The translations under genes and the position numbers were made by a program. A DNA stretch of 64,000 bases from Candidatus Wallbacteria bacterium. Lineage in GTDB: Bacteria > Muiribacteriota > JAQTZZ01. The notes below the pieces were generated by a model that saw nothing but the letters and a program-made list of their open reading frames with translations, was not told the DNA's origin and did not search any database. Below, one piece after another: positions 1 through 64,000 of this stretch (position 1 is its first letter; each line of letters begins with the position of its first letter). The DNA lies in contig JAQTZZ010000001.1 of the NCBI GenBank assembly GCA_028687545.1, positions 62,001 through 126,000 on the forward strand, in the 5' to 3' direction.

Positions 1-1
1 T

Positions 2-1480
2 GAAATGAGCGCAGTGAAAGACGACCTTGCCGTGATCAAGGAAGATGTGAAAACCCTGAAATCCACTGGCGGACAGGGCGGCAAGATCAAGATCACAGGC
101 GACAACCTGATCAGATTCGAGGACTATAGCTGGAGCGAGACAAAGATCCAGAACATCCTGAACGACAATCATTTCATGGACAAGCTCGGCCTGAACTTCG
201 ACATGATGATTGACCCGGATATCACCTCTGTTCTGCGCCTTGAGAAATTCTCCTTCTGGAACAGCAGCGCCGGCGACTGGTCATCCCTGAATGCAGCGAT
301 GGGCACAGCTTTCAGAACTCAGCAGGACACTGACCTGAGAACCGCTCTTGCCTACATCCAGATCAAGGATTTCTTCGGCTGGGCTGATCAGATGAGATTC
401 GGCCGCCAGAGAGTGGCACTCGGCCATGACCTTCTGATGAAGGGCGTTGTCGACGGCATCACTGGCATGAAAGCTGTTGATCACAAGAGGAACATCATTG
501 CCCGCGTCGGCGGACTCAAGATGAACGACTTTGACAATGGCCTGACCTCACCCGCTACCACCAATGACAACTCCGGTCTGGATCTGCTGTATACAGACTG
601 GACATTTGATCTGAAAGATGTGATGGCCGAACTGTATTACGTCCATCAGAGAGATCCGGGCTCCCAGGCTGCTGCCGTTGCCCCGGCCGCTCTTGCCCAG
701 AACGCCTGCAACCTCGAAGATTGCACAGCCGGCGGCCTCTGGAGGCATGTAAAGAACTACAGCTGGACCGGCATTGGCCTGTCCGGAAACCCGGTACCGG
801 AACTGACCCTGTACGGCGAATATTCCTGGCTGACCTGGGACGAATCAGTTGATGTCAACGGCGACGGCGTCTGCGAAGACGGCGACCCTGGCTATCTGGC
901 CGGACTGAACTGGGACGTCAACAAGAAGACAGCTTTCAAACTGCAGTACACAAAGTTTGAAGAATGGTTCTTCCGCCCTCTGACCTGGAATGGCGTCACC
1001 GCTGGTGCAGTGTATGATACAGACACATACCTGGATCCAGATGAGACCTTCCTGTTCAGCCAGATGGGCTATCTGCAGGGCTTCAATGACACGATGGCTG
1101 AAGTCAGCCACAACCTGAGCGAAAAGTCCACAGTGACCGCCCGCTACGAAGGCATTGCCGACAACAGGACATACGCTGTCAACCAGCCGGAAGACAAGAG
1201 GATCGTCCTGACCGGTATTTACAAGTATCAGTATAAGCCGAATACAGCGCTGAGACTGACCTACAGAACCATCAACGCCGAAGAGAATACTACAGCTCTT
1301 GCAGTTGCTGGTGGATATCCCGCAGGACAGCACTATCCGGCATACTTCCCACGTGTCCATGGCACAAACTGCGACAGCTACGGCAACACTTCAGGTCTTG
1401 CACAGACCGATGTCAATGCAGTCAACATCAACATCGACGACGTGAAGGAACTGAGACTGCAGCTTGATGTGAATTTCTAA
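2..1480 (+). CDS. SLH-type porin, N-terminus outside window
   Basis: The reading frame is open to the left edge, so this is the C-terminal part (at least 492 residues) of a longer protein; the ATG at position 5 is internal. It starts in a coiled-coil stretch (AVKDDLAVIKEDVKTLKS) and continues into a long beta-rich region ending in LQLDVNF, with a terminal aromatic residue as in outer-membrane barrels. It aligns over its whole length with the next gene, for example FGWADQMRFGRQ versus FGWADDMKFGRQ, and that gene has the SLH domain expected in the missing part here. Family knowledge: SLH-coiled coil-barrel proteins are porins that anchor the outer membrane to the cell wall. The two genes look like a tandem duplication. 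Substrate is unknown. Confidence 0.8.
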   Translation, partial: EMSAVKDDLAVIKEDVKTLKSTGGQGGKIKITGDNLIRFEDYSWSETKIQNILNDNHFMDKLGLNFDMMIDPDITSVLRLEKFSFWNSSAGDWSSLNAAMGTAFRTQQDTDLRTALAYIQIKDFFGWADQMRFGRQRVALGHDLLMKGVVDGITGMKAVDHKRNIIARVGGLKMNDFDNGLTSPATTNDNSGLDLLYTDWTFDLKDVMAELYYVHQRDPGSQAAAVAPAALAQNACNLEDCTAGGLWRHVKNYSWTGIGLSGNPVPELTLYGEYSWLTWDESVDVNGDGVCEDGDPGYLAGLNWDVNKKTAFKLQYTKFEEWFFRPLTWNGVTAGAVYDTDTYLDPDETFLFSQMGYLQGFNDTMAEVSHNLSEKSTVTARYEGIADNRTYAVNQPEDKRIVLTGIYKYQYKPNTALRLTYRTINAEENTTALAVAGGYPAGQHYPAYFPRVHGTNCDSYGNTSGLAQTDVNAVNINIDDVKELRLQLDVNF

Positions 1481-1500
1481 TTCATATCTAACGAGTTAAT

Positions 1501-1530
1501 AAAAAAGAGAGCCGCAAGGCTCTCTTTTTT
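1501..1530 (+). terminator. Rho-independent terminator of first porin gene
   Basis: A 13-bp perfect stem (AAAAAAGAGAGCC / GGCTCTCTTTTTT) closes on a GCAA tetraloop 20 bases after the stop codon. The A-run and T-run make it potentially bidirectional. Confidence 0.9.
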
Positions 1531-1546
1531 TATTGAAAGTTAAGAA

Positions 1547-1654
1547 CGTAGGGGCAACGCTTGCCGTTGCCCATTCTAAAGGGATTGTGAAAATATGTAT
1601 TCTTCATCGGTGATTTGCATGATAGTTCGGGCACCCGCGAGGGGTGCCCCTACG
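1547..1654. repeat. Composite REP-like element with CGTAGGGG ends
   Basis: The element begins CGTAGGGG and ends CCCCTACG as a terminal inverted repeat. Inside are two hairpins, GGGCAACG/CGTTGCCC (1552-1572) and GGGCACCC/GGGTGCCC (1629-1649), separated by about 56 bases of AT-rich DNA. The layout is that of two REP units in opposite orientation (a BIME-like pair). The same GTAGGG ends occur at 3549-3576 and inside the RAYT gene at 10957-10986, so mobilisation by that transposase family is a reasonable inference. Confidence 0.7.
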
Positions 1655-1701
1655 AATATGATCCTGTATAATTGAAATTTCCCCTCCTTTACTTTAACTT
1701 A

Positions 1702-1747
1702 TCCATATCTGTATAAAAACCGTCTTAGGTTTTTATACAGATATGGA
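1702..1747. promoter_or_regulatory. Perfect 20-bp hairpin in porin 5' region
   Basis: Two 20-base arms (1702-1721 and 1728-1747) are perfectly complementary around a GTCTTA loop. The right arm ends 14 bases before the GGAGG ribosome site region of the second porin, so in a transcript from upstream it would sit just in front of the Shine-Dalgarno. It lacks a T-run, arguing against a simple terminator. It could stabilise the mRNA 5' end or be an operator; nothing in sequence decides between them. Confidence 0.6.
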
Positions 1748-1774
1748 CTTATAAACTTCTTGGAGGCAATGCCC

Positions 1775-3526
1775 ATGAAACGCGTACTGATCTCTTTCAT
1801 CCTGCTGATCGCCTTTTTAGCCAATGCAACTCCTTTTACCGACATCCCCAAGAATCACTGGGCAGTCCAAGCAGTGAGTGAATTGTCTGAACGTGGAATT
1901 ATCACAGGTTTTCCCAATGGCACTTTCCAGGGCGGAAAAACTGTCACCAGATATGACCTGGCTGTTGTGATCGCCAGACTGGTTGAAAATCTCCACACTA
2001 CGCCTGGTCTGAAAGCGAAGCTTGGCAAAGCCGATCTCTCCAGCATCAAAAAATTGACTGTGGAATTTGCAGACGAACTTTCCCTGCTGGGAGTCAAGGC
2101 AAGCAGCCTGGAAAACGACATGAAAACAGTCAAGGATGACATGACAGTGCTCAAAGACGACCTGACTACCCTGAAAGCGGGAAATGCCGGATTCGGCAAC
2201 CTGAACATCAGCGGGAACATCTTTACCTGGAATGAGAATCTTGATTATGGTGAATCCTCAGTGGGAAGCGACATGAACCTGGCTTACACATTCAGTGAAC
2301 TCTGTCTGATCATGGACATGGACATCACCCCTGACGTCTACCTTGCCTCTCATTTCGAGAAATTCGGCTACTGGAACACGAGCGGAGGAGACTGGACAAG
2401 CGGCCGACTTACCGGCGCAGGCCTGAACTTCAATCAGGACAGTGACTTAAGGACATATTATTCATATGTAGGTGTGAAGGATTTCTTCGGCTGGGCTGAT
2501 GACATGAAATTCGGACGCCAGCATTTCACGATCGGCCAGGGCTTGCTCATTAAAGGCATGGGCGACGGAATCCTGGCTGAAAAGAAAATTTCCGAGCATG
2601 ATACCACAGTCACGGTCGCGGGCGTCAAGAGCGACTCTGCAGACACCGGTTCGCTCGGGGTCAGCAACGATAATGCAGGTATCGATCTAATATACACTGA
2701 CTGGTATTTCAACCTGAATGATGTGCAGGCTGAACTTTACTTAGTCAATCAGCGCGATCCTCTCTCAGGAACCGGGGCTGGTTTCTGCGATGCCACAGTC
2801 CCCTGGAAACATGTGCACAGGAAAAACTGGTGCGGCCTTTCCCTGTCCGGAAAACCTGCGGAGTCGCTGGAACTGTTCGGAGAGTATTCCAGGCTGAGAT
2901 GGGACGAGGACGTTGACATTGACGGCAACGGTTCTACTGAGAGCGGGGACCCGGGTTACCTGCTGGGCCTGAAATGGGACGCTGACAAGAAAACATCGCT
3001 CACACTGCAGTACGACAAGTTCGGCGAATGGTTCCATCGCCCGATGGACTCCAATCAGGGCACGCTCTGGGGTTACAACACCTGCCTTGATTTTGATGAT
3101 GACATTCTGTTCGATCCTGCCGGTTACCGCATGAACTTCGATGACCTGATGACTGAACTTTCATTCAAGGTTTCCGAAAAGAGCACTCTGCTCGGTCGTT
3201 TCGAAAAGATCGACGACAACAATGTTTACGCTGCACTGTCAGAACCTGACAGCAGGAAAGTTTACACCGGCCGCTATCTTTATCAGTACAAGGAAAACAC
3301 GACTTTAAGCCTGACCTACAGGAAGATCAGCGTGAACCGGAATGAAACAGCATCCGTTGCCGGAACCCAGGTTGCTTCAGGCAGCACGAATCCATTTGCA
3401 GGTGTGCATGGCTTTTGCGGCGATGGATTCGGCAATGTGAACGGATCCACAGGTACTGACGGCAAGAATTTTTACCTGGTCGATGATGTCAGCATCCTAA
3501 GACTGAGCCTGGATGTTTGTTTCTAG
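1775..3526 (+). CDS. SLH-domain outer-membrane porin
   Basis: The protein has 583 residues. It starts at the ATG eight bases after GGAGG (1762-1766); in-frame TTG 1760 and ATG 1769 overlap or crowd that site. Residues 1-17 are a Sec signal (hydrophobic FILLIAFLANA). Residues about 18-75 are one S-layer homology domain (FTDIPKNHWAVQAVSEL, then GIITGFPNGTFQGGKTVTRY). Residues about 95-130 are a coiled coil with repeating KDDM/KDDL units. The remaining about 440 residues alternate polar and aromatic positions as in a beta-barrel and end in LSLDVCF. Known members of this architecture are general porins bound through SLH to cell-wall polymers. It is the tandem paralogue of the gene before it and appears to be monocistronic, flanked by hairpins on both sides. 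Confidence in the architecture is high; the solute carried is unknown. Confidence 0.85.
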   Translation: MKRVLISFILLIAFLANATPFTDIPKNHWAVQAVSELSERGIITGFPNGTFQGGKTVTRYDLAVVIARLVENLHTTPGLKAKLGKADLSSIKKLTVEFADELSLLGVKASSLENDMKTVKDDMTVLKDDLTTLKAGNAGFGNLNISGNIFTWNENLDYGESSVGSDMNLAYTFSELCLIMDMDITPDVYLASHFEKFGYWNTSGGDWTSGRLTGAGLNFNQDSDLRTYYSYVGVKDFFGWADDMKFGRQHFTIGQGLLIKGMGDGILAEKKISEHDTTVTVAGVKSDSADTGSLGVSNDNAGIDLIYTDWYFNLNDVQAELYLVNQRDPLSGTGAGFCDATVPWKHVHRKNWCGLSLSGKPAESLELFGEYSRLRWDEDVDIDGNGSTESGDPGYLLGLKWDADKKTSLTLQYDKFGEWFHRPMDSNQGTLWGYNTCLDFDDDILFDPAGYRMNFDDLMTELSFKVSEKSTLLGRFEKIDDNNVYAALSEPDSRKVYTGRYLYQYKENTTLSLTYRKISVNRNETASVAGTQVASGSTNPFAGVHGFCGDGFGNVNGSTGTDGKNFYLVDDVSILRLSLDVCF

Positions 3527-3548
3527 AATTTGATAAAATCGATTTGTT

Positions 3549-3576
3549 GTAGGGATGCAGCATGCTGCATCCCTAC
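3549..3576. repeat. Perfect 28-bp GTAGGG palindrome, likely terminator
   Basis: GTAGGGATGCAGCA and its exact complement form a 28-bp palindrome 22 bases after the porin stop, followed by ATTTTTT. It belongs to the same GTAGGG...CCCTAC family as the palindrome in the RAYT gene (both have GCAGCATGCTGC at the centre) and probably also terminates transcription. Confidence 0.75.
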
Positions 3577-3690
3577 ATTTTTTGGGGTAACCTTCTTTCG
3601 ATCATTTGCCAATTCGTTTGAAATTCATTAGACTATTCCTGTTCCATTCCGTGGAATCAATTGAAATTTTATAAATCCTGGAGGAAAATG

Positions 3691-5148
3691 ATGAAAGAAT
3701 TGAAGGTTCTGCTGGCTGCATCCGAAGCTTCACCTTTTGCCAAAACCGGCGGCCTGGCCGATGTTGCAGGTTCGCTTCCTGCGGCCCTGTCTAAACTTGG
3801 AGTGGATTGCCGGCTGATCATCCCGAAATATAAAAGTGTTTATAACATGCGGCCTAATACCAGCAAAGTCGGGGAATTCTCAGTGAATCTTGCGGGCAAT
3901 GTCTATCTCGGGGAAGTTGAAGAAGCCAAAATACCCAAGACTCAGGCCTCAGTCTACTTTATCAAGAACGACCGGTTCTTCTTCCGCGACGAATTATACC
4001 AGGTCAAGGGACGCGATTATGATGACAATGCCTCCCGTTTTATCTTCTTTTCCAGGGCAGTGCTGGAAGTGATGAAGATTATCCAGTTCAAACCTGACAT
4101 CATTTTCGCCAACGACTGGCAGACTGGTCTGATCCCAGCCTATCTCAAATCTCCGCTTTACAGTGACGATGTTTTTTACCACGGGATAAAGACAGTGTTT
4201 TCGATTCATAATTTAGCCTATCAGGGGATTTTCTGGCATCTGGACATGCCGTTGACCGGCCTGGGATGGGATTATTTCACCCCTGAGAAAATTGAATTCT
4301 ATGGTAAAATTAATCTGTTGAAAGCAGGCATTGTCTTTGCAGATCAGATTACAACTGTCTCTCCCACCTATGCCAGAGAAATTCAAACCCAGGAAATGGG
4401 CTGCGGTTTGGAAGGTTTGCTTGCAGAGAGGAGCAATGATCTGGTTGGAATCGTTAATGGAATCGATTATGAGACATGGAATCCTGAAAACGATAAGTTG
4501 ATCCAGAAAACATATAATTCAGGGAAATCTGCAGCCGGGAAAGCCAAAAACAAACTCAGCCTCCTGGAAATGTTCGGCCTGCCGATTGACGACCGTCCTC
4601 TGATCGGAATTGTCAGCCGTCTGGACGAACAGAAGGGGATAGATCTCCTTCATAACGCACTGTCTGAGATCATGGGGCAGCAAGTGAAGCTTGTGATTCT
4701 GGGAAAGGGGAAGCCGGAATATGAGGAATTTCTGGCTGCTGCTGCGGCGAAACACCCTGACAAACTAGGAGTAAGAATCGAATTCAATGAAAAAATCGCC
4801 CATCAGATCCAGGCCGGAGCTGACATTTTCCTGATGCCATCGAAAGTCGAGCCATGCGGGTTGAACCAGTTGTATGCTTTGCGCTACGGTACGATTCCGG
4901 TTGTGCGGAAGACCGGTGGATTGTCCGACACGATCATTGATTTTGACCCTGCTGACGGATCTGGAAATGGATTCGTGTTTGAAGAGTATAACCCGCTTTC
5001 CATGATCAGAGCCATCAAGCGGGTCTGCGAAACCTACCGTGCTCCCAAACTCTGGAAAAAACTGGTGAACAATGCTATGGAAGCTGATTTTTCCTGGAAT
5101 AGCTCTGCTCAGAAATACAAGGAACTGTTTGAGAAAGTTCGGAGTTGA
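3691..5148 (+). CDS. glgA: Glycogen synthase (ADP-glucose type)
   Basis: This 485-residue GT5-family enzyme transfers glucose from ADP-glucose to the non-reducing end of growing alpha-1,4-glucan. The N-terminal ADP-glucose loop KTGGLADV is at residues 18-25 after the typical ASEASPF. The catalytic C-terminal motif reads VEPCGLNQLYALRYG, the usual E-x7-E region, followed by RKTGGLSDTI. Length matches bacterial GlgA. The ATG at 3691 is six bases after GAGG (3681-3684); the adjacent ATG at 3688 and an upstream TTG at 3661 are less well spaced. No glgB, glgC or glgP is beside it; the nearest related enzyme is the GH57 glucanotransferase near 11.2 kb. The next gene follows after 23 bases and could be co-transcribed. 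Confidence 0.95.
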   Translation: MKELKVLLAASEASPFAKTGGLADVAGSLPAALSKLGVDCRLIIPKYKSVYNMRPNTSKVGEFSVNLAGNVYLGEVEEAKIPKTQASVYFIKNDRFFFRDELYQVKGRDYDDNASRFIFFSRAVLEVMKIIQFKPDIIFANDWQTGLIPAYLKSPLYSDDVFYHGIKTVFSIHNLAYQGIFWHLDMPLTGLGWDYFTPEKIEFYGKINLLKAGIVFADQITTVSPTYAREIQTQEMGCGLEGLLAERSNDLVGIVNGIDYETWNPENDKLIQKTYNSGKSAAGKAKNKLSLLEMFGLPIDDRPLIGIVSRLDEQKGIDLLHNALSEIMGQQVKLVILGKGKPEYEEFLAAAAAKHPDKLGVRIEFNEKIAHQIQAGADIFLMPSKVEPCGLNQLYALRYGTIPVVRKTGGLSDTIIDFDPADGSGNGFVFEEYNPLSMIRAIKRVCETYRAPKLWKKLVNNAMEADFSWNSSAQKYKELFEKVRS

Positions 5149-5171
5149 TTCGATTCCATTGAGGGGGCAGG

Positions 5172-5687
5172 ATGGCGTTTAGAAGCCGCTATTTCATTGA
5201 CCGCGAAACCCAGCTCAACCTGGTTTTTTCCTTCCTGGTAATGGTGTTGATCATTGCAGTGATCACATTTTCCAATTTCACTTATTTCGCAATTTTTTTC
5301 AAGGAATTCGTTCTTTCAGAGCCTGAGGCAGCAGGTTTGAATTCCATCATCGACTCCGCGATCGCAACATTCAAGGGACGCCTGCTGCTTCTTTTTGTAA
5401 TCGACATCCTGATCCTGTTCGTGATGGGTATCCTGATCTCCCACCGGATCGCCGGACCGATTTATAAATTCGGCCGCAGGATTTCAAAGTATCTGACTGG
5501 TGATATGACCGAAAAAATCACGCTGCGCAGGACTGATCTCCTGTTCGAACTTGCGGATTCATTAAACAGTTACTTTGATTTTCTGCGCTCAAAACTTCAG
5601 AGGTTAAAGGATCTGACAGCCGAACTTCCGGAATCAGATAAAAAGCATGAATTGCAGAAGGAACTGGAGTGCTTTAAGCTTAAATAA
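5172..5687 (+). CDS. Two-TM membrane protein with HAMP-like linker
   Basis: This 171-residue protein has a hydrophobic helix at about residues 15-42, a periplasmic loop of about 30 residues and a second helix at about 73-93 ending ILISHRIAGPIYKFGRRI. That junction (hydrophobic end, RIAGP, amphipathic helix, then an acidic ExIxLRxxD segment) is the signature of HAMP-type linkers of chemoreceptors and sensor kinases. There is no kinase, cyclase or methyl-accepting domain after it; the protein ends in a charged helical tail. It may transmit a signal to a separate partner or act as an assembly factor. A GAGGGGG ribosome site precedes the ATG. Function is not known. Confidence 0.7.
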   Translation: MAFRSRYFIDRETQLNLVFSFLVMVLIIAVITFSNFTYFAIFFKEFVLSEPEAAGLNSIIDSAIATFKGRLLLLFVIDILILFVMGILISHRIAGPIYKFGRRISKYLTGDMTEKITLRRTDLLFELADSLNSYFDFLRSKLQRLKDLTAELPESDKKHELQKELECFKLK

Positions 5688-5725
5688 CATATGTATGTTA
5701 AACACTCATTAACATCAACGAAGTG

Positions 5726-5820
5726 GTCCGGGGTTCGGGGTCCTGGGCTCGGGGGTACAGAAGGAAAAACTTCTGATGCCTGTACCCCGCACCTCGTGCC
5801 TCGAACCTCGATCCTCGAAA
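5726..5820. repeat. GC-rich hairpin repeat, GGTTCGGGG/CCTCGAACC type
   Basis: The left arm is built from GGTTCGGGG/TCCTGGGCTC-type units and ends GGGGGTACAG; the right arm starts CTGTACCCC and runs through period-7 units (acctcgt gcctcga acctcga tcctcga). The loop is about 19 bases. A second copy lies at 7617-7703. It fills the space between the HAMP-like gene and coaE. Short reading frames through it are spurious. Confidence 0.7.
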
Positions 5821-5875
5821 GTTTTCATATGGGAACTATACTGCCTGCAAATTCTAAGCAAACAGCTTCAAAGCA

Positions 5876-6478
5876 ATGACAAAACATTACTTTCGTCTTA
5901 TCGGCCTCACAGGCCAGGCCTGCTCAGGAAAAAGCAGTATCTCGGAAATTTTACGGAAGAAAGGCTTTCTCATCTTCAATCTTGATAACATAGGACATCA
6001 GGCTCTGCGGAATGAGAGAATCAGGAATGTCCTGACAGCTGAATTCGGGACTGAAATCCTGTCTGCTGGAGAAATAGACCGGAAAAAACTCGGCAGGATC
6101 GTCTTTTCAAGTTCGAAAAGGCTTTCCCTTCTTAATCAAATCACCTGGCCCTGGATGATCACCAGAATCACTGAACTTTTGAAACTGATTCAGGGAGAGC
6201 TGACAACAGCCTTTTTGGAAGCTGCAATCCTGTATCAGGGTGGCTTTGACAAAATCTGTGCTCAGACAGTTTTTGTCAGGGCTGATCAGAAACTGTTGGA
6301 AGCCCGCTTGATTGAACGCAACGGCAGAGATTTTGCAGAAAATGTGCTGAAGCAGCAGGAAATGATGAGAGAATACGAAAAAAGGGCTGATTATTACATT
6401 GACAACAATGGAACACTGGCTGAACTTGAGAAAGCGACTGAAGAGATGCTGAGATGGCTGAAAGCAGGTGATTGGTGA
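5876..6478 (+). CDS. coaE: Dephospho-CoA kinase
   Basis: CoaE phosphorylates the 3'-hydroxyl of dephospho-CoA, the last step of coenzyme A synthesis. The 200-residue length is typical. The P-loop GQACSGKS is at residues 13-20, and the next motif, usually DADxIaH, reads NLDNIGHQAL, so the first Asp is replaced by Asn. The lid region LIERNGRDFAEN matches the family RxxxR-type segment, and the protein ends in the usual variable helix. No clear Shine-Dalgarno precedes the ATG, and no well placed -10 is seen, so the start is the least certain part. It converges with hldD through a hairpin repeat that overlaps its own stop codon. Confidence 0.88.
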   Translation: MTKHYFRLIGLTGQACSGKSSISEILRKKGFLIFNLDNIGHQALRNERIRNVLTAEFGTEILSAGEIDRKKLGRIVFSSSKRLSLLNQITWPWMITRITELLKLIQGELTTAFLEAAILYQGGFDKICAQTVFVRADQKLLEARLIERNGRDFAENVLKQQEMMREYEKRADYYIDNNGTLAELEKATEEMLRWLKAGDW

Positions 6479-6544
6479 ATAGTGATTAGTGAATAGAGTG
6501 CCAGGTTTTCCTAACCGTCACTAATCACCAGTCACTTTTCACTT
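6471..6544. repeat. Hairpin of 7-bp units between coaE and hldD
   Basis: The left arm consists of degenerate 7-bp units (ggtgaat agtgatt agtgaat agagtg) and the right arm of their complement (cactaat caccagt cactttt cact). It joins two convergent genes, overlapping the coaE stop and touching the hldD stop, and probably ends transcription from both sides. Its arrangement parallels the period-7/8 hairpins elsewhere in the window although the unit sequence differs. Confidence 0.65.
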
Positions 6545-7533
6545 CATTTTTCAGGTTCCAGATGCTTCCCGGGCACCAGATAATTACACACATAGTCTGT
6601 TACTGACTCCTCCAACGGAGTGAATTCTTCCATGAATCCGGAAAGGCGCAGCTTGGACACAGAGGCGCAGGTGTAATACTGATACTTGGGTTTAAGCTGT
6701 TCGGGCATTTCGATGAATTCTATGCAGCTCTTGCGATTCAGAGCCGAAAAAATGGCGTCAACAAGAGCTTTCCAGGTCTGTGCCACACCGGTTCCGATGT
6801 TGTAGATGCCGTTGACATTCCGGTTGTGGTAGAAGAAGAGCGTGGCTTTGAGAGCGTCTTTCACATAGACAAAATCCCGTTTTTGCAGGCCGTCGCCATA
6901 GTTCGGGCTGTAGGACTTGAAAAGACGGACTTTTCCGGTTTGCACGATCTGTTCATATGCCTTATGCACTACGCTGCGCATATCCTCCTTGTGATATTCG
7001 TTCGGGCCGAAGACATTGAAATACTTGAGGCCCGCGATTTTTTTGAGGGCTCCGGTCTGCTGCGCCCAGAGGTCGAACATCTGTTTGGAATATCCATACA
7101 TGTTCAGAGGGCGCAAGGCCTGCATACCTGTCTCGTCGTCCGAAAATCCCAGGGTCCCGTCACCATATGTCGCGCCGCTTGAAGCATAGACGAAACGTAC
7201 GTCGTGAGAGAGCGCAAAGGAGCAGAGTTTCTTGCTGTACTCAAAATTGTTTCTGATCAGATAGCTGGAATCGGTTTCAGTGGTCGAACTGCAGGCTCCC
7301 AGATGGAGAATGGTGTCGATTTTTCTGCTGAGGCTTTCTTTTTCCAGTTCTGCGATGAAGTCATCTTTTTCCAGATAATCGATGTATTTCAGCGGGACCA
7401 GGTTTCTGAATTTTTCAGAGTTTCCCAGGTGATCGACGATCAGAATGTTGTCGATACCGAGATTGTTGAGAGCCCAGACCAGGGCAGAGCCAATGAATCC
7501 TGCGCCGCCGGTAACGATAATAAGCTTCTGCAT
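6544..7533 (-). CDS. hldD: ADP-L-glycero-D-manno-heptose 6-epimerase
   Basis: This 329-residue short-chain dehydrogenase/reductase fits the HldD (RfaD) family, which converts ADP-D-glycero- to ADP-L-glycero-D-manno-heptose for the LPS inner core, using bound NADP. The Rossmann motif GGAGFIG is at residues 9-15, the SSGATYG serine region and the YGYSK catalytic tyrosine/lysine follow near residue 146, and FNVFGPNEYHKEDMRSVV is the family-specific substrate segment. An AGAAGGTG ribosome site precedes the ATG. No other heptose gene is nearby. With the porins and MCE protein it supports a lipopolysaccharide-bearing outer membrane. Confidence 0.92.
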   Translation of the reverse strand: MQKLIIVTGGAGFIGSALVWALNNLGIDNILIVDHLGNSEKFRNLVPLKYIDYLEKDDFIAELEKESLSRKIDTILHLGACSSTTETDSSYLIRNNFEYSKKLCSFALSHDVRFVYASSGATYGDGTLGFSDDETGMQALRPLNMYGYSKQMFDLWAQQTGALKKIAGLKYFNVFGPNEYHKEDMRSVVHKAYEQIVQTGKVRLFKSYSPNYGDGLQKRDFVYVKDALKATLFFYHNRNVNGIYNIGTGVAQTWKALVDAIFSALNRKSCIEFIEMPEQLKPKYQYYTCASVSKLRLSGFMEEFTPLEESVTDYVCNYLVPGKHLEPEK

Positions 7534-7616
7534 AATACACCTTCTAACATTCAGAAATAGTGGTTAACTAAGTTTACTGGAAAACAGGTGAAAAGGTAAA
7601 CAGGCAAAAGCATTTT

Positions 7617-7703
7617 AGGTTCGGGGTCCGGGGTTCGTGAGACGAGGAAGGATAGGAAGAACGCTCCGCACGCCGTACCTCGAACCTCGAACCTCGTACC
7701 TCT
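7617..7703. repeat. Second GC-rich GGTTCGGGG/CCTCGAACC hairpin
   Basis: This is a diverged copy of the 5726-5820 repeat: GGTTCGGGGTCCGGGGTTCG on the left and four 7-bp units (gtacctc gaacctc gaacctc gtacctc) on the right, with a loop of about 40 bases. Just before it (7581-7613) lies a separate purine-rich stretch of 8-bp units (aaacaggt gaaaaggt aaacaggc). Together they fill most of the 259-base hldD upstream gap. Confidence 0.7.
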
Positions 7704-7718
7704 TAATCCCCACTGCAG

Positions 7719-7756
7719 CAAATTGTAACTTGAGTACAACGACCTGCAGCGGATAA
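7719..7756 (+). promoter_or_regulatory. Shared CAAATTGTAACTTGA site with promoter
   Basis: CAAATTGTAACTTGA (7719-7733) matches sites before three other secreted-protein genes (31537, 55189 and 59456). Its 3' end overlaps a possible -35 (TTGAGT) with an ATAATT-like -10 about 17 bases later. The ATG follows at 7793 after a GAGGGGG ribosome site. Binding protein unknown. Confidence 0.5.
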
Positions 7757-7792
7757 TTGGAATTAGAAAAAAACAGTGCATGAGGGGGAAAC

Positions 7793-8674
7793 ATGAAAAG
7801 GACTACAAAACTGACGATCGTGATCATTCTGGTGCTGTGCGGTGCACTCGAAGCAGCCACTTTCATCGCTCCGCAGGGAGACCTGTATTTCGGAGTGGTG
7901 TGTGTGAAGATCCTGCCAAAGGATGCAGGTGACTCCGTGGAAGCTGTAATCAATGGGGGCCAGACTTATGTGTATTTCGAAAGTTCGCAGGAAGCAATTG
8001 ATTATGCCAAAGCCATGTACGAAGAGCCGGTGATGGAAGGGGCCAAGGGCATGGCAAATTGCAGATGGCCGAACCTGACCGAAGATCAGTTGAACATTAC
8101 AGAAAAAATTTACGCCAAGCTCTGTTCCCAGACCGATCTCCAGCCCATGCCGATACCCGTAGTTCCCAACCAGAATCCGATTCTCGCGACTCACGGCCTG
8201 GTCAAAGCCACAGTCAGTCAACCGGACAGTACCGAAGAAGCCATAGTTGTCTTTCAAATGACCCAGTATCCTTTCAAGACCACTGAAGAAGCTCTGGCTG
8301 CTGCCAATGCCATGGCAGACGCGGTCAAGGCCGTGGCAATAGCCCAGGCCAGGATGGTCTGGCCCGATGTTGAGGAAGACAAGCTGATTGTGAATGTGGA
8401 AGTCACCGCATTCTCAGTGCCCGCTCCTCCTGACTTCCCGTTCCCGAATCCGCCCAATCCCCCGACTCCGCCGTCCCCCCCGGATGTGATTCCTCAGCCT
8501 GACACCAATGAAATTCCGGTGACTCCGGATGTTCCACCCCAGCCGGATACAGACGAAGTTCCAGTGAATCCTGATGTTCCGGTTCCTCCGACTCCCCCGA
8601 CTCCTCCGAGTCCTCCGGATATCCCGCCTCCACCGGATACAGACGAAACACCAGTGCTGCCAAGTTCCAACTGA
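7793..8674 (+). CDS. Secreted protein, two repeat modules, Pro-rich tail
   Basis: I do not recognise this 293-residue protein. Residues 1-21 are a signal peptide (LTIVIILVLCGALEA). Two copies of a module of about 80 residues follow (about 22-110 and 126-205). Each has a beta-rich first half and a helical half beginning FESSQEAIDYAKAM or FKTTEEALAAANAM, then Ala-rich helix, then DQLNITE or DKLIVNV. The same module occurs three times in the protein at 20403-21248. Residues 206-293 are almost only Pro, Asp, Glu, Thr and Val in repeats such as PQPDTDEVPVNPDVP, an extended linker probably spanning or protruding from the wall. It lacks an obvious catalytic motif and may be a structural or adhesive surface protein. 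A terminator closes the unit. Confidence 0.7.
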   Translation: MKRTTKLTIVIILVLCGALEAATFIAPQGDLYFGVVCVKILPKDAGDSVEAVINGGQTYVYFESSQEAIDYAKAMYEEPVMEGAKGMANCRWPNLTEDQLNITEKIYAKLCSQTDLQPMPIPVVPNQNPILATHGLVKATVSQPDSTEEAIVVFQMTQYPFKTTEEALAAANAMADAVKAVAIAQARMVWPDVEEDKLIVNVEVTAFSVPAPPDFPFPNPPNPPTPPSPPDVIPQPDTNEIPVTPDVPPQPDTDEVPVNPDVPVPPTPPTPPSPPDIPPPPDTDETPVLPSSN

Positions 8675-8702
8675 GATAAAAACAGGAATTCAAACAGAAC
8701 GG

Positions 8703-8726
8703 GGCTGTCCCAAAAGTCGGACAGCC
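8703..8726. terminator. Convergent terminator
   Basis: GGCTGTCC and GGACAGCC form an 8-bp GC-rich stem with an 8-base loop between the secreted repeat protein and the convergent MFS gene, followed by TTGTT on the plus strand. Confidence 0.7.
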
Positions 8727-8734
8727 TTGTTCAT

Positions 8735-10000
8735 TTAAAGCTGAATGCCTTGGTTCGTATTCTTAGCCAGTTCCAACCTGATACGAGGGAGTCTGCTCAT
8801 GTAAAGAAGCGCGGAAAGTACACAGACCGCACCGTCGAAGATCAGAGTGTTTTGAATGCCGATCCTGTCCACCATGAGGCCTGCCAGAAAATTCCCGAAA
8901 GGCATGATGCCCATGGAACACATCACGTAAAAGCTCACGATCCTGCCGCGCATCTGATCTGGGACAATGCTCTGGATCAGGGTGTTGCTGGAAATGCCCT
9001 GCATCACGAGCGCACAACCGATCAGCACCATATTGAGCAGTGCCAGGTGGTAGAAATTAGTCTGCGAAAGCGTCAGCAGCCCGATCCCGATCAGGAAAGA
9101 GGCCTTCGGGATCAGAGATTCCAGGTTTTTAGTGGATTTGCGGGAGGCCATATAGGTCGCGGAAAACAGAGCGCCTATGCCCATCGCTGACATCAGGAAT
9201 CCAAAGACGTCGGCTTCCATGTGCAATACTGTTTTCACGAAGATCGGCAGCAATGTGCGGTAACTCATGCCCACCAGGTTGACGCAGATTAAAAGGATCA
9301 AAAGATGCTTGACAGGCATGGAATGTGTGATGTAGCGGAGGCCCTCGCTGAAATCGGATTTAAAGCATTTTATCGGCAATTTTTCCTGATACGACACGCG
9401 GATCAAGAAGAGTGCCATAATCACTGCCATGAAAGAGAGCGCATTCAGTAAAAAACAGCTTCCTTCGCCGACCAGCAGGATCACGAGGCCGGCGATGGCC
9501 GGGCCTACCAGGCGGGAAGTGTTGAACAGCACTGAATTGAGGGCGAGTGCGTTGCTCAGCATGTCGCGGTCGTCGAGCATTTCCACGATGAAAGACTGGC
9601 GGGTGGGTGTCTCAAAAGCCGCGATCAGGCCGGAAAAAAGGGAGAGCACCATGATCTGAGGCACTGTGATCAGGCCGGAGATGGTGAGATAAGCCAGAAC
9701 AAAAGCCTGGATCATGAACAAAGTCTGCAGCACGATGATCATTTTCTGCTTGTTGAATCTGTCTGCCAGCACACCGGCGGTGGTGGCCAGTATGAACATG
9801 GGCAGGTCGCCGATGAAGGCTACAGTGCCGAGCAGGAAGGCGTCGTGCGTCAGGCGGTAAACCAGCCAGGAGAGGCCGATGCTCTGCATCCAGGAGCCGA
9901 TCTGGGAGATGAGCTGCCCGATGAAGAAAAGCCGGTAATTCCGGTTTTTCAGAGCCCGCCCTGAGGAAGCAATATGATTAAGCAGCGAAGGGGCTTCCAT
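8735..10000 (-). CDS. MFS exporter (MFS_3 / EntS-like)
   Basis: The 421-residue protein has about twelve hydrophobic helices and the N-terminal pattern ALKNRNYRLFFIGQLISQIG, then WMQSIGLSWLVYRLT, typical of the MFS_3 group of drug and siderophore exporters. The cytoplasmic loop 2-3 motif reads GVLADRFNKQKMII, close to the general MFS G-x-L-a-D-r-x-x-r-k signature. The ATG at complement 10000 is preferred over a TTG nine bases upstream because a -10 hexamer sits exactly seven bases before it. It is divergent from the pseudopilin-like gene and shares its -35 element. The substrate cannot be told from sequence. Confidence 0.85.
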   Translation of the reverse strand: MEAPSLLNHIASSGRALKNRNYRLFFIGQLISQIGSWMQSIGLSWLVYRLTHDAFLLGTVAFIGDLPMFILATTAGVLADRFNKQKMIIVLQTLFMIQAFVLAYLTISGLITVPQIMVLSLFSGLIAAFETPTRQSFIVEMLDDRDMLSNALALNSVLFNTSRLVGPAIAGLVILLVGEGSCFLLNALSFMAVIMALFLIRVSYQEKLPIKCFKSDFSEGLRYITHSMPVKHLLILLICVNLVGMSYRTLLPIFVKTVLHMEADVFGFLMSAMGIGALFSATYMASRKSTKNLESLIPKASFLIGIGLLTLSQTNFYHLALLNMVLIGCALVMQGISSNTLIQSIVPDQMRGRIVSFYVMCSMGIMPFGNFLAGLMVDRIGIQNTLIFDGAVCVLSALLYMSRLPRIRLELAKNTNQGIQL

Positions 10001-10007
10001 GGCAATC

Positions 10008-10059
10008 AATCTATGCTATTGAACCGTTTTTTGCAAAAAGAGGGGGATTTTGAAATAAT
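10008..10059. promoter_or_regulatory. Mirror-image divergent promoters sharing one -35
   Basis: The palindromic hexamer TTGCAA (10031-10036) reads the same on both strands. On the minus strand it is 17 bp from TAGATT (10008-10013), seven bases before the MFS ATG. On the plus strand it is 17 bp from AATAAT (10054-10059), seven bases before the ATG at 10067. Both transcripts would be leaderless, and the two promoters should exclude each other. Confidence 0.65.
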
Positions 10060-10066
10060 TAAAGTG

Positions 10067-10486
10067 ATGCGAAGACAATTAACGATTTTTTTGATATTGG
10101 TGATTTTTTCACTGGCATATTTAGAGATTTCATACGAAAAATACAGGCACGATGTTAGAGGCATTGATTCCTGGATTTTCGGGAAGGAAAGCGAGAATTT
10201 GCGGCATACCTATGCTTGCCTGGCAAATCTGAGAGTCATTGAAACTGCCATGGAGATATACAGAATGGGAAATCCTCAGTGGAAGAGCAGCGGGATCAAG
10301 ATGGATGAATTGTATAAGCAAAATCAGGATAACAGATTGCCTGTCTGCCCGGATGGCGGTGTTTACGAGGTTAATAAAACACAGAACGAAGACTACATCT
10401 CCTGCTGCTCCTTCCACAACACGATTGATGAATATTTTCCGCATGGCAGAATCGGATACTGGAGATATTTATTCGGTTTTGAATGA
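10067..10486 (+). CDS. Pseudopilin-like single-TM protein
   Basis: This 139-residue protein starts with a hydrophobic helix (about residues 5-20, IFLILVIFSLAYLEI) preceded by MRRQ but without a GFTxxE prepilin cleavage motif. The following part, ACLANLRVIETAMEIYRM then LPVCPDGGVYEV and ISCCSFHN, follows the pattern of minor pseudopilin C-terminal domains: a helix after the TM, CP-x-GG-x-Y and a CS-x-H turn. It may be a pilin-derived protein held in the membrane. The ATG is chosen because of the -10 seven bases upstream; a longer in-frame start at 9974 would overlap the divergent gene and its promoter. Function unknown. Confidence 0.6.
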   Translation: MRRQLTIFLILVIFSLAYLEISYEKYRHDVRGIDSWIFGKESENLRHTYACLANLRVIETAMEIYRMGNPQWKSSGIKMDELYKQNQDNRLPVCPDGGVYEVNKTQNEDYISCCSFHNTIDEYFPHGRIGYWRYLFGFE

Positions 10487-10641
10487 GAATGAAATCGTTT
10501 CCAAACGAGATTAATGTCTCTTTTTGATACCAGCATGTTTCATTTTGATAAATAAATTTGACCTGGTTCCAGTTAGAATTGCCAAAACCCTTATAATTGC
10601 GGCATGTTACAATGTGGCATGGAAAATGTTTAAAACCGTTC

Positions 10642-11238
10642 ATGCAATTCAACGGTATTCAACATCACAGACAGTCGATCAGGCTGCGTGATTTTGATTA
10701 TGCATCGTCAGGCGGGTATTTTGTGACAATCTGCACATACAACAGGGAATGGGTGTTTGGAAACGTCAGAGACAGGGAAATTATTTTAAACGAATCCGGG
10801 GAAATTGCACAGGTTTGCCTGAATGAAATTCCATGTCATTTCCGCAATGTCCGAATGGATGCATTTGTTGTAATGCCAGATCATGTCCATATGATTATTA
10901 TCGTTGGTGATGAGGGATCGTTTGAAAATCACGAAATTGGTCGGGATGCAAATATTCGTAGGGGCGCAGCATGCTGCGCCCCTACGAATACGGGTACCCC
11001 TACGAACACGAAACACGATCGATTTTTTTTCGTAAAACCTGGATCATTGTCCGCAATCATTCGATCATACAAATCCGCGGTGACAAAATGCATCAATGAA
11101 ATCCGTAACATACCAGGCCAGCCCGTCTGGCAGAAAAATTATCATGAACGTGTAATCCGTGTCTGCGAATTTGACCGCATCAGGAAATACATCCATGAAA
11201 ATCCAATTCAATTTGCCTACCGCCCTGATTTCCGTTAG
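10642..11238 (+). CDS. REP-associated tyrosine transposase (RAYT)
   Basis: This 198-residue HUH transposase of the IS200/Y1 superfamily belongs to the RAYT branch that nicks and mobilises REP hairpins. Visible motifs are SIRLRDFDYASSGGYFVTIC at the N-terminus, the metal-binding HUH pair H81-V-H83 within MPDHVHMII, and the catalytic Y167 in WQKNYHERVIR, followed by the family ending IRKYIHENPIQF. The ATG at 10642 gives a normal family N-terminus; in-frame starts at 10612 and 10597 exist. A 30-bp palindrome lies inside the gene between the HUH motif and the tyrosine, adding RRGAACCAPT in frame. RAYT genes are usually single copy and domesticated rather than carried in an IS; no terminal repeats surround this one. 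Confidence 0.88.
   Translation: MQFNGIQHHRQSIRLRDFDYASSGGYFVTICTYNREWVFGNVRDREIILNESGEIAQVCLNEIPCHFRNVRMDAFVVMPDHVHMIIIVGDEGSFENHEIGRDANIRRGAACCAPTNTGTPTNTKHDRFFFVKPGSLSAIIRSYKSAVTKCINEIRNIPGQPVWQKNYHERVIRVCEFDRIRKYIHENPIQFAYRPDFR
10957..10986. repeat. 30-bp REP palindrome inside RAYT coding sequence
   Basis: CGTAGGGGCGCAGCA is followed by its exact complement, giving a perfect 30-bp palindrome. A partial second unit, GGGTACCCCTACG, follows at about 10992-11004. The length is a multiple of three, so the transposase frame is kept. It shares ends with the elements at 1547-1654 and 3549-3576. Confidence 0.85.
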
Positions 11239-11241
11239 AAT
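11213..11241 (+). promoter_or_regulatory. Leaderless promoter of GH57 gene
   Basis: TTGCCT (11213-11218), a 17-bp spacer and TAGAAT (11236-11241) end six bases before the GTG start at 11248. The -10 overlaps the RAYT stop codon. There is no Shine-Dalgarno in front of the GTG. Confidence 0.6.
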
Positions 11242-11247
11242 TTCTGC

Positions 11248-13170
11248 GTGAATACCGAGAATCCAGTTAAAATCGCAATCGTGATCCACAACCATCAGCC
11301 TGTTGGTAATTTCCCCGAGGTTTTCGAGGAGAATTTCAACACCTCTTATCTGCCTTTTGTGCGTGTGCTGCAGGATCATCCCGACATCCTTTGTACCTTC
11401 CATTTTTCAGGGCCTCTCTTGGATTTCCTGATTGATAAACATCCTGAATATCTGGATCTGTTGCGTATGCTTAAAAAACGCGGCCAGATCAGATTTCTGG
11501 CTGGCGGCTATTTCGAGCCGATCCTGGCCCTGATTCCGCCTGAAGACCGGATCGGGCAGATCAACAAAATGAAAAAGGCGCTGGCTGACCAGTTTGGCGA
11601 AAAAACCACAGGCATCTGGCTTGCGGAACGCATCTGGGAAGACTCGATCATCCCTGAACTCGCTGCCACTGGCATCCTGTACACCCTGCTCGACGAAGAG
11701 CATTTCGAGGTGGCAGGCATCGAGAATCCGGCAGGCTATTATGTCACTGACTATTTCGGGAAACCCCTAAACCTCTTCCCGATCAGCAGAAAAATGCGTT
11801 ATGCCACTCCCTGGCAGAAAGTTCCGCAGGTGATCGAGGAAATCCGGAAGACCGCAGCGGTGAATCCACTGCAGATCATCGCGGATGACGGCGAGAAATT
11901 CGGGGCCTGGCCGGGATGCTTCGAACTGGTTTATAAAAACGGCTGGCTGGACGACTTTTTTTCCCAGCTCGTGAAGCACAAGATCGAGACGGTTTTTCTT
12001 GAAGATCAGATTAATGAAAACCCGCCTACAGGCAGAGTCTATCTCCAGCCATCAGGTTATGATTCCATGAACATCTGGGCGCTGTCTGTCGCAGACCGCT
12101 GGAATTACGAATTTTACCAGGAGTCGCTGACAGACGAAAAACTGAAAAAAATCCTGCAGAAAGGTTATTTCAAGAATTTCCTGGTCAAGTATCCTGAATC
12201 CAACCTGATGCATAAGAAAATGCTGCAAATGCGCGGATTCGCCGATAATGAAACCGCGCTGGAACTTATCTATGCCGCGCAATGCAACTGTGTTTACTGG
12301 CACGGCCTGTTCGGCGGGATCTACCTGCCTGTCCTGCGCGAGGCAGTTTACGAACGGCTGATCGCAGCCCAGGCTGCCTGCAGAGATTTGAAATATCCCA
12401 TCCTGCAGGTCGCTGACCTGGATCAGGACGGGCAGAATGAAGTTTTCTGTTCCGACGGGGAGCAGAATTTTTATTTCACGCCAACCGGAGGTTCTCTATA
12501 CGAATGGGATCTGATTCAGGAAAAAAACAACCTGATCAACACCTTTTCCCGGAAACCCGAGATTTATCATCGCGAGGCTTATGAGAAGCTGAGCGACAGG
12601 CTCTGCTACGATGCCTATCAGCGTCACTGCTGCCTGGATCATTTCCTGGCTCCAGATACTGTAAAATCCCAGTTCGACCGCGCCAAATACGGAGAGCAGG
12701 GAGACTTTCTGGCCGGTGCCTATAAGATCCTGGAGGCCCAGCCAGGCGGAATCAGGCTGGAGCGCACCGGCATTGTGATTACTGAAGAAGGCTGTCACAG
12801 TCTGTCTGTTCGCAAAGATTACCGCATGTCAAAGAACGGGCTGGAACTGACTGTGGCTTTGCGCAACCTGAGCGGGGCGCTGATCCAGACCTGGTATGGC
12901 CTGGAATTGAATCTCTCTTTTCCTGAATATGAACTGGGAGAGACGATTGAATCGGAAATCACTCAGATCCGGTTGGACGGACCCCGGATTTCCCTGGAGA
13001 TCAGCTCTTCAGAAGCCATGGATTGCTGGGGAGAACCTGTGTTCACTGTCACGAAGAATTTTCAGGATTTCGAACTGATCCGTCAGGGCTATGCCCTGCT
13101 TCTGCATAAGAAGATCGAACTGGATGATAAGATCAGAGAATTCAGATTCACGCTGAGGAGATCTAAATGA
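11248..13170 (+). CDS. GH57 4-alpha-glucanotransferase / amylase
   Basis: The 640-residue protein is a glycoside hydrolase family 57 enzyme acting on alpha-1,4-glucans, with the DUF1925/DUF1926-type C-terminal halves seen in 4-alpha-glucanotransferases. The first GH57 motif is HNHQPVGNF near residue 14. The nucleophile is expected at E127 in WLAERIWE and the acid/base at D213 or D214 in IADDGEKFGAWPG, matching E123 and D214 of the Thermococcus litoralis enzyme by family pattern. No signal peptide is present, so it works in the cytoplasm, probably on glycogen made by GlgA. Start is GTG. The stop overlaps the next start as ATGA, so the two are translationally coupled. Confidence 0.9.
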   Translation: MNTENPVKIAIVIHNHQPVGNFPEVFEENFNTSYLPFVRVLQDHPDILCTFHFSGPLLDFLIDKHPEYLDLLRMLKKRGQIRFLAGGYFEPILALIPPEDRIGQINKMKKALADQFGEKTTGIWLAERIWEDSIIPELAATGILYTLLDEEHFEVAGIENPAGYYVTDYFGKPLNLFPISRKMRYATPWQKVPQVIEEIRKTAAVNPLQIIADDGEKFGAWPGCFELVYKNGWLDDFFSQLVKHKIETVFLEDQINENPPTGRVYLQPSGYDSMNIWALSVADRWNYEFYQESLTDEKLKKILQKGYFKNFLVKYPESNLMHKKMLQMRGFADNETALELIYAAQCNCVYWHGLFGGIYLPVLREAVYERLIAAQAACRDLKYPILQVADLDQDGQNEVFCSDGEQNFYFTPTGGSLYEWDLIQEKNNLINTFSRKPEIYHREAYEKLSDRLCYDAYQRHCCLDHFLAPDTVKSQFDRAKYGEQGDFLAGAYKILEAQPGGIRLERTGIVITEEGCHSLSVRKDYRMSKNGLELTVALRNLSGALIQTWYGLELNLSFPEYELGETIESEITQIRLDGPRISLEISSSEAMDCWGEPVFTVTKNFQDFELIRQGYALLLHKKIELDDKIREFRFTLRRSK

Positions 13171-13970
13171 GACAACCAGTGGTAGCCGGCAAGTTTTATC
13201 CTGGAAATCCGAAGGAACTGGATAAGATGGTGGCTGATTTTTTCAGGAATGCCCGGGAGACTGAAGGATCGGCCTGGGGAATCATAACTCCCCATGCGGG
13301 TTATGTCTTTTCAGGTGCTGCAGCAGCACGGGCTTTTTCGGCTTTCGGGGAGCAGAAATTCGATATACTGGTGCTGCTTGGCCCGAATCATACCGGTTAC
13401 GGCGGGGATGTTTCCATGTCTGACGAACCCTGGGAAACGCTGCTCGGAAATCTGGATGTCAGCTCAGAAATGCTAGAATTCATGCAGAAAAAGGGCTGGA
13501 AAATCGATAAAGCAGCCCACAAGTTCGAGCATTCTCTGGAAGTGCAGCTGCCGTTCATCTTGAAAAAATTCGAGAAAACCCCGAAAATACTTCCCATCTG
13601 TATCAGAGAGCATGACTTTGAAATCTGCAGGAAACTGGCGCTTGACCTGTTCGATTACGATACAGCTCATCCTGACCTGAACATCGGATATGTGGCTTCA
13701 TCGGATTTTTCGCATTATCTGAAACCTGAAATTGTGAAGAAAAGGGATATGCCGGCTATCGACAGAATCACAGATGGCGATGCCGAAGGATTTTATCAGC
13801 TGGTAGCTGAAGAAGGCCTGACCATCTGCGGTGTACTGCCGATCACGGTTTTACTGTGCCTGCAGGAACACAAGGGCGGCAGTGCGGAACTGCTCTGCTA
13901 TACCCATTCAGGCGAAGCCTATCCGATGCCGGATGTAGTGGCCTATGCTGCGATCGGATTTTATCCGTAA
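13167..13970 (+). CDS. MEMO-family protein (AmmeMemoRadiSam system B)
   Basis: This 267-residue protein matches the MEMO1 family, called AmmeMemoRadiSam system protein B in bacteria; the fold resembles class III extradiol dioxygenases. Metal-type histidines are visible in ITPHAGYVFSG, LLGPNHTGYG and EHSLEVQLPF, and the ASSDFSHY motif follows. Usually an AMMECR1 protein and a radical SAM enzyme lie beside it; neither is in this window. Instead it is coupled by an ATGA overlap to the GH57 gene, a pairing that suggests co-expression only. The biochemical role of bacterial MEMO proteins is not settled. Confidence 0.88.
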   Translation: MRQPVVAGKFYPGNPKELDKMVADFFRNARETEGSAWGIITPHAGYVFSGAAAARAFSAFGEQKFDILVLLGPNHTGYGGDVSMSDEPWETLLGNLDVSSEMLEFMQKKGWKIDKAAHKFEHSLEVQLPFILKKFEKTPKILPICIREHDFEICRKLALDLFDYDTAHPDLNIGYVASSDFSHYLKPEIVKKRDMPAIDRITDGDAEGFYQLVAEEGLTICGVLPITVLLCLQEHKGGSAELLCYTHSGEAYPMPDVVAYAAIGFYP

Positions 13971-13979
13971 AATTAGTCT

Positions 13980-14009
13980 TTGACCATTAACGATAAGAAC
14001 CGGTATAAT
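13980..14009 (+). promoter_or_regulatory. Leaderless promoter of metal-efflux operon
   Basis: TTGACC (13980-13985), an 18-bp spacer and a consensus TATAAT (14004-14009) lie exactly six bases before ATG 14016. The -35 begins ten bases after the MEMO stop. Confidence 0.65.
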
Positions 14010-14015
14010 TTTGTC

Positions 14016-14435
14016 ATGACTCTTTCCAAACGTACATTTCTGTCATGCTGGCTGTTGATGATGGCCCTGGTTACGATATTGAGTTCAGGAGTATCTCTTG
14101 TTGTCTGCACTGGAGAGGATGGATTCTCGAAAATAGAAACTTCACTTAATGGCCGTTGCGCAGCAGTTGTCGGTACCAGAGGGGATGAAAACCCGTTTTC
14201 CAGAGGAGCGGACATGGAGACAGACTGCGGTGCCTGCACTGATCTACAGCTTCTTTTTCACACTAATGTAAAAATCCATCTGACACAGGTGCTTTCATGC
14301 GACGGACAAGCTATGTATAAATCGTCGATCTGCCAGGAGTTTTTTCCAACTCCAAATTTTTTGAGGTTTGGGAACACTGATTTTCTGATTCATAATTTCA
14401 ACAGTCAAAAAAAATCGACGGTCCTGTTGATCTGA
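14016..14435 (+). CDS. Small exported Cys-rich protein heading efflux operon
   Basis: This 139-residue protein has a hydrophobic signal segment (FLSCWLLMMALVTIL, about residues 7-21) followed by VVCTGEDGFSKIE, a Cys in NGRCAAVV, and DCGACTDLQLLF. Similar small exported proteins with a CxGxDGHxxxE and CGPCxDI pattern often precede CzcCBA-type operons; here the expected His is replaced by Phe (DGF). The role of those proteins is not established; periplasmic metal sensing or delivery is an inference from position and cysteines. The ATG is chosen for its consensus promoter six bases upstream. The next gene starts 155 bases later with its own strong ribosome site. Confidence 0.6.
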   Translation: MTLSKRTFLSCWLLMMALVTILSSGVSLVVCTGEDGFSKIETSLNGRCAAVVGTRGDENPFSRGADMETDCGACTDLQLLFHTNVKIHLTQVLSCDGQAMYKSSICQEFFPTPNFLRFGNTDFLIHNFNSQKKSTVLLI

Positions 14436-14590
14436 TTCCTTCATTTTTCCAACACAAACAAGAGACCGTATAAACTTCACTTCATCCTAAATTATGGTCT
14501 CAAAACCAACCTGCGCTCTTGCCTCTTTATACTGTTAACAAATTTATGCATGCAAATGAAATCCATAACTTACTAAAAGGAGGTGCCGGT

Positions 14591-15898
14591 ATGGCACGCA
14601 ACAGGTCTGCATTTCGAGCTTTCGTGTTTTTTTTCCTGACAACCACAATTCTGGCTGCAGATTGCGGCGAACGCTGTTCGAACGATGGGAACTGTTTTGT
14701 CAGGGCTTCAGACAATCAAGCCCTTTCATGGGTTATTTCACAAGCACTTGACCGCAATCAGGAACTTCAGGCTTTATCTATTGAGATCAGGGTTGCTGAT
14801 TCGCGAATCCATCAATCCGGCAGGAGCCCGAATCCTGAACTTGAATTCGAGGCTGAAGAATTTGGAGGAAACGGATCATTTTCTGGATATGGAGTGTCCA
14901 CTCTCTCATGGTCCTTAAGCCGGCAGGTAGAAACCGGCTCGAAACGGGGGAACAGAGTCAGAGTCTCTAATTATGAAAAAGAGTTGCTCAAGAACGATTA
15001 CGGAACCAGAAAACTTGATCTGATCAAAGCTGTCACCTCTGCTTACATTCGAGTCTGTGCGGCAAAAAAAATGGTAGTGCTGTCCAGGGAGTCTTTGAAA
15101 CTTGCGGAACAGGCGCGGGAAGCTGTTTCCAGGAGAGTGGAGGCGGGTAAGGACTCAATGATGGAAAAATCCAAGGCGGATGTTTCGAAATCTATAGCCG
15201 CGATCGAACTGGGTCAGGCGGAAAGGGGACTGGAAAGGGCATTTATTTCCATCAATGAAATACTTGGAACTGAAGATTCCAAGAAAATAGAGTTCACTGC
15301 GCTTGAAGTCACAGACTTTACTTTGCCCAACCTGGAAACCAGGATTATGGATTTTCCTGATCTTAACAGATGGGAAGCAGTGAGCGGTCATGGACATGCT
15401 GTTCTGAAAGCGCAGAAGTCGCAGGCTTTGCCGGACCTGACTTTCAAAGGCGGTTTATCCCGTTTCAAGGCAAGCGATGAGTATGCCTATTTTTGCGCAG
15501 TCGCGCTGCCAATTCCGTTCACTGGAAATTCCGGAGGCATCAGGGAAGCTGAATTGAATCTTGAAAAGATCGAGAAAGAACGGAAATTTTCCGAACTTAA
15601 AATAAAATCAGCTTTCGCGTCATCATTTAACTCCCTGAAAACTTTAAGCAGCCAGACAAGAACTCTGAAAGAAGAAATCATTCCTGCATCTTTGAGTGCT
15701 TTTGAGTTGGCCAGTGAAGGATACAGGCTTGGAAAGTTCGGTTTTCTGGAAATGCTGGACGCACAGAGGACTCTGTTTGAGTCCCGTCTCGAGCTGGTCA
15801 AAGCTTCCGAGGAATTTCACCTGGAAAAAGCCGAGTTGGAAAGGCTGATCGGCCATGCCTTGGACTGCCCTGAGTTTAAAAAAATAGGAGGGAACTGA
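14591..15898 (+). CDS. TolC/CusC-like outer-membrane efflux protein
   Basis: The 435-residue protein is an outer membrane factor forming the exit duct of a tripartite pump. Residues 1-23 are a signal peptide (FVFFFLTTTILAADC, with a Cys at the cleavage region that could be lipidated as in CusC). Two OEP half-repeats follow with long helices: SPNPELEFEAEEFGG then coiled coil, and ALPDLTFKGGLSRFK then coiled coil, ending in GYRLGKFGFLEMLDAQR, a classic family motif. The ATG is chosen because AAGGAGG is seven to eight bases upstream; in-frame codons before it are the 5' leader. It is followed two bases later by the adaptor gene, so it belongs to the same operon. Confidence 0.88.
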   Translation: MARNRSAFRAFVFFFLTTTILAADCGERCSNDGNCFVRASDNQALSWVISQALDRNQELQALSIEIRVADSRIHQSGRSPNPELEFEAEEFGGNGSFSGYGVSTLSWSLSRQVETGSKRGNRVRVSNYEKELLKNDYGTRKLDLIKAVTSAYIRVCAAKKMVVLSRESLKLAEQAREAVSRRVEAGKDSMMEKSKADVSKSIAAIELGQAERGLERAFISINEILGTEDSKKIEFTALEVTDFTLPNLETRIMDFPDLNRWEAVSGHGHAVLKAQKSQALPDLTFKGGLSRFKASDEYAYFCAVALPIPFTGNSGGIREAELNLEKIEKERKFSELKIKSAFASSFNSLKTLSSQTRTLKEEIIPASLSAFELASEGYRLGKFGFLEMLDAQRTLFESRLELVKASEEFHLEKAELERLIGHALDCPEFKKIGGN

Positions 15899-15900
15899 AA

Positions 15901-17238
15901 ATGACTGGAAAATTGTTTAACTTGATATCCGCAGCATTCTTGATTATCACTCTTGTTTCATTACCGCTGCAGTCCGCAGAGTCTGATGCCGTTTCAGTTG
16001 AGGTGCATGACGAACATGCTGGAGAAGCTCCTGATATTCATGCCGGGGAAACTGCTGGAAGCCATGCTGGAGAGGCGCCCGCCGCACATGCCGGGGAAGA
16101 GCCAGATGCACATGCTGGGGAAGCACCTGACGCACATACCGGGGAAGCTCCTGGTGCACATGCCGGTGGTGCAGCAGGCATAAAGCTCACTGAAAAGGAA
16201 ATGGCTGATAATGGTATTTTGATGGCTGTGGCAGGTTCCGGAAGCCTGAGCAGTGAAGTTGCTCTTCCCGGAGAGATAGATTTCAACCGCGAGAACTTTG
16301 CTTTAGTCGTGCCAAAGGTCTCAGGCATAGTATCAGAAGTCAGAAAAAAAGCTGGAGAGACCGTGATCACCGGGGAAGTGCTGGCAATCATGGAAAGCCG
16401 AGAACTTACCGAAGCCAGCGCCAGATACTTTGCGGCCTGTGAAAAGATCGAGATCGAAAAAATCTGCTTTGAGCGGGAACAGGAACTCTGGAAAAAGAAG
16501 ATCACTTCTGCGGAGGAATTCCTGGATGCGAAACAGAAGCTGGCTGAAGCCACTCTGGAAAAGAAATTTGCTGAACAGAATCTGATCGCAATGGGACTGA
16601 GCGAACTTGAAATCAGCCGTGTTCACAAACATGACGGCCCTCTTTTGACAAAGTATGAACTAAAATCCACGATTTCAGGCGTGATCATAGACAGGCAGAT
16701 AGTTCTGGGTGAAAAACTCGATGACAGCGCCAAACCGTTTACAATTGCCGACCTTTCCAGTGTGACTGTGAAATTCAATGTCTATCTGGACAATCTTTCT
16801 CTGGTGAGGGAAGGCATGGATGTGGATGTAAAAAAAGACAAGAACAGAGCCGGCATTTTTTCCAGGATAAATTACCTGAGCCGATTCATTGACAGCAGCA
16901 CCAGGACTGCAGCGGCTCGGGCCGTTCTGGACAATTCAGATGGTTCCTGGAGACCGGGTGAATTCGTAACAGTAGTCATCAGCGGCGACGAACTGAAGAT
17001 ACCTGTGCTTGTCTCTAAAGATGCGGTGCAAAGCATAGAAACCGAAAAAGTGGTCTTTGTCGATTCTGGAAAGGGTTTTGTGACCAGGCCCGTCAAACTT
17101 GGCAGAAGCAATGCCTCGCACATTGAAATCATCTCCGGTCTGAATCCAGGCGAGAGCTATGTGGCTAAAGGCGCTTTTGAACTGAAAGCTAAAATTGTTT
17201 CCAGCGGGATGGATTCCCATGCAGGGCATGGGCATTAA
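15901..17238 (+). CDS. CusB/CzcB-type periplasmic adaptor, His-rich N-term
   Basis: This 445-residue membrane-fusion protein links the inner-membrane RND pump to the TolC-like duct. Residues 1-25 are a signal peptide. Residues 39-93 are seven tandem 8-residue units of the type HAGEAPDA, placing His at 39, 47, 55, 63, 71, 79 and 87. A lipoyl/barrel-sandwich segment follows (VVPKVSGIVSEV, then AGETVITGEVLAIMES), a coiled-coil hairpin, the second half-lipoyl (YELKSTISGVIIDRQ) and beta-barrel domain, and a C-terminal SHAGHGH tail. The His-rich ends suggest binding of Zn, Co, Ni, Cd or Cu in the periplasm. It lies between the TolC-like and RND genes with gaps of 2 and 12 bases. Confidence 0.9.
   Translation: MTGKLFNLISAAFLIITLVSLPLQSAESDAVSVEVHDEHAGEAPDIHAGETAGSHAGEAPAAHAGEEPDAHAGEAPDAHTGEAPGAHAGGAAGIKLTEKEMADNGILMAVAGSGSLSSEVALPGEIDFNRENFALVVPKVSGIVSEVRKKAGETVITGEVLAIMESRELTEASARYFAACEKIEIEKICFEREQELWKKKITSAEEFLDAKQKLAEATLEKKFAEQNLIAMGLSELEISRVHKHDGPLLTKYELKSTISGVIIDRQIVLGEKLDDSAKPFTIADLSSVTVKFNVYLDNLSLVREGMDVDVKKDKNRAGIFSRINYLSRFIDSSTRTAAARAVLDNSDGSWRPGEFVTVVISGDELKIPVLVSKDAVQSIETEKVVFVDSGKGFVTRPVKLGRSNASHIEIISGLNPGESYVAKGAFELKAKIVSSGMDSHAGHGH
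16015..16182 (+). repeat. Seven tandem 24-bp units coding His octads
   Basis: Seven consecutive 24-bp coding units, each starting with a His codon and encoding HAGE-x-P-x-x or a variant. Units differ at several bases, so the array is not recent slippage alone. Copy number may vary between strains. Confidence 0.85.
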
Positions 17239-17250
17239 AAGGAGATTTTC

Positions 17251-20200
17251 ATGTTGGATCGCATTGTAGAATTATCACTCAAAGGGCGATGGTACGTAAT
17301 TCTGGGGCTGCTGGCTCTGCTGGCATACGGAAGTTTCGAATACAGAAGGATGGCTGTTGACGCATTCCCGGACATTTCCCCGATCATGGTCCAGGTTTTT
17401 GCCGATTACGAAGGAATGGCGCCTGAGGAAATCGAGAGACTGATCGCTTATCCCATCGAAGCCGCCATGAGCGGGCTGCCTGGAGTCACTCAGGTCAAAT
17501 CCACTTCCACATTCGGGCTGGCCGTCGTATATGTTTATTTCAGGGATGACGTGGACATCTATTTTGCCAGGCAGCTTGTAGCCGAAAGGCTTACCAGAGC
17601 TACGGCTGAACTGCCGCCCACAGAGGAGCCGGCGATACTGGGACCGATATCATCAGGCCTGGGCCAGGTCTTTCTGTATTATCTGACAATGGAAGAAGGC
17701 GCAGATCTGCAGGGAAAGGACAGGAACACCTATCTGAGGGAAATCAATGACCATGTAGTGAAAAAACAGCTGCAGAAAGTTCCGGGTGTGACAGATATCC
17801 TTTCCATCGGTGGATTTGTTTTCCAGTATCAGCTGGACATAAATCCTCATGCGCTTCAGAAATACTCGGTATCCATATCCGACATAGAGGACGCGATCCG
17901 CAACAACAACAAGAATGCCGGAGGCCAGTTCCTCGTGCTTGGATCAGAAGAATATCTTGTCAGAGGAATCGGATTGATTCAGGATCTTGAGCAGCTGAAA
18001 AATGTTTTTGTAAAGTCTGAAAACGGTGTACCTGTAAAACTGTCGGACCTTGGCACCGTAAGTTTCGGTAAAGAAATCAGGCGAGGTGTAATTACAAGAA
18101 ACGGCAGGGAGGAAGTCGTTTCAGGCATGGTATTAAAACTCTGGGGGGAAAATACTTCCAGCGTGATACAGAAGCTTTATGAAAAGATTGAGGATGTTCA
18201 ACGTTCTCTTCCCGCAGGAATCAAAATTGTCCCATATTATGAACAGGCGGAACTGGTCAGAATGGCTACCGGAACAGTAAAAAACGCGATTATTGAGGGC
18301 TCTGTGCTTGTAGTCCTGATCCTGCTGCTGTTTTTAGGGAACGCCAGATCGGCCTTCATTGTTGCGCTTTCCCTGCCGTTGTGCGCATTGATCGCAGTCA
18401 TCTTCATGTCGATCTTCCGCATTTCAGCCAATCTGATGTCTTTGGGTGGAATCGCGATTGCAATCGGCATGCTCAGCGACGGCGCAATCGTGATGGTGGA
18501 AAATATTTTCAGGCATCTGGGAAATCCGGGCAGCAAACTGACAAAAGCAGAGGTGATTCTGGTAGCGGCAAAAGAAGTCACCAGGCCGATTGTTTTTTCG
18601 ATCGCCATCATCATCACTGTATTTCTGCCGCTTTTTACACTGCAGGGCATTGAAGGCAAAATGTTCTCGCCAATGGCTTTCACGATTTCTTTCGCACTGC
18701 TTGGTTCAATCTTTGCCGCAATCGTCTTTTCCCCTGTACTTGCTCATTTCTTCCTCAAGGAAGGAGGGCATTTCGAAAACCCGCTGATCAGGCATTTGAA
18801 GGCATGTTATTCCCCGCTGTTATGCTGGGTCATCGGCAGAAAGGAAATGGTTCTGACAGCCGCGGCCTTGATTTTCTGCTTAAGCCTCCCTCTGCTTTTG
18901 AAGCTGGGGACTGAGTTTATCCCTACTCTGGAAGAAGGCGCGATTACGATCGGTGCAACCATGGCTCCTTCCATTTCTCTGGATAAGGCGACTGAAACTG
19001 TCTGGAAGCTGGAAAATCTGATCAAAAGCCATCCTGAAATAGCAGAAGTCATTTCAAGAATAGGCCGGCCTGAGTCAGGCACATGCCCGCATCCTGTGAA
19101 TTACGCCGAGATGTATGTCAAGCTGGTGGGAAGCGAGTCTCAGATCAACCGCGAAATGAAGAAAAGGATGGTGGAGGAATTGAGGAAAGATCTCTCCACA
19201 GTTCCCGGTGTGCAGCTCAATTTCACCCAGCCGATTCAGAACGCATTTGATGAACTGCTGTCAGGCATCAGGGCGCAGCTGGCTATCAAGATCTATGGAG
19301 AGGATCTGGATGTGCTGCAGAAAAAAGCTGTGGAAGTCAAGGCTGCAGTGAGCAAAGTTGCCGGTCTGGTCGACCTGTCGGTTGAACAGAGCTTCGGGCA
19401 GCCGCAATTGCAGATAGTCCCAGATCGAGATGCCTGCGCCCGCTATGGAATCAATGTCGACCAGATACAGGAACTGGTCGAACTGGCGATCGGCGGCAAG
19501 GTTGTGGACTATCTCTATCAGAACACAAGGCGGGTCGGCATTCAGCTCCGCTATCAGGAGTCATTCAGAGACAATCCCGAAGCAATCGGAACACTTCTGA
19601 TCAGTTCAAAAGACGGCAACCTGATTCCTCTCTCACAGATCGCGGAAATCAAGACTGTGACAGGACATCTGCAGATCAAGCGTGAAAATAACCAGCGCCG
19701 CTGGATCGTGCAGGGAAACATCCGTAACCGCGATCTGGGAAGTGTTGTAGCTGATGTAAAGAAGGCTGTTCTGGAAAAAATTTCCCTCCCAACCGGTTAC
19801 TATGTGGAATACGGCGGCCAGTTTGAAAATCAGGAACGGGCCATGAAGACACTTTCTATTATTGTGCCCACAGTTATATTTCTGGTGTTCCTGATCCTGT
19901 GGATCGCATTCAATTCTGTTTCAGACGCTTTCCTGATCATCGTAAATGTTCCTCTGGCTCTGGTCGGAGGTGTAGTCGGGCTGCTGGTTACAGGAGAATA
20001 TCTCTCTGTTCCTGCTTCAGTCGGATTCATCGCCCTGTTTGGTATCGCCGTGCAGAATGGGATGGTCCTGGTGAGCTATATCAATCAGCTGTTTGCCGAA
20101 GGGCAGCCTTTGAAAGACGCGATTGTCAGGGGATGTCTTCTCAGATTGCGCCCGGTTCTTCTGACAGCCGGAGCTACCATTCTGGGAGTGCTGCCTTTAC

Positions 20201-20340
20201 TGCTTTCGCATGGTGCAGGATCGGAAGTTCAGAGACCGCTGGCAGTGGTTGTAGTATATGGACTGATCACGTCGACAGTTCTCACACTTTTCATAATACC
20301 TGCATTCTATGCGCTGATAAAGGGAAAAAGTAGAACATAG
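17251..20340 (+). CDS. Heavy-metal efflux RND pump (CzcA/CusA family)
   Basis: The 1029-residue protein is an inner-membrane proton-driven RND transporter of the HME subfamily. It has the typical TM1 (VILGLLALLAYGSFEYRRM) followed by VDAFPDISP, the large periplasmic loops after TM1 and TM7, and a TM4 segment LGGIAIAIGMLSDGAIVMVE with the proton-relay Asp. In the second periplasmic loop the segment that carries a copper-binding Met in CusA reads NAFDELLSGIRAQLAIKI, with Leu in its place, which resembles CzcA/CnrA-type divalent metal pumps more than CusA. With the His-rich adaptor this favours Zn, Co, Cd or Ni over Cu or Ag, as an inference. No metal-responsive regulator is adjacent. A bidirectional terminator follows. 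Confidence 0.92.
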   Translation: MLDRIVELSLKGRWYVILGLLALLAYGSFEYRRMAVDAFPDISPIMVQVFADYEGMAPEEIERLIAYPIEAAMSGLPGVTQVKSTSTFGLAVVYVYFRDDVDIYFARQLVAERLTRATAELPPTEEPAILGPISSGLGQVFLYYLTMEEGADLQGKDRNTYLREINDHVVKKQLQKVPGVTDILSIGGFVFQYQLDINPHALQKYSVSISDIEDAIRNNNKNAGGQFLVLGSEEYLVRGIGLIQDLEQLKNVFVKSENGVPVKLSDLGTVSFGKEIRRGVITRNGREEVVSGMVLKLWGENTSSVIQKLYEKIEDVQRSLPAGIKIVPYYEQAELVRMATGTVKNAIIEGSVLVVLILLLFLGNARSAFIVALSLPLCALIAVIFMSIFRISANLMSLGGIAIAIGMLSDGAIVMVENIFRHLGNPGSKLTKAEVILVAAKEVTRPIVFSIAIIITVFLPLFTLQGIEGKMFSPMAFTISFALLGSIFAAIVFSPVLAHFFLKEGGHFENPLIRHLKACYSPLLCWVIGRKEMVLTAAALIFCLSLPLLLKLGTEFIPTLEEGAITIGATMAPSISLDKATETVWKLENLIKSHPEIAEVISRIGRPESGTCPHPVNYAEMYVKLVGSESQINREMKKRMVEELRKDLSTVPGVQLNFTQPIQNAFDELLSGIRAQLAIKIYGEDLDVLQKKAVEVKAAVSKVAGLVDLSVEQSFGQPQLQIVPDRDACARYGINVDQIQELVELAIGGKVVDYLYQNTRRVGIQLRYQESFRDNPEAIGTLLISSKDGNLIPLSQIAEIKTVTGHLQIKRENNQRRWIVQGNIRNRDLGSVVADVKKAVLEKISLPTGYYVEYGGQFENQERAMKTLSIIVPTVIFLVFLILWIAFNSVSDAFLIIVNVPLALVGGVVGLLVTGEYLSVPASVGFIALFGIAVQNGMVLVSYINQLFAEGQPLKDAIVRGCLLRLRPVLLTAGATILGVLPLLLSHGAGSEVQRPLAVVVVYGLITSTVLTLFIIPAFYALIKGKSRT

Positions 20341-20351
20341 GGATTTCCGAT

Positions 20352-20383
20352 AAAAAAGGCTGCCCTTCCGGACAGCCTTTTTT
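20352..20383. terminator. Bidirectional terminator after RND pump gene
   Basis: AAAAAAGGCTG and CAGCCTTTTTT form an 11-bp stem around a ten-base loop between the convergent pump gene and secreted-repeat gene; both strands end in a T-run. Confidence 0.9.
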
Positions 20384-20402
20384 GATTGCTTTTCTGAGAG
20401 TT

Positions 20403-21248
20403 TTACATCAGCTGCACGTCGAAGACAACGCTGAGAAACTCGATTTTCTCGACAGTCACGCTATACTGGGCGCTTACTTCAGCCTTGGCTCTGTCCAGAT
20501 TTGATTTGGCCATGCCTCTGGCAGCATTCCAGGCATCATTGTAATTGTCGAAAACTTCGGTGACTCCGGCAATCTGCACGAATTTCCGTTCGCCCTGGTA
20601 ATCAAAGGACAGGCCGTCAACGACCATACCCCGGAAATGTGGCACGTAATTCGCTTCGTTTCTGGTTGTAAGATTGACATCAAATGTGACTGAGATCATT
20701 TCAATCTGGTCTACAAGTACATTGTATTTCTGCGCGATACAGGCCTTGGAAGTGTCCATGCAATGCTTGGCCTGTGCCTGGGCTGTCTTGAAAGCTTCAT
20801 CATAGCTGGCGAATGCCGGGGTGACTTCTGAATAGAATTCGACTTTGGAGTCGCCGTTAAAATTGAACATGAAAGCCTGGGCAACGATTCCCCTGTAATA
20901 AAGGGTTTCTCTGCCTTTGATCTCCGGAGCCTGCCTGGCGAATGTGTTTTTCTCGGAAATCCTGATCTGATTATCAGTGACCTGGGTGGAAACTCCCCAG
21001 ATGCTCCTGGCCTGCTGCCTGGCTTTCTGTGTTACCGCATTAATCAGTTCTGCTGCAGCGGCAGCAGCTTCAGACTGGGTGGCATAAAGTTTGTCAGTGC
21101 ATTTCTGCACCGTGATTTCCGGAAGAGTCCCGTTCTTTTCAGCGCAGACTGTGACCTGAGCAACACCGACAAATGAACTGCCTGCAAATGCCGGAACAAT
21201 CGTCATTCCAGCCAGAGCCAGAATCAGAAATAAACCGTAAAGTTTCAC
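20403..21248 (-). CDS. Secreted protein of three repeat modules
   Basis: I do not recognise this 281-residue protein. Residues 1-22 are a signal peptide (LFLILALAGMTIVPAFA). Three copies of the same unit follow, roughly residues 24-103, 117-190 and 205-281. Each has a short beta-rich part and a helical part beginning with an aromatic residue and EA: YATQSEAAAAAAEL, FASYDEAFKTAQAQ, FDNYNDAWNAARGM; each ends with a strand pair, such as DQIEMISVTFDVNL or EKIEFLSVVFDVQL. The module is shared with the protein at 7793-8674 but here there is no Pro-rich tail. It starts with GTG after an AGGAGG site six bases away. Likely periplasmic or surface located; no catalytic residues are evident. Confidence 0.7.
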   Translation of the reverse strand: MKLYGLFLILALAGMTIVPAFAGSSFVGVAQVTVCAEKNGTLPEITVQKCTDKLYATQSEAAAAAAELINAVTQKARQQARSIWGVSTQVTDNQIRISEKNTFARQAPEIKGRETLYYRGIVAQAFMFNFNGDSKVEFYSEVTPAFASYDEAFKTAQAQAKHCMDTSKACIAQKYNVLVDQIEMISVTFDVNLTTRNEANYVPHFRGMVVDGLSFDYQGERKFVQIAGVTEVFDNYNDAWNAARGMAKSNLDRAKAEVSAQYSVTVEKIEFLSVVFDVQLM

Positions 21249-21301
21249 CTGTGCCTCCTATAGATCTGTTGAAGCAATTAAACCCGGATTTTTTTAAAAA
21301 G

Positions 21302-21417
21302 CAAGTGAAATATTATTTGGAGTTAAATCCCACTACGCTTGAAGAGCCTCTTACAAACTCGTTTTGTTAGAGGCTCTCACCCTGAAACTATTGGTTTCAG
21401 GGCACGTAGTTCACTTG
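21302..21417. repeat. Nested inverted-repeat element, about 116 bp
   Basis: Outer arms CAAGTGAA (21302-21309) and TTCACTTG (21410-21417) enclose ACTACG/CGTAGT, then two consecutive hairpins: AGAGCCTCTTACAAA/TTTGTTAGAGGCTCT (21343-21377, one mismatch) and CCCTGAAAC/GTTTCAGGG (21380-21402). Single-stranded, it would fold into a branched structure. The first inner hairpin recurs at 61126-61187. It lies between two minus-strand genes. Confidence 0.7.
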
Positions 21418-21461
21418 GGTAACTGTAAAAAATCTTCACAAGGTTCAGATTTTAACAGCTA

Positions 21462-22931
21462 CTAAATAGCCTCGAATTCATCAATCCTCAGACCAGGGTC
21501 TTTATCCAGGGTCAGCTGATGACCGGTGGCTGAGTCGAAATCTTTCAGCAGCTTATTCTTTTGAATGAAATCATAGATCACCGGATGCACGATCAGTTTA
21601 TCCTGGTCCAACCCGTGCTTTTTTGATTTGAGAAATGAATAAATTTTATCCGCGATTTTTTTGCTCGCCGGAGCGCGGCCGCTCCCGGAGCAGAAGTGGC
21701 AGGGTTCTGTCAACGTATCGAGCAGGGAGTTTTTGACTTTTTTCCGAGTCATTTCCACCAGACCAAAATCAGTGATGCCTTTGATGCAGACTCTGGATTT
21801 GTCGTTCTGGAAACCTTCGTTCAAAATCCGCAGGATCTCGTCCTGATGATGGTGTTCCTTCATATCGATGAAATCGATGATAATGATGCCGCCAATGTCC
21901 CTCAATCTGATCTGACGGGAGATTTCCAGGGCAGCTTCCTTATTCACTGCGAAAACCGTTTCTTCCAGATTGGTTTTACCCACAAAACTGCCTGTATTGA
22001 CGTCAACCGCGGTCAGGGCTTCAGTATGTTCGAGGACCAGGTAAGATCCGTTTTTCAGGTCGATCCTGCGCTGGAGTGAATTGGAAAGTTCAGTCTCCAG
22101 TCCATATTCCTCGAAAAGCGGCTTGCCGGCCTTGGCTTCATCGTAAAGGCTCAGCTTGACCCCGCCTGAGGGGTCGATGAAGGAGATGAACTCTTCGATT
22201 TCTTTATGGAATCCCTCGTGATTGATGATGATCTCATCAATGCTCCGATCATAGAAGTCACGGATTACGCGCAGGGGTAGTTCAGGCTCCCTGTGGATCA
22301 GGTTGGGAAGCCCTTTCTTCTCCATCTTACGGCAGATCTTCTGCCACAGGTGAATGAGATAGGAATACTCGCGTTCCAGCTCTTCCGGAGTTTTGTACGA
22401 TGCTGCAGTGCGCACGATCAATCCGTAATTCTCTTTATTGCAGTTGACGATGGTATTTTTCAGCTTGTTGCGTTCTTTTTCATCTTCCACGCGCCGCGAG
22501 ATGCCCACATGACAATCCTGAGGCATCAGCACCAGGTAATGGCCGGGCAGGGTGAGATGCGGCGTGCCACGGGCTCCTTTGGTGCCGATGGGGTCTTTCA
22601 TGATCTGGATGATGATCTGGTTTCCGATCCGGAAAAGTTTTTTGATGTCAACAAGCGGAGCCTGCTGCGGGGATTCGATTCCGTATTCCTCCACCAGGAA
22701 GTCCGGTACTTTCTGAAAATCCCCTACATACACGAATACGTCTTTCTTGTTGCCGACGTCCACGAAGATGGACTGCATTCCAGGCAGTACGTTGGTGACT
22801 TTTCCTTTGTAAATATTACCGACCATGCTCTGGGCGCTGCGATCTTCGACATAAAGCTCAGTAATCTTGCCGTCGCAGACGAGGGTGGCCTGGATAAAAA
22901 AGATGCCGACTTCGATGATGATTTTCTTCAT
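21462..22931 (-). CDS. rng: Ribonuclease G/E family endoribonuclease
   Basis: This 489-residue RNase G-type enzyme processes the 5' end of 16S rRNA and degrades mRNA, cutting single-stranded AU-rich sites. The S1 domain spans about residues 35-125 (GNIYKGKVTNVLPGMQSIFVDVG). The catalytic magnesium aspartates are D310 in AVDVNTGSF and D353 in IIIIDFIDM, 43 residues apart exactly as D303 and D346 in E. coli RNase E. The zinc-link reads PCHFCSGSG. The long C-terminal scaffold of RNase E is absent, so it is of RNase G length. Its ATG overlaps the stop of the preceding TIGR03936 gene (ATGA), the usual arrangement in many bacteria. Confidence 0.95.
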   Translation of the reverse strand: MKKIIIEVGIFFIQATLVCDGKITELYVEDRSAQSMVGNIYKGKVTNVLPGMQSIFVDVGNKKDVFVYVGDFQKVPDFLVEEYGIESPQQAPLVDIKKLFRIGNQIIIQIMKDPIGTKGARGTPHLTLPGHYLVLMPQDCHVGISRRVEDEKERNKLKNTIVNCNKENYGLIVRTAASYKTPEELEREYSYLIHLWQKICRKMEKKGLPNLIHREPELPLRVIRDFYDRSIDEIIINHEGFHKEIEEFISFIDPSGGVKLSLYDEAKAGKPLFEEYGLETELSNSLQRRIDLKNGSYLVLEHTEALTAVDVNTGSFVGKTNLEETVFAVNKEAALEISRQIRLRDIGGIIIIDFIDMKEHHHQDEILRILNEGFQNDKSRVCIKGITDFGLVEMTRKKVKNSLLDTLTEPCHFCSGSGRAPASKKIADKIYSFLKSKKHGLDQDKLIVHPVIYDFIQKNKLLKDFDSATGHQLTLDKDPGLRIDEFEAI

Positions 22932-23488
22932 GTCTTCCTGATTTCTCCTAAATAAAGCGTGGTGTTGAGCCTGGAGCTGACTGTGGCTGCAAATTTCATC
23001 GGATTGAACGGGGAACGCGTGTTGAGCCTGAGAAAACGGCCTTCCAGGGAAAAATCCTTGATTTTCTCAGATTCCGGGCCAGGCACAGCTAAAATTCCTG
23101 TCACGGCATCCCGCCAGAGCAGAGCTTCGGATTCCTTGATTTCAAGCAGATAACTGCAGTCTTCCTGAAGCTGAAAGGAGCGGGTGTCCGTTTTTTTGGC
23201 GGCTAAAAACACCAGTCCTTTGGGAGCCTGTGAATTGAGTTTATCAATCAGCAGAGCATCATCGATCTGCTCGGTCAGCTCCAAGGCAAAGCGCTCGGAC
23301 GAGACTGCCAGAAAAAGCGGCAGAGCATAAGGAAAAGAAATTTTCATGTGCGGGCTGAAACCTTCTGAATAAAGGGCAGGAAGGCAGGCGCGGCGGACCA
23401 CTCTCTGGATCAGGCGCTGGAAATCCAGGTGTGAGATATAGACAAGATCTCCGTCTTTGGCGAAATCGATTAAATAGCGCTGCCTGAT
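22928..23488 (-). CDS. TIGR03936 radical-SAM-linked protein, ATC start
   Basis: This is a 186-residue member of the DUF2344/TIGR03936 family, normally next to or fused with a B12-binding-type radical SAM protein and upstream of rng. The conserved N-terminus RQRYLIDFAKDGDLVYISHL is followed by LDFQRLIQRVVRRA and YSEGFSPHMKISF. A stop codon lies five codons before it, and no ATG, GTG or TTG occurs before the conserved part; the first GTG (complement 23401) would delete the SHLD motif. The best start is ATC at complement 23486-23488, four bases after GGGAGG. The radical SAM partner is missing here, since the upstream gene is divergent. Function of the family is not established. It overlaps rng by four bases. 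Confidence 0.75.
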   Translation of the reverse strand: MRQRYLIDFAKDGDLVYISHLDFQRLIQRVVRRACLPALYSEGFSPHMKISFPYALPLFLAVSSERFALELTEQIDDALLIDKLNSQAPKGLVFLAAKKTDTRSFQLQEDCSYLLEIKESEALLWRDAVTGILAVPGPESEKIKDFSLEGRFLRLNTRSPFNPMKFAATVSSRLNTTLYLGEIRKT

Positions 23489-23630
23489 TCTACCTCCCGT
23501 TTATCCCCCATAATACAGACAGGAAATCAGTATAGACTATTTTGGACCAGAATAAAAGTCGCAGAAAATTAAGAAATCCACCCTTTTTCCTCAGAATCAT
23601 CTATAATGATAAGAAACATAGAGGAGGATT

Positions 23631-24188
23631 ATGAAAAACGAAATACACCTGACAATGAATAAACTGATCAATGGTCTGGATGAAATTTTAAGGTCACCTA
23701 AGGATAAAGGCAGGCTGGAAATGATTGTGATCAGGCCGGACATGGATGAGCGGGAAGTCCTGGCTGAAGGCAAGCTTGATCCGGAAGAAGGCCTGGTTGG
23801 AGACAACTGGCAGTCCCGCGGAAAAGAGGGCGAAGGTGACAAATCCGTGAGTTCGGATTCCCAGCTCTGTATAATGAACTCCAGAGCGATTGCTCTGGTG
23901 GCTCAAGGTAAAGAGCGCTGGCAGCTCGCCGGGGATCAGCTGTTCATCGACCTGGATCTGAGCCAGGCCAATCTGCCGCCAGGCACGAAATTAGCAGTCG
24001 GAAAAGCAGTGATCGAAGTGGTCAAAAAGCCTCATCTCGGCTGCTCCAAATTTGCCGAACGCTTTGGCCAGGCAGCCAATAAATTCGTCAACTCACCGAT
24101 GGGAAAAGAGAATAACCTGCGAGGAGTGAACGCCAAAGTAGTCAAAGCTGGTACCATCAAAACCGGCGATACCGTAAAAAAACTCTGA
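23631..24188 (+). CDS. MOSC-domain protein
   Basis: The 185-residue protein fits the MOSC family (molybdenum cofactor sulfurase C-terminal domain), which binds sulfur or a sulfurated cofactor through a conserved cysteine. EEGLVGDNWQSRGKEGEG and SRAIALVAQGKERWQLAGDQ match the family core, and the cysteine is in KPHLGCSKFAERFG, followed by LRGVNAKVVKAGTIKTGD. No moco biosynthesis genes are near. The ATG follows GAGGAGG by four bases, and a TATAAT hexamer at 23602 probably drives it as a single gene. Confidence 0.85.
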   Translation: MKNEIHLTMNKLINGLDEILRSPKDKGRLEMIVIRPDMDEREVLAEGKLDPEEGLVGDNWQSRGKEGEGDKSVSSDSQLCIMNSRAIALVAQGKERWQLAGDQLFIDLDLSQANLPPGTKLAVGKAVIEVVKKPHLGCSKFAERFGQAANKFVNSPMGKENNLRGVNAKVVKAGTIKTGDTVKKL

Positions 24189-24368
24189 GTTTGTTCAGTT
24201 CCGTCATTCCTGAATAAATGTTGATCCATCTTTTTTATTTCCCGGATATTTTTCATGTTTTGAGGCGTTTAGATGCTTTTTCTTTTTATCTATAAAAGAG
24301 AAAATTAGTCGATGACAGAATTGGGTAGAACCCGGTTCGCATGGAGTACATTTTGAAAGGAGCATCGT

Positions 24369-26009
24369 ATGCGCAATCTCGTGATTCTCACGCTGTGTCT
24401 AGTTATCGCGGCAACAGTATCTGCTAAAGGGATAGTTTCCGCCCAATTTCCAGAATACCTGGGGCAGGGTAGTGATGCGATCGGAGTCATGATCCTGGTC
24501 AAGACCCCGGATGCGCTGAAAGGGCCAACTGAAAATCCCGTCCTCAACAAGCACAACATAGCCAGTGCCACTCAGCCCAAGTTGATCGAGTCACTCAAGG
24601 CCATGTATGCCGAGGAAACCGGGAAAGAACTGGTTTACACCTCATACTGGGTGGCAAATGCAGTTTTCGCTTTAGTCACAAAGAACATGATCGATAAGAT
24701 CGCCGAGATTCCGGAAGTAGAGAGCGTGATGCCGAACATAGTGATGCACTCATTCGGAAATGCGGGACCTGAAGTGGACGACTACACGGTTAGAGCAGAA
24801 GACACATACAATCTTGCCAGAATGAATGTGCAGAAAGTCTGGAACGAACTGTCCATCAACGGGAGTGGAGTCAAGGTAGGAGTTGTCGATTCAGGCTTGA
24901 ACACGAACCTCGGATTCACAGACGGCAAGTTTGTGGAAGGAAAGTGTTTCAAGAGCGGTGAAGTTACGACCAACATCACCGATGTTGTGGGACACGGCAC
25001 ACATGTCTGCGGGACCATCATCGGCGGCAGCGCTAAAGGGACTCTGTACGACATGAGCTGGGGATTCCCCATGCCGGACGGTTCATTCGACGGCAGGATC
25101 GGTGTGGCGCCAGGTGCCAAGCTCTATTTCGCCAAGGTAATGGGAGACGACGGCAAAGGAGATTTCAACGACATTCTGGCAGGCATGCAGTGGCTCTGCG
25201 ATCTGGACGGCAATCCCAATACCAAGGACGGAGTTCGCGTGATCAATGTATCACTTGGTGCTGAAGAGTCAGTGCCTGAAATGCGGCAGTATATCAAGCA
25301 GGTCACAGACGCAGGAGTGATCCTGGTGGTGGCAAACGGCAATTCAGGCAAGAAATGCGGCTCCCCGGCAGACTTTCCGGAGACGATTGCCATCGGTGCC
25401 ACTGACGCCAATGACAAGAAAGCCTCCTTTTCCAGCATCGGCCCTTCTGAATTCGACGGGCAGACCCATATCAGGCCGGATGTCTGCGCTCCAGGCGTAA
25501 AAGTCATTTCCTACTTCAAGGATAAACTGGCGAAACTCGACGGCACTTCGATGGCTTGCCCGAATGCCTGCGGAGTTGTGACACTGATGCTGCAGGCCAA
25601 TCCCAGCCTTGACAGGGAAGGAGTACGCTCGATCCTGAAATCCACCGCTCTTGATCTCGATGTTTCAGGACCGGACAACAACACCGGCTGGGGCAGGATC
25701 GACGCTTACAAGGCAGTCAAGGCGGCACTCGGCAAGCAGAGCCCTCTGACTGCTCAACTTTATGCCCTGAAAAATCTGGACAAAGACTGCAGGCAAAGCA
25801 TGGAACGCTATCACATGGGTGAAATCGAAGATACAGTATACTTAGCCAATGTGCTCTCACGCGAGAATAACCTCAGGCAGCTGGCTGACCTGCTGGTTTC
25901 ACAGCGGATCAGCGTAGACAGCCTGATCAGCTACCTGCAGGAATCAGCCAAGGACGATAAATCAGTTGAAATGCAGCAATTGGTGCGCTCTCTGAAGGAA
26001 CTAAAGTAG
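24369..26009 (+). CDS. Secreted subtilisin-like serine protease
   Basis: The 546-residue S8 peptidase has a signal peptide (residues 1-19, LVILTLCLVIAATVSA) and an inhibitor-I9-like propeptide (about 20-130, ending EIPEVESVMPNI). The catalytic domain carries the triad D174 in VGVVDSGLN, H209 in GHGTHVCG and S394 in GTSMACPNA, with the oxyanion-hole Asn in ANGNSG. A C-terminal helical extension of about 90 residues follows, so no obvious sorting signal is present. AAAGGAG precedes the ATG. It is convergent with the first STAND regulator, separated by a terminator, and is one of several exported hydrolases near STAND genes. Confidence 0.92.
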   Translation: MRNLVILTLCLVIAATVSAKGIVSAQFPEYLGQGSDAIGVMILVKTPDALKGPTENPVLNKHNIASATQPKLIESLKAMYAEETGKELVYTSYWVANAVFALVTKNMIDKIAEIPEVESVMPNIVMHSFGNAGPEVDDYTVRAEDTYNLARMNVQKVWNELSINGSGVKVGVVDSGLNTNLGFTDGKFVEGKCFKSGEVTTNITDVVGHGTHVCGTIIGGSAKGTLYDMSWGFPMPDGSFDGRIGVAPGAKLYFAKVMGDDGKGDFNDILAGMQWLCDLDGNPNTKDGVRVINVSLGAEESVPEMRQYIKQVTDAGVILVVANGNSGKKCGSPADFPETIAIGATDANDKKASFSSIGPSEFDGQTHIRPDVCAPGVKVISYFKDKLAKLDGTSMACPNACGVVTLMLQANPSLDREGVRSILKSTALDLDVSGPDNNTGWGRIDAYKAVKAALGKQSPLTAQLYALKNLDKDCRQSMERYHMGEIEDTVYLANVLSRENNLRQLADLLVSQRISVDSLISYLQESAKDDKSVEMQQLVRSLKELK

Positions 26010-26053
26010 AGGCTGATTTAAATCGGTCTCTACTTTCAGGGATATGATAATAA

Positions 26054-26081
26054 GAGGGTGTCCGGTTAATCGGGCACCCTC
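26054..26081. terminator. Terminator between subtilase and STAND gene
   Basis: GAGGGTGTCC pairs with GGGCACCCTC (one G-T pair) around an eight-base loop, followed by AGCCTTTTA. The right arm touches the stop codon of the convergent STAND gene. Confidence 0.75.
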
Positions 26082-28743
26082 AGCCTTTTAGAATGATACA
26101 GTGGCTGACCTGCTCGTTGAAGCGGTAGTTACCTGATTCCATCGAATTCAGGATGAATCTGTTCGGCCTGCCTCTGTCCAGAAGTTTCCGCAGCCTGGAA
26201 ATATGCGTGCGGAAGACATTCGCATCATTTTCATGATCGAAATCCCTGTTCCAGATCCGCCTGAAAACTGCGGCCATGGAAAGGTCACGCCCGACAGAGG
26301 CAGCGAATTCCATCAGGATTTTCAAAAGCGCTCGTTTCCTTCCAAAATCGATCGGTTCGCCGTCAACGAAGATGCGTCCTGAGGTGAAGTCAAGCAATAT
26401 CTCATACTTGCCGGAATTTTCCAGCAGTTTATCTTTATCCTTCAGTGTGTGAAGCCGCGACCGTGTTCCATTGCGAATCACAGTGACTGCGGATTTTCTC
26501 TCCGCCAGAACCATCTCAAATGCCCCGGTAGTCTTTTCAGCGACTTTGGCTGTACCCGGATCAAGCCGGGCCAGAAGGTCTCTGTAAGATTTGAGAGATT
26601 TTTCGGAGTCACTTTTCCTGCCTGTATGGTGAAAAGCCTTGGACAGATAAAAATGAATATAGCAGGCATTGAGCTGCGAATTTTTTTCAGCGTCAGGAAG
26701 CACTTCATTCAGGATTTCGATCGCTTCGCCGCTGCGGTCTGTGGCGATCAGAAACGGGGCCTGCTGAAGTGCCAGATGAAGGCGGCAGCGCCTGTTGTCC
26801 AGGTCTCTGAGGCTTTCCCTGGCATGTTCAAAGGACCTGGAAGCTTCTTCCAGTCTGTTCAGGAGAAGATAGAGATATCCGATCCTGCCGTGAGCAGCCA
26901 CAATCCAGTCTCTGATATTCAGTGTTTCGGCTATTTTCAAGACCTGCTGCCTGAGCTGGATCGATTCTTCGATTTTCCCTGAAGCGAGGCACAGATCCGA
27001 GTAGGCCCAGGAGGCAGTCATCTGCTGTTGCAGGTTACCCATTTTCTGGCTGATTTCGCGGGATTCACTGACTGCAGTTTCGGCTGCGACATGGTCGTTC
27101 AGGGCAATCAGCAGAATGCTCTTTGTGTAAAGTATGGAAGCCAGTCTGATCTGAAATCCGAGCTTCCGGCAGAGAGTTTCGGCCTGGATGGCGAATTCCA
27201 GGCCGCGTCTCATTTTGGCTGAAACGTAGCAAGAGACTGCCGAGTTCTGGCAGAACACTATTTGCAGCAGATCATGCTTCTTGAGTTCAGGGTCAGAGGC
27301 GAGCTTTTCCATGGCTGCTTCCGCTTTAGCAGTATCGCCAAGCATGGTATGGCAGAAGCAGATGGAGAGTTTGAAGGTGAGAGTCTCCTTGCCAGTCGGA
27401 CAGTCTATCAGAGCTTTGGTGAAATGCTCCATTGCTTCAGCGAATCTCCCCTGCTCCTGACGCAGGCCGCCCAGAAGATAGTAATGGCGCCAGCCCTTGA
27501 TTTCCGGGATGATCCGCTCAGCTTCTTCCAGTTTTCGGGACAGAATCAGCTGGTCCACATAACCGTATTTAACATCGTCGCTCTTCATTTTCCATCTTCC
27601 GAGGGCTTCCCTGTAAAGATGCACCAGGTCCAGGGAGGAATCCTGGTAAAAATCGTTCACTTCCACAAGCTGAATCAAAACCTCTTCAGCTTTGGCCGTG
27701 TCCCCGGCTTCCAGGTAGTGAAAATATGCTTCCCTAAGCAGTTCAGGATCCATGCCGGTATGGGAGACGAAGGCTTTTGCCATCTTCAGATGGAGCTTTT
27801 TCAGATTTTCTGGAGTAAGCTTGCTCCTCACCAGCTGTCGCAGCATGTCCTGCATCCAGATCCTTCCACTCTGATCTGCATCCAGCAGACAGCGTTTTTT
27901 AAGCTTTTCGACCAGTGCGGATGCTCCTGGATCCAGATTTTTCAGCATTGCCTCCGAGAGAGGGATTCTGCATACGCTGAAAGCTTTCAAAAGTGACATT
28001 GATTTGCTGTCCAGGTCATTCCAGAACAGGTTTGAAAAAGGTTCCGTAAAGTGTGCCGTTACTCCGATTTCATCATGTTTCATGGAGTTCAGCGCCATTT
28101 TTCCCGAGATGATCAGACCGAAAAGCAGCTTGACCAGCAGGGGATGTCCACCGGTTTTATTGAGGACAGCATTTTTCAGGTCCTGGCCTACTCCGGAATA
28201 ACTGTGCAGCTGTAAAAGCGTTTCCAGCATTTCGCCTGCATCATGCCGATTCATGTTTTTCAACCTGTGTATGTAAATTCCTGCTGAAGCTATCGGCCCG
28301 AAATCAGGGATGTTGCGGGAAGCCACGATCAACTTTCCCCTCCGCATGTCAGGGGCTGTCTCGGTAATGTTTAATGTTTCAGCGGTTTCGATCTGATGAA
28401 ACTCATCGATCAGCAATGCTGCAGACAGGCTGTCTATAATTTCGACGATGGAGGCCGGGCTGCTTTCTGCAGAGAGTTTTTTACTTCCCAGGGCAGTGTT
28501 CAAACGATTGACCAGCTCGGAATAGAAATCTTTGGCGCTCCATCCTTCCCGGCATTTGAAGAGAATCACCTTTCCGGAGTATTTTTCGTCAGCTTCGAGT
28601 TTCTCGGAAAGTTCCGCGAGAAGCGTTGATTTTCCGATCCCGGGAATGCCGACGATAAATACGCAGCCTGTCCGGGAGATCCGGTCGCAGATCGTGTTAA
28701 GGTCGCCGATCCTATGGCAGCGCTGTGCTGAAACAGTATTCAT
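26080..28743 (-). CDS. STAND NTPase-TPR regulator, C-terminal winged helix
   Basis: The 887-residue protein has the layout of a large signal-integrating ATPase regulator. Residues 25-60 contain the P-loop GIPGIGKST (32-40); Walker B is ALLIDEFHQIE near 110; sensor VASRNIPD follows, and KTGGHPLLVKLL is the GxP motif of MalT/NB-ARC proteins. Residues about 330-760 are TPR-like helical repeats. The last about 95 residues are an OmpR-type winged helix (RIFVDGEPIDFGRKRALLKI, then FRTHISRLRKLL). In SARP/AfsR proteins this domain is N-terminal; here it is C-terminal. Two paralogues are in the window. A longer frame upstream is excluded because a consensus promoter lies six bases before this ATG. Ligand and targets unknown; likely cytoplasmic. 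Confidence 0.82.
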   Translation of the reverse strand: MNTVSAQRCHRIGDLNTICDRISRTGCVFIVGIPGIGKSTLLAELSEKLEADEKYSGKVILFKCREGWSAKDFYSELVNRLNTALGSKKLSAESSPASIVEIIDSLSAALLIDEFHQIETAETLNITETAPDMRRGKLIVASRNIPDFGPIASAGIYIHRLKNMNRHDAGEMLETLLQLHSYSGVGQDLKNAVLNKTGGHPLLVKLLFGLIISGKMALNSMKHDEIGVTAHFTEPFSNLFWNDLDSKSMSLLKAFSVCRIPLSEAMLKNLDPGASALVEKLKKRCLLDADQSGRIWMQDMLRQLVRSKLTPENLKKLHLKMAKAFVSHTGMDPELLREAYFHYLEAGDTAKAEEVLIQLVEVNDFYQDSSLDLVHLYREALGRWKMKSDDVKYGYVDQLILSRKLEEAERIIPEIKGWRHYYLLGGLRQEQGRFAEAMEHFTKALIDCPTGKETLTFKLSICFCHTMLGDTAKAEAAMEKLASDPELKKHDLLQIVFCQNSAVSCYVSAKMRRGLEFAIQAETLCRKLGFQIRLASILYTKSILLIALNDHVAAETAVSESREISQKMGNLQQQMTASWAYSDLCLASGKIEESIQLRQQVLKIAETLNIRDWIVAAHGRIGYLYLLLNRLEEASRSFEHARESLRDLDNRRCRLHLALQQAPFLIATDRSGEAIEILNEVLPDAEKNSQLNACYIHFYLSKAFHHTGRKSDSEKSLKSYRDLLARLDPGTAKVAEKTTGAFEMVLAERKSAVTVIRNGTRSRLHTLKDKDKLLENSGKYEILLDFTSGRIFVDGEPIDFGRKRALLKILMEFAASVGRDLSMAAVFRRIWNRDFDHENDANVFRTHISRLRKLLDRGRPNRFILNSMESGNYRFNEQVSHCIILKG

Positions 28744-28749
28744 ACGGTA

Positions 28750-28873
28750 ATTATATGTGAAACAGAAGCTTATGTAAAGCCAGGCGATCGCTGGCAGAGT
28801 CAATGAATTTAGCTGGAAAGATGTGAGCAGACAGTGATTCATAATTGAAAATTTCGATTTAAAGGGATAGAAT
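28750..28873. promoter_or_regulatory. Divergent leaderless promoters of two STAND genes
   Basis: Minus strand: TTTACA (complement 28773-28778), 17-bp spacer, TATAAT (complement 28750-28755), then six bases to ATG. Plus strand: TTGAAA (28845-28850), 17-bp spacer, TAGAAT (28868-28873), six bases to ATG 28880. Between them, just upstream of the minus -35, is a near-palindrome GCCAGGCGATCGCTGGC (28779-28795) around GCGATCGC, a candidate operator. Confidence 0.65.
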
Positions 28874-28879
28874 CAGCTG

Positions 28880-31513
28880 ATGCGCAGCGATATCCAGAAA
28901 GCTACCAGAAAGGACATCATAGAGCTCCTGGTCGGTAAATTTTCCAGGGCAGGCTGCATAAGCATTATAGGCCTCCCCGGATCCGGTAAAACATGGCTGA
29001 CAGGAGAATTGCGCGCCAGCCTGCAAAAGAACGGATGGAATTCAGTAGTCCTGCGCTGCAGGGATGCCTGGTCTGCAGAGGATTTTTACAGTTCACTTTC
29101 AGACATCCTGCGCCTTTATGCCGGCGACAAGGAAGTTCCCTTTTGCCATGATCCGGATCGGTTTCTCGATTTTCTGACCAAAAGGGGCATCACGCTGATC
29201 ATCGACGATTTTCACCTGGCCGAAAGCAGGAAAACGCTTGATTTGCTGGAAAAAGCTTCCACATCCGCAGAAGGGAAAGTGATCGTCGCTTCCAGAACCA
29301 GACCTAAAACCGCAGCCGGATTTTCAGCGGATATTTTTTCATACCCCCTGCCCGGTCTGACCGAACCGGAAACTTGGGAGATGATTGATTCGATATTTTC
29401 GTTCCAGAACCGTGATCTTCTGGAGGATGAAGCGAAAAGAAAGGTCTACAGCCTGTCAAAGGGGCATCCCTTTTCGGTCAAGGCCATCTGCGCTCTTCTG
29501 CTGTCAGGTGAAATGACTCCTGCCAGGCTGGCAGGGGACCGGAAGATCGATGAAATCATCAGTGATTTTTTCGAGCGTTCGTTCTGGAAATCCCAGAACA
29601 GGGATTTCAGGTGGATCCTGAAACAGCTCTGCGTTTTCCGTATTCCAGTGGACCGAGAAATTCTGGAAGACATTTCAGGGAACTATGGAATGGAAGCGCT
29701 CGCCAGATTGAGGGATTCCTGCCTGGCCGAGTTTGACCCGTACGGCAAAATAACACTGCCCATGCTCCTGAAGAGCTTCATCTCAGGCAAAACAGCAGAA
29801 AACGAGATCAGCGCTTTGCATGAAAAAGCAGCTGATCTGCTGCAGAAGCGGTTCGGCTCAGAGCCGGCTTATCTGAAGGAGATCTGCTATCATTTTCTCT
29901 GCGCAGGGCAAAAGCAGGCAGCCATCGACGCACTGATAAAATACAGGGATGCGGCCCTTTTTTATCCTGCAGCCGATGACCTTGTGCCGATCATCAGGAA
30001 TGTGCTGAAAGCCGGCTACCGCGTTCAGGACTTGAAAATCCTGCTGGTCTCCCAGCTGCTGATGCAGGGAAGGTTTGCTGAAGCCAAAGCGGAACTGGCC
30101 GGGATCAGCGGTTTTTTCAGGCAGTATTATGAAGCCTGCATCGAGGATTCCGACGGGAACAGCGAAAAGGCCCAGGAAATGCTGCTGCACCTTCAGGAGA
30201 AAGCGGATTCAGGCCTGAAAATCCTGCTGGAGTATCGGATAGCGCAAGGTTATCTTTTTCTCGGTAAGTATGAAAAAAGCAGGGAGTATCTGGATCGGAT
30301 GCGCGGATCGCGTGACTTTGACCTGAGTCCGAATGCCCGTGTCGGTTATTTCAAACTCTCGGCCCAGGTTTACAATTGCTCAGGCGACCTTGAAAAAGCG
30401 CTGACAGAGCTGACGCTTGCCGCCGATCTGGCCAGGCAGAGCGGACTGAGAAGCAGGCTGGGATTCATCCTCTATTCAAAAGGATATTACCTGATGATGC
30501 TGAACAGGCTGGAACAGGCCGGACAGGTGGCTCAGGAAGCCTTGAAATTCTGCGAGGAGCAGGACTCCACCAAAAGCCTCGGGTATGTCCATGACCTGCT
30601 TGGCGCACTCTGCAAGCTGGCCGGTGATTTCAGGGAATCCATTGAACACTATCTGATAAGCCAGGGGTTCTTCAGATGCAACAACGATAAAATCAATGAG
30701 GCTTCTTCCCAGGCAGAAACCGGCGGGGTCTATTTAAGGCTTGGGGAAACCGAAGTTGCCGAGAGATATTTAGCGAAAGCCATGGAAACGATCGAAAGGT
30801 TTGAGGATCTTACTCCCAGATGCGTGGCCACCGAATTTTACTGCGAGTATCTGATCATTACAGGCCGATTCCCTGAAGCCCTGAGCCGGCTGCAGTCACT
30901 GGAAAAGCATTTTCAGGGCAGCTGCCCGATAAACTGCACTTACTTCAATTTCCTGATGGGTTCTGTGCTTGAAAAAAGCGGGGAAGCCGGGCTGGCGCGC
31001 GAATATTACAGCCGGTACAGGCTGGATCTGGATAACATGCCTGCCGAAGCCAGGAAATTGAAAGAAGAGGAAGAATCATGGTGGATCGGAAAAATGCGGG
31101 AGCCGGGAAAAATCAGGCTGCTGGTTCGGGAGGAATCATCCTGCATCGGCTCTATGGAAGCGGATGCTGTCAGGAAGAAAGCCGAGAGCTATGAAATCTT
31201 CGCTGATTTCATCAGTCTGTTGCTGCTGGTTGACGGCAGAAAGGTGGATCTGTTCAATAAAAAAATAATCTCAAAACTGCTGCAGGAGCTGGCTTCCAAC
31301 CCAGGCCGGGAATTCGACGCAAAACAACTTTACCCGAAGATCTGGGGCAGGGATTTCGACCCAGTGGCAGATGCCGGCACTTTCCGCTCCAACATCTCGC
31401 GCCTGCGCAGAGCCCTTGATCCGGAGGACCCGCTCCGCTTCGTCCGGAACACAGAGGATTCGACAGGCTGCTGCTTCAACAAATCAGCCGATTACTGCAT
31501 CCTGCTGCCCTGA
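28880..31513 (+). CDS. STAND NTPase-TPR regulator, C-terminal winged helix
   Basis: This 877-residue paralogue of the divergent neighbour has P-loop GLPGSGKTW (residues 31-39), Walker B TLIIDDFHLAE near 110, VASRTRPK, and SKGHPFSVKAI as the GxP motif. The middle about 450 residues are TPR-like repeats. The C-terminal winged helix starts LLLVDGRKVDLFNKKII and includes FRSNISRLRRALD; the tail ends NKSADYCILLP, matching VSHCIILKG of the neighbour. No ribosome site precedes the ATG, but a promoter ends six bases before it. The divergent pair probably arose by duplication. A peptidoglycan amidase gene follows 90 bases downstream with its own regulatory site, so co-transcription is possible. Confidence 0.82.
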   Translation: MRSDIQKATRKDIIELLVGKFSRAGCISIIGLPGSGKTWLTGELRASLQKNGWNSVVLRCRDAWSAEDFYSSLSDILRLYAGDKEVPFCHDPDRFLDFLTKRGITLIIDDFHLAESRKTLDLLEKASTSAEGKVIVASRTRPKTAAGFSADIFSYPLPGLTEPETWEMIDSIFSFQNRDLLEDEAKRKVYSLSKGHPFSVKAICALLLSGEMTPARLAGDRKIDEIISDFFERSFWKSQNRDFRWILKQLCVFRIPVDREILEDISGNYGMEALARLRDSCLAEFDPYGKITLPMLLKSFISGKTAENEISALHEKAADLLQKRFGSEPAYLKEICYHFLCAGQKQAAIDALIKYRDAALFYPAADDLVPIIRNVLKAGYRVQDLKILLVSQLLMQGRFAEAKAELAGISGFFRQYYEACIEDSDGNSEKAQEMLLHLQEKADSGLKILLEYRIAQGYLFLGKYEKSREYLDRMRGSRDFDLSPNARVGYFKLSAQVYNCSGDLEKALTELTLAADLARQSGLRSRLGFILYSKGYYLMMLNRLEQAGQVAQEALKFCEEQDSTKSLGYVHDLLGALCKLAGDFRESIEHYLISQGFFRCNNDKINEASSQAETGGVYLRLGETEVAERYLAKAMETIERFEDLTPRCVATEFYCEYLIITGRFPEALSRLQSLEKHFQGSCPINCTYFNFLMGSVLEKSGEAGLAREYYSRYRLDLDNMPAEARKLKEEEESWWIGKMREPGKIRLLVREESSCIGSMEADAVRKKAESYEIFADFISLLLLVDGRKVDLFNKKIISKLLQELASNPGREFDAKQLYPKIWGRDFDPVADAGTFRSNISRLRRALDPEDPLRFVRNTEDSTGCCFNKSADYCILLP

Positions 31514-31536
31514 TTTCCGTCTTGCTGCAAATTGCC

Positions 31537-31573
31537 GCAAATTGCAACTTCACTCCCGGCCCAACCTGTATAT
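31537..31573 (+). promoter_or_regulatory. GCAAATTGCAACTTCA site before amidase gene
   Basis: GCAAATTGCAACTTCAC (31537-31553) resembles the CAAATTGTAACTTGA sites at 7719, 55189 and 59456; a second GCAAATTGC half occurs ten bases upstream (31527). A weak promoter (TTCACT, 16 bp, TATCAT) overlaps its 3' end. Confidence 0.4.
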
Positions 31574-31603
31574 CATTGACTTATTGGTAAGCATGGGGGG
31601 AAG

Positions 31604-33004
31604 ATGAAAAATCCAGGCTGGAACTTCATAGTAATTATGTGCGTGTTGATGTATCTTTCACTGTTGTCCGCGGACGAGTATGACTACAGACAGGCCGTAT
31701 CTGAGCTGATCGACCAAGGAGGAGCGCCGGCCGAGGACTCCCGCCTCTGGGTTTCTTACATAGAGAAAGCTTCCGGCGTATCTGTCAGCGACACTCTGAG
31801 TATGTTCCGCGAAGCCGCCTCCGAATTTTCCGTTCCTGAAACTCTCCTGGAAGCCATCGGTTATCTGGAGAACAACTGGACCCAGATCGGCCCCACTGTC
31901 GACAGGGGCTGGGGAGTGATGCACCTGGTGGAGAACGGCTATTGCGACACTCTGGGCGAAGCGGCCCGACTCCTGAACCTGGACCGTCAGATGCTGAAGG
32001 ACGACCCCAGGCAGAATATCCGCGGCGCAGCTGCCCTGCTCGCATCCTATGCCAGAGAAAGCTGTGTTGCCCCAAAAAACATCGAAGACTGGTTCGGGGC
32101 TGCCTCCAGATTCTCAGGCCTGGTCAGCCAGGAACTCCGCGATTTTCAGGCTTACAATTACTTCACAATACTCAGGGACGGTGTGCAGGAGTTCAACCTC
32201 TTCAACCAGAAGGTAGAAGTGACGGCGAATCCGGCAGTAAACCTTTCCAGGATCAGGCCAAAGAGCATGGATACTCGCTTAAAATCAGTCGATTATCCGG
32301 ATGCTGAAGCCGCCTTCACCAAATATAATCACGTCGACGGACGCAGTCACGACATTGACACCTGGGTCGTGCATTTCATTTACGAAGGCACTTATGCAGG
32401 TGCCATCTCTTATTTTCAGGATTCAGATGCCAAAGTCAGCGCTCATTTCGTGATCAGGCACACTGACGGCGAAATCTCACAGGTCGTAAAGGCGGCAGAC
32501 ACAGCCTGGCATTGCGGCGCGAAAAACGGGCAATCCAATAATCAGCGCTCCATCGGCATCGAACATGAAGTCACGATCGCACATCCGGAGTGGTGGGACA
32601 GCAAGCCGATGCTGAAGGGATCAGCCAAAATAGCCCGCCATTTCTGCGACAAATACGGTATCAAGATCAAGCATGCCTTTCCCGGCATTGTCGGGCACAA
32701 GGAAATGCCGGGCTGCGACACCGATTGTCCCGGAGACTGCCCCTGGGACACCCTGATGGGACTGATTACTGATGACACACCTGCACCCGCTCCTGACCCA
32801 TCCTCTAAAACAGGAATTGTCGATTCCTCGGACGGTGTAGGCAATGTCAGGAAAGGTCCGGATATCACCTATTCAGTCCTGACCACTCTCAAGAACGGTA
32901 CGGTTGTGAAAGTGACGGGACTGGAAGAGGTGAACTGGTATAAGGTGATCATACCGGACGGCAGAACAGGCTATCTCAACAAAAGTATTCTTACGGTGAA
33001 ATGA
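31604..33004 (+). CDS. Secreted peptidoglycan amidase (Amidase_2) with SH3
   Basis: The 466-residue exported protein cuts the amide bond between N-acetylmuramate and L-Ala. A signal peptide covers residues 1-23. Residues about 60-160 resemble a lysozyme/transglycosylase-like fold (VPETLLEAIGYLENNWTQIG, then GWGVMHL) common before such amidases. The zinc amidase domain spans about 245-390: H257 in WVVHFIYEG, GIEHEVTIAHPEWW, and VGHKEMPGCDTDCPG. A bacterial SH3 domain ends the protein (VRKGPDITYSVLTTLKNG and TGYLNKSILTV). The GGGGGGAAG site precedes the ATG. It may remodel the own wall or attack other cells; the position behind a STAND regulator suggests regulated release, an inference. Confidence 0.88.
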   Translation: MKNPGWNFIVIMCVLMYLSLLSADEYDYRQAVSELIDQGGAPAEDSRLWVSYIEKASGVSVSDTLSMFREAASEFSVPETLLEAIGYLENNWTQIGPTVDRGWGVMHLVENGYCDTLGEAARLLNLDRQMLKDDPRQNIRGAAALLASYARESCVAPKNIEDWFGAASRFSGLVSQELRDFQAYNYFTILRDGVQEFNLFNQKVEVTANPAVNLSRIRPKSMDTRLKSVDYPDAEAAFTKYNHVDGRSHDIDTWVVHFIYEGTYAGAISYFQDSDAKVSAHFVIRHTDGEISQVVKAADTAWHCGAKNGQSNNQRSIGIEHEVTIAHPEWWDSKPMLKGSAKIARHFCDKYGIKIKHAFPGIVGHKEMPGCDTDCPGDCPWDTLMGLITDDTPAPAPDPSSKTGIVDSSDGVGNVRKGPDITYSVLTTLKNGTVVKVTGLEEVNWYKVIIPDGRTGYLNKSILTVK

Positions 33005-33007
33005 GAC

Positions 33008-33187
33008 ATGTCCAAAAACTGCAGAAAATTTTTCAGTCTCTTTCCGATCTGGCAGCTTTATGGCACGCAGCCGCAGCAGCTGAGGAAAACCGAACTGCCT
33101 TTCATTCAGCGATTAAACAAATGGCCGCCAGATGCTGAGCTTGTCCAACCTGATGAAATTTTACATCAGCAGATAAAACAGATATGA
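33008..33187 (+). CDS. Possible small ORF, 59 residues
   Basis: An ATG-started frame of 59 codons lies three bases after the amidase stop in an otherwise gene-free stretch. It would encode MSKNCRKFFSLFPIWQLYG and a Gln-rich basic remainder. The ribosome site is weak (TGAGA). No similarity is recognised; it may be a chance frame or a remnant of a larger gene. Confidence 0.25.
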   Translation: MSKNCRKFFSLFPIWQLYGTQPQQLRKTELPFIQRLNKWPPDAELVQPDEILHQQIKQI

Positions 33188-33233
33188 TTTTTTAAGACAA
33201 CTTAAGTATTCTGAATTCATTCAAAGGGTGCTC

Positions 33234-34871
33234 ATGAAACAATGGTTCTTTTTTCTTTTCGCAACTGTTTCGATGATTTTTATTACCGGCTGCGATTTCA
33301 ATCCCAGGGAAAGCCAGTCCAGACCCGCTGCGACAAGCACTGCAGAATTACAGGTGGATAATTCGCCAAGCTACGGGGATACGCTGGTCATCTGCAGTGA
33401 GGATCCCCCGAAAACTCTGGATACTGCTGTAATTGAGGATGAAATCTCACAGCAGATCCAAAGCCTGATTTTCAGTTCCCTGCTGAAAATGGACCGGAAT
33501 GACCGGGTGTGCGGGGATCTGGCTGCAGCCTGGGAGGTCTCTGCTGACAAAAAGTCGATCTCCTTCAGGCTCAGACCGCATATCAGATGCCATGACGGCA
33601 GCAACTTTACAGCCGAAGACGTGCGCTATTTTTTCGACAGAGTCATGCATAGAAATCCGGACGCTATCACTATTTCGATGCAGAATCTGGAAACAGTAGA
33701 AGTGTCGGGTCTTTCCGTGACTTTCAAATTCAAAACACCCTGCCAGGAAATACCAGAGCTGGCGACTGCAGGAATCATTCCCAGATCCAGCCTTTCCAAA
33801 GAAGGCAGTTGCGAGGTTCTATCAGTGCCTTCCGGCACCGGACCGTTCATGCTCAAAGAATGGGTGCAAGGCGACCATATGCTGCTTCAGTATTTTGACG
33901 ACTATATCAACGGCAGGCCGTACCTGAACGGGATCATGTTCAAATTCATCCCTGATCCGACGGCCGCATTCCTGGCACTCAAGCAGGGAGAAATCGATTT
34001 CATGAGGATTTACCCGGACCAGTACCTGAAACAATGCGATGAAGCCGTCCGCAAAAGATACAGGCTCATCCCAGTCCCGATCAGGAGAGGATACAGATCT
34101 ATCGCCTACAACTGTTCCAGACCGCTCTTGTCAAGCCCCACAGTCAGAAAAGCCCTGACCATGGCTGCCGACAGGAACGCTATTCTGGCAGACGCGTTCC
34201 AAGGTTGCGGAGGCACACTCATCAGCGGCCCTTTCCCCCCTGATTCCTGGCCCTGCGACAGCACTGTCAGACCGCTGCCGTATGATACGGCTGAAGCTTT
34301 GAACCTGCTGAACAGCGAAGGAATCACGGACAGCGACGGAGACGGCCTGCTGGAATGGCATGGGAACAAGGTCCCCCTGCGCTATGTGAGCGCAGCGAGC
34401 GGTGGCAAAGGTTCCCCGATCAGCCTGAGTTTATGCAAAGCCTGGAAAGAGATAGGCTTTGACGTAAAGCTCGACGTAGTCCCATATAATGATCTGCTAG
34501 AGATTACCAGAAGTGGGAACTTTGATTTTGTCGAAGATGCCTTTGCCTACAGCAACACCTATTCCCTGAAGGAGCGCTGGTATTCCTCGGCAACTCCCCA
34601 GAACGGAGGCTTCAACTATTCCAGGTATTCCAGCCCGAGAGCTGACGCCATCATCGACAGCCTGGAAACGGTTTCTGACGAAAGCGTGCAGGTGAAGCTC
34701 TATCACGACTTCCACCGCATCCTCGCTGAGGACCAGCCAGCCCTGTTTCTCTGCCCGCTCGAACGCACCTACGTGGTAGACTGCAGATTCAGGGAGTTCT
34801 CCGCTCCGCTGGATTCCATGCTTGACGATCTTTCGCATTGTTACGTACCCGAAGAAATGCAGAAAAGGTGA
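33234..34871 (+). CDS. Family 5 solute-binding lipoprotein (orphan)
   Basis: This 545-residue protein is a peptide/nickel-type (SBP_bac_5) ABC substrate-binding protein. A lipobox FITGC places the lipidated Cys near residue 21. Domain features include TLVICSEDPPKTLDTAVIED, IFSSLLKMDRNDRVCGDLAA, YVVDC near the end, and the typical EGITDSDGDGLLEW insertion that reads like the DxNxDG motif of these proteins. No permease or ATPase genes are beside it, so it may use a pump encoded elsewhere or act as a sensor. AAAGGG precedes the ATG; a GTG six bases upstream is less well placed. Confidence 0.88.
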   Translation: MKQWFFFLFATVSMIFITGCDFNPRESQSRPAATSTAELQVDNSPSYGDTLVICSEDPPKTLDTAVIEDEISQQIQSLIFSSLLKMDRNDRVCGDLAAAWEVSADKKSISFRLRPHIRCHDGSNFTAEDVRYFFDRVMHRNPDAITISMQNLETVEVSGLSVTFKFKTPCQEIPELATAGIIPRSSLSKEGSCEVLSVPSGTGPFMLKEWVQGDHMLLQYFDDYINGRPYLNGIMFKFIPDPTAAFLALKQGEIDFMRIYPDQYLKQCDEAVRKRYRLIPVPIRRGYRSIAYNCSRPLLSSPTVRKALTMAADRNAILADAFQGCGGTLISGPFPPDSWPCDSTVRPLPYDTAEALNLLNSEGITDSDGDGLLEWHGNKVPLRYVSAASGGKGSPISLSLCKAWKEIGFDVKLDVVPYNDLLEITRSGNFDFVEDAFAYSNTYSLKERWYSSATPQNGGFNYSRYSSPRADAIIDSLETVSDESVQVKLYHDFHRILAEDQPALFLCPLERTYVVDCRFREFSAPLDSMLDDLSHCYVPEEMQKR

Positions 34872-34961
34872 ATCCTGTATCTTTGTTTACAGTCCACTAG
34901 TACTTGACATACGTCAGGAACTTTGATTGATTTAATTATCAATATGGATAAAGGAGAAACC

Positions 34962-35615
34962 ATGAAATTTGCATTACTGATCGTGATGCTGGTGCTGGTC
35001 CAGCTTGCCGGTGCAGCGACAGGTGCTGTTCAAAGACTTACGGACAACGGAATGGAACTGACAAGCAATCCCGACATGCTGAGCATAACTGCCATTGACA
35101 AGCCTGAGCATCCTTTTCTGGTCATTACCAGAATGAAGCGGATTCAGGATCCTCAGAAATTGATAAAATTGAACTCAGATGACGACCAGCCCAGGGCTAC
35201 CCAAATGCGGGCGATAGATTATTTTTTTTCCAGGAAGATGAAGCAGATTCAGGATTCTGCCGATGCTGCGGCTCTGCTTTACAAACTGCAGCTGGACTGT
35301 AACCTTGACGGAATTGTAGACCTGGAAATCGCTCCAGGTTGTTACACAGTCGGTAATTCAAAGGAAGTCGGCATTTCCTTCAGCGAAATCACAGAATTCG
35401 GAAAATGCGGGCTGATGCCGGATTTCGGCAGAATGGAAGCACAGCTCCACGGAGCAATGAATAATGACTCTTATCTCAGACAGCTAAAATTCGCGATCAA
35501 CAGATTGATTGTCAGAAGAAATCCTGACGGCAACCTCCTGATCACGCTAAGGGATAAGTTTTTTAAAACAGGTTCTGACATCGAACTGGTGACTCAGTTC
35601 TCCTGGGAGAATTGA
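34962..35615 (+). CDS. Secreted protein of unknown function
   Basis: This 217-residue protein has a clear signal peptide (residues 1-18, LLIVMLVLVQLAGAA) and no family that I recognise. Visible features are a FFSRKMKQIQDSADAAALLY helix, a CNLDGIVDLEIAPGC segment with two cysteines that could form a disulfide and resembles a calcium-type DxNxDG loop, and a C-terminal half rich in beta strands. AAAGGAG is five bases before the ATG. A possible TTGACA element lies at 34904. It precedes another unknown secreted protein in the same direction but has a separate intergenic region. Confidence 0.65.
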   Translation: MKFALLIVMLVLVQLAGAATGAVQRLTDNGMELTSNPDMLSITAIDKPEHPFLVITRMKRIQDPQKLIKLNSDDDQPRATQMRAIDYFFSRKMKQIQDSADAAALLYKLQLDCNLDGIVDLEIAPGCYTVGNSKEVGISFSEITEFGKCGLMPDFGRMEAQLHGAMNNDSYLRQLKFAINRLIVRRNPDGNLLITLRDKFFKTGSDIELVTQFSWEN

Positions 35616-35636
35616 CTCAGTTTAAGGCTGCAGCCG

Positions 35637-35662
35637 TTTGATGTATTTTGATGCGTTTTGAT
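35637..35662. promoter_or_regulatory. Three helically phased TTTGAT direct repeats
   Basis: TTTGAT occurs at 35637, 35647 and 35657, exactly 10 bp apart, in the sequence before the next secreted-protein gene. Repeats on one face of the helix suggest a multimeric activator or repressor site, about 90 bases before the ATG. Confidence 0.45.
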
Positions 35663-35750
35663 ACTGTGAAACCCGGGTCTCCTGTATGAAAATAGAAAAG
35701 AGGGGCCGATAACCATTTAGACGGCTTCCAATCTGAATTCCGGAGGGAAC

Positions 35751-36755
35751 ATGCGCAGAAGTTTATTGATCATCATCATGCTGGCTTTCATAGTGTCTGC
35801 CGGTGCCGTCACCAGAGACAATTTCCAGGCTACTCTCTGTGAGAACGCGCTCAATCAGGTGCTGCAAAAGGCCTTAGCCGGGTCAGAACTCAAGAATCCG
35901 CTCCTCACAGTCGGCAAAAGCCGCTTTGTTTTCGAAGGTGTGTACCCGGTTCTCTTTTTTGAAGTACCACTGAAATTCATTGGGGACATGCTTGCAGATA
36001 ACGGAAACATCTATGTCAACATCAAGGAATATTACGAGAACGGGGAATTGAAGGACAAGGCCACTACAGTAGATCGCGTCAACCGCATGGTTGAAGGACT
36101 CAACAAGTACAGCAATGAAAACCTGGGTGGAAAAATCCAGGCGTCTCGAGTGGAAGTCAATGGCTATGCGAGCAGCATGTTTGTCGACATGTCGAAATTT
36201 CCGCTTGTGCCTGCCATGCCTGTGCTCAAGATCAGGAAAATCGTGCTGGAAGAAAAGTATCTGACTGTAGCCAGTACTGACAAGGGTCTTGTAAACAACA
36301 AGGCTGAAATCCAAATTTATGCAGGCCAGGACGCGCTGAACGCCTGGATCAAGGGCTACATAGGCAATGACGAAGTGAATGAACTCAAGGTCAAGCAGGT
36401 TGTGATGGACATGACAGGCGACAATCAGGCGACAGTTACTTATTCCAAAAAAGACGGTGAAAATTCGCTGAAAGTGAAATTCGGAAAAATCAGCCTGCCT
36501 GCAGCCAGCCAGATCAAGCAGGAAATCGCGGCCAAGGAAGCGCAGAAACCTACTGACATAGAAACTGATCTGAAATCTATCATCGCAGTATTGAACAAAG
36601 CATTAGCCCAGGCCGGACCGCAACTCGTTTATCAGGGAACTGCCCTGATCATGAACGGTGACCTGAGCCAGCTCGTCAAGCTAGACCTCAAGTCCAGATA
36701 TCTGAGCGTGAAAGCGGCAGACCAGCAACTTTCCATCATAGCCCAACTGGATTAA
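35751..36755 (+). CDS. Secreted protein, possibly lipid-binding
   Basis: The 334-residue protein has a signal peptide (residues 1-19, LLIIIMLAFIVSAGA) and two similar halves rich in alternating strand patterns: LTVGKSRFVFEGVYPVLFFE near residue 50 and QLVYQGTALIMNGDLSQLV near 305. A central FVDMSKFPLVPAMPVLKIRK leads to a long strand LTVASTDKGLVNNKAEIQIY. The pattern is reminiscent of DUF2993/LmeA-type lipid-binding proteins, but I see no decisive motif. GGAGGGAAC precedes the ATG. A terminator follows, so it is probably monocistronic. Confidence 0.6.
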   Translation: MRRSLLIIIMLAFIVSAGAVTRDNFQATLCENALNQVLQKALAGSELKNPLLTVGKSRFVFEGVYPVLFFEVPLKFIGDMLADNGNIYVNIKEYYENGELKDKATTVDRVNRMVEGLNKYSNENLGGKIQASRVEVNGYASSMFVDMSKFPLVPAMPVLKIRKIVLEEKYLTVASTDKGLVNNKAEIQIYAGQDALNAWIKGYIGNDEVNELKVKQVVMDMTGDNQATVTYSKKDGENSLKVKFGKISLPAASQIKQEIAAKEAQKPTDIETDLKSIIAVLNKALAQAGPQLVYQGTALIMNGDLSQLVKLDLKSRYLSVKAADQQLSIIAQLD

Positions 36756-36780
36756 AGACGTTTTCAATTCTTATCTGACG

Positions 36781-36811
36781 AGAGGGTTTCGAATTAACGA
36801 GGCCCTCTTTT
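36781..36811 (+). terminator. Rho-independent terminator
   Basis: AGAGGG pairs with CCCTCT around an internal TCG/CGA pairing, followed by TTTT, 26 bases after the stop of the secreted protein gene. Confidence 0.7.
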
Positions 36812-36890
36812 GCATTTCACTGATGAAATTTTCCCTGGATTGAGATAGAATGTCTGCGTTGCAGCCAACTATTTCAATGAGGAGTAACCG

Positions 36891-37976
36891 ATGAAAGCCA
36901 AAGTATATTTCTATCCGATCGCAGGCAAACCGAGCCCTGAAGAACTGGGCAATGCCGCAGTCAAGCTTTTCCAGGCCGGCAGTGGCGACAAAAACTGGAC
37001 CTCAGCCAAAGCTTCGGCCGGGGACTTCATCGCAGTCAAGATCCATTTCGGGGAGAAGGGCAATCAGGGGCATATCAAGGCCGAGACTGCAGGAGTTCTT
37101 TGCAGGCATCTGAAGAAGAAGGCCAGGCCCTTTCTCACTGACACCAATACTTTGTACCGCGGGGAGCGCGACAATGCATGGAATCATCTGATGATCGCAT
37201 CTGAACACGGATTTTCCATCGAAAATTGCGGGGTGCCTGTGATCATCTCGGACGGGCTCAGAGGGCAAAGTCAGGTGGAAGTGGAAGTCAAGGGAGAGGC
37301 TCAGTTCGTGAAAAAAACCTTTATCGCCTCAGATATTTCACTCTGCGACGGCATAGTCGGGCTTTCACACATGACAGGTCATCTGCTTACAGGCTTCGGC
37401 TCCACGATCAAGAATCTCGGCATGGGCTGTGCAGGCCGCGGCGGCAAGCTGAACCAGCATTCGGACGTGAAGCCCGCAGTTAAGAAAGAAACCTGTGTCA
37501 AATGCGGGCAATGCCTGAAATGGTGCCCTGCGAATGCGATCTCATTATCGGATAAGGCAGTGATTGATAAGAATAAGTGCTATGGCTGCGGAGAATGCTT
37601 CGCGGTCTGCCCGGTTGGCGCGATCAAGCATTCCTGGCAGCAGTCGAGCGACGGGCTGCAGAAAAGAATGGCCGAACACGCACTGGCCGCCCTCACGGGC
37701 CGTGAAGCTAAAAGTTCATACTTTAATTTTCTCACCCATTTCACCAAAGACTGCGACTGTATGGGCGGCTCAGAAGAACCCCTGATCAAGGACATCGGGA
37801 TCCTCTTTTCCACAGATCCGGTGGCAGTGGACCGGGCTGCATTTGACCTTGTGGAAGCGCAGGAAGGTTCCGGATTCATCAAGAAACTCTGGCCTGAGAA
37901 TGATTCCTGCATCCAGATGCAGCACGCTGAAAAACTGGGGCTTGGCACACAGGAGTATGAACTGGTCAAAGTATGA
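36891..37976 (+). CDS. DUF362 protein with two 4Fe-4S clusters
   Basis: This 361-residue cytoplasmic protein has an N-terminal DUF362 domain (VKIHFGEKGNQGHIK, FLTDTNTLYRGERDNAW, GLSHMTGHLLTGFGSTIKNL) and a C-terminal ferredoxin with two CxxCxxCxxxC sets, CVKCGQCLKWCP and CYGCGECFAVCP. After the clusters the DUF362 end returns (DPVAVDRAAFDLVE). Members are often found in anaerobes and are thought to be electron carriers or associated with unknown redox modification; the reaction is not known. GAGGAG is eight bases before the ATG. Its stop overlaps recN by four bases, so the two are coupled. Confidence 0.88.
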   Translation: MKAKVYFYPIAGKPSPEELGNAAVKLFQAGSGDKNWTSAKASAGDFIAVKIHFGEKGNQGHIKAETAGVLCRHLKKKARPFLTDTNTLYRGERDNAWNHLMIASEHGFSIENCGVPVIISDGLRGQSQVEVEVKGEAQFVKKTFIASDISLCDGIVGLSHMTGHLLTGFGSTIKNLGMGCAGRGGKLNQHSDVKPAVKKETCVKCGQCLKWCPANAISLSDKAVIDKNKCYGCGECFAVCPVGAIKHSWQQSSDGLQKRMAEHALAALTGREAKSSYFNFLTHFTKDCDCMGGSEEPLIKDIGILFSTDPVAVDRAAFDLVEAQEGSGFIKKLWPENDSCIQMQHAEKLGLGTQEYELVKV

Positions 37977-39568
37977 TCCGCTCGCTGTACATCGAAAATT
38001 TTGTGCTTCTGAAATCCGAGAGATTGTTCTTTTCGCCAGGATTGAACGTGATCACCGGCGAATCAGGTGCAGGTAAAACCATTATTCTGGAAGCACTGAC
38101 ATTTCTGCTCGGGATTTCGCAGGGAAAAAATTTTCTCCCTCCAGGATGCACTGAGAGCCATGTGGAGGCATTTTTCGAATTCAGCGGGGAAAAGCTCAAT
38201 TACCTTCAGAGCCTGCCATTTTCGCGGGAACTGAATGGGGAAATCATCATTTCCAGAACATATCATTCCGGCGGCAGAAGCGAATATTACCTGGATCACC
38301 GTCAGATCACGCTGGATTTTCTGAGGCAGATCAGATCCTGTTTCGTGGAAGCCTGTTTCAGGGAAGAAGCCTTTTCAGCATATGAGCCGGATTCGCTCCT
38401 GACACTGATCGATTCCAGGCTTTCTGCTGAAGACCGTTTGCTGAGAATCCTGGTGGTAAAGCTCTATCAGGAATTTCTGACCATGAAGCGGGAGCACGAT
38501 GAATTCACGAGATCCAGAGGTGAACTGGAGCGGAAACGTGATTTTCAGCGCTTCCAGTTATCTGAAATCGAGGAATCGGGATTGCTCGCCTGGAACCAGG
38601 AAGAACTGGAACGGGAATATGAGTTTTTAGCGAATTTCGAGGAAGTCACAACAGTGTTCAAAGAACTGTCGGATTATTTTCAGGATGCATCACTGACAGC
38701 CAGGATCGGGGAAAAACTCAAGAGCCTCAACCGGATCAGAAACCTGCCTGAACGAGCTTCAGCCCTCGTAGCATTACTGGAATCGATCGCTTCGTCCTGC
38801 TCGGAGTATTCCTCTGCTTCAGAAGGTTTCCTGTCGAGTGTTGCCTACGATGGCGAGAGGCTCTCGAGCCTGTCGGCACTGATGGACAGATTTTCCGAAT
38901 TCCAGAAAAAATATGGACTTTCGATCAGGGAAATCGCAGAACATGCTGAGAATCTGAGAAAAGAACTTTCCATCCTGGACGAGCGGCTGAACGAATCCCA
39001 GAATAATCAACGCCTGAAAGAAGCCGAAGAGGAGTATTTGATTAAAGCTCAGACTCTGTCCCGGGCCAGAAAGAAGCAGGCGGAAGGCTTAGGAAAATCG
39101 ATCCTGAAAAACCTGAAAGGTCTGAGCCTTGATCAGAGCAAGCTTTCTTTCCTATGGAAGGAAAAAGAGCCTGCTGCAGACGGCATCGATCAAACGCAGC
39201 TTTTTTTTTCCGCCAATCCCGGGATGCCTCCCCAGCCACTGCAGAAGGTGGCCTCTTTCGGTGAAAATTCCAGGCTGCTGCTGGCCCTGAAACTATCGCT
39301 GATCTCGCCATACAGTTCTACTCTCGCTTTTGACGAGATCGAAGCCGGACTTGGCGGGAAGACACTTACGAAAACCGTGGAAAAGCTGTGTGAGCTATCG
39401 AAAAGTTATCAGGTGATAGCTGTCACTCACAGTCGCAGACTGGCAGAGGCGGCAACTCAGCATTTTGCCGTGCAGAAAGAAACCAAGGGTGAAGAAACCA
39501 TCCTGCGGGTGCGGCAACTTTCTGAAGGTGAACCGCGGAACAGGGAACTGGAAAGACTTCTGAAATAG
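37973..39568 (+). CDS. recN: DNA repair ATPase RecN, unusual signature motif
   Basis: RecN is an SMC-like ATPase acting in double-strand-break repair. The 531-residue length and order of parts agree: MIRSLYIENFVLLKSERL, Walker A GESGAGKT (residues 29-36), a long central coiled coil, and Walker B TLAFDEIEAGLGGK near 450. The ABC signature, normally SGGExxR, reads ASFGENSRLLLALK, with Phe in place of the first Gly of the pair. The ending VTHSRRLAEAATQHFAVQKE is the usual D-loop/H-loop region with VTH intact. It overlaps the DUF362 gene by ATGA and is followed by a CorA-like gene after ten bases. Confidence 0.85.
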   Translation: MIRSLYIENFVLLKSERLFFSPGLNVITGESGAGKTIILEALTFLLGISQGKNFLPPGCTESHVEAFFEFSGEKLNYLQSLPFSRELNGEIIISRTYHSGGRSEYYLDHRQITLDFLRQIRSCFVEACFREEAFSAYEPDSLLTLIDSRLSAEDRLLRILVVKLYQEFLTMKREHDEFTRSRGELERKRDFQRFQLSEIEESGLLAWNQEELEREYEFLANFEEVTTVFKELSDYFQDASLTARIGEKLKSLNRIRNLPERASALVALLESIASSCSEYSSASEGFLSSVAYDGERLSSLSALMDRFSEFQKKYGLSIREIAEHAENLRKELSILDERLNESQNNQRLKEAEEEYLIKAQTLSRARKKQAEGLGKSILKNLKGLSLDQSKLSFLWKEKEPAADGIDQTQLFFSANPGMPPQPLQKVASFGENSRLLLALKLSLISPYSSTLAFDEIEAGLGGKTLTKTVEKLCELSKSYQVIAVTHSRRLAEAATQHFAVQKETKGEETILRVRQLSEGEPRNRELERLLK

Positions 39569-39578
39569 AGGGGGTACA

Positions 39579-40577
39579 ATGAGTGCCAGATTTTACCACA
39601 TCTCCCCAAAGGGAGTGATCACAAAATGCCCGGGTCTGAACGAGGCACTTACCAGCATCAAAGGAGACGGCTACATCTGGCTTGATTATTTTGACCCTGT
39701 TGCTGATGAACTGAACTTACTGATCGAACCGCTGGGCATACACACGCTCTCGATCGAAGACTGCCTTGACGAGAGCCAGATTCCCAAGATCGAGGATTTT
39801 CAGAGCAACACTTTCATTCTTTTCAACAGCCTTTATTATTTGAACCAGAAGCTTTTAGTGGATGAAGTGGATTTCATAATCGGAAAGAAGTTCCTGGTCA
39901 CTGTAAACGGACATCAGACAGAAAACCGCAATTCCCTTGAAAAAATCGAGGAAATGATCAGGATCAAGACTAATGAGGTGTCCCAGGGACCGGATCATCT
40001 GCTGCACTTCATAATGGATGTGATTATTGATCGTAAATTCCTGGCAATCGAAACGGTTCAGGAGAAGCTCCATGCGTATGAAGAGGACCTGCTGAGTGAC
40101 CCGATCCATTTCAACCTGGCTCATCTGATTGAAATGAGGCAGGTGTTCCTGGCTCTGCGCAAAAGCCTTTTTCACGAACGCGAAATTCTGGTGAAAATCT
40201 GCCGCAAGGATTCGCCTTATATCAGCGACAAATCCATCTACCATTACCGCGATATCTATGATCATCTTGTCAAGTACTTTGAGTCAGTAGAAATCTACAG
40301 GGAGATGATCAACGGACTGATGGAAATGTACCTGTCCATGATGAACAACAGCATCACTCTGATGGCCAATCAGACCAATCTGGTCGTGAAGCGCCTGACC
40401 CTGATCACTACCATCTTTATGCCGTTGTCGTTTTTCGCAGGCGTCGGCGGCATGTCTGAATGGAGCATGATGACTGGGCCTGAACACTGGAAAATCGCGT
40501 ATCCGGCATTTTTGCTGGGGATGGGGATTATCGGGTACATCAATTATCTGATTTTAAAACGGCTGAAATGGCTGTAA
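39579..40577 (+). CDS. CorA-like divalent cation transporter, GMS filter
   Basis: The 332-residue protein fits the CorA family of pentameric Mg/Co channels: an acidic N-terminal cytoplasmic domain (EPLGIHTLSIEDCLDESQIP), a long stalk helix, and two C-terminal TM helices (RLTLITTIFMPLSFFAGVGG and PAFLLGMGIIGYINYLIL). The motif after TM1, normally GMN and required for magnesium selectivity, reads GGMSEW, so Asn is replaced by Ser. It ends LILKRLKWL, as in many family members. GGGGG is five bases before the ATG. Whether it carries Mg, Zn or something else is open. Confidence 0.82.
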   Translation: MSARFYHISPKGVITKCPGLNEALTSIKGDGYIWLDYFDPVADELNLLIEPLGIHTLSIEDCLDESQIPKIEDFQSNTFILFNSLYYLNQKLLVDEVDFIIGKKFLVTVNGHQTENRNSLEKIEEMIRIKTNEVSQGPDHLLHFIMDVIIDRKFLAIETVQEKLHAYEEDLLSDPIHFNLAHLIEMRQVFLALRKSLFHEREILVKICRKDSPYISDKSIYHYRDIYDHLVKYFESVEIYREMINGLMEMYLSMMNNSITLMANQTNLVVKRLTLITTIFMPLSFFAGVGGMSEWSMMTGPEHWKIAYPAFLLGMGIIGYINYLILKRLKWL

Positions 40578-40698
40578 GGCTGCTGAAAAATGACCGTCCG
40601 CCGCGTTATTCATCGTCTTCGTCACTTCATGTACGTTTATGTACACTCCGTTCCTCAGACTCGAACAGCCTTGCGGACGGTCATTTTTGAGCAGCCTT
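40576..40698. repeat. 123-bp inverted-repeat (MITE-like) element
   Basis: Terminal arms of 26 bp (40576-40601 and 40673-40698) match with one mismatch: they begin AAGGCTGCTGAAAAATGACC and end in its complement. An inner part contains GTACGTTTATGTAC. The left arm overlaps the last bases of the CorA gene, so insertion may have fixed the current stop codon, and the hairpin probably ends transcription. No transposase of matching ends is in the window. Confidence 0.75.
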
Positions 40699-40787
40699 TA
40701 AAGAGCATCACCAAGTTTCATCAGCTTACACTTGCCAAACTGATTGTAATGTCTTAGATTTAAGTAACTGAACTAGCGGAGGTGCAC

Positions 40788-41309
40788 GTGCTGCAGAAAT
40801 TCCAGGGTCAGTTTCCCAGAGTCGACGCGTCCTGCTTCATCGCCCAGACTGCCTCAGTCATCGGCAGGGTGAAGATCGGCGCAGGCAGTTCCGTCTGGTA
40901 TGGAACAGTGATCCGGGCGGATATCAATGAAATCATCATTGGAGCACATTCAAACATCCAGGATAACTCAGTGCTGCACGTCAACCATGAAAGCCACGGC
41001 GGCAAGCCTCTGAGGATCGGAGATTTCGTTACAATCGGGCACTCCGCAATCCTGCATGGCTGCGAAATCGGAGACGGCGCGTTGATCGGCATGGGCGCTT
41101 GCGTGCTCGACGGGGCTGTAATAGGAGAAGGAGCCATAATCGGTGCCAAGGCTCTGATCACAGAAGGAAAGGTGATCCCGCCGCACACTCTGGCAATGGG
41201 TATTCCGGCCAAAGTGGTGCGGGAACTTTCTGGTGACGAATCCGCTTCTTTGAAGGAACATGCCTTGAGTTATGAAGAAGAGGCTAAGAAATATCTCCAG
41301 GAGAAATGA
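40788..41309 (+). CDS. Gamma-carbonic-anhydrase-like hexapeptide protein
   Basis: This 173-residue left-handed beta-helix protein belongs to the gamma-CA/YrdA/PaaY group. Hexapeptide repeats run through ASVIGRVKIGAGSSVWYG and GDGALIGMGACVLDGAVIGE. Metal-ligand histidines are in SVLHVNHESHGG and TIGHSAILHG. Start GTG at 40788 is five bases after GCGGAGG; a GTG six bases earlier overlaps that site. Some members hydrate CO2, others are thioesterase-like or inactive. It precedes the M48 protease gene by one base and is likely in the same operon. Confidence 0.88.
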   Translation: MLQKFQGQFPRVDASCFIAQTASVIGRVKIGAGSSVWYGTVIRADINEIIIGAHSNIQDNSVLHVNHESHGGKPLRIGDFVTIGHSAILHGCEIGDGALIGMGACVLDGAVIGEGAIIGAKALITEGKVIPPHTLAMGIPAKVVRELSGDESASLKEHALSYEEEAKKYLQEK

Positions 41310-41310
41310 A

Positions 41311-42501
41311 ATGAAAAGCTTTATTTTACTGATGATTTTCGGGATTATTTCTCTGCTTTATGCGGATGATTTGTACACACAGGTGCATGAACGCAAGCTC
41401 AACCTGTACCTGGAGCAGGCCAGAAAAGAGCACGCTGCAGGCGACAACAACGGGGCGATCTCGTATTACCTGAAAGCGATCCAGAGCCAGGAAAATTTTC
41501 CGGCCGTGGAAGACGCTTACAGCGAACTGTTCAGGGTTTATCTCGATCGCAGCCAGTACCGGACAGCTATGGATCTGAAGGCGGATTATCTGAAGAGATT
41601 TCCAGGTGGTAAATACTTTCAGGGGAGTCAGGTGCCGGGAGAACAGTCATTACAAACACTCGAAGCGGCTTCTGCAGAAGTTGCAAATGCTCCAGTTCCA
41701 GGTCAAGCGGAAAAAGCACCAGAAGTTTCCGGCGGGCTGACCGTCACTTCCGAGATGACGGCAGTCCCTTCCATACAGCTGCCGCAGCCAGTTGAGGAAG
41801 AGCGGAAAAGCGGCTGGGTTAGATTCAGGGATAAAATCAAAAAGGGATTCCGCGGAGTGCAGAACGTATCGGAGTCTGCGCTGGGCGCGATTGTCTCAGC
41901 TTCGGTCAATCTCACTACTTCATTTGCCAAGGATGATGCGATCAACAACCGGGTGGAAACAATCGGGCGGAAAGTGGCTGCCCAGAGCCCGCGGCAGGAC
42001 GTGAAGTACAGTTTTCACGTTACCAAGGACAAGGAGTTGAACGCTTTCGCAGTTCCCGGCGGCGGGATCTATGTGACAGAAGGCACTGTGAAAGCTACCC
42101 TGGGAGACGATTCAGCCCTGGCAGGCGTGCTGGCGCACGAGATCGGGCATGTCACATCCAGGCACAGCATCCATGCCCTGGAAAAATCAATGCTGTTTCA
42201 GCAGATTTTGAATCTGAGCAACAACAAGACGATCGACAAATACAAGCAGGCTTTGCAGATTTCCTACATTTTCATGGCGCAGCTGCCGATTTCGAGGGAG
42301 AATGAATACGAGGCTGATCAGTGGGGTGTGACTCTGTCTAAAGCAGCAGGGTATGACCCAAAAGGCCTGGTGCGCTTCTTCGAGCTGCTGCAGAAAGAGA
42401 ACAAGGGCGGAGAAAGCAAGATGGGAGTGATGTTATCCACGCATCCTGCGACGCCTGACCGCATAGATCATGCCAATCAGATAATTGCTGGCCTCAAGTA
42501 G
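41311..42501 (+). CDS. Exported M48 metalloprotease with TPR
   Basis: The 396-residue protein has a signal peptide (residues 1-18, FILLMIFGIISLLYA), two or so TPR-like helices (LNLYLEQARKEHAAGD, then AISYYLKAIQ), a Pro-rich linker and a peptidase M48 domain. The zinc motif HEIGH is at residues 276-280, preceded by LAGVLA, and the third ligand is in ENEYEADQWGV. The end HPATPDRIDHANQI is typical of BepA/LoiP-type periplasmic chaperone-proteases that degrade misassembled outer-membrane proteins. The ATG follows GGAGAA, one base after the previous stop; an upstream in-frame ATG lies inside the preceding gene. Confidence 0.88.
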   Translation: MKSFILLMIFGIISLLYADDLYTQVHERKLNLYLEQARKEHAAGDNNGAISYYLKAIQSQENFPAVEDAYSELFRVYLDRSQYRTAMDLKADYLKRFPGGKYFQGSQVPGEQSLQTLEAASAEVANAPVPGQAEKAPEVSGGLTVTSEMTAVPSIQLPQPVEEERKSGWVRFRDKIKKGFRGVQNVSESALGAIVSASVNLTTSFAKDDAINNRVETIGRKVAAQSPRQDVKYSFHVTKDKELNAFAVPGGGIYVTEGTVKATLGDDSALAGVLAHEIGHVTSRHSIHALEKSMLFQQILNLSNNKTIDKYKQALQISYIFMAQLPISRENEYEADQWGVTLSKAAGYDPKGLVRFFELLQKENKGGESKMGVMLSTHPATPDRIDHANQIIAGLK

Positions 42502-42543
42502 GGACAAACGGCCGTTTGTCCCTTACAAAGACAGGGATTTCTT

Positions 42544-43524
42544 ATGGGTCTTTTCAATCGCGTCGCCTCTGGCGGCATCATGCTGAGTTATCAGTGCAGC
42601 AACCGCTGCCGGCATTGCGTGTATGCCTGTTCTCAACGGGAGTCGCGCTGGATGACAGCTGCGGATCTGTCATCAATTTTCCAGCAGCTAAAAAAGCACG
42701 GAGGCCCTTTGTGTGGCTTTCACATCACCGGCGGCGAACCCCTGCTCAAACCCGAATTGGCAGCGCAGGCAGTGGCACTTGCGCTTGATCAATCGATTCC
42801 GGTCGAATATCTCGAAACTAACGGAAGCTTCGCAACAGACCCCAAGAGAGCCGAAGAAATAATACGGATGCAACGTGCTGCAGGTCTGTCCAGATTGCTC
42901 ATCAGCCTGTCTCCTTTTCATGCCGAATTCATTCCGCTGTGCACGACTGTCAACGCAATCCGTGCCGCTGAAAATGTACTGGGCGGAGACGGAGCTTTTG
43001 TCTGGCTGCCGGAATTCTATCTGGAAATTGCAGCGATCAGCGAAAATGCATGCGTTTCCATCGAGAGCCATGGCGATCCTGCTGAATATTTTCCGGGAGT
43101 AGCGGCCCGTTATTCCATGATTCAAAACGGCAGGGCCGCATTAACCGTTTCTCCACATCTTCAAAGACAGCCGATCCAGGCTTTTTACGGCAGCAATTGC
43201 TTCCAGGAACTGTTCCGTTCCGGTCATCTGCATTTTGATCCTGATTACAACTATATTCCAGGATTCTGCTCAGGCATCACTCTGGGAGACTGGCGGGAAC
43301 TTGAAAAAATTTACCGTGATTTCGACCTGGAAAAAAATCCTTTTTTAGCGAAAATCAGTCAGGACATAAAACTGGCGGTTGAATATGCTGCTGACCTCGG
43401 GTTCATTCCTGAGCCTGAAGGCTATTCCGGTAAATGCCATCTCTGCCTGGAAATGAGGCGGTTTCTAGTGAGCAAGGTCCAGCTTGCTGAACTGGGGCCA
43501 ATGCATTTTTACGAGAATCTTTGA
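42544..43524 (+). CDS. Radical SAM protein of unknown substrate
   Basis: The 326-residue protein has the canonical cluster motif CSNRCRHC (CX3CX2C) at residues 18-25, the FHITGGEPLL motif and a cysteine pair CHLCLEMRRF near the C-terminus that might bind an auxiliary cluster. The middle is not diagnostic. No peptide precursor or methyltransferase lies beside it, and I do not recognise a specific subfamily. It starts 43 bases after the M48 gene and probably ends the same transcription unit. Confidence 0.8.
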   Translation: MGLFNRVASGGIMLSYQCSNRCRHCVYACSQRESRWMTAADLSSIFQQLKKHGGPLCGFHITGGEPLLKPELAAQAVALALDQSIPVEYLETNGSFATDPKRAEEIIRMQRAAGLSRLLISLSPFHAEFIPLCTTVNAIRAAENVLGGDGAFVWLPEFYLEIAAISENACVSIESHGDPAEYFPGVAARYSMIQNGRAALTVSPHLQRQPIQAFYGSNCFQELFRSGHLHFDPDYNYIPGFCSGITLGDWRELEKIYRDFDLEKNPFLAKISQDIKLAVEYAADLGFIPEPEGYSGKCHLCLEMRRFLVSKVQLAELGPMHFYENL

Positions 43525-43570
43525 ATCCGACAAAATGTTAATACTGTTTTTCCTATGTTGAAGAATAAAG

Positions 43571-43666
43571 GTTTTTAAGTTTGTAAGATTGAAAGTTTAT
43601 AAGATCTATAGAAAGAAGTTTGTTGCCTAACTTATCAACTTACCATCTTAAAAACTTACAAACTTC
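43571..43666. repeat. AT-rich hairpin of 8-bp units
   Basis: The left arm is a degenerate 8-bp series (agtttgta agattgaa agtttata agatctat) and the right arm its approximate complement (cttatcaa cttaccat cttaaaaa cttacaaa cttc). A relative is at 63144-63240. It occupies half of a 210-base gap before an amidase gene. Confidence 0.7.
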
Positions 43667-43672
43667 AGTATC

Positions 43673-43700
43673 TTGACATGCGGGTAAAACCTGATAGGAT
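43673..43700 (+). promoter_or_regulatory. Promoter of amidase gene
   Basis: A consensus TTGACA (43673-43678) is followed after 16 bp by TAGGAT. Predicted start of transcription is about 25 bases before the ATG. Confidence 0.55.
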
Positions 43701-43734
43701 ATACAAAATTTTCCGGATGGGAAAAAGATAGAAA

Positions 43735-44850
43735 ATGGGTTTGCTGCAACCGATTATACTGTTTCTGATCTTCGTTTTCGTGCCACCCTCGCATGCGGGA
43801 GACACTATTACATTCGGCCATTATGAAGCACTGGACAATGAGCTTCTGCTCAATTTCCACATCTCCTGGAAGCGCAATTACTGCAAGACCATCGCTGATC
43901 CTGAAGAGCCTTTCATCTGCATCGACATTCCCAAGCTGTTCGTGCTCAAATCCGAAACTGTCGAAATCAAGAAAAATGTACTGGTGGAAAGCGTGAAACT
44001 AAGCCAGTTCGAGGGAGACACCGCCAGGGTAGTTATCCGCCTGCGCGGCAAATCTAAAAATTTTATCTGCAGCACTTTTTTCAAAACCGAGGGCAGCAGA
44101 ACCACTCTCGTGATGTCAGTCAAGCCAAAGGACAAAATCGGCGAAATCATTCAGGAAAATTCTTTTGTGGTAGTGGTGGATCCTGGTCACGGAGGGATAG
44201 ACCCCGGCTGTATCAGCCGTAAAAAAGTCAAGGAAAAGAGTGTGGTTTTAGTGGTCGCCAAGCAGATCGAAACCGAATTCAAAAAAAGAGATCTCGGGAT
44301 CATCGTTCTCACCCGCAAGGAAGATATTCTGCTTTCGCTGGATGAGCGCATGAAACGGGCTGTGGACAACAAAGCCAGCCTTTTCATCAGCCTGCACATC
44401 GACAGCTATCCGCAGGGGAAATACATCAAGGGGGTGGGGATTTATTATCTGTCCCAGAAGGGCGCTTCGGACAAGCGTTCAGAGTTACTGGCCCAGGAAG
44501 AGAACAGTGCAGATGAGATCGGAGGCATCAAGAGGTCGGAAAATCAGGAACTGTACCAGATCCTTTTTTCCCTGAAGCAGACTGAATCGATCAAACGCAG
44601 TGCCACTTTTTCGGGGATATTGAAAGAGAAGCTGGAAGACAGGATGGTAAATGCACATGGAATCCTGCAGGCAAATTTCCGGGTGCTGAAGATACCTGAC
44701 ATGCCGGCAGTGCTTGCAGAAGTTGGATTCTTTTCCAACCAGAGCGACGAGAAACTTCTCGTGAATGATGCTTATCAGAAGAGAATGGCCAAAGCTATTG
44801 TAGACGCGATCGAAGAGTACAGGGATAACTGGTGGAAAAAAAGATATTAG
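43735..44850 (+). CDS. N-acetylmuramoyl-L-alanine amidase (Amidase_3)
   Basis: The 371-residue protein has a signal peptide (residues 1-21, IILFLIFVFVPPSHA), an N-terminal beta-rich AMIN-like region to about 125 and a zinc Amidase_3 domain. Ligand H152 is in VVVVDPGHGGIDPG, and the second ligand set in SLFISLHIDSYPQG; the final VLAEVGFFSNQSDEKLL contains the conserved Glu. This family splits septal peptidoglycan during cell separation. It is monocistronic with its own promoter. Confidence 0.92.
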   Translation: MGLLQPIILFLIFVFVPPSHAGDTITFGHYEALDNELLLNFHISWKRNYCKTIADPEEPFICIDIPKLFVLKSETVEIKKNVLVESVKLSQFEGDTARVVIRLRGKSKNFICSTFFKTEGSRTTLVMSVKPKDKIGEIIQENSFVVVVDPGHGGIDPGCISRKKVKEKSVVLVVAKQIETEFKKRDLGIIVLTRKEDILLSLDERMKRAVDNKASLFISLHIDSYPQGKYIKGVGIYYLSQKGASDKRSELLAQEENSADEIGGIKRSENQELYQILFSLKQTESIKRSATFSGILKEKLEDRMVNAHGILQANFRVLKIPDMPAVLAEVGFFSNQSDEKLLVNDAYQKRMAKAIVDAIEEYRDNWWKKRY

Positions 44851-44855
44851 AATTG

Positions 44856-44884
44856 TTGAAATCGGTAATTTTTATAACTACAAT
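44856..44884 (+). promoter_or_regulatory. Promoter of hpf operon
   Basis: TTGAAA (44856-44861), 17-bp spacer, TACAAT (44879-44884). It would give a leader of about 55 bases before the hpf ATG. Confidence 0.6.
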
Positions 44885-44944
44885 ATTTAAAGAATTCGAG
44901 TAGTTTTGAATTGCATTAATTTCTATACACGTTCAGGAGGAAAG

Positions 44945-45511
44945 ATGAAATTCATCATCCAGGCTAAAAATGTAAGTCTTAACGCTTCGGTCAAGGAATA
45001 CGCCGAGAAGAAGTTCTCCAATCTCAAAAAATATTTTGAAAACATCATTGAGATTGATGTCACTTTCGGTGTGGAACAGAGCAAGGCAGCAGAAAAATCC
45101 CATTACGTGGATGTTACTCTCTGGACCAACGGCATGACTCTCAATGCCAAGGAGCGGGCCGAGTCCTTTACTGCCTGCACTGACTTCGCAGCCGACAAGC
45201 TGGAAAAACAGGTCAAGCGTTATAAGGACAAATTGAAGCAGCGCAGCAAGACTGCAATTCCTAAGGCGGACAGAATGGCCTGGGACAATGTGATCGAAAT
45301 TCAGCCTGATACAGAAGAAACCAATCCCAGGATTATCCGCACCAGGAAATTTTCCCTGAAACCAATGTTCCTGGATGAAGCGGCGATGCAGTTATCGATG
45401 CTCAAACAGGAATTTCTGGTTTTTACAAATGCAGACACAGAGAAGATCAATGTGCTGTATCGCCGCAAGGACGGAAATTTCGGCCTGATCGCACCTGAAG
45501 AAACTGTTTGA
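44945..45511 (+). CDS. hpf: Ribosome hibernation promoting factor (long form)
   Basis: This 188-residue long HPF has the N-terminal S30AE domain (residues 1-100, IIQAKNVSLNASVKEYAEKK) that blocks mRNA and tRNA sites of the 30S subunit, and the C-terminal dimerisation domain (FSLKPMFLDEAAMQLSMLKQ onward) that joins two 70S ribosomes into 100S dimers. The ATG at 44945 follows CAGGAGG by six bases; an upstream in-frame ATG lies in the leader. It heads an operon with a PTS IIA protein and SecA, an arrangement with hpf directly before secA seen in many bacteria. Confidence 0.94.
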   Translation: MKFIIQAKNVSLNASVKEYAEKKFSNLKKYFENIIEIDVTFGVEQSKAAEKSHYVDVTLWTNGMTLNAKERAESFTACTDFAADKLEKQVKRYKDKLKQRSKTAIPKADRMAWDNVIEIQPDTEETNPRIIRTRKFSLKPMFLDEAAMQLSMLKQEFLVFTNADTEKINVLYRRKDGNFGLIAPEETV

Positions 45512-45523
45512 CAGGAGAATGAG

Positions 45524-45976
45524 ATGAAACTTTCAGACCTTTTGGGAGAAGACCTGATCATAATGGACTTAAAGTCCGTTGACAAGCAGGGGGTGATCGA
45601 AAAACTGGTAGATCTCCTGTACCACAACGGCAAGATCACAGACAGGGAAACTTACCTGCGCTCAGTGCTCGATCGGGAAAAGCTCGGTACTACCGGTATC
45701 GGCAAGGGGATCGCAATTCCACATGGAAAATCCGATGCCGCCAAGGAAATCTCAGTGGTGCTGGCGCGTTCTCTGGAGGGCGTAAATTTTGACTCTCTCG
45801 ATGGTAAACCGGTCAGCCTGATTTTTATGCTAACAGCTCCGAAAGACGCCAACGGCATGTATCTAAAAGCTCTGGCCAAACTTTCGCGGCTGCTGCGTCA
45901 CAAGGAATTCAGAGATGCACTGCTTGCAGCAAAGAGTAAAAGGGAGATCATGAGCCTGATTTCCGAAGAAGAATAG
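45524..45976 (+). CDS. PTS EIIA (PtsN/fructose-type) regulatory protein
   Basis: The 150-residue protein is a single EIIA domain of the fructose/PtsN type. The phosphorylated histidine is H67 in GIAIPHGKSD. No EIIB, EIIC, HPr or EI is nearby, so a regulatory nitrogen-PTS type role is more likely than sugar uptake. The ATG follows CAGGAGAATGAG with good spacing. It is 12 bases after hpf and abuts the secA start. Confidence 0.88.
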   Translation: MKLSDLLGEDLIIMDLKSVDKQGVIEKLVDLLYHNGKITDRETYLRSVLDREKLGTTGIGKGIAIPHGKSDAAKEISVVLARSLEGVNFDSLDGKPVSLIFMLTAPKDANGMYLKALAKLSRLLRHKEFRDALLAAKSKREIMSLISEEE

Positions 45977-48853
45977 ATGCTGGTCAAGCTTCTTCGCTAC
46001 TTGTTCAATAAAAACGACCGGGAGATCCGGCGCTATCAACTGATTGTCGATCAGATCAATTCATTTGAAGAAGAACTGAAAAATTCCCCGGACGACGGGC
46101 TGAAAGAAAGAACTGTAAAGTTCAGGGCCAGACTGCAGAACGGGGAAAAGCTCGACGATTTACTCCCTGAAGCTTTTGCGCTTGTCAGGGAAGCTTCCCG
46201 CCGTGTGATCGGACTGCGGCATTTTGACGTGCAGCTCATGGGCGGTATCGCTCTGCATGAAGGCCGTGTAATCGAAATGAAGACAGGCGAAGGAAAAACC
46301 CTGGTGGCCACCCTGCCTGCCTACCTCAACGGACTGCTTGGCAAGGGAGTGCATATCATCACAGTCAACGATTACCTGGCCCAGCGCGACAGGGAATGGA
46401 TGGGTAAAATCTATGAATTCCTCGGTCTGGCAGTAGATGTGATCCTGCATGCCAAGACCACTCAGGAACGTAAAAAAGCTTATGAAGCTGACATTGTATA
46501 TGGCACTAACAGTGAATTCGGTTTCGACTATCTGCGCGATAACATGGTGATCGAAGCCGATGAATGCGTCCAGAATCTGCGGCGTTTCGCGATCGTGGAC
46601 GAAGTCGACAGCATCCTGATCGATGAAGCAAGGACCCCGCTGATCATATCCGGCCCTGCTGGAAATTCCAGGCAGCAGTATTTTGAATTGAAGCCGCTGG
46701 TTCATCAGCTTGTGACTCTGCAGAAGCATTATGTTGATCGTCTGATGGAGGAAGCCAGGAAACTGATGGACGAAGGAAAAACCGAGGAAGGCGGGATGAA
46801 GCTCCTGCTTGTCTCAAAAGGGGATCCGAAAAATAAACAGCTCTTCAAGCTGTTTGAAGATGCTGCGATGAGAAAGCTCGTGGAAGGTATTGAACTGGAA
46901 GTAATCCGCGAGAAGCGGACCGAGGTTTACGACGACTTGTACTATCAGGTTGACGAGCGAGGGCACAACATCGATCTGACCGACAAGGGACGTTATAACA
47001 TTTCACAGCGCGGCAGGGATATGTTCACTATTCCTGACCTGATGGGACTGCAGGAAGAAATCCTGGGCATCAGGAATCGCTTGCAGAATCAGGATACAAC
47101 TGCAGAAGAAAAGGAAAAGCTTCATTCCGAACTTCTGCACAAGGAAGAATCATTCGCGATTGAAGAGAAAAAATATCACCAGGCTTCTGAACGCATTCAC
47201 AATGTTTCGCAGCTTCTGAAGGCATATGCCCTGTTCGAGCGCGATGTGGACTATGTGGTCCAGGAAAACAAGGTCCTGATCGTGGATGAGTTCACCGGAC
47301 GATTGATGCCAGGCCGCAGATACAGCGACGGTCTGCACCAGGCCCTGGAAGCCAAAGAAGCCATCAAGATCGAGGGAGAGACCCAGACTCTGGCCACGAT
47401 CACTCTGCAGAATTATTTCAGACTTTACGAAAAGCTCTCCGGCATGACCGGCACGGCAGCCACTGAAGCCGCAGAGTTTCTGCAGATCTATAAAATGGAC
47501 ACAGTAGTGGTCCCCACCAATCAGGAAGTAATCCGAGTTGACCATCCGGACGCCATCTATAAAACAGAGCGCGAGAAATATGAAGCCATCATCAGGACGA
47601 TTGTGGATCTGCATAAAAAAATGCAACCTGTGCTCGTCGGCACCACCTCGATCGAAAAGTCCGAGCGGATCGGCAGTATGCTTTCCGGGCGCGGAGTGAC
47701 TGGATTCCACATTCTGAACGCCAAATATCATGCTCAAGAGGCGGAAATAATTGCCAAAGCTGGAGAGCATGGCGCGATTACCATCGCCACCAACATGGCC
47801 GGACGAGGAACCGACATCGTGCTCGATGAGGGTGCCAGGAAAGCGGGAGGGCTGTTCGTGCTTGGTACAGAACGGCATGAGAGCCGCCGCATCGACAATC
47901 AGTTGCGCGGCCGTTGCGGCCGTCAGGGGGATGCCGGTGCCTCCCAGTTCGTCCTGTCGCTTGAAGATGATCTTCTGCGGTTGTTCGGAGGAGACAACCT
48001 GGTGGCGATCATGGAAAAAATGGGTATGGAAGAGAATGTTCCCATCGAACACCGCCTTGTTTCGAACGCCCTGGAACGAGCGCAGAAAAGGGTTGAACAA
48101 CGCAATTTCCAGATTCGAAAACATGTACTGGAATACGACGATGTGATGAACAAGCAGCGCGAAGTAATTTACGCCCAGCGGCGTGAGGTTCTAGAGCAAA
48201 AAGACTTGCGGGATACAGTGCTTGAGATGGCGGGAGAGACTTTAGAAGAGGTAATGGCTGAACATCTCGGGGCAGATTATCAGCTTGATGCAGGCGAAGC
48301 TTCGTTTTTCTGCGCCAGATTCGCTCAAGCTTTTCCGATTCTCCTGCCGCCTGCGGAAATCCAGTCCCGTACCAAGGAAGAACTGAACGAATTTCTGATG
48401 GAGCAGCTTACCCGCCGTTATGAGGACAGAGAAAAGCGGTTCGGAGTGGAAGTGATTAGAACCCTGGAGCGTTTCATAGTGCTGCAGGTGGTGGACAAAG
48501 AATGGAAAGATCATCTATATGCCATGGATTCCCTGCAGGAAGGCATTGGTCTGCGGGCTTATGGACAGCGGGACCCGCTGGTGGAGTACAAGAAGGAATC
48601 CTTCGTTGTCTTCGAGGAAATGATCAAGAGGATCAAGCGGCAGATTGCTGAATTTGCTTATAAGATCGAGCCGTCAGTAGCCCGTGAGGAAGAGGAAAAA
48701 TCCAAGGTGCGGCCTGAAGAACTGCTTACCAACCGCGGAGATGACGGAGGGGTGAAACTCGCTCCCAAACGAAGGGAGCATGAGAAGGTGGGACGCAACG
48801 ACCCCTGCCCGTGCGGAAGCGGCAAGAAATACAAGAAGTGCTGCGGGGCTTAG
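45977..48853 (+). CDS. secA: Preprotein translocase ATPase SecA
   Basis: The 958-residue motor drives Sec-dependent export. Walker A is MKTGEGKTL (K102-T108), followed by the DEAD-like [17 protein letters not shown], the preprotein crosslinking domain, [20 protein letters not shown], the second NBD ([23 protein letters not shown]), and the C-terminal zinc finger [18 protein letters not shown], which binds SecB and phospholipid. An insertion rich in charged residues lies between the DEAD motif and [13 protein letters not shown]. Length is in the usual range for Gram-negative SecA. The ATG directly follows the previous stop. Confidence 0.97.
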
Positions 48854-48867
48854 GCTGTTAACAGCCT
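48852..48867. terminator. Small palindrome after secA
   Basis: AGGCTGTTAACAGCCT is a perfect 16-bp palindrome overlapping the secA stop codon, between convergent genes. It has little loop and only a weak T-run, so its strength as a terminator is doubtful. Confidence 0.4.
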
Positions 48868-48871
48868 CCGA

Positions 48872-49849
48872 TTATTCTTTCACCTGCGATGATAGATATT
48901 TTTCAAGCTGGTCGAAAGTCTGCTTTTCATGCTCTAAAGCCTGTTCCAGCCATTCCAGGGTTTTCGGAAGTCGAGGGTCGTCTGTCTTGACGCAATCATC
49001 AGTCCAGGCAGATGTCACGAACAGGTCCTCGATCCTTGAAATGGATTCTCCTGTATTCCTCAGGCATGTGATGGCTGTCCCGATGAACCCGGACTTGAAT
49101 TCCGGCAGATTTTCAGAGAGGAAGAGCAGAAAATTCCTGGCGTCTTCCCTGGCGGAACGAACCAGTCTCAGATTGGTGCCCAGGCCATACTCATTGACTT
49201 TTCCTTTTTTTAGTGAAGAAATCCAGAGATCCCAGGCACTTTCTCCGAAAGCATATCCTGCTTCCCTGAAATATCGATCTGGTGTTTCACTCCTGAAATG
49301 AGTCAGAGACAGATTCAAGGCCTGAATGAAACTGTCTTCAGGAATTTTTCCACCTTTTCTTGGAAATATAAACCAGAGCATCGGGGAATTTTCGCGGTCC
49401 CAGAGTTCGGCTCCGGTAATAGTTGATTCTCCGTCAGTGGCAGTCAGGTAGTATTCGTCGGTATCGCCGCTGTATCCATTGATCAGACACCATTCATAGA
49501 CCAGAGGATCGAAAAAGATCACCGGGTTGCCTGACTGCAGGTTTTTATCTATGGCAGTTGCCGTTTCCCGCCGCATTTTATCAAATTCATTACCCGCTGT
49601 CAGGACATCGAGTTCGAAATGCAGTCCAAGCAGAGGCGAGACATTGGCAAGCCAGGATTCCAGGTCGAAAATCGTCTGACAGCAGGGTGAACAATCCGGT
49701 GTCATGTTCAGTCTGAATGCCAGGGAGGACAGGCCCATAACGCTTGAGCGGGGATATTGGATTCCGTAAAAAGAGAGGGTCGCCCAGAGCGCACCTCCAA
49801 GTGTGTTGCATCCCAGCCCGAAATCGATGTTTTCAAGGTATCTCTCCAT
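48872..49849 (-). CDS. Possible BtrH-N/C39-like cysteine-fold protein
   Basis: This 325-residue protein lacks a signal peptide. The N-terminus FGLGCNTLGGALWATLSFYG and VMGLSSLAFRLN resemble the BtrH N-terminal domain (acyl-transfer enzymes with a papain-like fold): a Cys on a helix N-terminus followed by GLxxxFR. Further on NPVIFFDPLVYEWCLINGYS fits the strand that usually carries the His, but Glu is found at the place where H is expected before the strand. The C-terminal helical half has AWDLWISSL and repeating aromatic helices. I cannot assign a reaction. It has its own promoter (TTGACA-17-TACATT) and a GGAGGA ribosome site and is divergent from the prepilin peptidase. Confidence 0.55.
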   Translation of the reverse strand: MERYLENIDFGLGCNTLGGALWATLSFYGIQYPRSSVMGLSSLAFRLNMTPDCSPCCQTIFDLESWLANVSPLLGLHFELDVLTAGNEFDKMRRETATAIDKNLQSGNPVIFFDPLVYEWCLINGYSGDTDEYYLTATDGESTITGAELWDRENSPMLWFIFPRKGGKIPEDSFIQALNLSLTHFRSETPDRYFREAGYAFGESAWDLWISSLKKGKVNEYGLGTNLRLVRSAREDARNFLLFLSENLPEFKSGFIGTAITCLRNTGESISRIEDLFVTSAWTDDCVKTDDPRLPKTLEWLEQALEHEKQTFDQLEKYLSSQVKE

Positions 49850-49875
49850 ACATCCTCCATGTTACGGTGAAGCTT

Positions 49876-49936
49876 AATGTATTGAATAATTTGCAGGTTG
49901 TCAACCCTTTACAATCATGGTGAAATCAAATAGAAT
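49876..49936. promoter_or_regulatory. Divergent promoters, -35 elements 3 bp apart
   Basis: Minus: TTGACA (complement 49899-49904), 17 bp, TACATT (complement 49876-49881), with a leader of about 20 bases and a ribosome site. Plus: TTTACA (49908-49913), 17 bp, TAGAAT (49931-49936), six bases before ATG 49943, so leaderless. The -35 hexamers are three bases apart. Confidence 0.65.
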
Positions 49937-49942
49937 TTATGC

Positions 49943-50746
49943 ATGATACCAGAATGGTTCGCCATTACGAACATTGTCGTTTTTTCCCTGTTCATCGGGA
50001 GCTTTTTGAATGTCTGCATCTACCGGCTTCCCCTGAAACGCTCGATTGTATTTCCCTCTTCTCACTGCACGCGCTGCAAATCCATTCTGAAGCCGATCGA
50101 CCTCGTGCCAGTGCTGACATGGATTTTCTACCGCGGACGCTGCCGCTATTGCAAAAGCAAAATTTCCCCTCGTTATCCGCTGGTCGAAATTCTGACTGCA
50201 GTGCTGATGGCATTAAACTATCTTTTTTTCGGATTTTCGCTCAAATTTGTGATCAATTCCATTGTATCAGGAATGCTGGTCGTAGTGACCTTCATCGATT
50301 TTGACTATCAGATTATTCCCGATGAAATCACGATCGGAGGACTGGTTGTGGCGCTTCTGTTCCAGGTGGTGATCAATGTGCTGGCCCCGCAGCTTTCACC
50401 TTACTTCTATCAGATCGGTCTGTACCAGGCCGTATTCGGAGCTGCCATTGGCGGCGGACTGCTCTATCTGATCGCTTTCGTTTCAAGGGGTGGTATGGGT
50501 GGAGGGGATGTGAAGCTGGCTGCGCTGCTGGGTGCACTTTATGGACCTGAGATAATTCTGATGATCCTTTTCGTCTCCTTTGTGCTGGGAGGATCAATCG
50601 GGTTACTGCTGATTACCCTTGGTATCAAAGGGCGCAAAGATTACATCCCATTCGGACCGTATATCTGCCTGGCAGTGCTGATCGTGTTGTTTGTAACACC
50701 AGACCGTCTTACTGAAATGTACTATGCCTTTCCGAGGATGTTCTGA
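49943..50746 (+). CDS. Type IV prepilin peptidase / methylase
   Basis: The 267-residue polytopic A24 aspartyl protease removes the leader of type IV prepilins and methylates the new N-terminus. It has the N-terminal cytoplasmic loop with two CxxC pairs (CTRCKSILK, CRYCKSKISP), the typical GSFLNVCIYRLP, and the two active-site aspartates in DFDYQIIPDEI and GGMGGGDVKLAA. About seven or eight TM helices follow. The ATG is leaderless by promoter position. It heads a series of tightly coupled genes, the next start overlapping its stop by one base (TGATG). Confidence 0.94.
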   Translation: MIPEWFAITNIVVFSLFIGSFLNVCIYRLPLKRSIVFPSSHCTRCKSILKPIDLVPVLTWIFYRGRCRYCKSKISPRYPLVEILTAVLMALNYLFFGFSLKFVINSIVSGMLVVVTFIDFDYQIIPDEITIGGLVVALLFQVVINVLAPQLSPYFYQIGLYQAVFGAAIGGGLLYLIAFVSRGGMGGGDVKLAALLGALYGPEIILMILFVSFVLGGSIGLLLITLGIKGRKDYIPFGPYICLAVLIVLFVTPDRLTEMYYAFPRMF

Positions 50747-51339
50747 TGAATGAAGCGAAGGCTTTTTTAAACAGACTGCGCTCATCCTCCGGATTCTCAA
50801 AAAGAGGATTCAGCTTTATCGAAGTGATGGCTACACTGGTTCTGATCGGCATTATCCTGGCCCCTCTTTTCCGGATGATGCTGATCGGAAAAAAAGGTGT
50901 GCTTCAGGGAAAGGAATTTCTGATAGTAGCCAATCTGTCCAGGGAGAAAATAGAGGAACTGAATGTGATCCCATTGTCCCATGTCAAGAACGATTTCGAC
51001 AATTTCAAGGATATTTACAAGGATTGCATGATTACTGAATTCAAAGACGCGGATAAAATACCTGCCAGATTCTACGAAGTCTTTTCCGATATCTGGACAG
51101 ACGAGGACAGGCTGAAGTATGAATCGATCTATGAAAAATTTCAGGCACATTATCTGGAGGTCTATGGCCAGGATTACCTGACCTATCCGGAGGAATTCGG
51201 TAGATACAGGCGGCTTGTGATGGTTGATGAGGAGTATTCAGAGAATAAGAGACTGATGAAAAAGGCCAGTGTGCATATTTACGCGAGGGAAAAGGGAGAT
51301 AAGCCTGTGTTTACTCTGATGGACTATGTCATTGAATAA
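50746..51339 (+). CDS. Type IV prepilin-like protein, minor
   Basis: The 197-residue protein has a long leader (MNEAKAFLNRLRSSSGFSKR) ending in the prepilin cleavage motif KRGFSFIEVMATLVLIG, cut after Gly, and a hydrophobic helix. The mature domain is charged and mostly helical (about residues 60-190) and does not look like the major pilin; no cysteine pair is present. It is probably a minor pilin or pseudopilin processed by the peptidase just upstream. Its stop lies 14 bases inside the next gene. Confidence 0.85.
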   Translation: MNEAKAFLNRLRSSSGFSKRGFSFIEVMATLVLIGIILAPLFRMMLIGKKGVLQGKEFLIVANLSREKIEELNVIPLSHVKNDFDNFKDIYKDCMITEFKDADKIPARFYEVFSDIWTDEDRLKYESIYEKFQAHYLEVYGQDYLTYPEEFGRYRRLVMVDEEYSENKRLMKKASVHIYAREKGDKPVFTLMDYVIE

Positions 51340-51979
51340 AAAGGCTTTTACATTCATCGAACTCATGGTGGCGATGGGCATTGCCGGGATCGTGATGACC
51401 ACTGTCTATCAGGTTTACAGCGTGGGTATGAAATGGTCCAATCAGGGATTCAACGAAACTGCGCTGCAGATCGATGTCCGCACACTGCTTGAAGAAATGT
51501 CCGAGGATTTGCAGTATGCCAGCAAAATAGAGGAATTCAAGAGCAACCGGATCAAATTCAAGAAATTTTTCAAAAAGGATGAGTCTACGGTCCGCATTTA
51601 CGGAGATCAGGATGTTCAGGACATTGCCTATGAGATTGTCAGGGCTGAAGGAAAGTATCAGATTTTGCGATACGTTGACATCGACAAGGGAGTAAAACTA
51701 ACGGTTGATGAAATCGACGAGAATGTATTTTTCACAGGATACGTGGAAAAAGATGTGATAGAAGCCGATAAAGCCGGCAACAGGATCAAGAAGAAGGTTT
51801 TCAGGTTATTTGATTCCTTTGTCGACGATTCCGCCGACCGGGAGAAGATTTCCCTGATCAGGATCGATTTCAAGGTCAGGATCAAGGAGGAAGTGCTGCA
51901 GGTGATTACCAAAGTGGGGCTTCCATACATCCATAACCAGAACCTCGAACCATACTGGAATGGAGGACGTGATTTATGA
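51326..51979 (+). CDS. Type IV prepilin-like protein, GspJ/PilW type
   Basis: The 217-residue protein starts with a short leader MSLNKKAFTFIELMVAMGIA, cut after Ala-6 or with Ala in the Gly position, then a hydrophobic helix and a GVDVR-like amphipathic helix (TLLEEMSEDLQYASKIEEF), as in GspJ/PilW minor pilins. The rest is strand-rich. It overlaps the previous prepilin by 14 bases and the gltX start by four (ATGA). Unusually, the usual Gly at cleavage position -1 is Ala (KKAFTFIE), which prepilin peptidases normally accept less well. Confidence 0.82.
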   Translation: MSLNKKAFTFIELMVAMGIAGIVMTTVYQVYSVGMKWSNQGFNETALQIDVRTLLEEMSEDLQYASKIEEFKSNRIKFKKFFKKDESTVRIYGDQDVQDIAYEIVRAEGKYQILRYVDIDKGVKLTVDEIDENVFFTGYVEKDVIEADKAGNRIKKKVFRLFDSFVDDSADREKISLIRIDFKVRIKEEVLQVITKVGLPYIHNQNLEPYWNGGRDL

Positions 51980-53385
51980 TCAGAGTCAGATTTGCACCAT
52001 CTCCAACCGGATATCTACATGTCGGCGGGGCAAGGACCGCTTTATACAACTGGCTTTTTGCTAAAAATCAGGGTGGCAAGTTTTTTCTGCGGGTTGAAGA
52101 TACTGATCTTGAGCGCTCCAGCACCGAGATGGTGGATGTGATCATAGACAGCATGAAGTGGCTGGGACTTTCCTGGGACGGGGAAATTGTCTATCAGACC
52201 AGTAGAATTAACCGATACAGGGAAGTTGCTGAGAGACTGGTGGCAGAAGGGCGGGCCTATCGCTGTTTCTGCAGCAAAGAAGAGCTGGACCGGGCCCGGG
52301 AAATCTGCGAAAAAAAAGGCGAAACATACAGATACGACGGCCGCTGCAGGGAGAGGAAGGAATCCGGCGATGGTCTTTCTGCCATCCGCCTTAAGGTAGA
52401 TCCTGCCGGGGAAACATTTTTTACGGATAGGATCTACGGCGAGATCAGAGTGAAAAACAGCGAGCTGGATGATTTCATCATTCTGAGGAGCAACAATAGT
52501 CCCACTTATAACTTTGCAGTAGTGGTCGACGATGCAGACATGGAGATCACCCATGTGATCCGAGGCAACGATCATCTTTCCAACACCCCGAAGCAGCTGA
52601 ATATTTATGCTGCTCTTGATCATGTCGCACCCCAGTTTGCCCATCTTCCGATGATCAATGGACCTGATGGAAAAAAGCTGTCCAAGCGGCACGGAGCTCA
52701 GTCTGTAGAGGCTTTCCGTGAAATGGGAGTGCTGCCTGAGGCCCTGGTGAATTATCTGGCCAGATTGGGCTGGTCTCATGGCGACGAGGAGATTTTTTCA
52801 GTACCTGACCTGATCGGAAAGTTCAGCCTTGACAATGTGAATAAATCCGCTGCGATTTTTGACACGGAAAAGCTTTTCTGGCTTTCTGGGCGGCATCTGA
52901 AAAAAGCCGACCCTGAGCTGGTTTTTTCTCTGGTACGGACATATCTTCTGGACAAAAGGCTTGCACAAGAGCGGGAGATAACGGAACAGGAAGCAGATCT
53001 GCGGAGGCTGATCGGTTATGCGAGGGACCGGCACCGCACTGTGAACGAACTTTCGGAAGCACTTGTTTTCTATTTCACAGAGCTGGAATTTGAACCTGAG
53101 AAGGCGGAGAAACATTTCACTTCCAAAGGGGTGGAACTCTGGGAAAAAATTTTTCTGCAATTCGCCAATCTCCCGGACTATTCTGAAGAAACTGTAGAGC
53201 GTGAAATGAGGAGATTTCTCGGACAGATAGGCTGTTCACTCAAGGAAATTGCTCAGCCGTTGCGATACGCCCTGACTTTTTCCGAGGCGAGTCCGGGACT
53301 GTTCGAAACAATCTCCTGTCTCGGCAGGAAAAAAAACCTGGACAGAATTGAAAGAGTCATCGAATACATCAAAGAACGCGAATGA
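51976..53385 (+). CDS. gltX: Glutamyl-tRNA synthetase
   Basis: The 469-residue class I synthetase charges tRNA-Glu (and possibly tRNA-Gln). The HIGH-type motif PSPTGYLHVGG is at residues 8-18, and the KMSKS-type motif KKLSKRHG near 233-240. Catalytic domain, CFCSKEEL segment and C-terminal helical anticodon domain are all present; length is typical. It is embedded by ATGA overlaps between a prepilin gene and thiN, an unusual neighbourhood. Confidence 0.96.
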   Translation: MIRVRFAPSPTGYLHVGGARTALYNWLFAKNQGGKFFLRVEDTDLERSSTEMVDVIIDSMKWLGLSWDGEIVYQTSRINRYREVAERLVAEGRAYRCFCSKEELDRAREICEKKGETYRYDGRCRERKESGDGLSAIRLKVDPAGETFFTDRIYGEIRVKNSELDDFIILRSNNSPTYNFAVVVDDADMEITHVIRGNDHLSNTPKQLNIYAALDHVAPQFAHLPMINGPDGKKLSKRHGAQSVEAFREMGVLPEALVNYLARLGWSHGDEEIFSVPDLIGKFSLDNVNKSAAIFDTEKLFWLSGRHLKKADPELVFSLVRTYLLDKRLAQEREITEQEADLRRLIGYARDRHRTVNELSEALVFYFTELEFEPEKAEKHFTSKGVELWEKIFLQFANLPDYSEETVEREMRRFLGQIGCSLKEIAQPLRYALTFSEASPGLFETISCLGRKKNLDRIERVIEYIKERE

Positions 53386-54011
53386 AGCGGGCACTGCTTT
53401 TTTTGAACGGGGAGAAGGGAGTGGTTCCGCTGGAGCACCAGTATGACATGGTGCTGGCCTGTGACGGCGGGTGCCGTGTAGCACGGAGAAATAGTGTGAA
53501 ACCGCAGATCGTGATCGGAGACCTGGACTCCCTGCCGCAGAACCTGCTGGATTGGCTCGATCACAGCCTGATCATCCCGTATCCTGAGCAAAAAAACCTG
53601 TCAGACGGGGAATTGGGGGTAAAATACCTTCTGGGCTGCGGTTTTGACTTGATCGATGTGGTAGGCGCAGTGGGGGGACGTCTGGATCAGAGCTTGACCA
53701 ACCTGCTGCTCTGCTCTGAGCACCTTGGCAAAGCCGAATTCAAGCTGCTGACTCCCCTTGAGACCGGTTATTTTCTGGGCGGGCTGCGCAGTAGTATCAG
53801 GCTGGAACTTGATCCTGGCACTCTTTTTTCACTGGTTCCCCTTACCCAGGTCAGGATCGGCAAATGCACAGGTGGGAAATATCCACTGGAGAGGAAGAGA
53901 CTTTTCCCCGGCAGTTCATATACAGTAAGCAATCAAATAAAAGCAGGGCGGCTGGAAATCGAGGTTGAATCAGGCAGGCTGCTGCTCTGCGTCAGCAGAA
54001 AAAGGAGATAG
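53382..54011 (+). CDS. thiN: Thiamine pyrophosphokinase
   Basis: The 209-residue ThiN/Thi80 enzyme transfers pyrophosphate from ATP to thiamine. Family motifs are ACDGGCRVARRN, PQIVIGDLDSLP, the PEQKNLSDGELGVKY segment (usually EKDxTDxE, so partly changed) and GAVGGRLDQSLTNL. The C-terminal beta-sandwich follows (GTLFSLVPL, VSNQIKAGRLEIEV). It overlaps gltX by four bases and is followed nine bases later by a permease. No thiamine riboswitch is seen, so it is probably salvage. Confidence 0.9.
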   Translation: MKRALLFLNGEKGVVPLEHQYDMVLACDGGCRVARRNSVKPQIVIGDLDSLPQNLLDWLDHSLIIPYPEQKNLSDGELGVKYLLGCGFDLIDVVGAVGGRLDQSLTNLLLCSEHLGKAEFKLLTPLETGYFLGGLRSSIRLELDPGTLFSLVPLTQVRIGKCTGGKYPLERKRLFPGSSYTVSNQIKAGRLEIEVESGRLLLCVSRKRR

Positions 54012-54020
54012 GAGAAGGAA

Positions 54021-55148
54021 ATGGAAGAACAAGGCACGAAACACGCATCTGCTTTTCTGTTAATCCTTTTGCTGGGAGCTTTAGGGTTGTTCGGAATGCT
54101 GCTGTTTATTTTTTTTACTCCCCTGTTTTTTTCATTGCTGCTTGCAGGTATCTTTCATCCACTGTATGAGAGGGTCCTGATCCTTATTGAACGGAAAACC
54201 ATCAGGCGAAAAGACAAAAATCTGCTCAGAAATTTTCTCTATTCCACACGCAGCTCACTGGCTGCTCTGATTATAGTGATCCTGATCATACTGCTGGTAC
54301 TGATTCCCTTTTTTTTCGTGGGAGCACTTTTTGTGAACGAAGCGAGTGAAGTCTACACACAGGTCTCAGAAGAAATGCCTACAATGGCCGGCTGGCAGGA
54401 ACTGCTGGACAAAAGCCCGACGCTCAAGAAAGCTTACGATTACATGACTCTAAAATTCAAGACAGACAAGCAGAATCTGGCGGAACAGTTGATGCCGGTG
54501 CTGAAAAAGATTGCTGACGGGATCCTGGGCTTTGGTGCAAGCATTTTCGGCAACCTGATCCTGGTGGGCATTGATGTTTTCATGCTGCTGCTCGCTGTTT
54601 ATTATCTGCTTCAGGACGGAAAAGAACTCGGAATCTTTCTGATGCGGCTTTCACCCCTTAAATCCCGCGACGAACTCAAAATTTACGAAATGTTCACAGT
54701 GATGGGCAAAGGAGTGATTATAGGCAATACCGTTTCGGCAGTTGCCCAGGGCCTGCTTGCTGCGCTGGGATTTTTCATCTTCGGCGTGCCAAAGCCGGTT
54801 TTCTTGTTCGTTCTGACCACCTTTTTTTCGCTGATACCGTTTCTGGGGCCGTCCCTGGTCTGCATTCCTGCAGTGGCGTATCTTTTCTATATCAAGAGCT
54901 ATCTGAACGCCATTCTGCTGCTGGCCTATACTTTGCTTTTGGTGACAACGATCGATCATTTTGTCAAACCGATTTTCATCGGCGGCAAGCTCAAGATCCA
55001 CCCTTTCCTGATCCTGATTTCAATCATCGGCGGACTGGAAATTTTCGGGATGATGGGTATTTTCTATGGACCGCTGATCGTGACCGTCTTCCAGACTCTG
55101 GCTGAAATTTACATGTGCGAAAGTGAGGAGAGATCCGCTGCGCAGTGA
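54021..55148 (+). CDS. AI-2E family (PerM-like) membrane protein
   Basis: The 375-residue protein has about eight TM helices in the AI-2 exporter family layout: two N-terminal helices (FGMLLFIFFTPLFFSLLLAG), a large loop, then the conserved GNTVSAVAQGLLAALGFFIF and FFSLIPFLGPSLVCIPAV segments and the end FIGGKLKIHPFLILISIIGG. Members transport diverse solutes or protons; the name does not predict a substrate. GGAGAAGG precedes the ATG. It appears to end the operon beginning at the prepilin peptidase. Confidence 0.85.
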   Translation: MEEQGTKHASAFLLILLLGALGLFGMLLFIFFTPLFFSLLLAGIFHPLYERVLILIERKTIRRKDKNLLRNFLYSTRSSLAALIIVILIILLVLIPFFFVGALFVNEASEVYTQVSEEMPTMAGWQELLDKSPTLKKAYDYMTLKFKTDKQNLAEQLMPVLKKIADGILGFGASIFGNLILVGIDVFMLLLAVYYLLQDGKELGIFLMRLSPLKSRDELKIYEMFTVMGKGVIIGNTVSAVAQGLLAALGFFIFGVPKPVFLFVLTTFFSLIPFLGPSLVCIPAVAYLFYIKSYLNAILLLAYTLLLVTTIDHFVKPIFIGGKLKIHPFLILISIIGGLEIFGMMGIFYGPLIVTVFQTLAEIYMCESEERSAAQ

Positions 55149-55179
55149 ATTCAAGCCATGAAAATCGGGCTGCCACCTG

Positions 55180-55227
55180 AAAACAGGACAATTTGTAACT
55201 TGAACCTGATCAGACTGAATTTATAAT
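55180..55227 (+). promoter_or_regulatory. Shared CAATTTGTAACTTGAA site and promoter
   Basis: The first 21 bases (55180-55200) are identical to 59447-59467 before the papain-like gene; the core CAATTTGTAACTTGA also matches 7719. TTGAAC (55200-55205), 16 bp, TATAAT (55222-55227) forms the promoter, so the site overlaps the -35. Confidence 0.6.
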
Positions 55228-55270
55228 CAATATTAGGTCTGAAAAATTCTACCTGTGAGGAGTATTGATT

Positions 55271-56602
55271 ATGAAGACAATGCGATTCCTGATCTTAATT
55301 ATTTTTTTGATGTCAGTTCCCGTTATTTATGGAGCTGAGACATCTCGCGCAATCGACGGGCTGGACCAGGAAAAAGAATGGTCAATCATGATTTACAGTT
55401 CCCTGGATGTCGAAGACTGGCTGGAATCTGCTTTTTTTGACGAACTGACTCAGTTCAGCAAGATCAGGGCTGCAGGTGATACAGTTCACATCGTGGCTCA
55501 GGTGGATTTCCGAACTGATGAAAAGAAGCCTTCTGAACGTTATTATTTCAAGGATCAGCAGATGATCTCTCTGGAGAAACTTGAGAATTATAATGCTGGG
55601 GACCAGCAGGTATTCGCAGATTTCCTGCGCTGGGGAATGAAATTCCCGGCAAAACACAGGATGCTCATCATCCAGTCCCACGGCAGCAGCTGGATGTCCT
55701 TTGCCGGCCCCACACTACCTGAACACCCGGTGGCAAGCAAGTCTTTCTCATACGACGACGGCAGCAACGATTGCCTGAACATTTTCGAGGCTACAGGCGC
55801 TTTCCGAGAAGTTTTGAACGGCAGAAAGATCGATATCCTGGCTTTCCGCGCTTGCATGATGGATCAGATCGAAACCGCTTATCAATACAGTCCTTTTTTT
55901 GATTATTTTGTGGGAAGCGAAACTGTGCAGTTTGCAGATTCAGATTACAAACTCGGCCCTGCTTTTCAGGAAGCCCTGGAAAAATCAGGCGTTTCTCCCA
56001 GGGATCTGGCGGTCTCCATCTATGAGACTTTTCTCGAACCGAATCTGAAAAGCTACTCTTATAGTATGCTGTACCATACGATGTGCGGCGGATCTTTCAA
56101 AATGGCCTGCTTGGATCTCGGCAAACTGAGAGAAGCTGCACCGAAATTCCTGGAATTGAATTCAATTTTAACTAGCGGCCTTGATTCCAGCGACAGGGAA
56201 AACTACAGTTCTGCTCTTTTAGGATCAAGGAAAAAGGCCGTCAAAATGGGTGGAACTTTAAGTAAACTGTATGCTGACTCCGATGATTACGAATTTGTGG
56301 ATCTTGGATCATTCTTAGATAAATTTGCTCTCGAATGCGGGACTTTAATTTCGATCTCAGATCAAAAAGAAAAGATCGTGTCTCTGTGCAGCCAGTGCCG
56401 GGAAGCTCTCACTCAAGCCACGGTTCAATGTTATCCTTCCCCCGAACTGGAAGGAATGTATACGGCAGCCACATTCATAATGCCGCAAAAAAATAAGATG
56501 GTGCAATACTATCTGAAGAACCTTGAGCCTGTTTTCCAGGAAATGGATTTCTGCAGGGATACGAACTGGGATGTGGTTCTGCACAAACTATACGTCCAGT
56601 GA
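55271..56602 (+). CDS. Secreted clostripain-like peptidase (C11)
   Basis: The 443-residue protein has a signal peptide (residues 1-20, FLILIIFLMSVPVIYG) and the C11 peptidase fold of Arg/Lys-specific cysteine proteases. The catalytic pair is H137 in IQSHGSSW and C195 in DILAFRACMMDQIETAYQ; the nearby DDGSNDCLN loop could bind calcium. C11 enzymes are usually self-activated after secretion. It has GAGGAG before the ATG and the shared promoter site, and lies immediately upstream of the third STAND regulator in the same direction. Confidence 0.9.
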   Translation: MKTMRFLILIIFLMSVPVIYGAETSRAIDGLDQEKEWSIMIYSSLDVEDWLESAFFDELTQFSKIRAAGDTVHIVAQVDFRTDEKKPSERYYFKDQQMISLEKLENYNAGDQQVFADFLRWGMKFPAKHRMLIIQSHGSSWMSFAGPTLPEHPVASKSFSYDDGSNDCLNIFEATGAFREVLNGRKIDILAFRACMMDQIETAYQYSPFFDYFVGSETVQFADSDYKLGPAFQEALEKSGVSPRDLAVSIYETFLEPNLKSYSYSMLYHTMCGGSFKMACLDLGKLREAAPKFLELNSILTSGLDSSDRENYSSALLGSRKKAVKMGGTLSKLYADSDDYEFVDLGSFLDKFALECGTLISISDQKEKIVSLCSQCREALTQATVQCYPSPELEGMYTAATFIMPQKNKMVQYYLKNLEPVFQEMDFCRDTNWDVVLHKLYVQ

Positions 56603-56615
56603 GCTGAAGCATTCC

Positions 56616-56644
56616 TGGATTTTGCGGATCGTTTTTCCTATAAT
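56616..56644 (+). promoter_or_regulatory. -10 element of leaderless STAND gene
   Basis: Consensus TATAAT (56639-56644) is six bases before ATG 56651. The -35 (TGGATT at 56616-56621, 17-bp spacing) is poor, suggesting need of an activator. Confidence 0.5.
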
Positions 56645-56650
56645 TTCCAT

Positions 56651-59347
56651 ATGCCCACCTTTTCCGCTCCAGCCAATTTTTTCGGCAGGGACCAGGAATT
56701 CAGCACAGCTGTTTCCGGGCTTCTGAAGCACAGTGTGATTGTCATATCCGGTATCGCAGGATCCGGCAAGACTTCGTTCGGCCTCAAATTTGCTGCTCAT
56801 TTGAATCGAAAGGAAACCTACAGAGACAGAATTTTATGGGTTAATTGCAGGCAGGGCTTTGATGCTGAAAATATAGTCTCCGAGATCAGCCGGTGTGTCC
56901 AGGGAATCTGCGGAACAAAAATGTCTCTGCCTGAAAGTCAGCCCAGTTCGCTTGAAAATCTCATGAAAATCCTGGAGCAGAATCACCTGCTGCTTTTTAT
57001 TGATGATTTCCATCTGATTCCTGACAGCTTTTTCGAAAAGTTCGTTGAAGCCTGTGTAAAACATCTCGGACAGGGAAAAGTCATTATTCTGACCAGGAAA
57101 AGGCATTCTGGAGAGCAGGCAGGAATCCTGAAGATTGTTCTCGGGAGAATGGAGTTTCAGGATGCTGCCATCATGATGGATTCATATCTTGAGTTTCATG
57201 AAATGGCAAAGATCCCGGAAAGGATCAAACTGGAGCTTTACAGGAAAACGGGCGGGCATTCCTTTTCCCTGAAGCTGATGATCGGGCTGATAGCGTCAGG
57301 CGGATATCTGCCTGAAAACCTGACTGACGATTCCTCGGATTTCATGGTAGAGCGTGAGAAACGGCTGATAGATCAGATCTGGGAGAAGCTGACTGATCCC
57401 GAACAGGAAACCTTGAAACGTCTGTCGGTTTTCAGAGTGCCTGTTTCAGTCGATCTTTTACCTTGTAAAAAAAAGCCTGTTCTTCAAAAACTGCTGAATC
57501 AATACCTTATCGAAATCAGCCCTTCCGGTGTTTCGGTCCACGATCTGCTCAGGGAGTATGCGGCAGATAGAACTACGGCTGAAGAGAAGATCCTGTTTAA
57601 TCGTGAAGCTGCTGAAATTTTCTCTTGGGTGAGCGGAATCAATCCGCCCGGATTGATCGAAGCTTTTTATCACTATCAGAATTCAGCAGATACCGAGAAA
57701 GCTGTGGACACTGTCCTGCTGCTGGGAAAGAAACTGCTGACCTTGAATGAAAATACGGAAAATTTTTCCCGTATCCTGTCCATTACCCTGAAAATGGGAG
57801 GGAAATATCGACGCCAGGAATTGTTGAGACTAAAGGCTGAGACTCTGCTTCTATCCAGACCTGAAGAAATGAAAGAGATTCTGCCTGAAATTGGTTCGAC
57901 CCATGTCCGCGAACTGCTGAGCGGAGAAATGCAGCTGCAACTCAATCGTTACAGCGATGCAGTGGTCCATTATCGCAAGGCCTTGAAGAGATCCGAATCA
58001 ATCGAGGATGTAATCAGTATCAGGATGCAGCTTGGCGTTTGCTACAACCATCTGGGAGAAACCAAACTCGCAAGCCGCTGTTTCGCCGAATCTGCCCGCA
58101 GACTTGATCAGACCGCGGACTTTCTGCTCAAGGCAAGAGTATATCAGAGTTACGCACAGTTTTTGCAGTTCAGAGGAAAGATGCAGAAGTCACTGGAGTA
58201 CCTGGAAAAATCCGGACTCATTTTCAGGAAGGCCGGGGCTTTCGGACATCTGGCGGACAGTCTTCATGCCAAGGCCTATGCCCTGCGCGATCTCTGGAAA
58301 CTGGACGAGGCGATCCTGATCCTGAAAAAAGCGGTCAGCATCAACAGAAGACACAGGGCATTGCGCCGGATGGTCAGAAATTACAGCCTTCTGGCCTGTA
58401 CCTATTGCCTGAAGAAGCAGTATACGGACTCGATCAGCATGCTCAGAAAAGCGGCCAGGATCGCGGAAAAATTCGACTGGACCAGGGAGAAGGCCATACT
58501 TTACAGGGGATTGGGCGAGACCTATACCATGATCAGCGACCGGTCCGAAGCAGAACTCAACTTTCAGAAGGCTTTTACACTGTTCGGAAAGATCGAATCT
58601 CCCGATGAATCAGTCTGGACTGATCAATGTTACGGGCAGTTCCTGCTTTTTTTTGACGAACCTGGCAAAGCTGCCGTTTTTTTTGAAAAAGCCAGGAAGT
58701 TTTCCATCCGGAGCGATTGCGCGGAAATGAAGGTGTTTTCAAGCTATTTTCTGGCAAAGGCTCACGGAATGCTCGGAAACGAAATTCCGGAAAAAGCCTA
58801 TGGAAAGGAATTCGAGGAATCCATCCTGGTGCTTGCCCCCGGGCAGCAGAAACGGACCAGATACGACCTGGAACTGTTCGAGGAAGCCCTGGGGAAGAGC
58901 CGGAAAAAATTCGTCTTGATCACCAATCAGGGAAAGAGGGAATTGCCGCTGTCCGAGCTGGAGAAGGCCGGACGAGTGAAGGGAAAACATGAATTTTATC
59001 TTGATTTTATCAACCGGGAAATGCTGGTAAAAGAAAAAAACATCAAAATTTTCAAAAAAAAGAGGCTGGCTGCCCTGCTGTTCGAACTGGTCAGGGAACC
59101 TGGAAAAATCCTCAAATCACAGCTTCTTTTCGAAAATGTTTTTGCCAGAAAATTCGATTTCAGGATCGACTCAGACCTGATCAGGAAAAAAATTTATCTG
59201 CTCAGGTCACTTGTAAATGACAATAAAACCGAGCGTTTCATCCGTTCAGCTCCCGAAAAAGGAAGCTATTTTTTCAACAGCAATCTCGATTTCTGCATAA
59301 TTTATTTCAGGGATTATTCTCCCAGTTCAAGTTCAAGATCTTATTGA
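56651..59347 (+). CDS. STAND NTPase-TPR regulator, C-terminal winged helix
   Basis: This third paralogue has 898 residues. The N-terminus NFFGRDQEFSTAVSGLLKHS precedes P-loop GIAGSGKTS (34-42), Walker B LLFIDDFHLIP near 118, and TGGHSFSLKLMIGLI as the GxP motif. From about 330 to 740 are TPR-like repeats (SYAQFLQFRGKMQKSLEYLE and others). The C-terminal winged helix is recognisable (EMLVKEKNIKIFKKKRLAAL, LLFENVFARKFDF, DLIRKKIYLLRSLVND) but more diverged than in the other two. The tail NSNLDFCIIYF repeats the [FYH]CII ending of the paralogues. Leaderless start as for its paralogues. It stands between a C11 and a papain-like secreted peptidase. Confidence 0.82.
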   Translation: MPTFSAPANFFGRDQEFSTAVSGLLKHSVIVISGIAGSGKTSFGLKFAAHLNRKETYRDRILWVNCRQGFDAENIVSEISRCVQGICGTKMSLPESQPSSLENLMKILEQNHLLLFIDDFHLIPDSFFEKFVEACVKHLGQGKVIILTRKRHSGEQAGILKIVLGRMEFQDAAIMMDSYLEFHEMAKIPERIKLELYRKTGGHSFSLKLMIGLIASGGYLPENLTDDSSDFMVEREKRLIDQIWEKLTDPEQETLKRLSVFRVPVSVDLLPCKKKPVLQKLLNQYLIEISPSGVSVHDLLREYAADRTTAEEKILFNREAAEIFSWVSGINPPGLIEAFYHYQNSADTEKAVDTVLLLGKKLLTLNENTENFSRILSITLKMGGKYRRQELLRLKAETLLLSRPEEMKEILPEIGSTHVRELLSGEMQLQLNRYSDAVVHYRKALKRSESIEDVISIRMQLGVCYNHLGETKLASRCFAESARRLDQTADFLLKARVYQSYAQFLQFRGKMQKSLEYLEKSGLIFRKAGAFGHLADSLHAKAYALRDLWKLDEAILILKKAVSINRRHRALRRMVRNYSLLACTYCLKKQYTDSISMLRKAARIAEKFDWTREKAILYRGLGETYTMISDRSEAELNFQKAFTLFGKIESPDESVWTDQCYGQFLLFFDEPGKAAVFFEKARKFSIRSDCAEMKVFSSYFLAKAHGMLGNEIPEKAYGKEFEESILVLAPGQQKRTRYDLELFEEALGKSRKKFVLITNQGKRELPLSELEKAGRVKGKHEFYLDFINREMLVKEKNIKIFKKKRLAALLFELVREPGKILKSQLLFENVFARKFDFRIDSDLIRKKIYLLRSLVNDNKTERFIRSAPEKGSYFFNSNLDFCIIYFRDYSPSSSSRSY

Positions 59348-59355
59348 GCTTTTAC

Positions 59356-59415
59356 CTGGTCAATGAAGCATTTCCAATTGAGATTATGGCCTGTAGAGCG
59401 GGTTGCATTGACCAG
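59356..59415. promoter_or_regulatory. Inverted repeat downstream of STAND gene
   Basis: CTGGTCAATG (59356-59365) and CATTGACCAG (59406-59415) are exact inverted repeats 40 bases apart. A smaller ATTGAT/ATCAAT pair follows. No T-run is present, so an operator or spaced binding site is as likely as a terminator. Confidence 0.4.
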
Positions 59416-59446
59416 TTAAAGATCATTATTGATTGCAAAGATCAAT

Positions 59447-59495
59447 AAAACAGGACAATTTGTAACTGGAATCGCGGCCTGATCCGTTGAATAAT
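59447..59495 (+). promoter_or_regulatory. Shared CAATTTGTAACT site and promoter
   Basis: The 21 bases at 59447-59467 are identical to those at 55180-55200. TGGAAT (59467-59472), 17 bp and AATAAT (59490-59495) may be the promoter. CCTGATC also occurs a few bases downstream at both loci. Confidence 0.55.
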
Positions 59496-59532
59496 CAGAT
59501 CAGACCAAATATCGACGGCATTGGAGGAAATC

Positions 59533-60441
59533 ATGATTGCAGCACCTTTTTTGTTTAGAAATTTATTGCTGGTCTTTATTTCAGCATCCTGCTTCGCGGC
59601 AGTTTGCACAGAGAGCGCAGTAGATCTGCGGCCTCTTCTTTCAGAAGTCAAGAATCAAGGCGATCGGAACACCTGCAATGTATTCGCTGCTACAGCACTG
59701 ATGGAATATGTGATCTGGAAAGAAGCAGGTGAGACAATCGATCTGTCTGAGGCGTATGCTTACTGGGCTGCCAAGAAGCATGCCTTGGATAATGATTTCT
59801 TGAAGGACGCATATCTTGGGGATGACGCCTTAGCAGGTTATCTGGCTGTGACTGCCTATCGATACGGCAGCATGAAGGAAGAGGAATGGCCATATGGGAA
59901 CCAGAACTGGCAGCAGACCCACAATCCGGGCTGCGTGATTACCGAAAGCGGGAAACCCTGCATGGAATGTTTTACAGGGACTCCGCCTGCTGAAGCGCAA
60001 GTTTTGATTTACCGGGCTGAGCCTGTTTTCATCGAACGGGACAAAATAGGCGAGTTCATTCTCTCTGAAAAAAAGCCGGTTGTTTTCAATATCTGGTGGT
60101 ACAGCAAGGCTGTGGATGAAAAAACCGGAGATTTTCACATGCCCTCAGGCTATGAATTAAGTGACAGAGGTGGACATGTGATCCTGCTGGTCGGGTATGA
60201 CAGGGAAAGCCGGAGATTTTTATTCAGGAACAGCTGGGGGCCTGGCTGGGGGAACAACGGTTACGGAACGCTTCCCGAGGAATACATCCTGAAGCATTAC
60301 GAAGCCAATCAACTGCAGGATTTACTCAGTCAGCCTGGTATCTCTCCTGAAGTCAAAGATTACATCATAAAGTGCGGGCAGGGCGCGTCTGCTAAGCTGA
60401 AGAAAAATTTATCAGATGGGAAGGCAGCCCAGGGCTCCTAA
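59533..60441 (+). CDS. Secreted papain-like cysteine protease (C1)
   Basis: The 302-residue protein has a signal peptide (residues 1-22, LLLVFISASCFAAVC) and a C1A domain without a long propeptide. Catalytic C48 is in KNQGDRNTCNVFAATA, after the oxyanion-hole Gln of NQG; H215 is in GGHVILLVGYD and N233 in FRNSWGPGWGNNGYG. The propeptide is missing, so activity may be controlled otherwise. GGAGG is five bases before the ATG. Its 3' end overlaps the convergent gene by 30 bases. Confidence 0.9.
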   Translation: MIAAPFLFRNLLLVFISASCFAAVCTESAVDLRPLLSEVKNQGDRNTCNVFAATALMEYVIWKEAGETIDLSEAYAYWAAKKHALDNDFLKDAYLGDDALAGYLAVTAYRYGSMKEEEWPYGNQNWQQTHNPGCVITESGKPCMECFTGTPPAEAQVLIYRAEPVFIERDKIGEFILSEKKPVVFNIWWYSKAVDEKTGDFHMPSGYELSDRGGHVILLVGYDRESRRFLFRNSWGPGWGNNGYGTLPEEYILKHYEANQLQDLLSQPGISPEVKDYIIKCGQGASAKLKKNLSDGKAAQGS

Positions 60442-61125
60442 AAACTGAGGCCGTTCAGGAGAAATGATTTTTGAGCCCGGAAAATCCCTGGAAATGAAAC
60501 ACCGCAAAGCCAGGCTTTCGGCGATGCCTCCGCTCAGCACTAAAATGTCTGATCTGCATTCCAGCAGCCAGGGCTTGATCCTCTGATACAGTGATTGATT
60601 GATTCCTGCTGCGATCCGTTCCACAGGAGCTCCAGCCACGATCAGGGAGATGATCTCAGATTCTGAAAAAATCGCGCAGGTGGCTGAGACTTTTTCAGGA
60701 TTTTCATAGTGTGCAAGCAGGTCACTGATTTCGATTTTCAGAATCACAGACATATTTTCCAGGAACCTGCCTGACGAGGCTGCGCATTTATCGTTGGTAA
60801 GGAAATTCATGATCTTCCCTTTTCTGACAAGAGAGACCTTGGTGTCCTGGCCGCCGATATCCAGCAGTGTAAAATCAGTGATTCCAAGTTCACGCGCTGC
60901 TCCCCTCACATGGGCCTGGATCTCCGGGATCACGGTAATATCAGGTAATTTCAGGTTATAACGGCCATAACCTGTGGTAAAGATTCTGTGATGGGAGAAT
61001 TTTTTTAAATGTTCCGAAAGGCCGTGATAGAATTCCAGGGAGTCCTGGATGGAATAATGCAGGCTTTTAGCGCGTGCTTCAACGGTTTTTACAAAACGGC
61101 TGCCCAGGTCGATCGCTATATTCAT
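60412..61125 (-). CDS. 2-hydroxyacyl-CoA dehydratase activator-like ATPase
   Basis: The 237-residue BadF/BadG/HgdC-type ASKHA ATPase fits the activator that uses ATP to inject an electron into 2-hydroxyacyl-CoA dehydratases or benzoyl-CoA-reductase-like enzymes. MNIAIDLGSRFVKT is the first phosphate loop, LLDIGGQDTKV the second. The bridging 4Fe-4S cysteines are in NDKCAASSGRF and VSATCAIFSESE, 36 residues apart. No dehydratase subunit lies nearby, so the partner is elsewhere. The AAGAGG ribosome site is part of the inverted repeat just upstream. Confidence 0.85.
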   Translation of the reverse strand: MNIAIDLGSRFVKTVEARAKSLHYSIQDSLEFYHGLSEHLKKFSHHRIFTTGYGRYNLKLPDITVIPEIQAHVRGAARELGITDFTLLDIGGQDTKVSLVRKGKIMNFLTNDKCAASSGRFLENMSVILKIEISDLLAHYENPEKVSATCAIFSESEIISLIVAGAPVERIAAGINQSLYQRIKPWLLECRSDILVLSGGIAESLALRCFISRDFPGSKIISPERPQFLGALGCLPI

Positions 61126-61187
61126 AGAGCCTCTTACAAAATGTTTTTACTCGGTATATCTTGGGGGGCCATTTTGTTAGAGGCCCT
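61126..61187. repeat. GAGCCTCTTACAAA inverted repeat before activator gene
   Basis: AGAGCCTCTTACAAAAT (61126-61142) and ATTTTGTTAGAGGCCCT (61171-61187) form 17-bp arms with two mismatches, the same unit as 21343-21377. The left arm touches the ATG of the minus-strand activator gene and carries its ribosome site. Confidence 0.7.
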
Positions 61188-61267
61188 TGAAGCACCGACA
61201 AAACCCTCGCAGTAAAGCTGCTTATGACGAACAGCCTGATGAAAATCGAGTTTTGCCGAATGTGTCT

Positions 61268-61900
61268 TCATATGCCTTTTCTGATCAGGGAAGTGAAAGC
61301 ATTGATGAAAAACTGAATCGCCAGGGCAGAGAGCAGGATGCCCAGCAGCCGGTTCAGCACGTTCAGTCCTGTGTTTCCCAGCAGTTTCAAGAGCGTCTGC
61401 GAAAAATACATTGAAAGTCCGCAGAAGAGGAAGGCCACAAACGCTGCCGAAAAAATCAGCAGCTGGTTAGCCAGGGAATCCATGCGGGATGAAAACATCA
61501 CGACTACTGAAATAGTCCCAGGACCGGAGAGCATGGGAATTGCCAGAGGGAAGATTGAAATGTCGTCATAGCTTTTTGCTTCTTCCTCTTCTTCAGGAGA
61601 ACTCTTGGTGCGGCGGGGCCTGGCGTAAATCATGTCCATCCCGATCAGAAACAGCAAGGCGCCGCCAACTATATACATGGCTTCGAAGCTGATATCCAGA
61701 TAATGGAAAACCGCCTTGCCCAGGAACAGGAAGAATGAAGTGATCAGCAAGGCCACGATGACGGATTTTACAATGATCCGATTCTGCTTTTTTTTCGGAA
61801 TGCTTCCGGCCAGACCGAGGTAAATCGGCGCAAGTCCGATGGGGTCGATGACAGTGATCACAGTGATGAATACTGTGGCGATATAGTCGTTGCTAAACAT
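61268..61900 (-). CDS. MarC-family membrane protein
   Basis: The 210-residue protein has six TM helices in the MarC/UPF0056 order: VFITVITVIDPIGLAPIYLG, SVIVALLITSFFLFLGKAVF, YIVGGALLFLIGMDMIYARP, then FPLAIPMLSGPGTISVVVMF, and VLNRLLGILLSALAIQFFIN. MarC function is unknown; the old link to antibiotic resistance has been withdrawn in the literature. The ATG follows GGAG by five bases; an in-frame codon 45 bases upstream is less likely. Confidence 0.88.
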   Translation of the reverse strand: MFSNDYIATVFITVITVIDPIGLAPIYLGLAGSIPKKKQNRIIVKSVIVALLITSFFLFLGKAVFHYLDISFEAMYIVGGALLFLIGMDMIYARPRRTKSSPEEEEEAKSYDDISIFPLAIPMLSGPGTISVVVMFSSRMDSLANQLLIFSAAFVAFLFCGLSMYFSQTLLKLLGNTGLNVLNRLLGILLSALAIQFFINAFTSLIRKGI

Positions 61901-62071
61901 TCTATCTCCAGCCGTTATTCTAACAGATGGCGGCACCTGGTTCAAATTGTGTGTGGAATTTGAGATTTACGTATATCCCTATTGAACCTCTAGCCTTGTA
62001 TTTTTGAATCTGTTCCTGATAAAATAAATTGCCTGAAAAATTATTTTATTAATCCGATGAGGAGAGCTCCG

Positions 62072-63112
62072 ATGAGCAGTAAAAGCTTCCGCTCCGACGA
62101 AGTCAGGGCCGGCTTATATGTAATTGCCGCAGCAGTCTCCCTGTTATTCATGCTGCTGGTAATCTCTCATCGCGGCGGGATGGGTCCCAAGAAAGATTAT
62201 TTCTCGGATTTCAATTATGTCAATGGGATCGAACAGGGAGCAGTGGTGCGTTTTGGCGGCATGAAGGCCGGTGAAGTGGAAAATCTATCCATTTCACCTG
62301 AAAATCCGTCCATGATCAGGATCTTTTTCAAAGTCAACCACGAGATCCCGCTTAAAGCGGACTCGATCGTGACGATCAATTCCATCGGCATGATGGGTGA
62401 CTATTACCTGGAAATAATCCCGGGCACAAATAAGAGCGAAACGCTCAAACCAGGCAGCCTGGTGCCTTCACTGTCTTCAACCAGGCTGGACGAATTTTTC
62501 CGCAATCTGACGGAGATAGCTGATGAAGTCAAGAGCGTCACCAAGTCCGTTTCAGAGAAGATCGAGACCGTGATGGACAGTGACTCCAGAACCCATCTGA
62601 AGAACATCATCGCCAAAGGCGATGAGCTTTCGGTCAAGATAGACAAGCTGGTCGGCAGCCTCAACAACATCACCAATGAGGATCATCAGAAAAAAGTGCA
62701 GGAGATCCTTACGGATTTCAGGGATTTCACCAAAACACTCAAAGACAAGACTCATGGGACTCTGGACTCCATCGACAAGCTGGTCAGCCGGCTGGACAGG
62801 ATTACAGGGGAGAATGAGCAGGAGATCAGCGGGATTTTCAAGAAACTTTACGGCACTCTGGATAACATGGAGAATATTACCACTGAAAAAAAACAGGATG
62901 TCAAAGACCTGATCACTGATCTGCGCGCCACTGCCGGGCATCTTGAGGAAGTCATGCGCAAGAATAAAGGCAGTATCACCGAAACAATGAGCAACATCCG
63001 GGTCGCCTCAGAAAATGCCAGGGAATTCACCAAGAAAATCAGCCTCTATCCCTGGACTCTCATCTGGCGGAGCAAGATGGAGCCGGAATACACACCCAAG
63101 GCAGAAAGATAA
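62072..63112 (+). CDS. Lone MCE/MlaD-type lipid-transfer protein
   Basis: The 346-residue protein has one N-terminal TM helix (AGLYVIAAAVSLLFMLLVIS) and a single MCE domain (residues about 38-115, VNGIEQGAVVRFGGMKAGEV and INSIGMMGDYYLEIIPG), followed by about 200 residues of coiled coil (KSVTKSVSEKIETVMDS and repeating KLVSRLDRITGE). MCE proteins form hexameric rings that move phospholipids between membranes; the coiled coil could build a needle to the outer membrane. No mlaE or mlaF gene is beside it. The ATG at 62072 is chosen because GAGGAG is nine to ten bases upstream and overlaps an earlier in-frame ATG (62057). Confidence 0.85.
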   Translation: MSSKSFRSDEVRAGLYVIAAAVSLLFMLLVISHRGGMGPKKDYFSDFNYVNGIEQGAVVRFGGMKAGEVENLSISPENPSMIRIFFKVNHEIPLKADSIVTINSIGMMGDYYLEIIPGTNKSETLKPGSLVPSLSSTRLDEFFRNLTEIADEVKSVTKSVSEKIETVMDSDSRTHLKNIIAKGDELSVKIDKLVGSLNNITNEDHQKKVQEILTDFRDFTKTLKDKTHGTLDSIDKLVSRLDRITGENEQEISGIFKKLYGTLDNMENITTEKKQDVKDLITDLRATAGHLEEVMRKNKGSITETMSNIRVASENAREFTKKISLYPWTLIWRSKMEPEYTPKAER

Positions 63113-63143
63113 TCGCTACAATCAGACGACAATACCCGGCATG

Positions 63144-63240
63144 AAGTTTGTAAGTTGGTAAGTTATTAAGTTTATAAGTTAGGAAGATGTAAATCCCCAA
63201 CTTATAAACTGACAATCTTAAAAACTTATCAACCAATAAG
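63144..63240. repeat. AT-rich hairpin of 8-bp units
   Basis: Left arm units agtttgta agttggta agttatta agtttata agttagga, then right arm cttataaa ctgacaat cttaaaaa cttatcaa. A relative of the 43571-43666 element, lying between the convergent MCE and esterase genes. Confidence 0.7.
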
Positions 63241-63264
63241 AACTGAGCTTGATTTTATAGAAGC

Positions 63265-63999
63265 TTAAAACACATCATATTTCATTTTCATCATGGCATC
63301 GATCAGATGATTGCTCCAGTTGTGCCAGCTATGGCCTTCAGGGAAGAATTGTGGAATAAACTTGAAATTGCCTGCTTCCTTGATCAGATTGGAAAGTTCC
63401 CTGGTTTCCCTGAAAATATCCACCCCGTTGATCGAGGTCTCAAATGTCCCGCTCTGCAGGATCAGGCGTTGAAGTGAGCGTCCTTTTTCCGCAAACAGAT
63501 GGAAAAAATAGTCTTTGAGGTGACCCAGCGGAACCGACTGCACGATGGCGTCGAAACTGGAGGAAGACAGGAAGATCTGCAGTACCGCGATGCCGGCCAT
63601 TGCTTCTCCGATCACCAGATTATTCCTGTCTGAGGTGAGCAGGAATTTTTCATGGAGCATAGGCAGGAGTTCCTCGAAGAAAAAAAGCGGGTAGTCAGGA
63701 TTGCAGCTGAATTCATGAGTGTAATCCCTTGATTCGACAAAAAAAGCCAGGCAGGGGTGGAACTTCTTGCGGTGAAAAAGATTGTCCAGCACAGTGACGA
63801 TACTGCCATACTGGAGGTAATTGTGCCCATCCAGGAAAATCAGGTAGTCATAGCGGGTTTCAGGGTTGAAATCATTGGGAAGATAGACGTAGACGGTGGA
63901 GAAATAGCCCAGATGTTTGCTTTTCAGTACGAAATCCAGCAGCTGTCCCCCTGGATTCTCCTGATAATTCAACTCCTCGTTCTCATGATAGTAAGGCAT
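63265..63999 (-). CDS. Esterase-like alpha/beta-hydrolase, Ser missing
   Basis: The at least 244-residue protein resembles the enterochelin-esterase/esterase D group: STVYVYLPNDFNPETRYDYL and FLDGHNYLQYGSI, then the place of the nucleophile elbow and FPEGHSWHNWSNHL with the catalytic-type His. The elbow, usually GxSxGG, reads VIGEAMAGIAVL, so the serine is replaced by Ala. Either it is a non-catalytic binding protein or it uses another residue. No signal peptide is visible. The first ATG lies at the very edge of the window, so the N-terminus may continue beyond it. Confidence 0.7.
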   Translation of the reverse strand: MPYYHENEELNYQENPGGQLLDFVLKSKHLGYFSTVYVYLPNDFNPETRYDYLIFLDGHNYLQYGSIVTVLDNLFHRKKFHPCLAFFVESRDYTHEFSCNPDYPLFFFEELLPMLHEKFLLTSDRNNLVIGEAMAGIAVLQIFLSSSSFDAIVQSVPLGHLKDYFFHLFAEKGRSLQRLILQSGTFETSINGVDIFRETRELSNLIKEAGNFKFIPQFFPEGHSWHNWSNHLIDAMMKMKYDVF

Positions 64000-64000
64000 C

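Follow-up and report, generated by a model that had tools for sequence, protein, structure and literature searches.

The RAYT gene of the window and its internal palindrome

The DNA analysed here, referred to as the window, is a stretch of 64,000 nucleotides from Candidatus Wallbacteria bacterium (GCA_028687545.1, JAQTZZ010000001.1, positions 62,001 to 126,000; genome 4.54 Mb, 108 contigs). It contains a gene whose product is, by profile and predicted fold, a RAYT-type Y1 transposase, with a palindrome inside its reading frame:

10597-11238, + strand: predicted RAYT/TnpAREP ORF, 213 codons, start TTG at 10597, alternative starts ATG 10612 and ATG 10642
10873-10890, + strand: HUH motif MPDHVH, read from the translation
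10953-10990, no strand: perfect palindrome of 38 bp, TATTCGTAGGGGCGCAGCA followed by TGCTGCGCCCCTACGAATA, inside the RAYT ORF and in frame
10958-10985, no strand: core 28-bp double-foot REP (GTAG...CTAC), GTAGGGGCGCAGCATGCTGCGCCCCTAC, of the form GT[AG]G ... C[TC]AC
10991-11010, no strand: partial second REP unit, with the right foot CCCCTACGAACACG at 10997-11010
11188-11190, + strand: codon of the catalytic Tyr198 in YIHENP, read from the translation

The HUH motif and the single catalytic tyrosine followed by NP (MPDHVH, YIHENP) are those of RAYT/TnpAREP proteins. The profile NF047646 (NCBIfam REP_Tyr_transpos) matches the protein with E 6.3e-17 and 61.8 bits, which is below the curated cut-off of 80 and has its best stretch in the N-terminal half only, and PF01797 matches with E 8.6e-07. 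A search of the sequence directly against solved structures gave no match. The AF2 model has the TnpAREP fold and matches the E. coli RAYT-REP complex PDB 4er8 (E 2.4e-06, rmsd 2.9) as well as the TnpA proteins of IS608 and ISDra2, with all of which it has the fold and the HUH and Tyr core in common. To our knowledge, the genes of the E. coli RAYT and of these TnpA proteins carry no internal REP. The REPs of E. coli possess bulged stems (PMC8266576), unlike the perfect stem of the window REP. While the core of the AlphaFold model reaches a pLDDT of about 95-98, residues 91-130 are poorly modelled, and the REP-encoded residues 105-122 (numbering of the modelled chain) have a pLDDT of about 50-60. 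The REP would be held by a loop between strand beta3, which bears the HUH motif, and helix alphaC, and this loop is exposed and disordered in the model.

The palindrome had originally been described as a perfect one of 30 bp; it is indeed perfect, but these 30 bp are only the inner part of the 38 bp. Its position was correctly recognized, as it lies in frame within the ORF with the HUH motif on one side and the catalytic tyrosine on the other, and so was the adjoining partial unit, which is seen as a 14-nt direct repeat of the right foot (CCCCTACGAATACG at 10979-10992, repeated as CCCCTACGAACACG at 10997-11010). Between MPDHVH and Tyr198, the palindrome is translated as I-R-R-G-A-A-C-C-A-P-T-N (IRRGAACCAPTN). 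It is far from a chance arrangement: the RNA fold of the region (-47 kcal/mol for 101 nt, z = -7.9) and its ssDNA fold (z = -5.7) both beat all shuffles.

In-frame REPs within tnpAREP genes, generally between HuH and Y, were described by Quentin et al. 2018 as a unique and predominant feature of TnpAREP subclass 2.4, which according to these authors is RAYT group 4 of Bertels et al. 2017 (PMC6006769). The REPs of this subclass are of the "double foot" type, their insertion was suggested to have little effect on activity, and the proteins possess the motifs NH[IFV]H, WQ and YIxNNP and a long HuH-Y spacing with a median of 88 (PMC6006769). The window RAYT resembles them in its double-foot GTAG...CTAC REP placed in frame between HuH and Y, in WQ, in the long HuH-Y spacing (100) and in having no C-terminal extension, whereas it has DHVH and YIHENP as slight deviations from the motifs NH[IFV]H and YIxNNP and, unlike in subclass 2.4, no flanking REP was found within 1.5 kb of the gene. 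As in-frame REPs between HuH and Y have already been published for subclass 2.4, the window gene is a further example, and what had been taken as the peculiarity of one gene is the usual state of a RAYT subgroup (PMC6006769). Palindromic elements that are read through in frame in protein genes are also known from the intragenic GTAG/CGTC REPs and the Rickettsia palindromic elements (Di Nocera et al. 2013, PMC3733652), but the hosts of these are unrelated genes, whereas the host in the window is the element's own probable transposase.

REP families and RAYTs of the same genome

Two further places in the window are relevant for the assignment of the palindrome to a REP family:

1548-1653, no strand: REPIN-like inverted pair with GTAG feet outward (units 1548-1572 and 1629-1653), with centres other than those of the window family
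3549-3576, no strand: extragenic member of the window REP family, GTAGGGATGCAGCATGCTGCATCCCTAC, with the same centre and compensated stem changes

The original prediction saw the same ends as those of the palindrome also at 1547-1654 and 3549-3576. They are present at both, but the same centre (GCAGCATGCTGC) is found in 3549-3576 only. The pair at 1548-1653 was considered as a substrate of the window RAYT and rejected, since its centres differ and it belongs to the abundant family of another RAYT, on contig C36 (L002): its units are found in the loop and the flanks of the C36 RAYT and are absent from the window RAYT, and the first unit is identical, letter for letter, to the unit inside the C36 loop. 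For these two units, the refuting case named in the original prediction, a better match to a different RAYT, therefore applies. Between this pair and the next gene, at about 1702-1748, lies a long inverted repeat, CCATATCTGTATAAAAACC...GGTTTTTATACAGATATGG, which may be a terminator or another element.

The pattern GTAGGGGCN{8,18}GCCC gave 48 matches in the genome and 2 for the reversed control. Such pattern searches, on which all genome counts rest, miss degenerate REPs; with this limit, 51 units were tallied by hand, which distribute over the window family (5), the C7 family (2), the C36 families (28), the C26 family (9) and others (7), and 44 of the 51 belong to families that also have a copy in one of the RAYTs of this genome. 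Nine pattern-matched units cluster in and around the C36 RAYT (C36:17120-20877). The window family, with five copies in all that have the same centre, extends to other places in the genome; its members share the foot GTAGGG and the centre CAGCATGCTG and differ, on both sides, in the stem pairs between them.

RAYTs of the window kind occur four times in this genome, and each of the four has REP hairpins in frame in the corresponding position, with differing families and reading phases. The loop REPs are:

window RAYT: GTAGGGGCGCAGCATGCTGCGCCCCTAC
C7 RAYT: GTAGGGAACGGTCGCGACCGTTCCCTAC
C36 RAYT: GTAGGGGCAACGCTTGCCGTTGCCC and the GTGGGGGCACCC... unit
C26 RAYT: two units with the apex CCATGT

REPs with the centres AACGGCCGTT and TTGCATGCAA were also seen (G000:C6:25862-25889, C1:57676-57699, C34:20325-20348); a RAYT carrying a REP with these centres was not found in this genome, while relatives elsewhere (L141, L094) do carry one.

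Occupancy of the loop in related RAYTs

A first survey comprised 88 parsed RAYTs from many phyla, drawn from 80 named loci of genome contigs and, in addition, from phylum searches, and the foot criterion for hairpins was set to admit stems that run past the foot, the window's own hairpin among them. A REP-like hairpin was present between HUH and Y in 67 of the 88, just 5' of the gene in 37 and just 3' of it in 33, and only one had a REP in the conserved N-terminal part. REPs are densest in the loop and in the DNA directly adjoining the gene on its 5' and 3' sides. As the query of this survey contained loops, a second, loop-blind search was made with an N-terminal alignment ending at the HUH strand, which covered the classes of two other named genomes and five named genomes; here, 36 of 55 intact genes had a loop REP (5 loci repeat genes of the first survey). 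Where both flanks were present, the loop was occupied more often than the 5' and the 3' flank, with 56 v 31 v 27 of 75 in the first survey and 34 v 21 v 15 of 51 in the second, and the excess over the 5' flank has p 1e-4 and 0.015, respectively. The comparison of loop-only with flank-only genes is weaker (24 v 10, p 0.024; 17 v 7, p 0.064). Across the two surveys, roughly one quarter to one third of the intact genes have no loop REP. In seven RAYT ORFs with a short spacing (57 residues), no loop hairpin was strong, the best one scoring 7 against a threshold of 8, and broken RAYT copies, a small set with several members cut by contig ends, showed no REP in the conserved N-terminal part. Short tandem repeats (PIAPIPTTSA, GAHGDV, GVDRA) make up the loops of L204, L241 and L257, so that repeat expansion is another way for the loop to grow.

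A REP in the loop is usually of the gene's own type and resembles the flanking REPs. In the first survey, about 38 of 58 comparisons of a loop REP with the gene's own flank REP reached at least 20 of 26 nt, against about 7% of random pairs, and the similarity of REP centres tracks that of the RAYT cores (Mantel r 0.32, p ≤ 2e-4, n=67). Together with the five-member family in the genome, this bears out the proposal that a copy of the probable cognate REP lies within the transposase gene. It also disfavours the quite improbable view that loop REPs are a pure by-product of REPs that land anywhere and are merely tolerated here, with no targeting to the RAYT gene. REPs are known in many unrelated genes of other bacteria (PMC3733652), and the disorder of the modelled loop would fit such tolerance, but convincing copies in other coding sequences of this genome are few, so that intragenic REPs are almost confined to RAYT loops, and 5 of the 51 units lie inside RAYT genes where 0.03 are expected by length.

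Conservation of the DNA and turnover of the loop REPs

It is the DNA of the loop REP that is conserved, and not the encoded peptide. Among 59 double-foot loop units, 41 are read in phase 0, 18 in phase 1 and none in phase 2, in which GTAG gives a TAG stop. One and the same 28-mer has phase 1 in the window (RRGAACCAPT) and phase 0 in L052 and L126 (VGAQHAAPL), which indicates separate insertions. In pairs of loop REPs with the same apex, 35 stem positions have changed, and at 32 of them the opposite side has changed as well and the pairing is kept, although these pairs share sequences and the changes are thus not independent events. That the protein needs the REP-encoded peptide itself is therefore very hard to believe: the insert is always in frame, which speaks for such a need, but two phases and unrelated peptides (RRGAACCAPT, VGAQHAAPL, VGNGRDRSLR, VGAGLKPAPT) serve equally, model confidence in the loop is low, and intact genes without a loop REP exist.

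Loop REPs have been gained, multiplied and lost repeatedly. On a core tree of relatives with the same loop, which is poorly resolved, parsimony gives at least 16 changes for presence and 15 for phase, i.e. about 15-16 each. L032 (G013:C56) differs from the otherwise identical L033 (G025:C177) by 36 bp, most of the loop REP, that are gone in frame; one source assembly of this pair has 9% contamination. L032 was considered as an empty site and rejected, since the right foot is still present, which points to a deletion. Similarly, L034 contains a loop array of four units, and the near-identical L028 has a remnant at the same place. A recent relative of the window gene with an empty site was not found. 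Upstream of the RAYT start in L028 (G022:C1), a complete REP apparently lies inside the centre of a REP of the same family, CCCGTAGGAAACGGTCGCG-TA-[GTAGGGAACGGTCGCGACCGTTCCCTAC]-GCGACCGTTCC.

Origin and possible function of the in-gene REP

We think that the window palindrome is probably the cognate REP of a subclass 2.4-type (group 4) RAYT, located in frame in an exposed loop, and that it is RAYT-made, gene-linked, tolerated at this place and recurrently turned over. Other TnpAREPs cleave ssDNA 5' and 3' of the REP, with GTAG guiding the choice of the site and with loop recognition in group 3 (PMC8266576). The RAYT's own cutting and rejoining of ssDNA would most likely put REPs mainly at or near its own gene, and the RAYT itself presumably makes the insertions. 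Within the gene, only the loop between HUH and Tyr would tolerate them, because any in-frame, stop-free peptide should fit there, and copies in this loop would come, multiply and go again. With a copy of the enzyme's own substrate placed inside its gene, repeat and enzyme remain tied to each other, and we infer that it is this linkage, and not regulation, that explains the frequent occupancy of the loop.

The loop is occupied above the flanks even though fewer insertions would be expected at a site within coding DNA, which suggests specific targeting or selection beyond tolerance. This excess is the one observation that self-placement and tolerance leave unexplained without targeting, selection, a slower decay in coding DNA or a loss of the flanks in horizontal transfer. 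It is conceivable, if doubtful, that the loop is a preferred and selected home for the cognate REP, i.e. a built-in substrate copy that would keep enzyme and repeat together through horizontal transfer or would limit the enzyme. An in-gene REP, unlike flanking REPs, cannot be left behind in transfer, and a selected home of this kind would account for the higher occupancy of the loop across RAYTs from many phyla.

The original prediction proposed self-limiting nicking or translational control. An autoregulation under selection, in which the hairpin limits the RAYT either as part of the gene, where the enzyme would cut it as ssDNA at the replication fork, or as part of the mRNA, through slower translation or RNase III, is unlikely in our view. 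The stability of the hairpin, the fuller loop in both surveys and the compensated stem changes are consistent with it, but the many intact genes without a loop REP are not, flanking REPs are equally well paired (mean stem score 11.9 v 11.9), compensated stems are seen in REPs everywhere, as expected of newly copied elements, and the hairpin lies far downstream of the start codon. Nothing in the analysis favours either nicking or translational control over a tolerated, gene-linked REP copy.

As far as the compared papers show, the excess of the loop over the flanks, the own-family match, the phase switches with recurrent gains and losses, and the filled/deleted pair are new. The in-gene copy bears both on the spread of REPs and on the tie of a RAYT to its own REP family, and it allows RAYT and REP to be paired with no sequence beyond the gene, which extends to draft metagenome assemblies. 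With the filled L033 and the partly emptied L032, the question why the REP lies inside the gene becomes testable.
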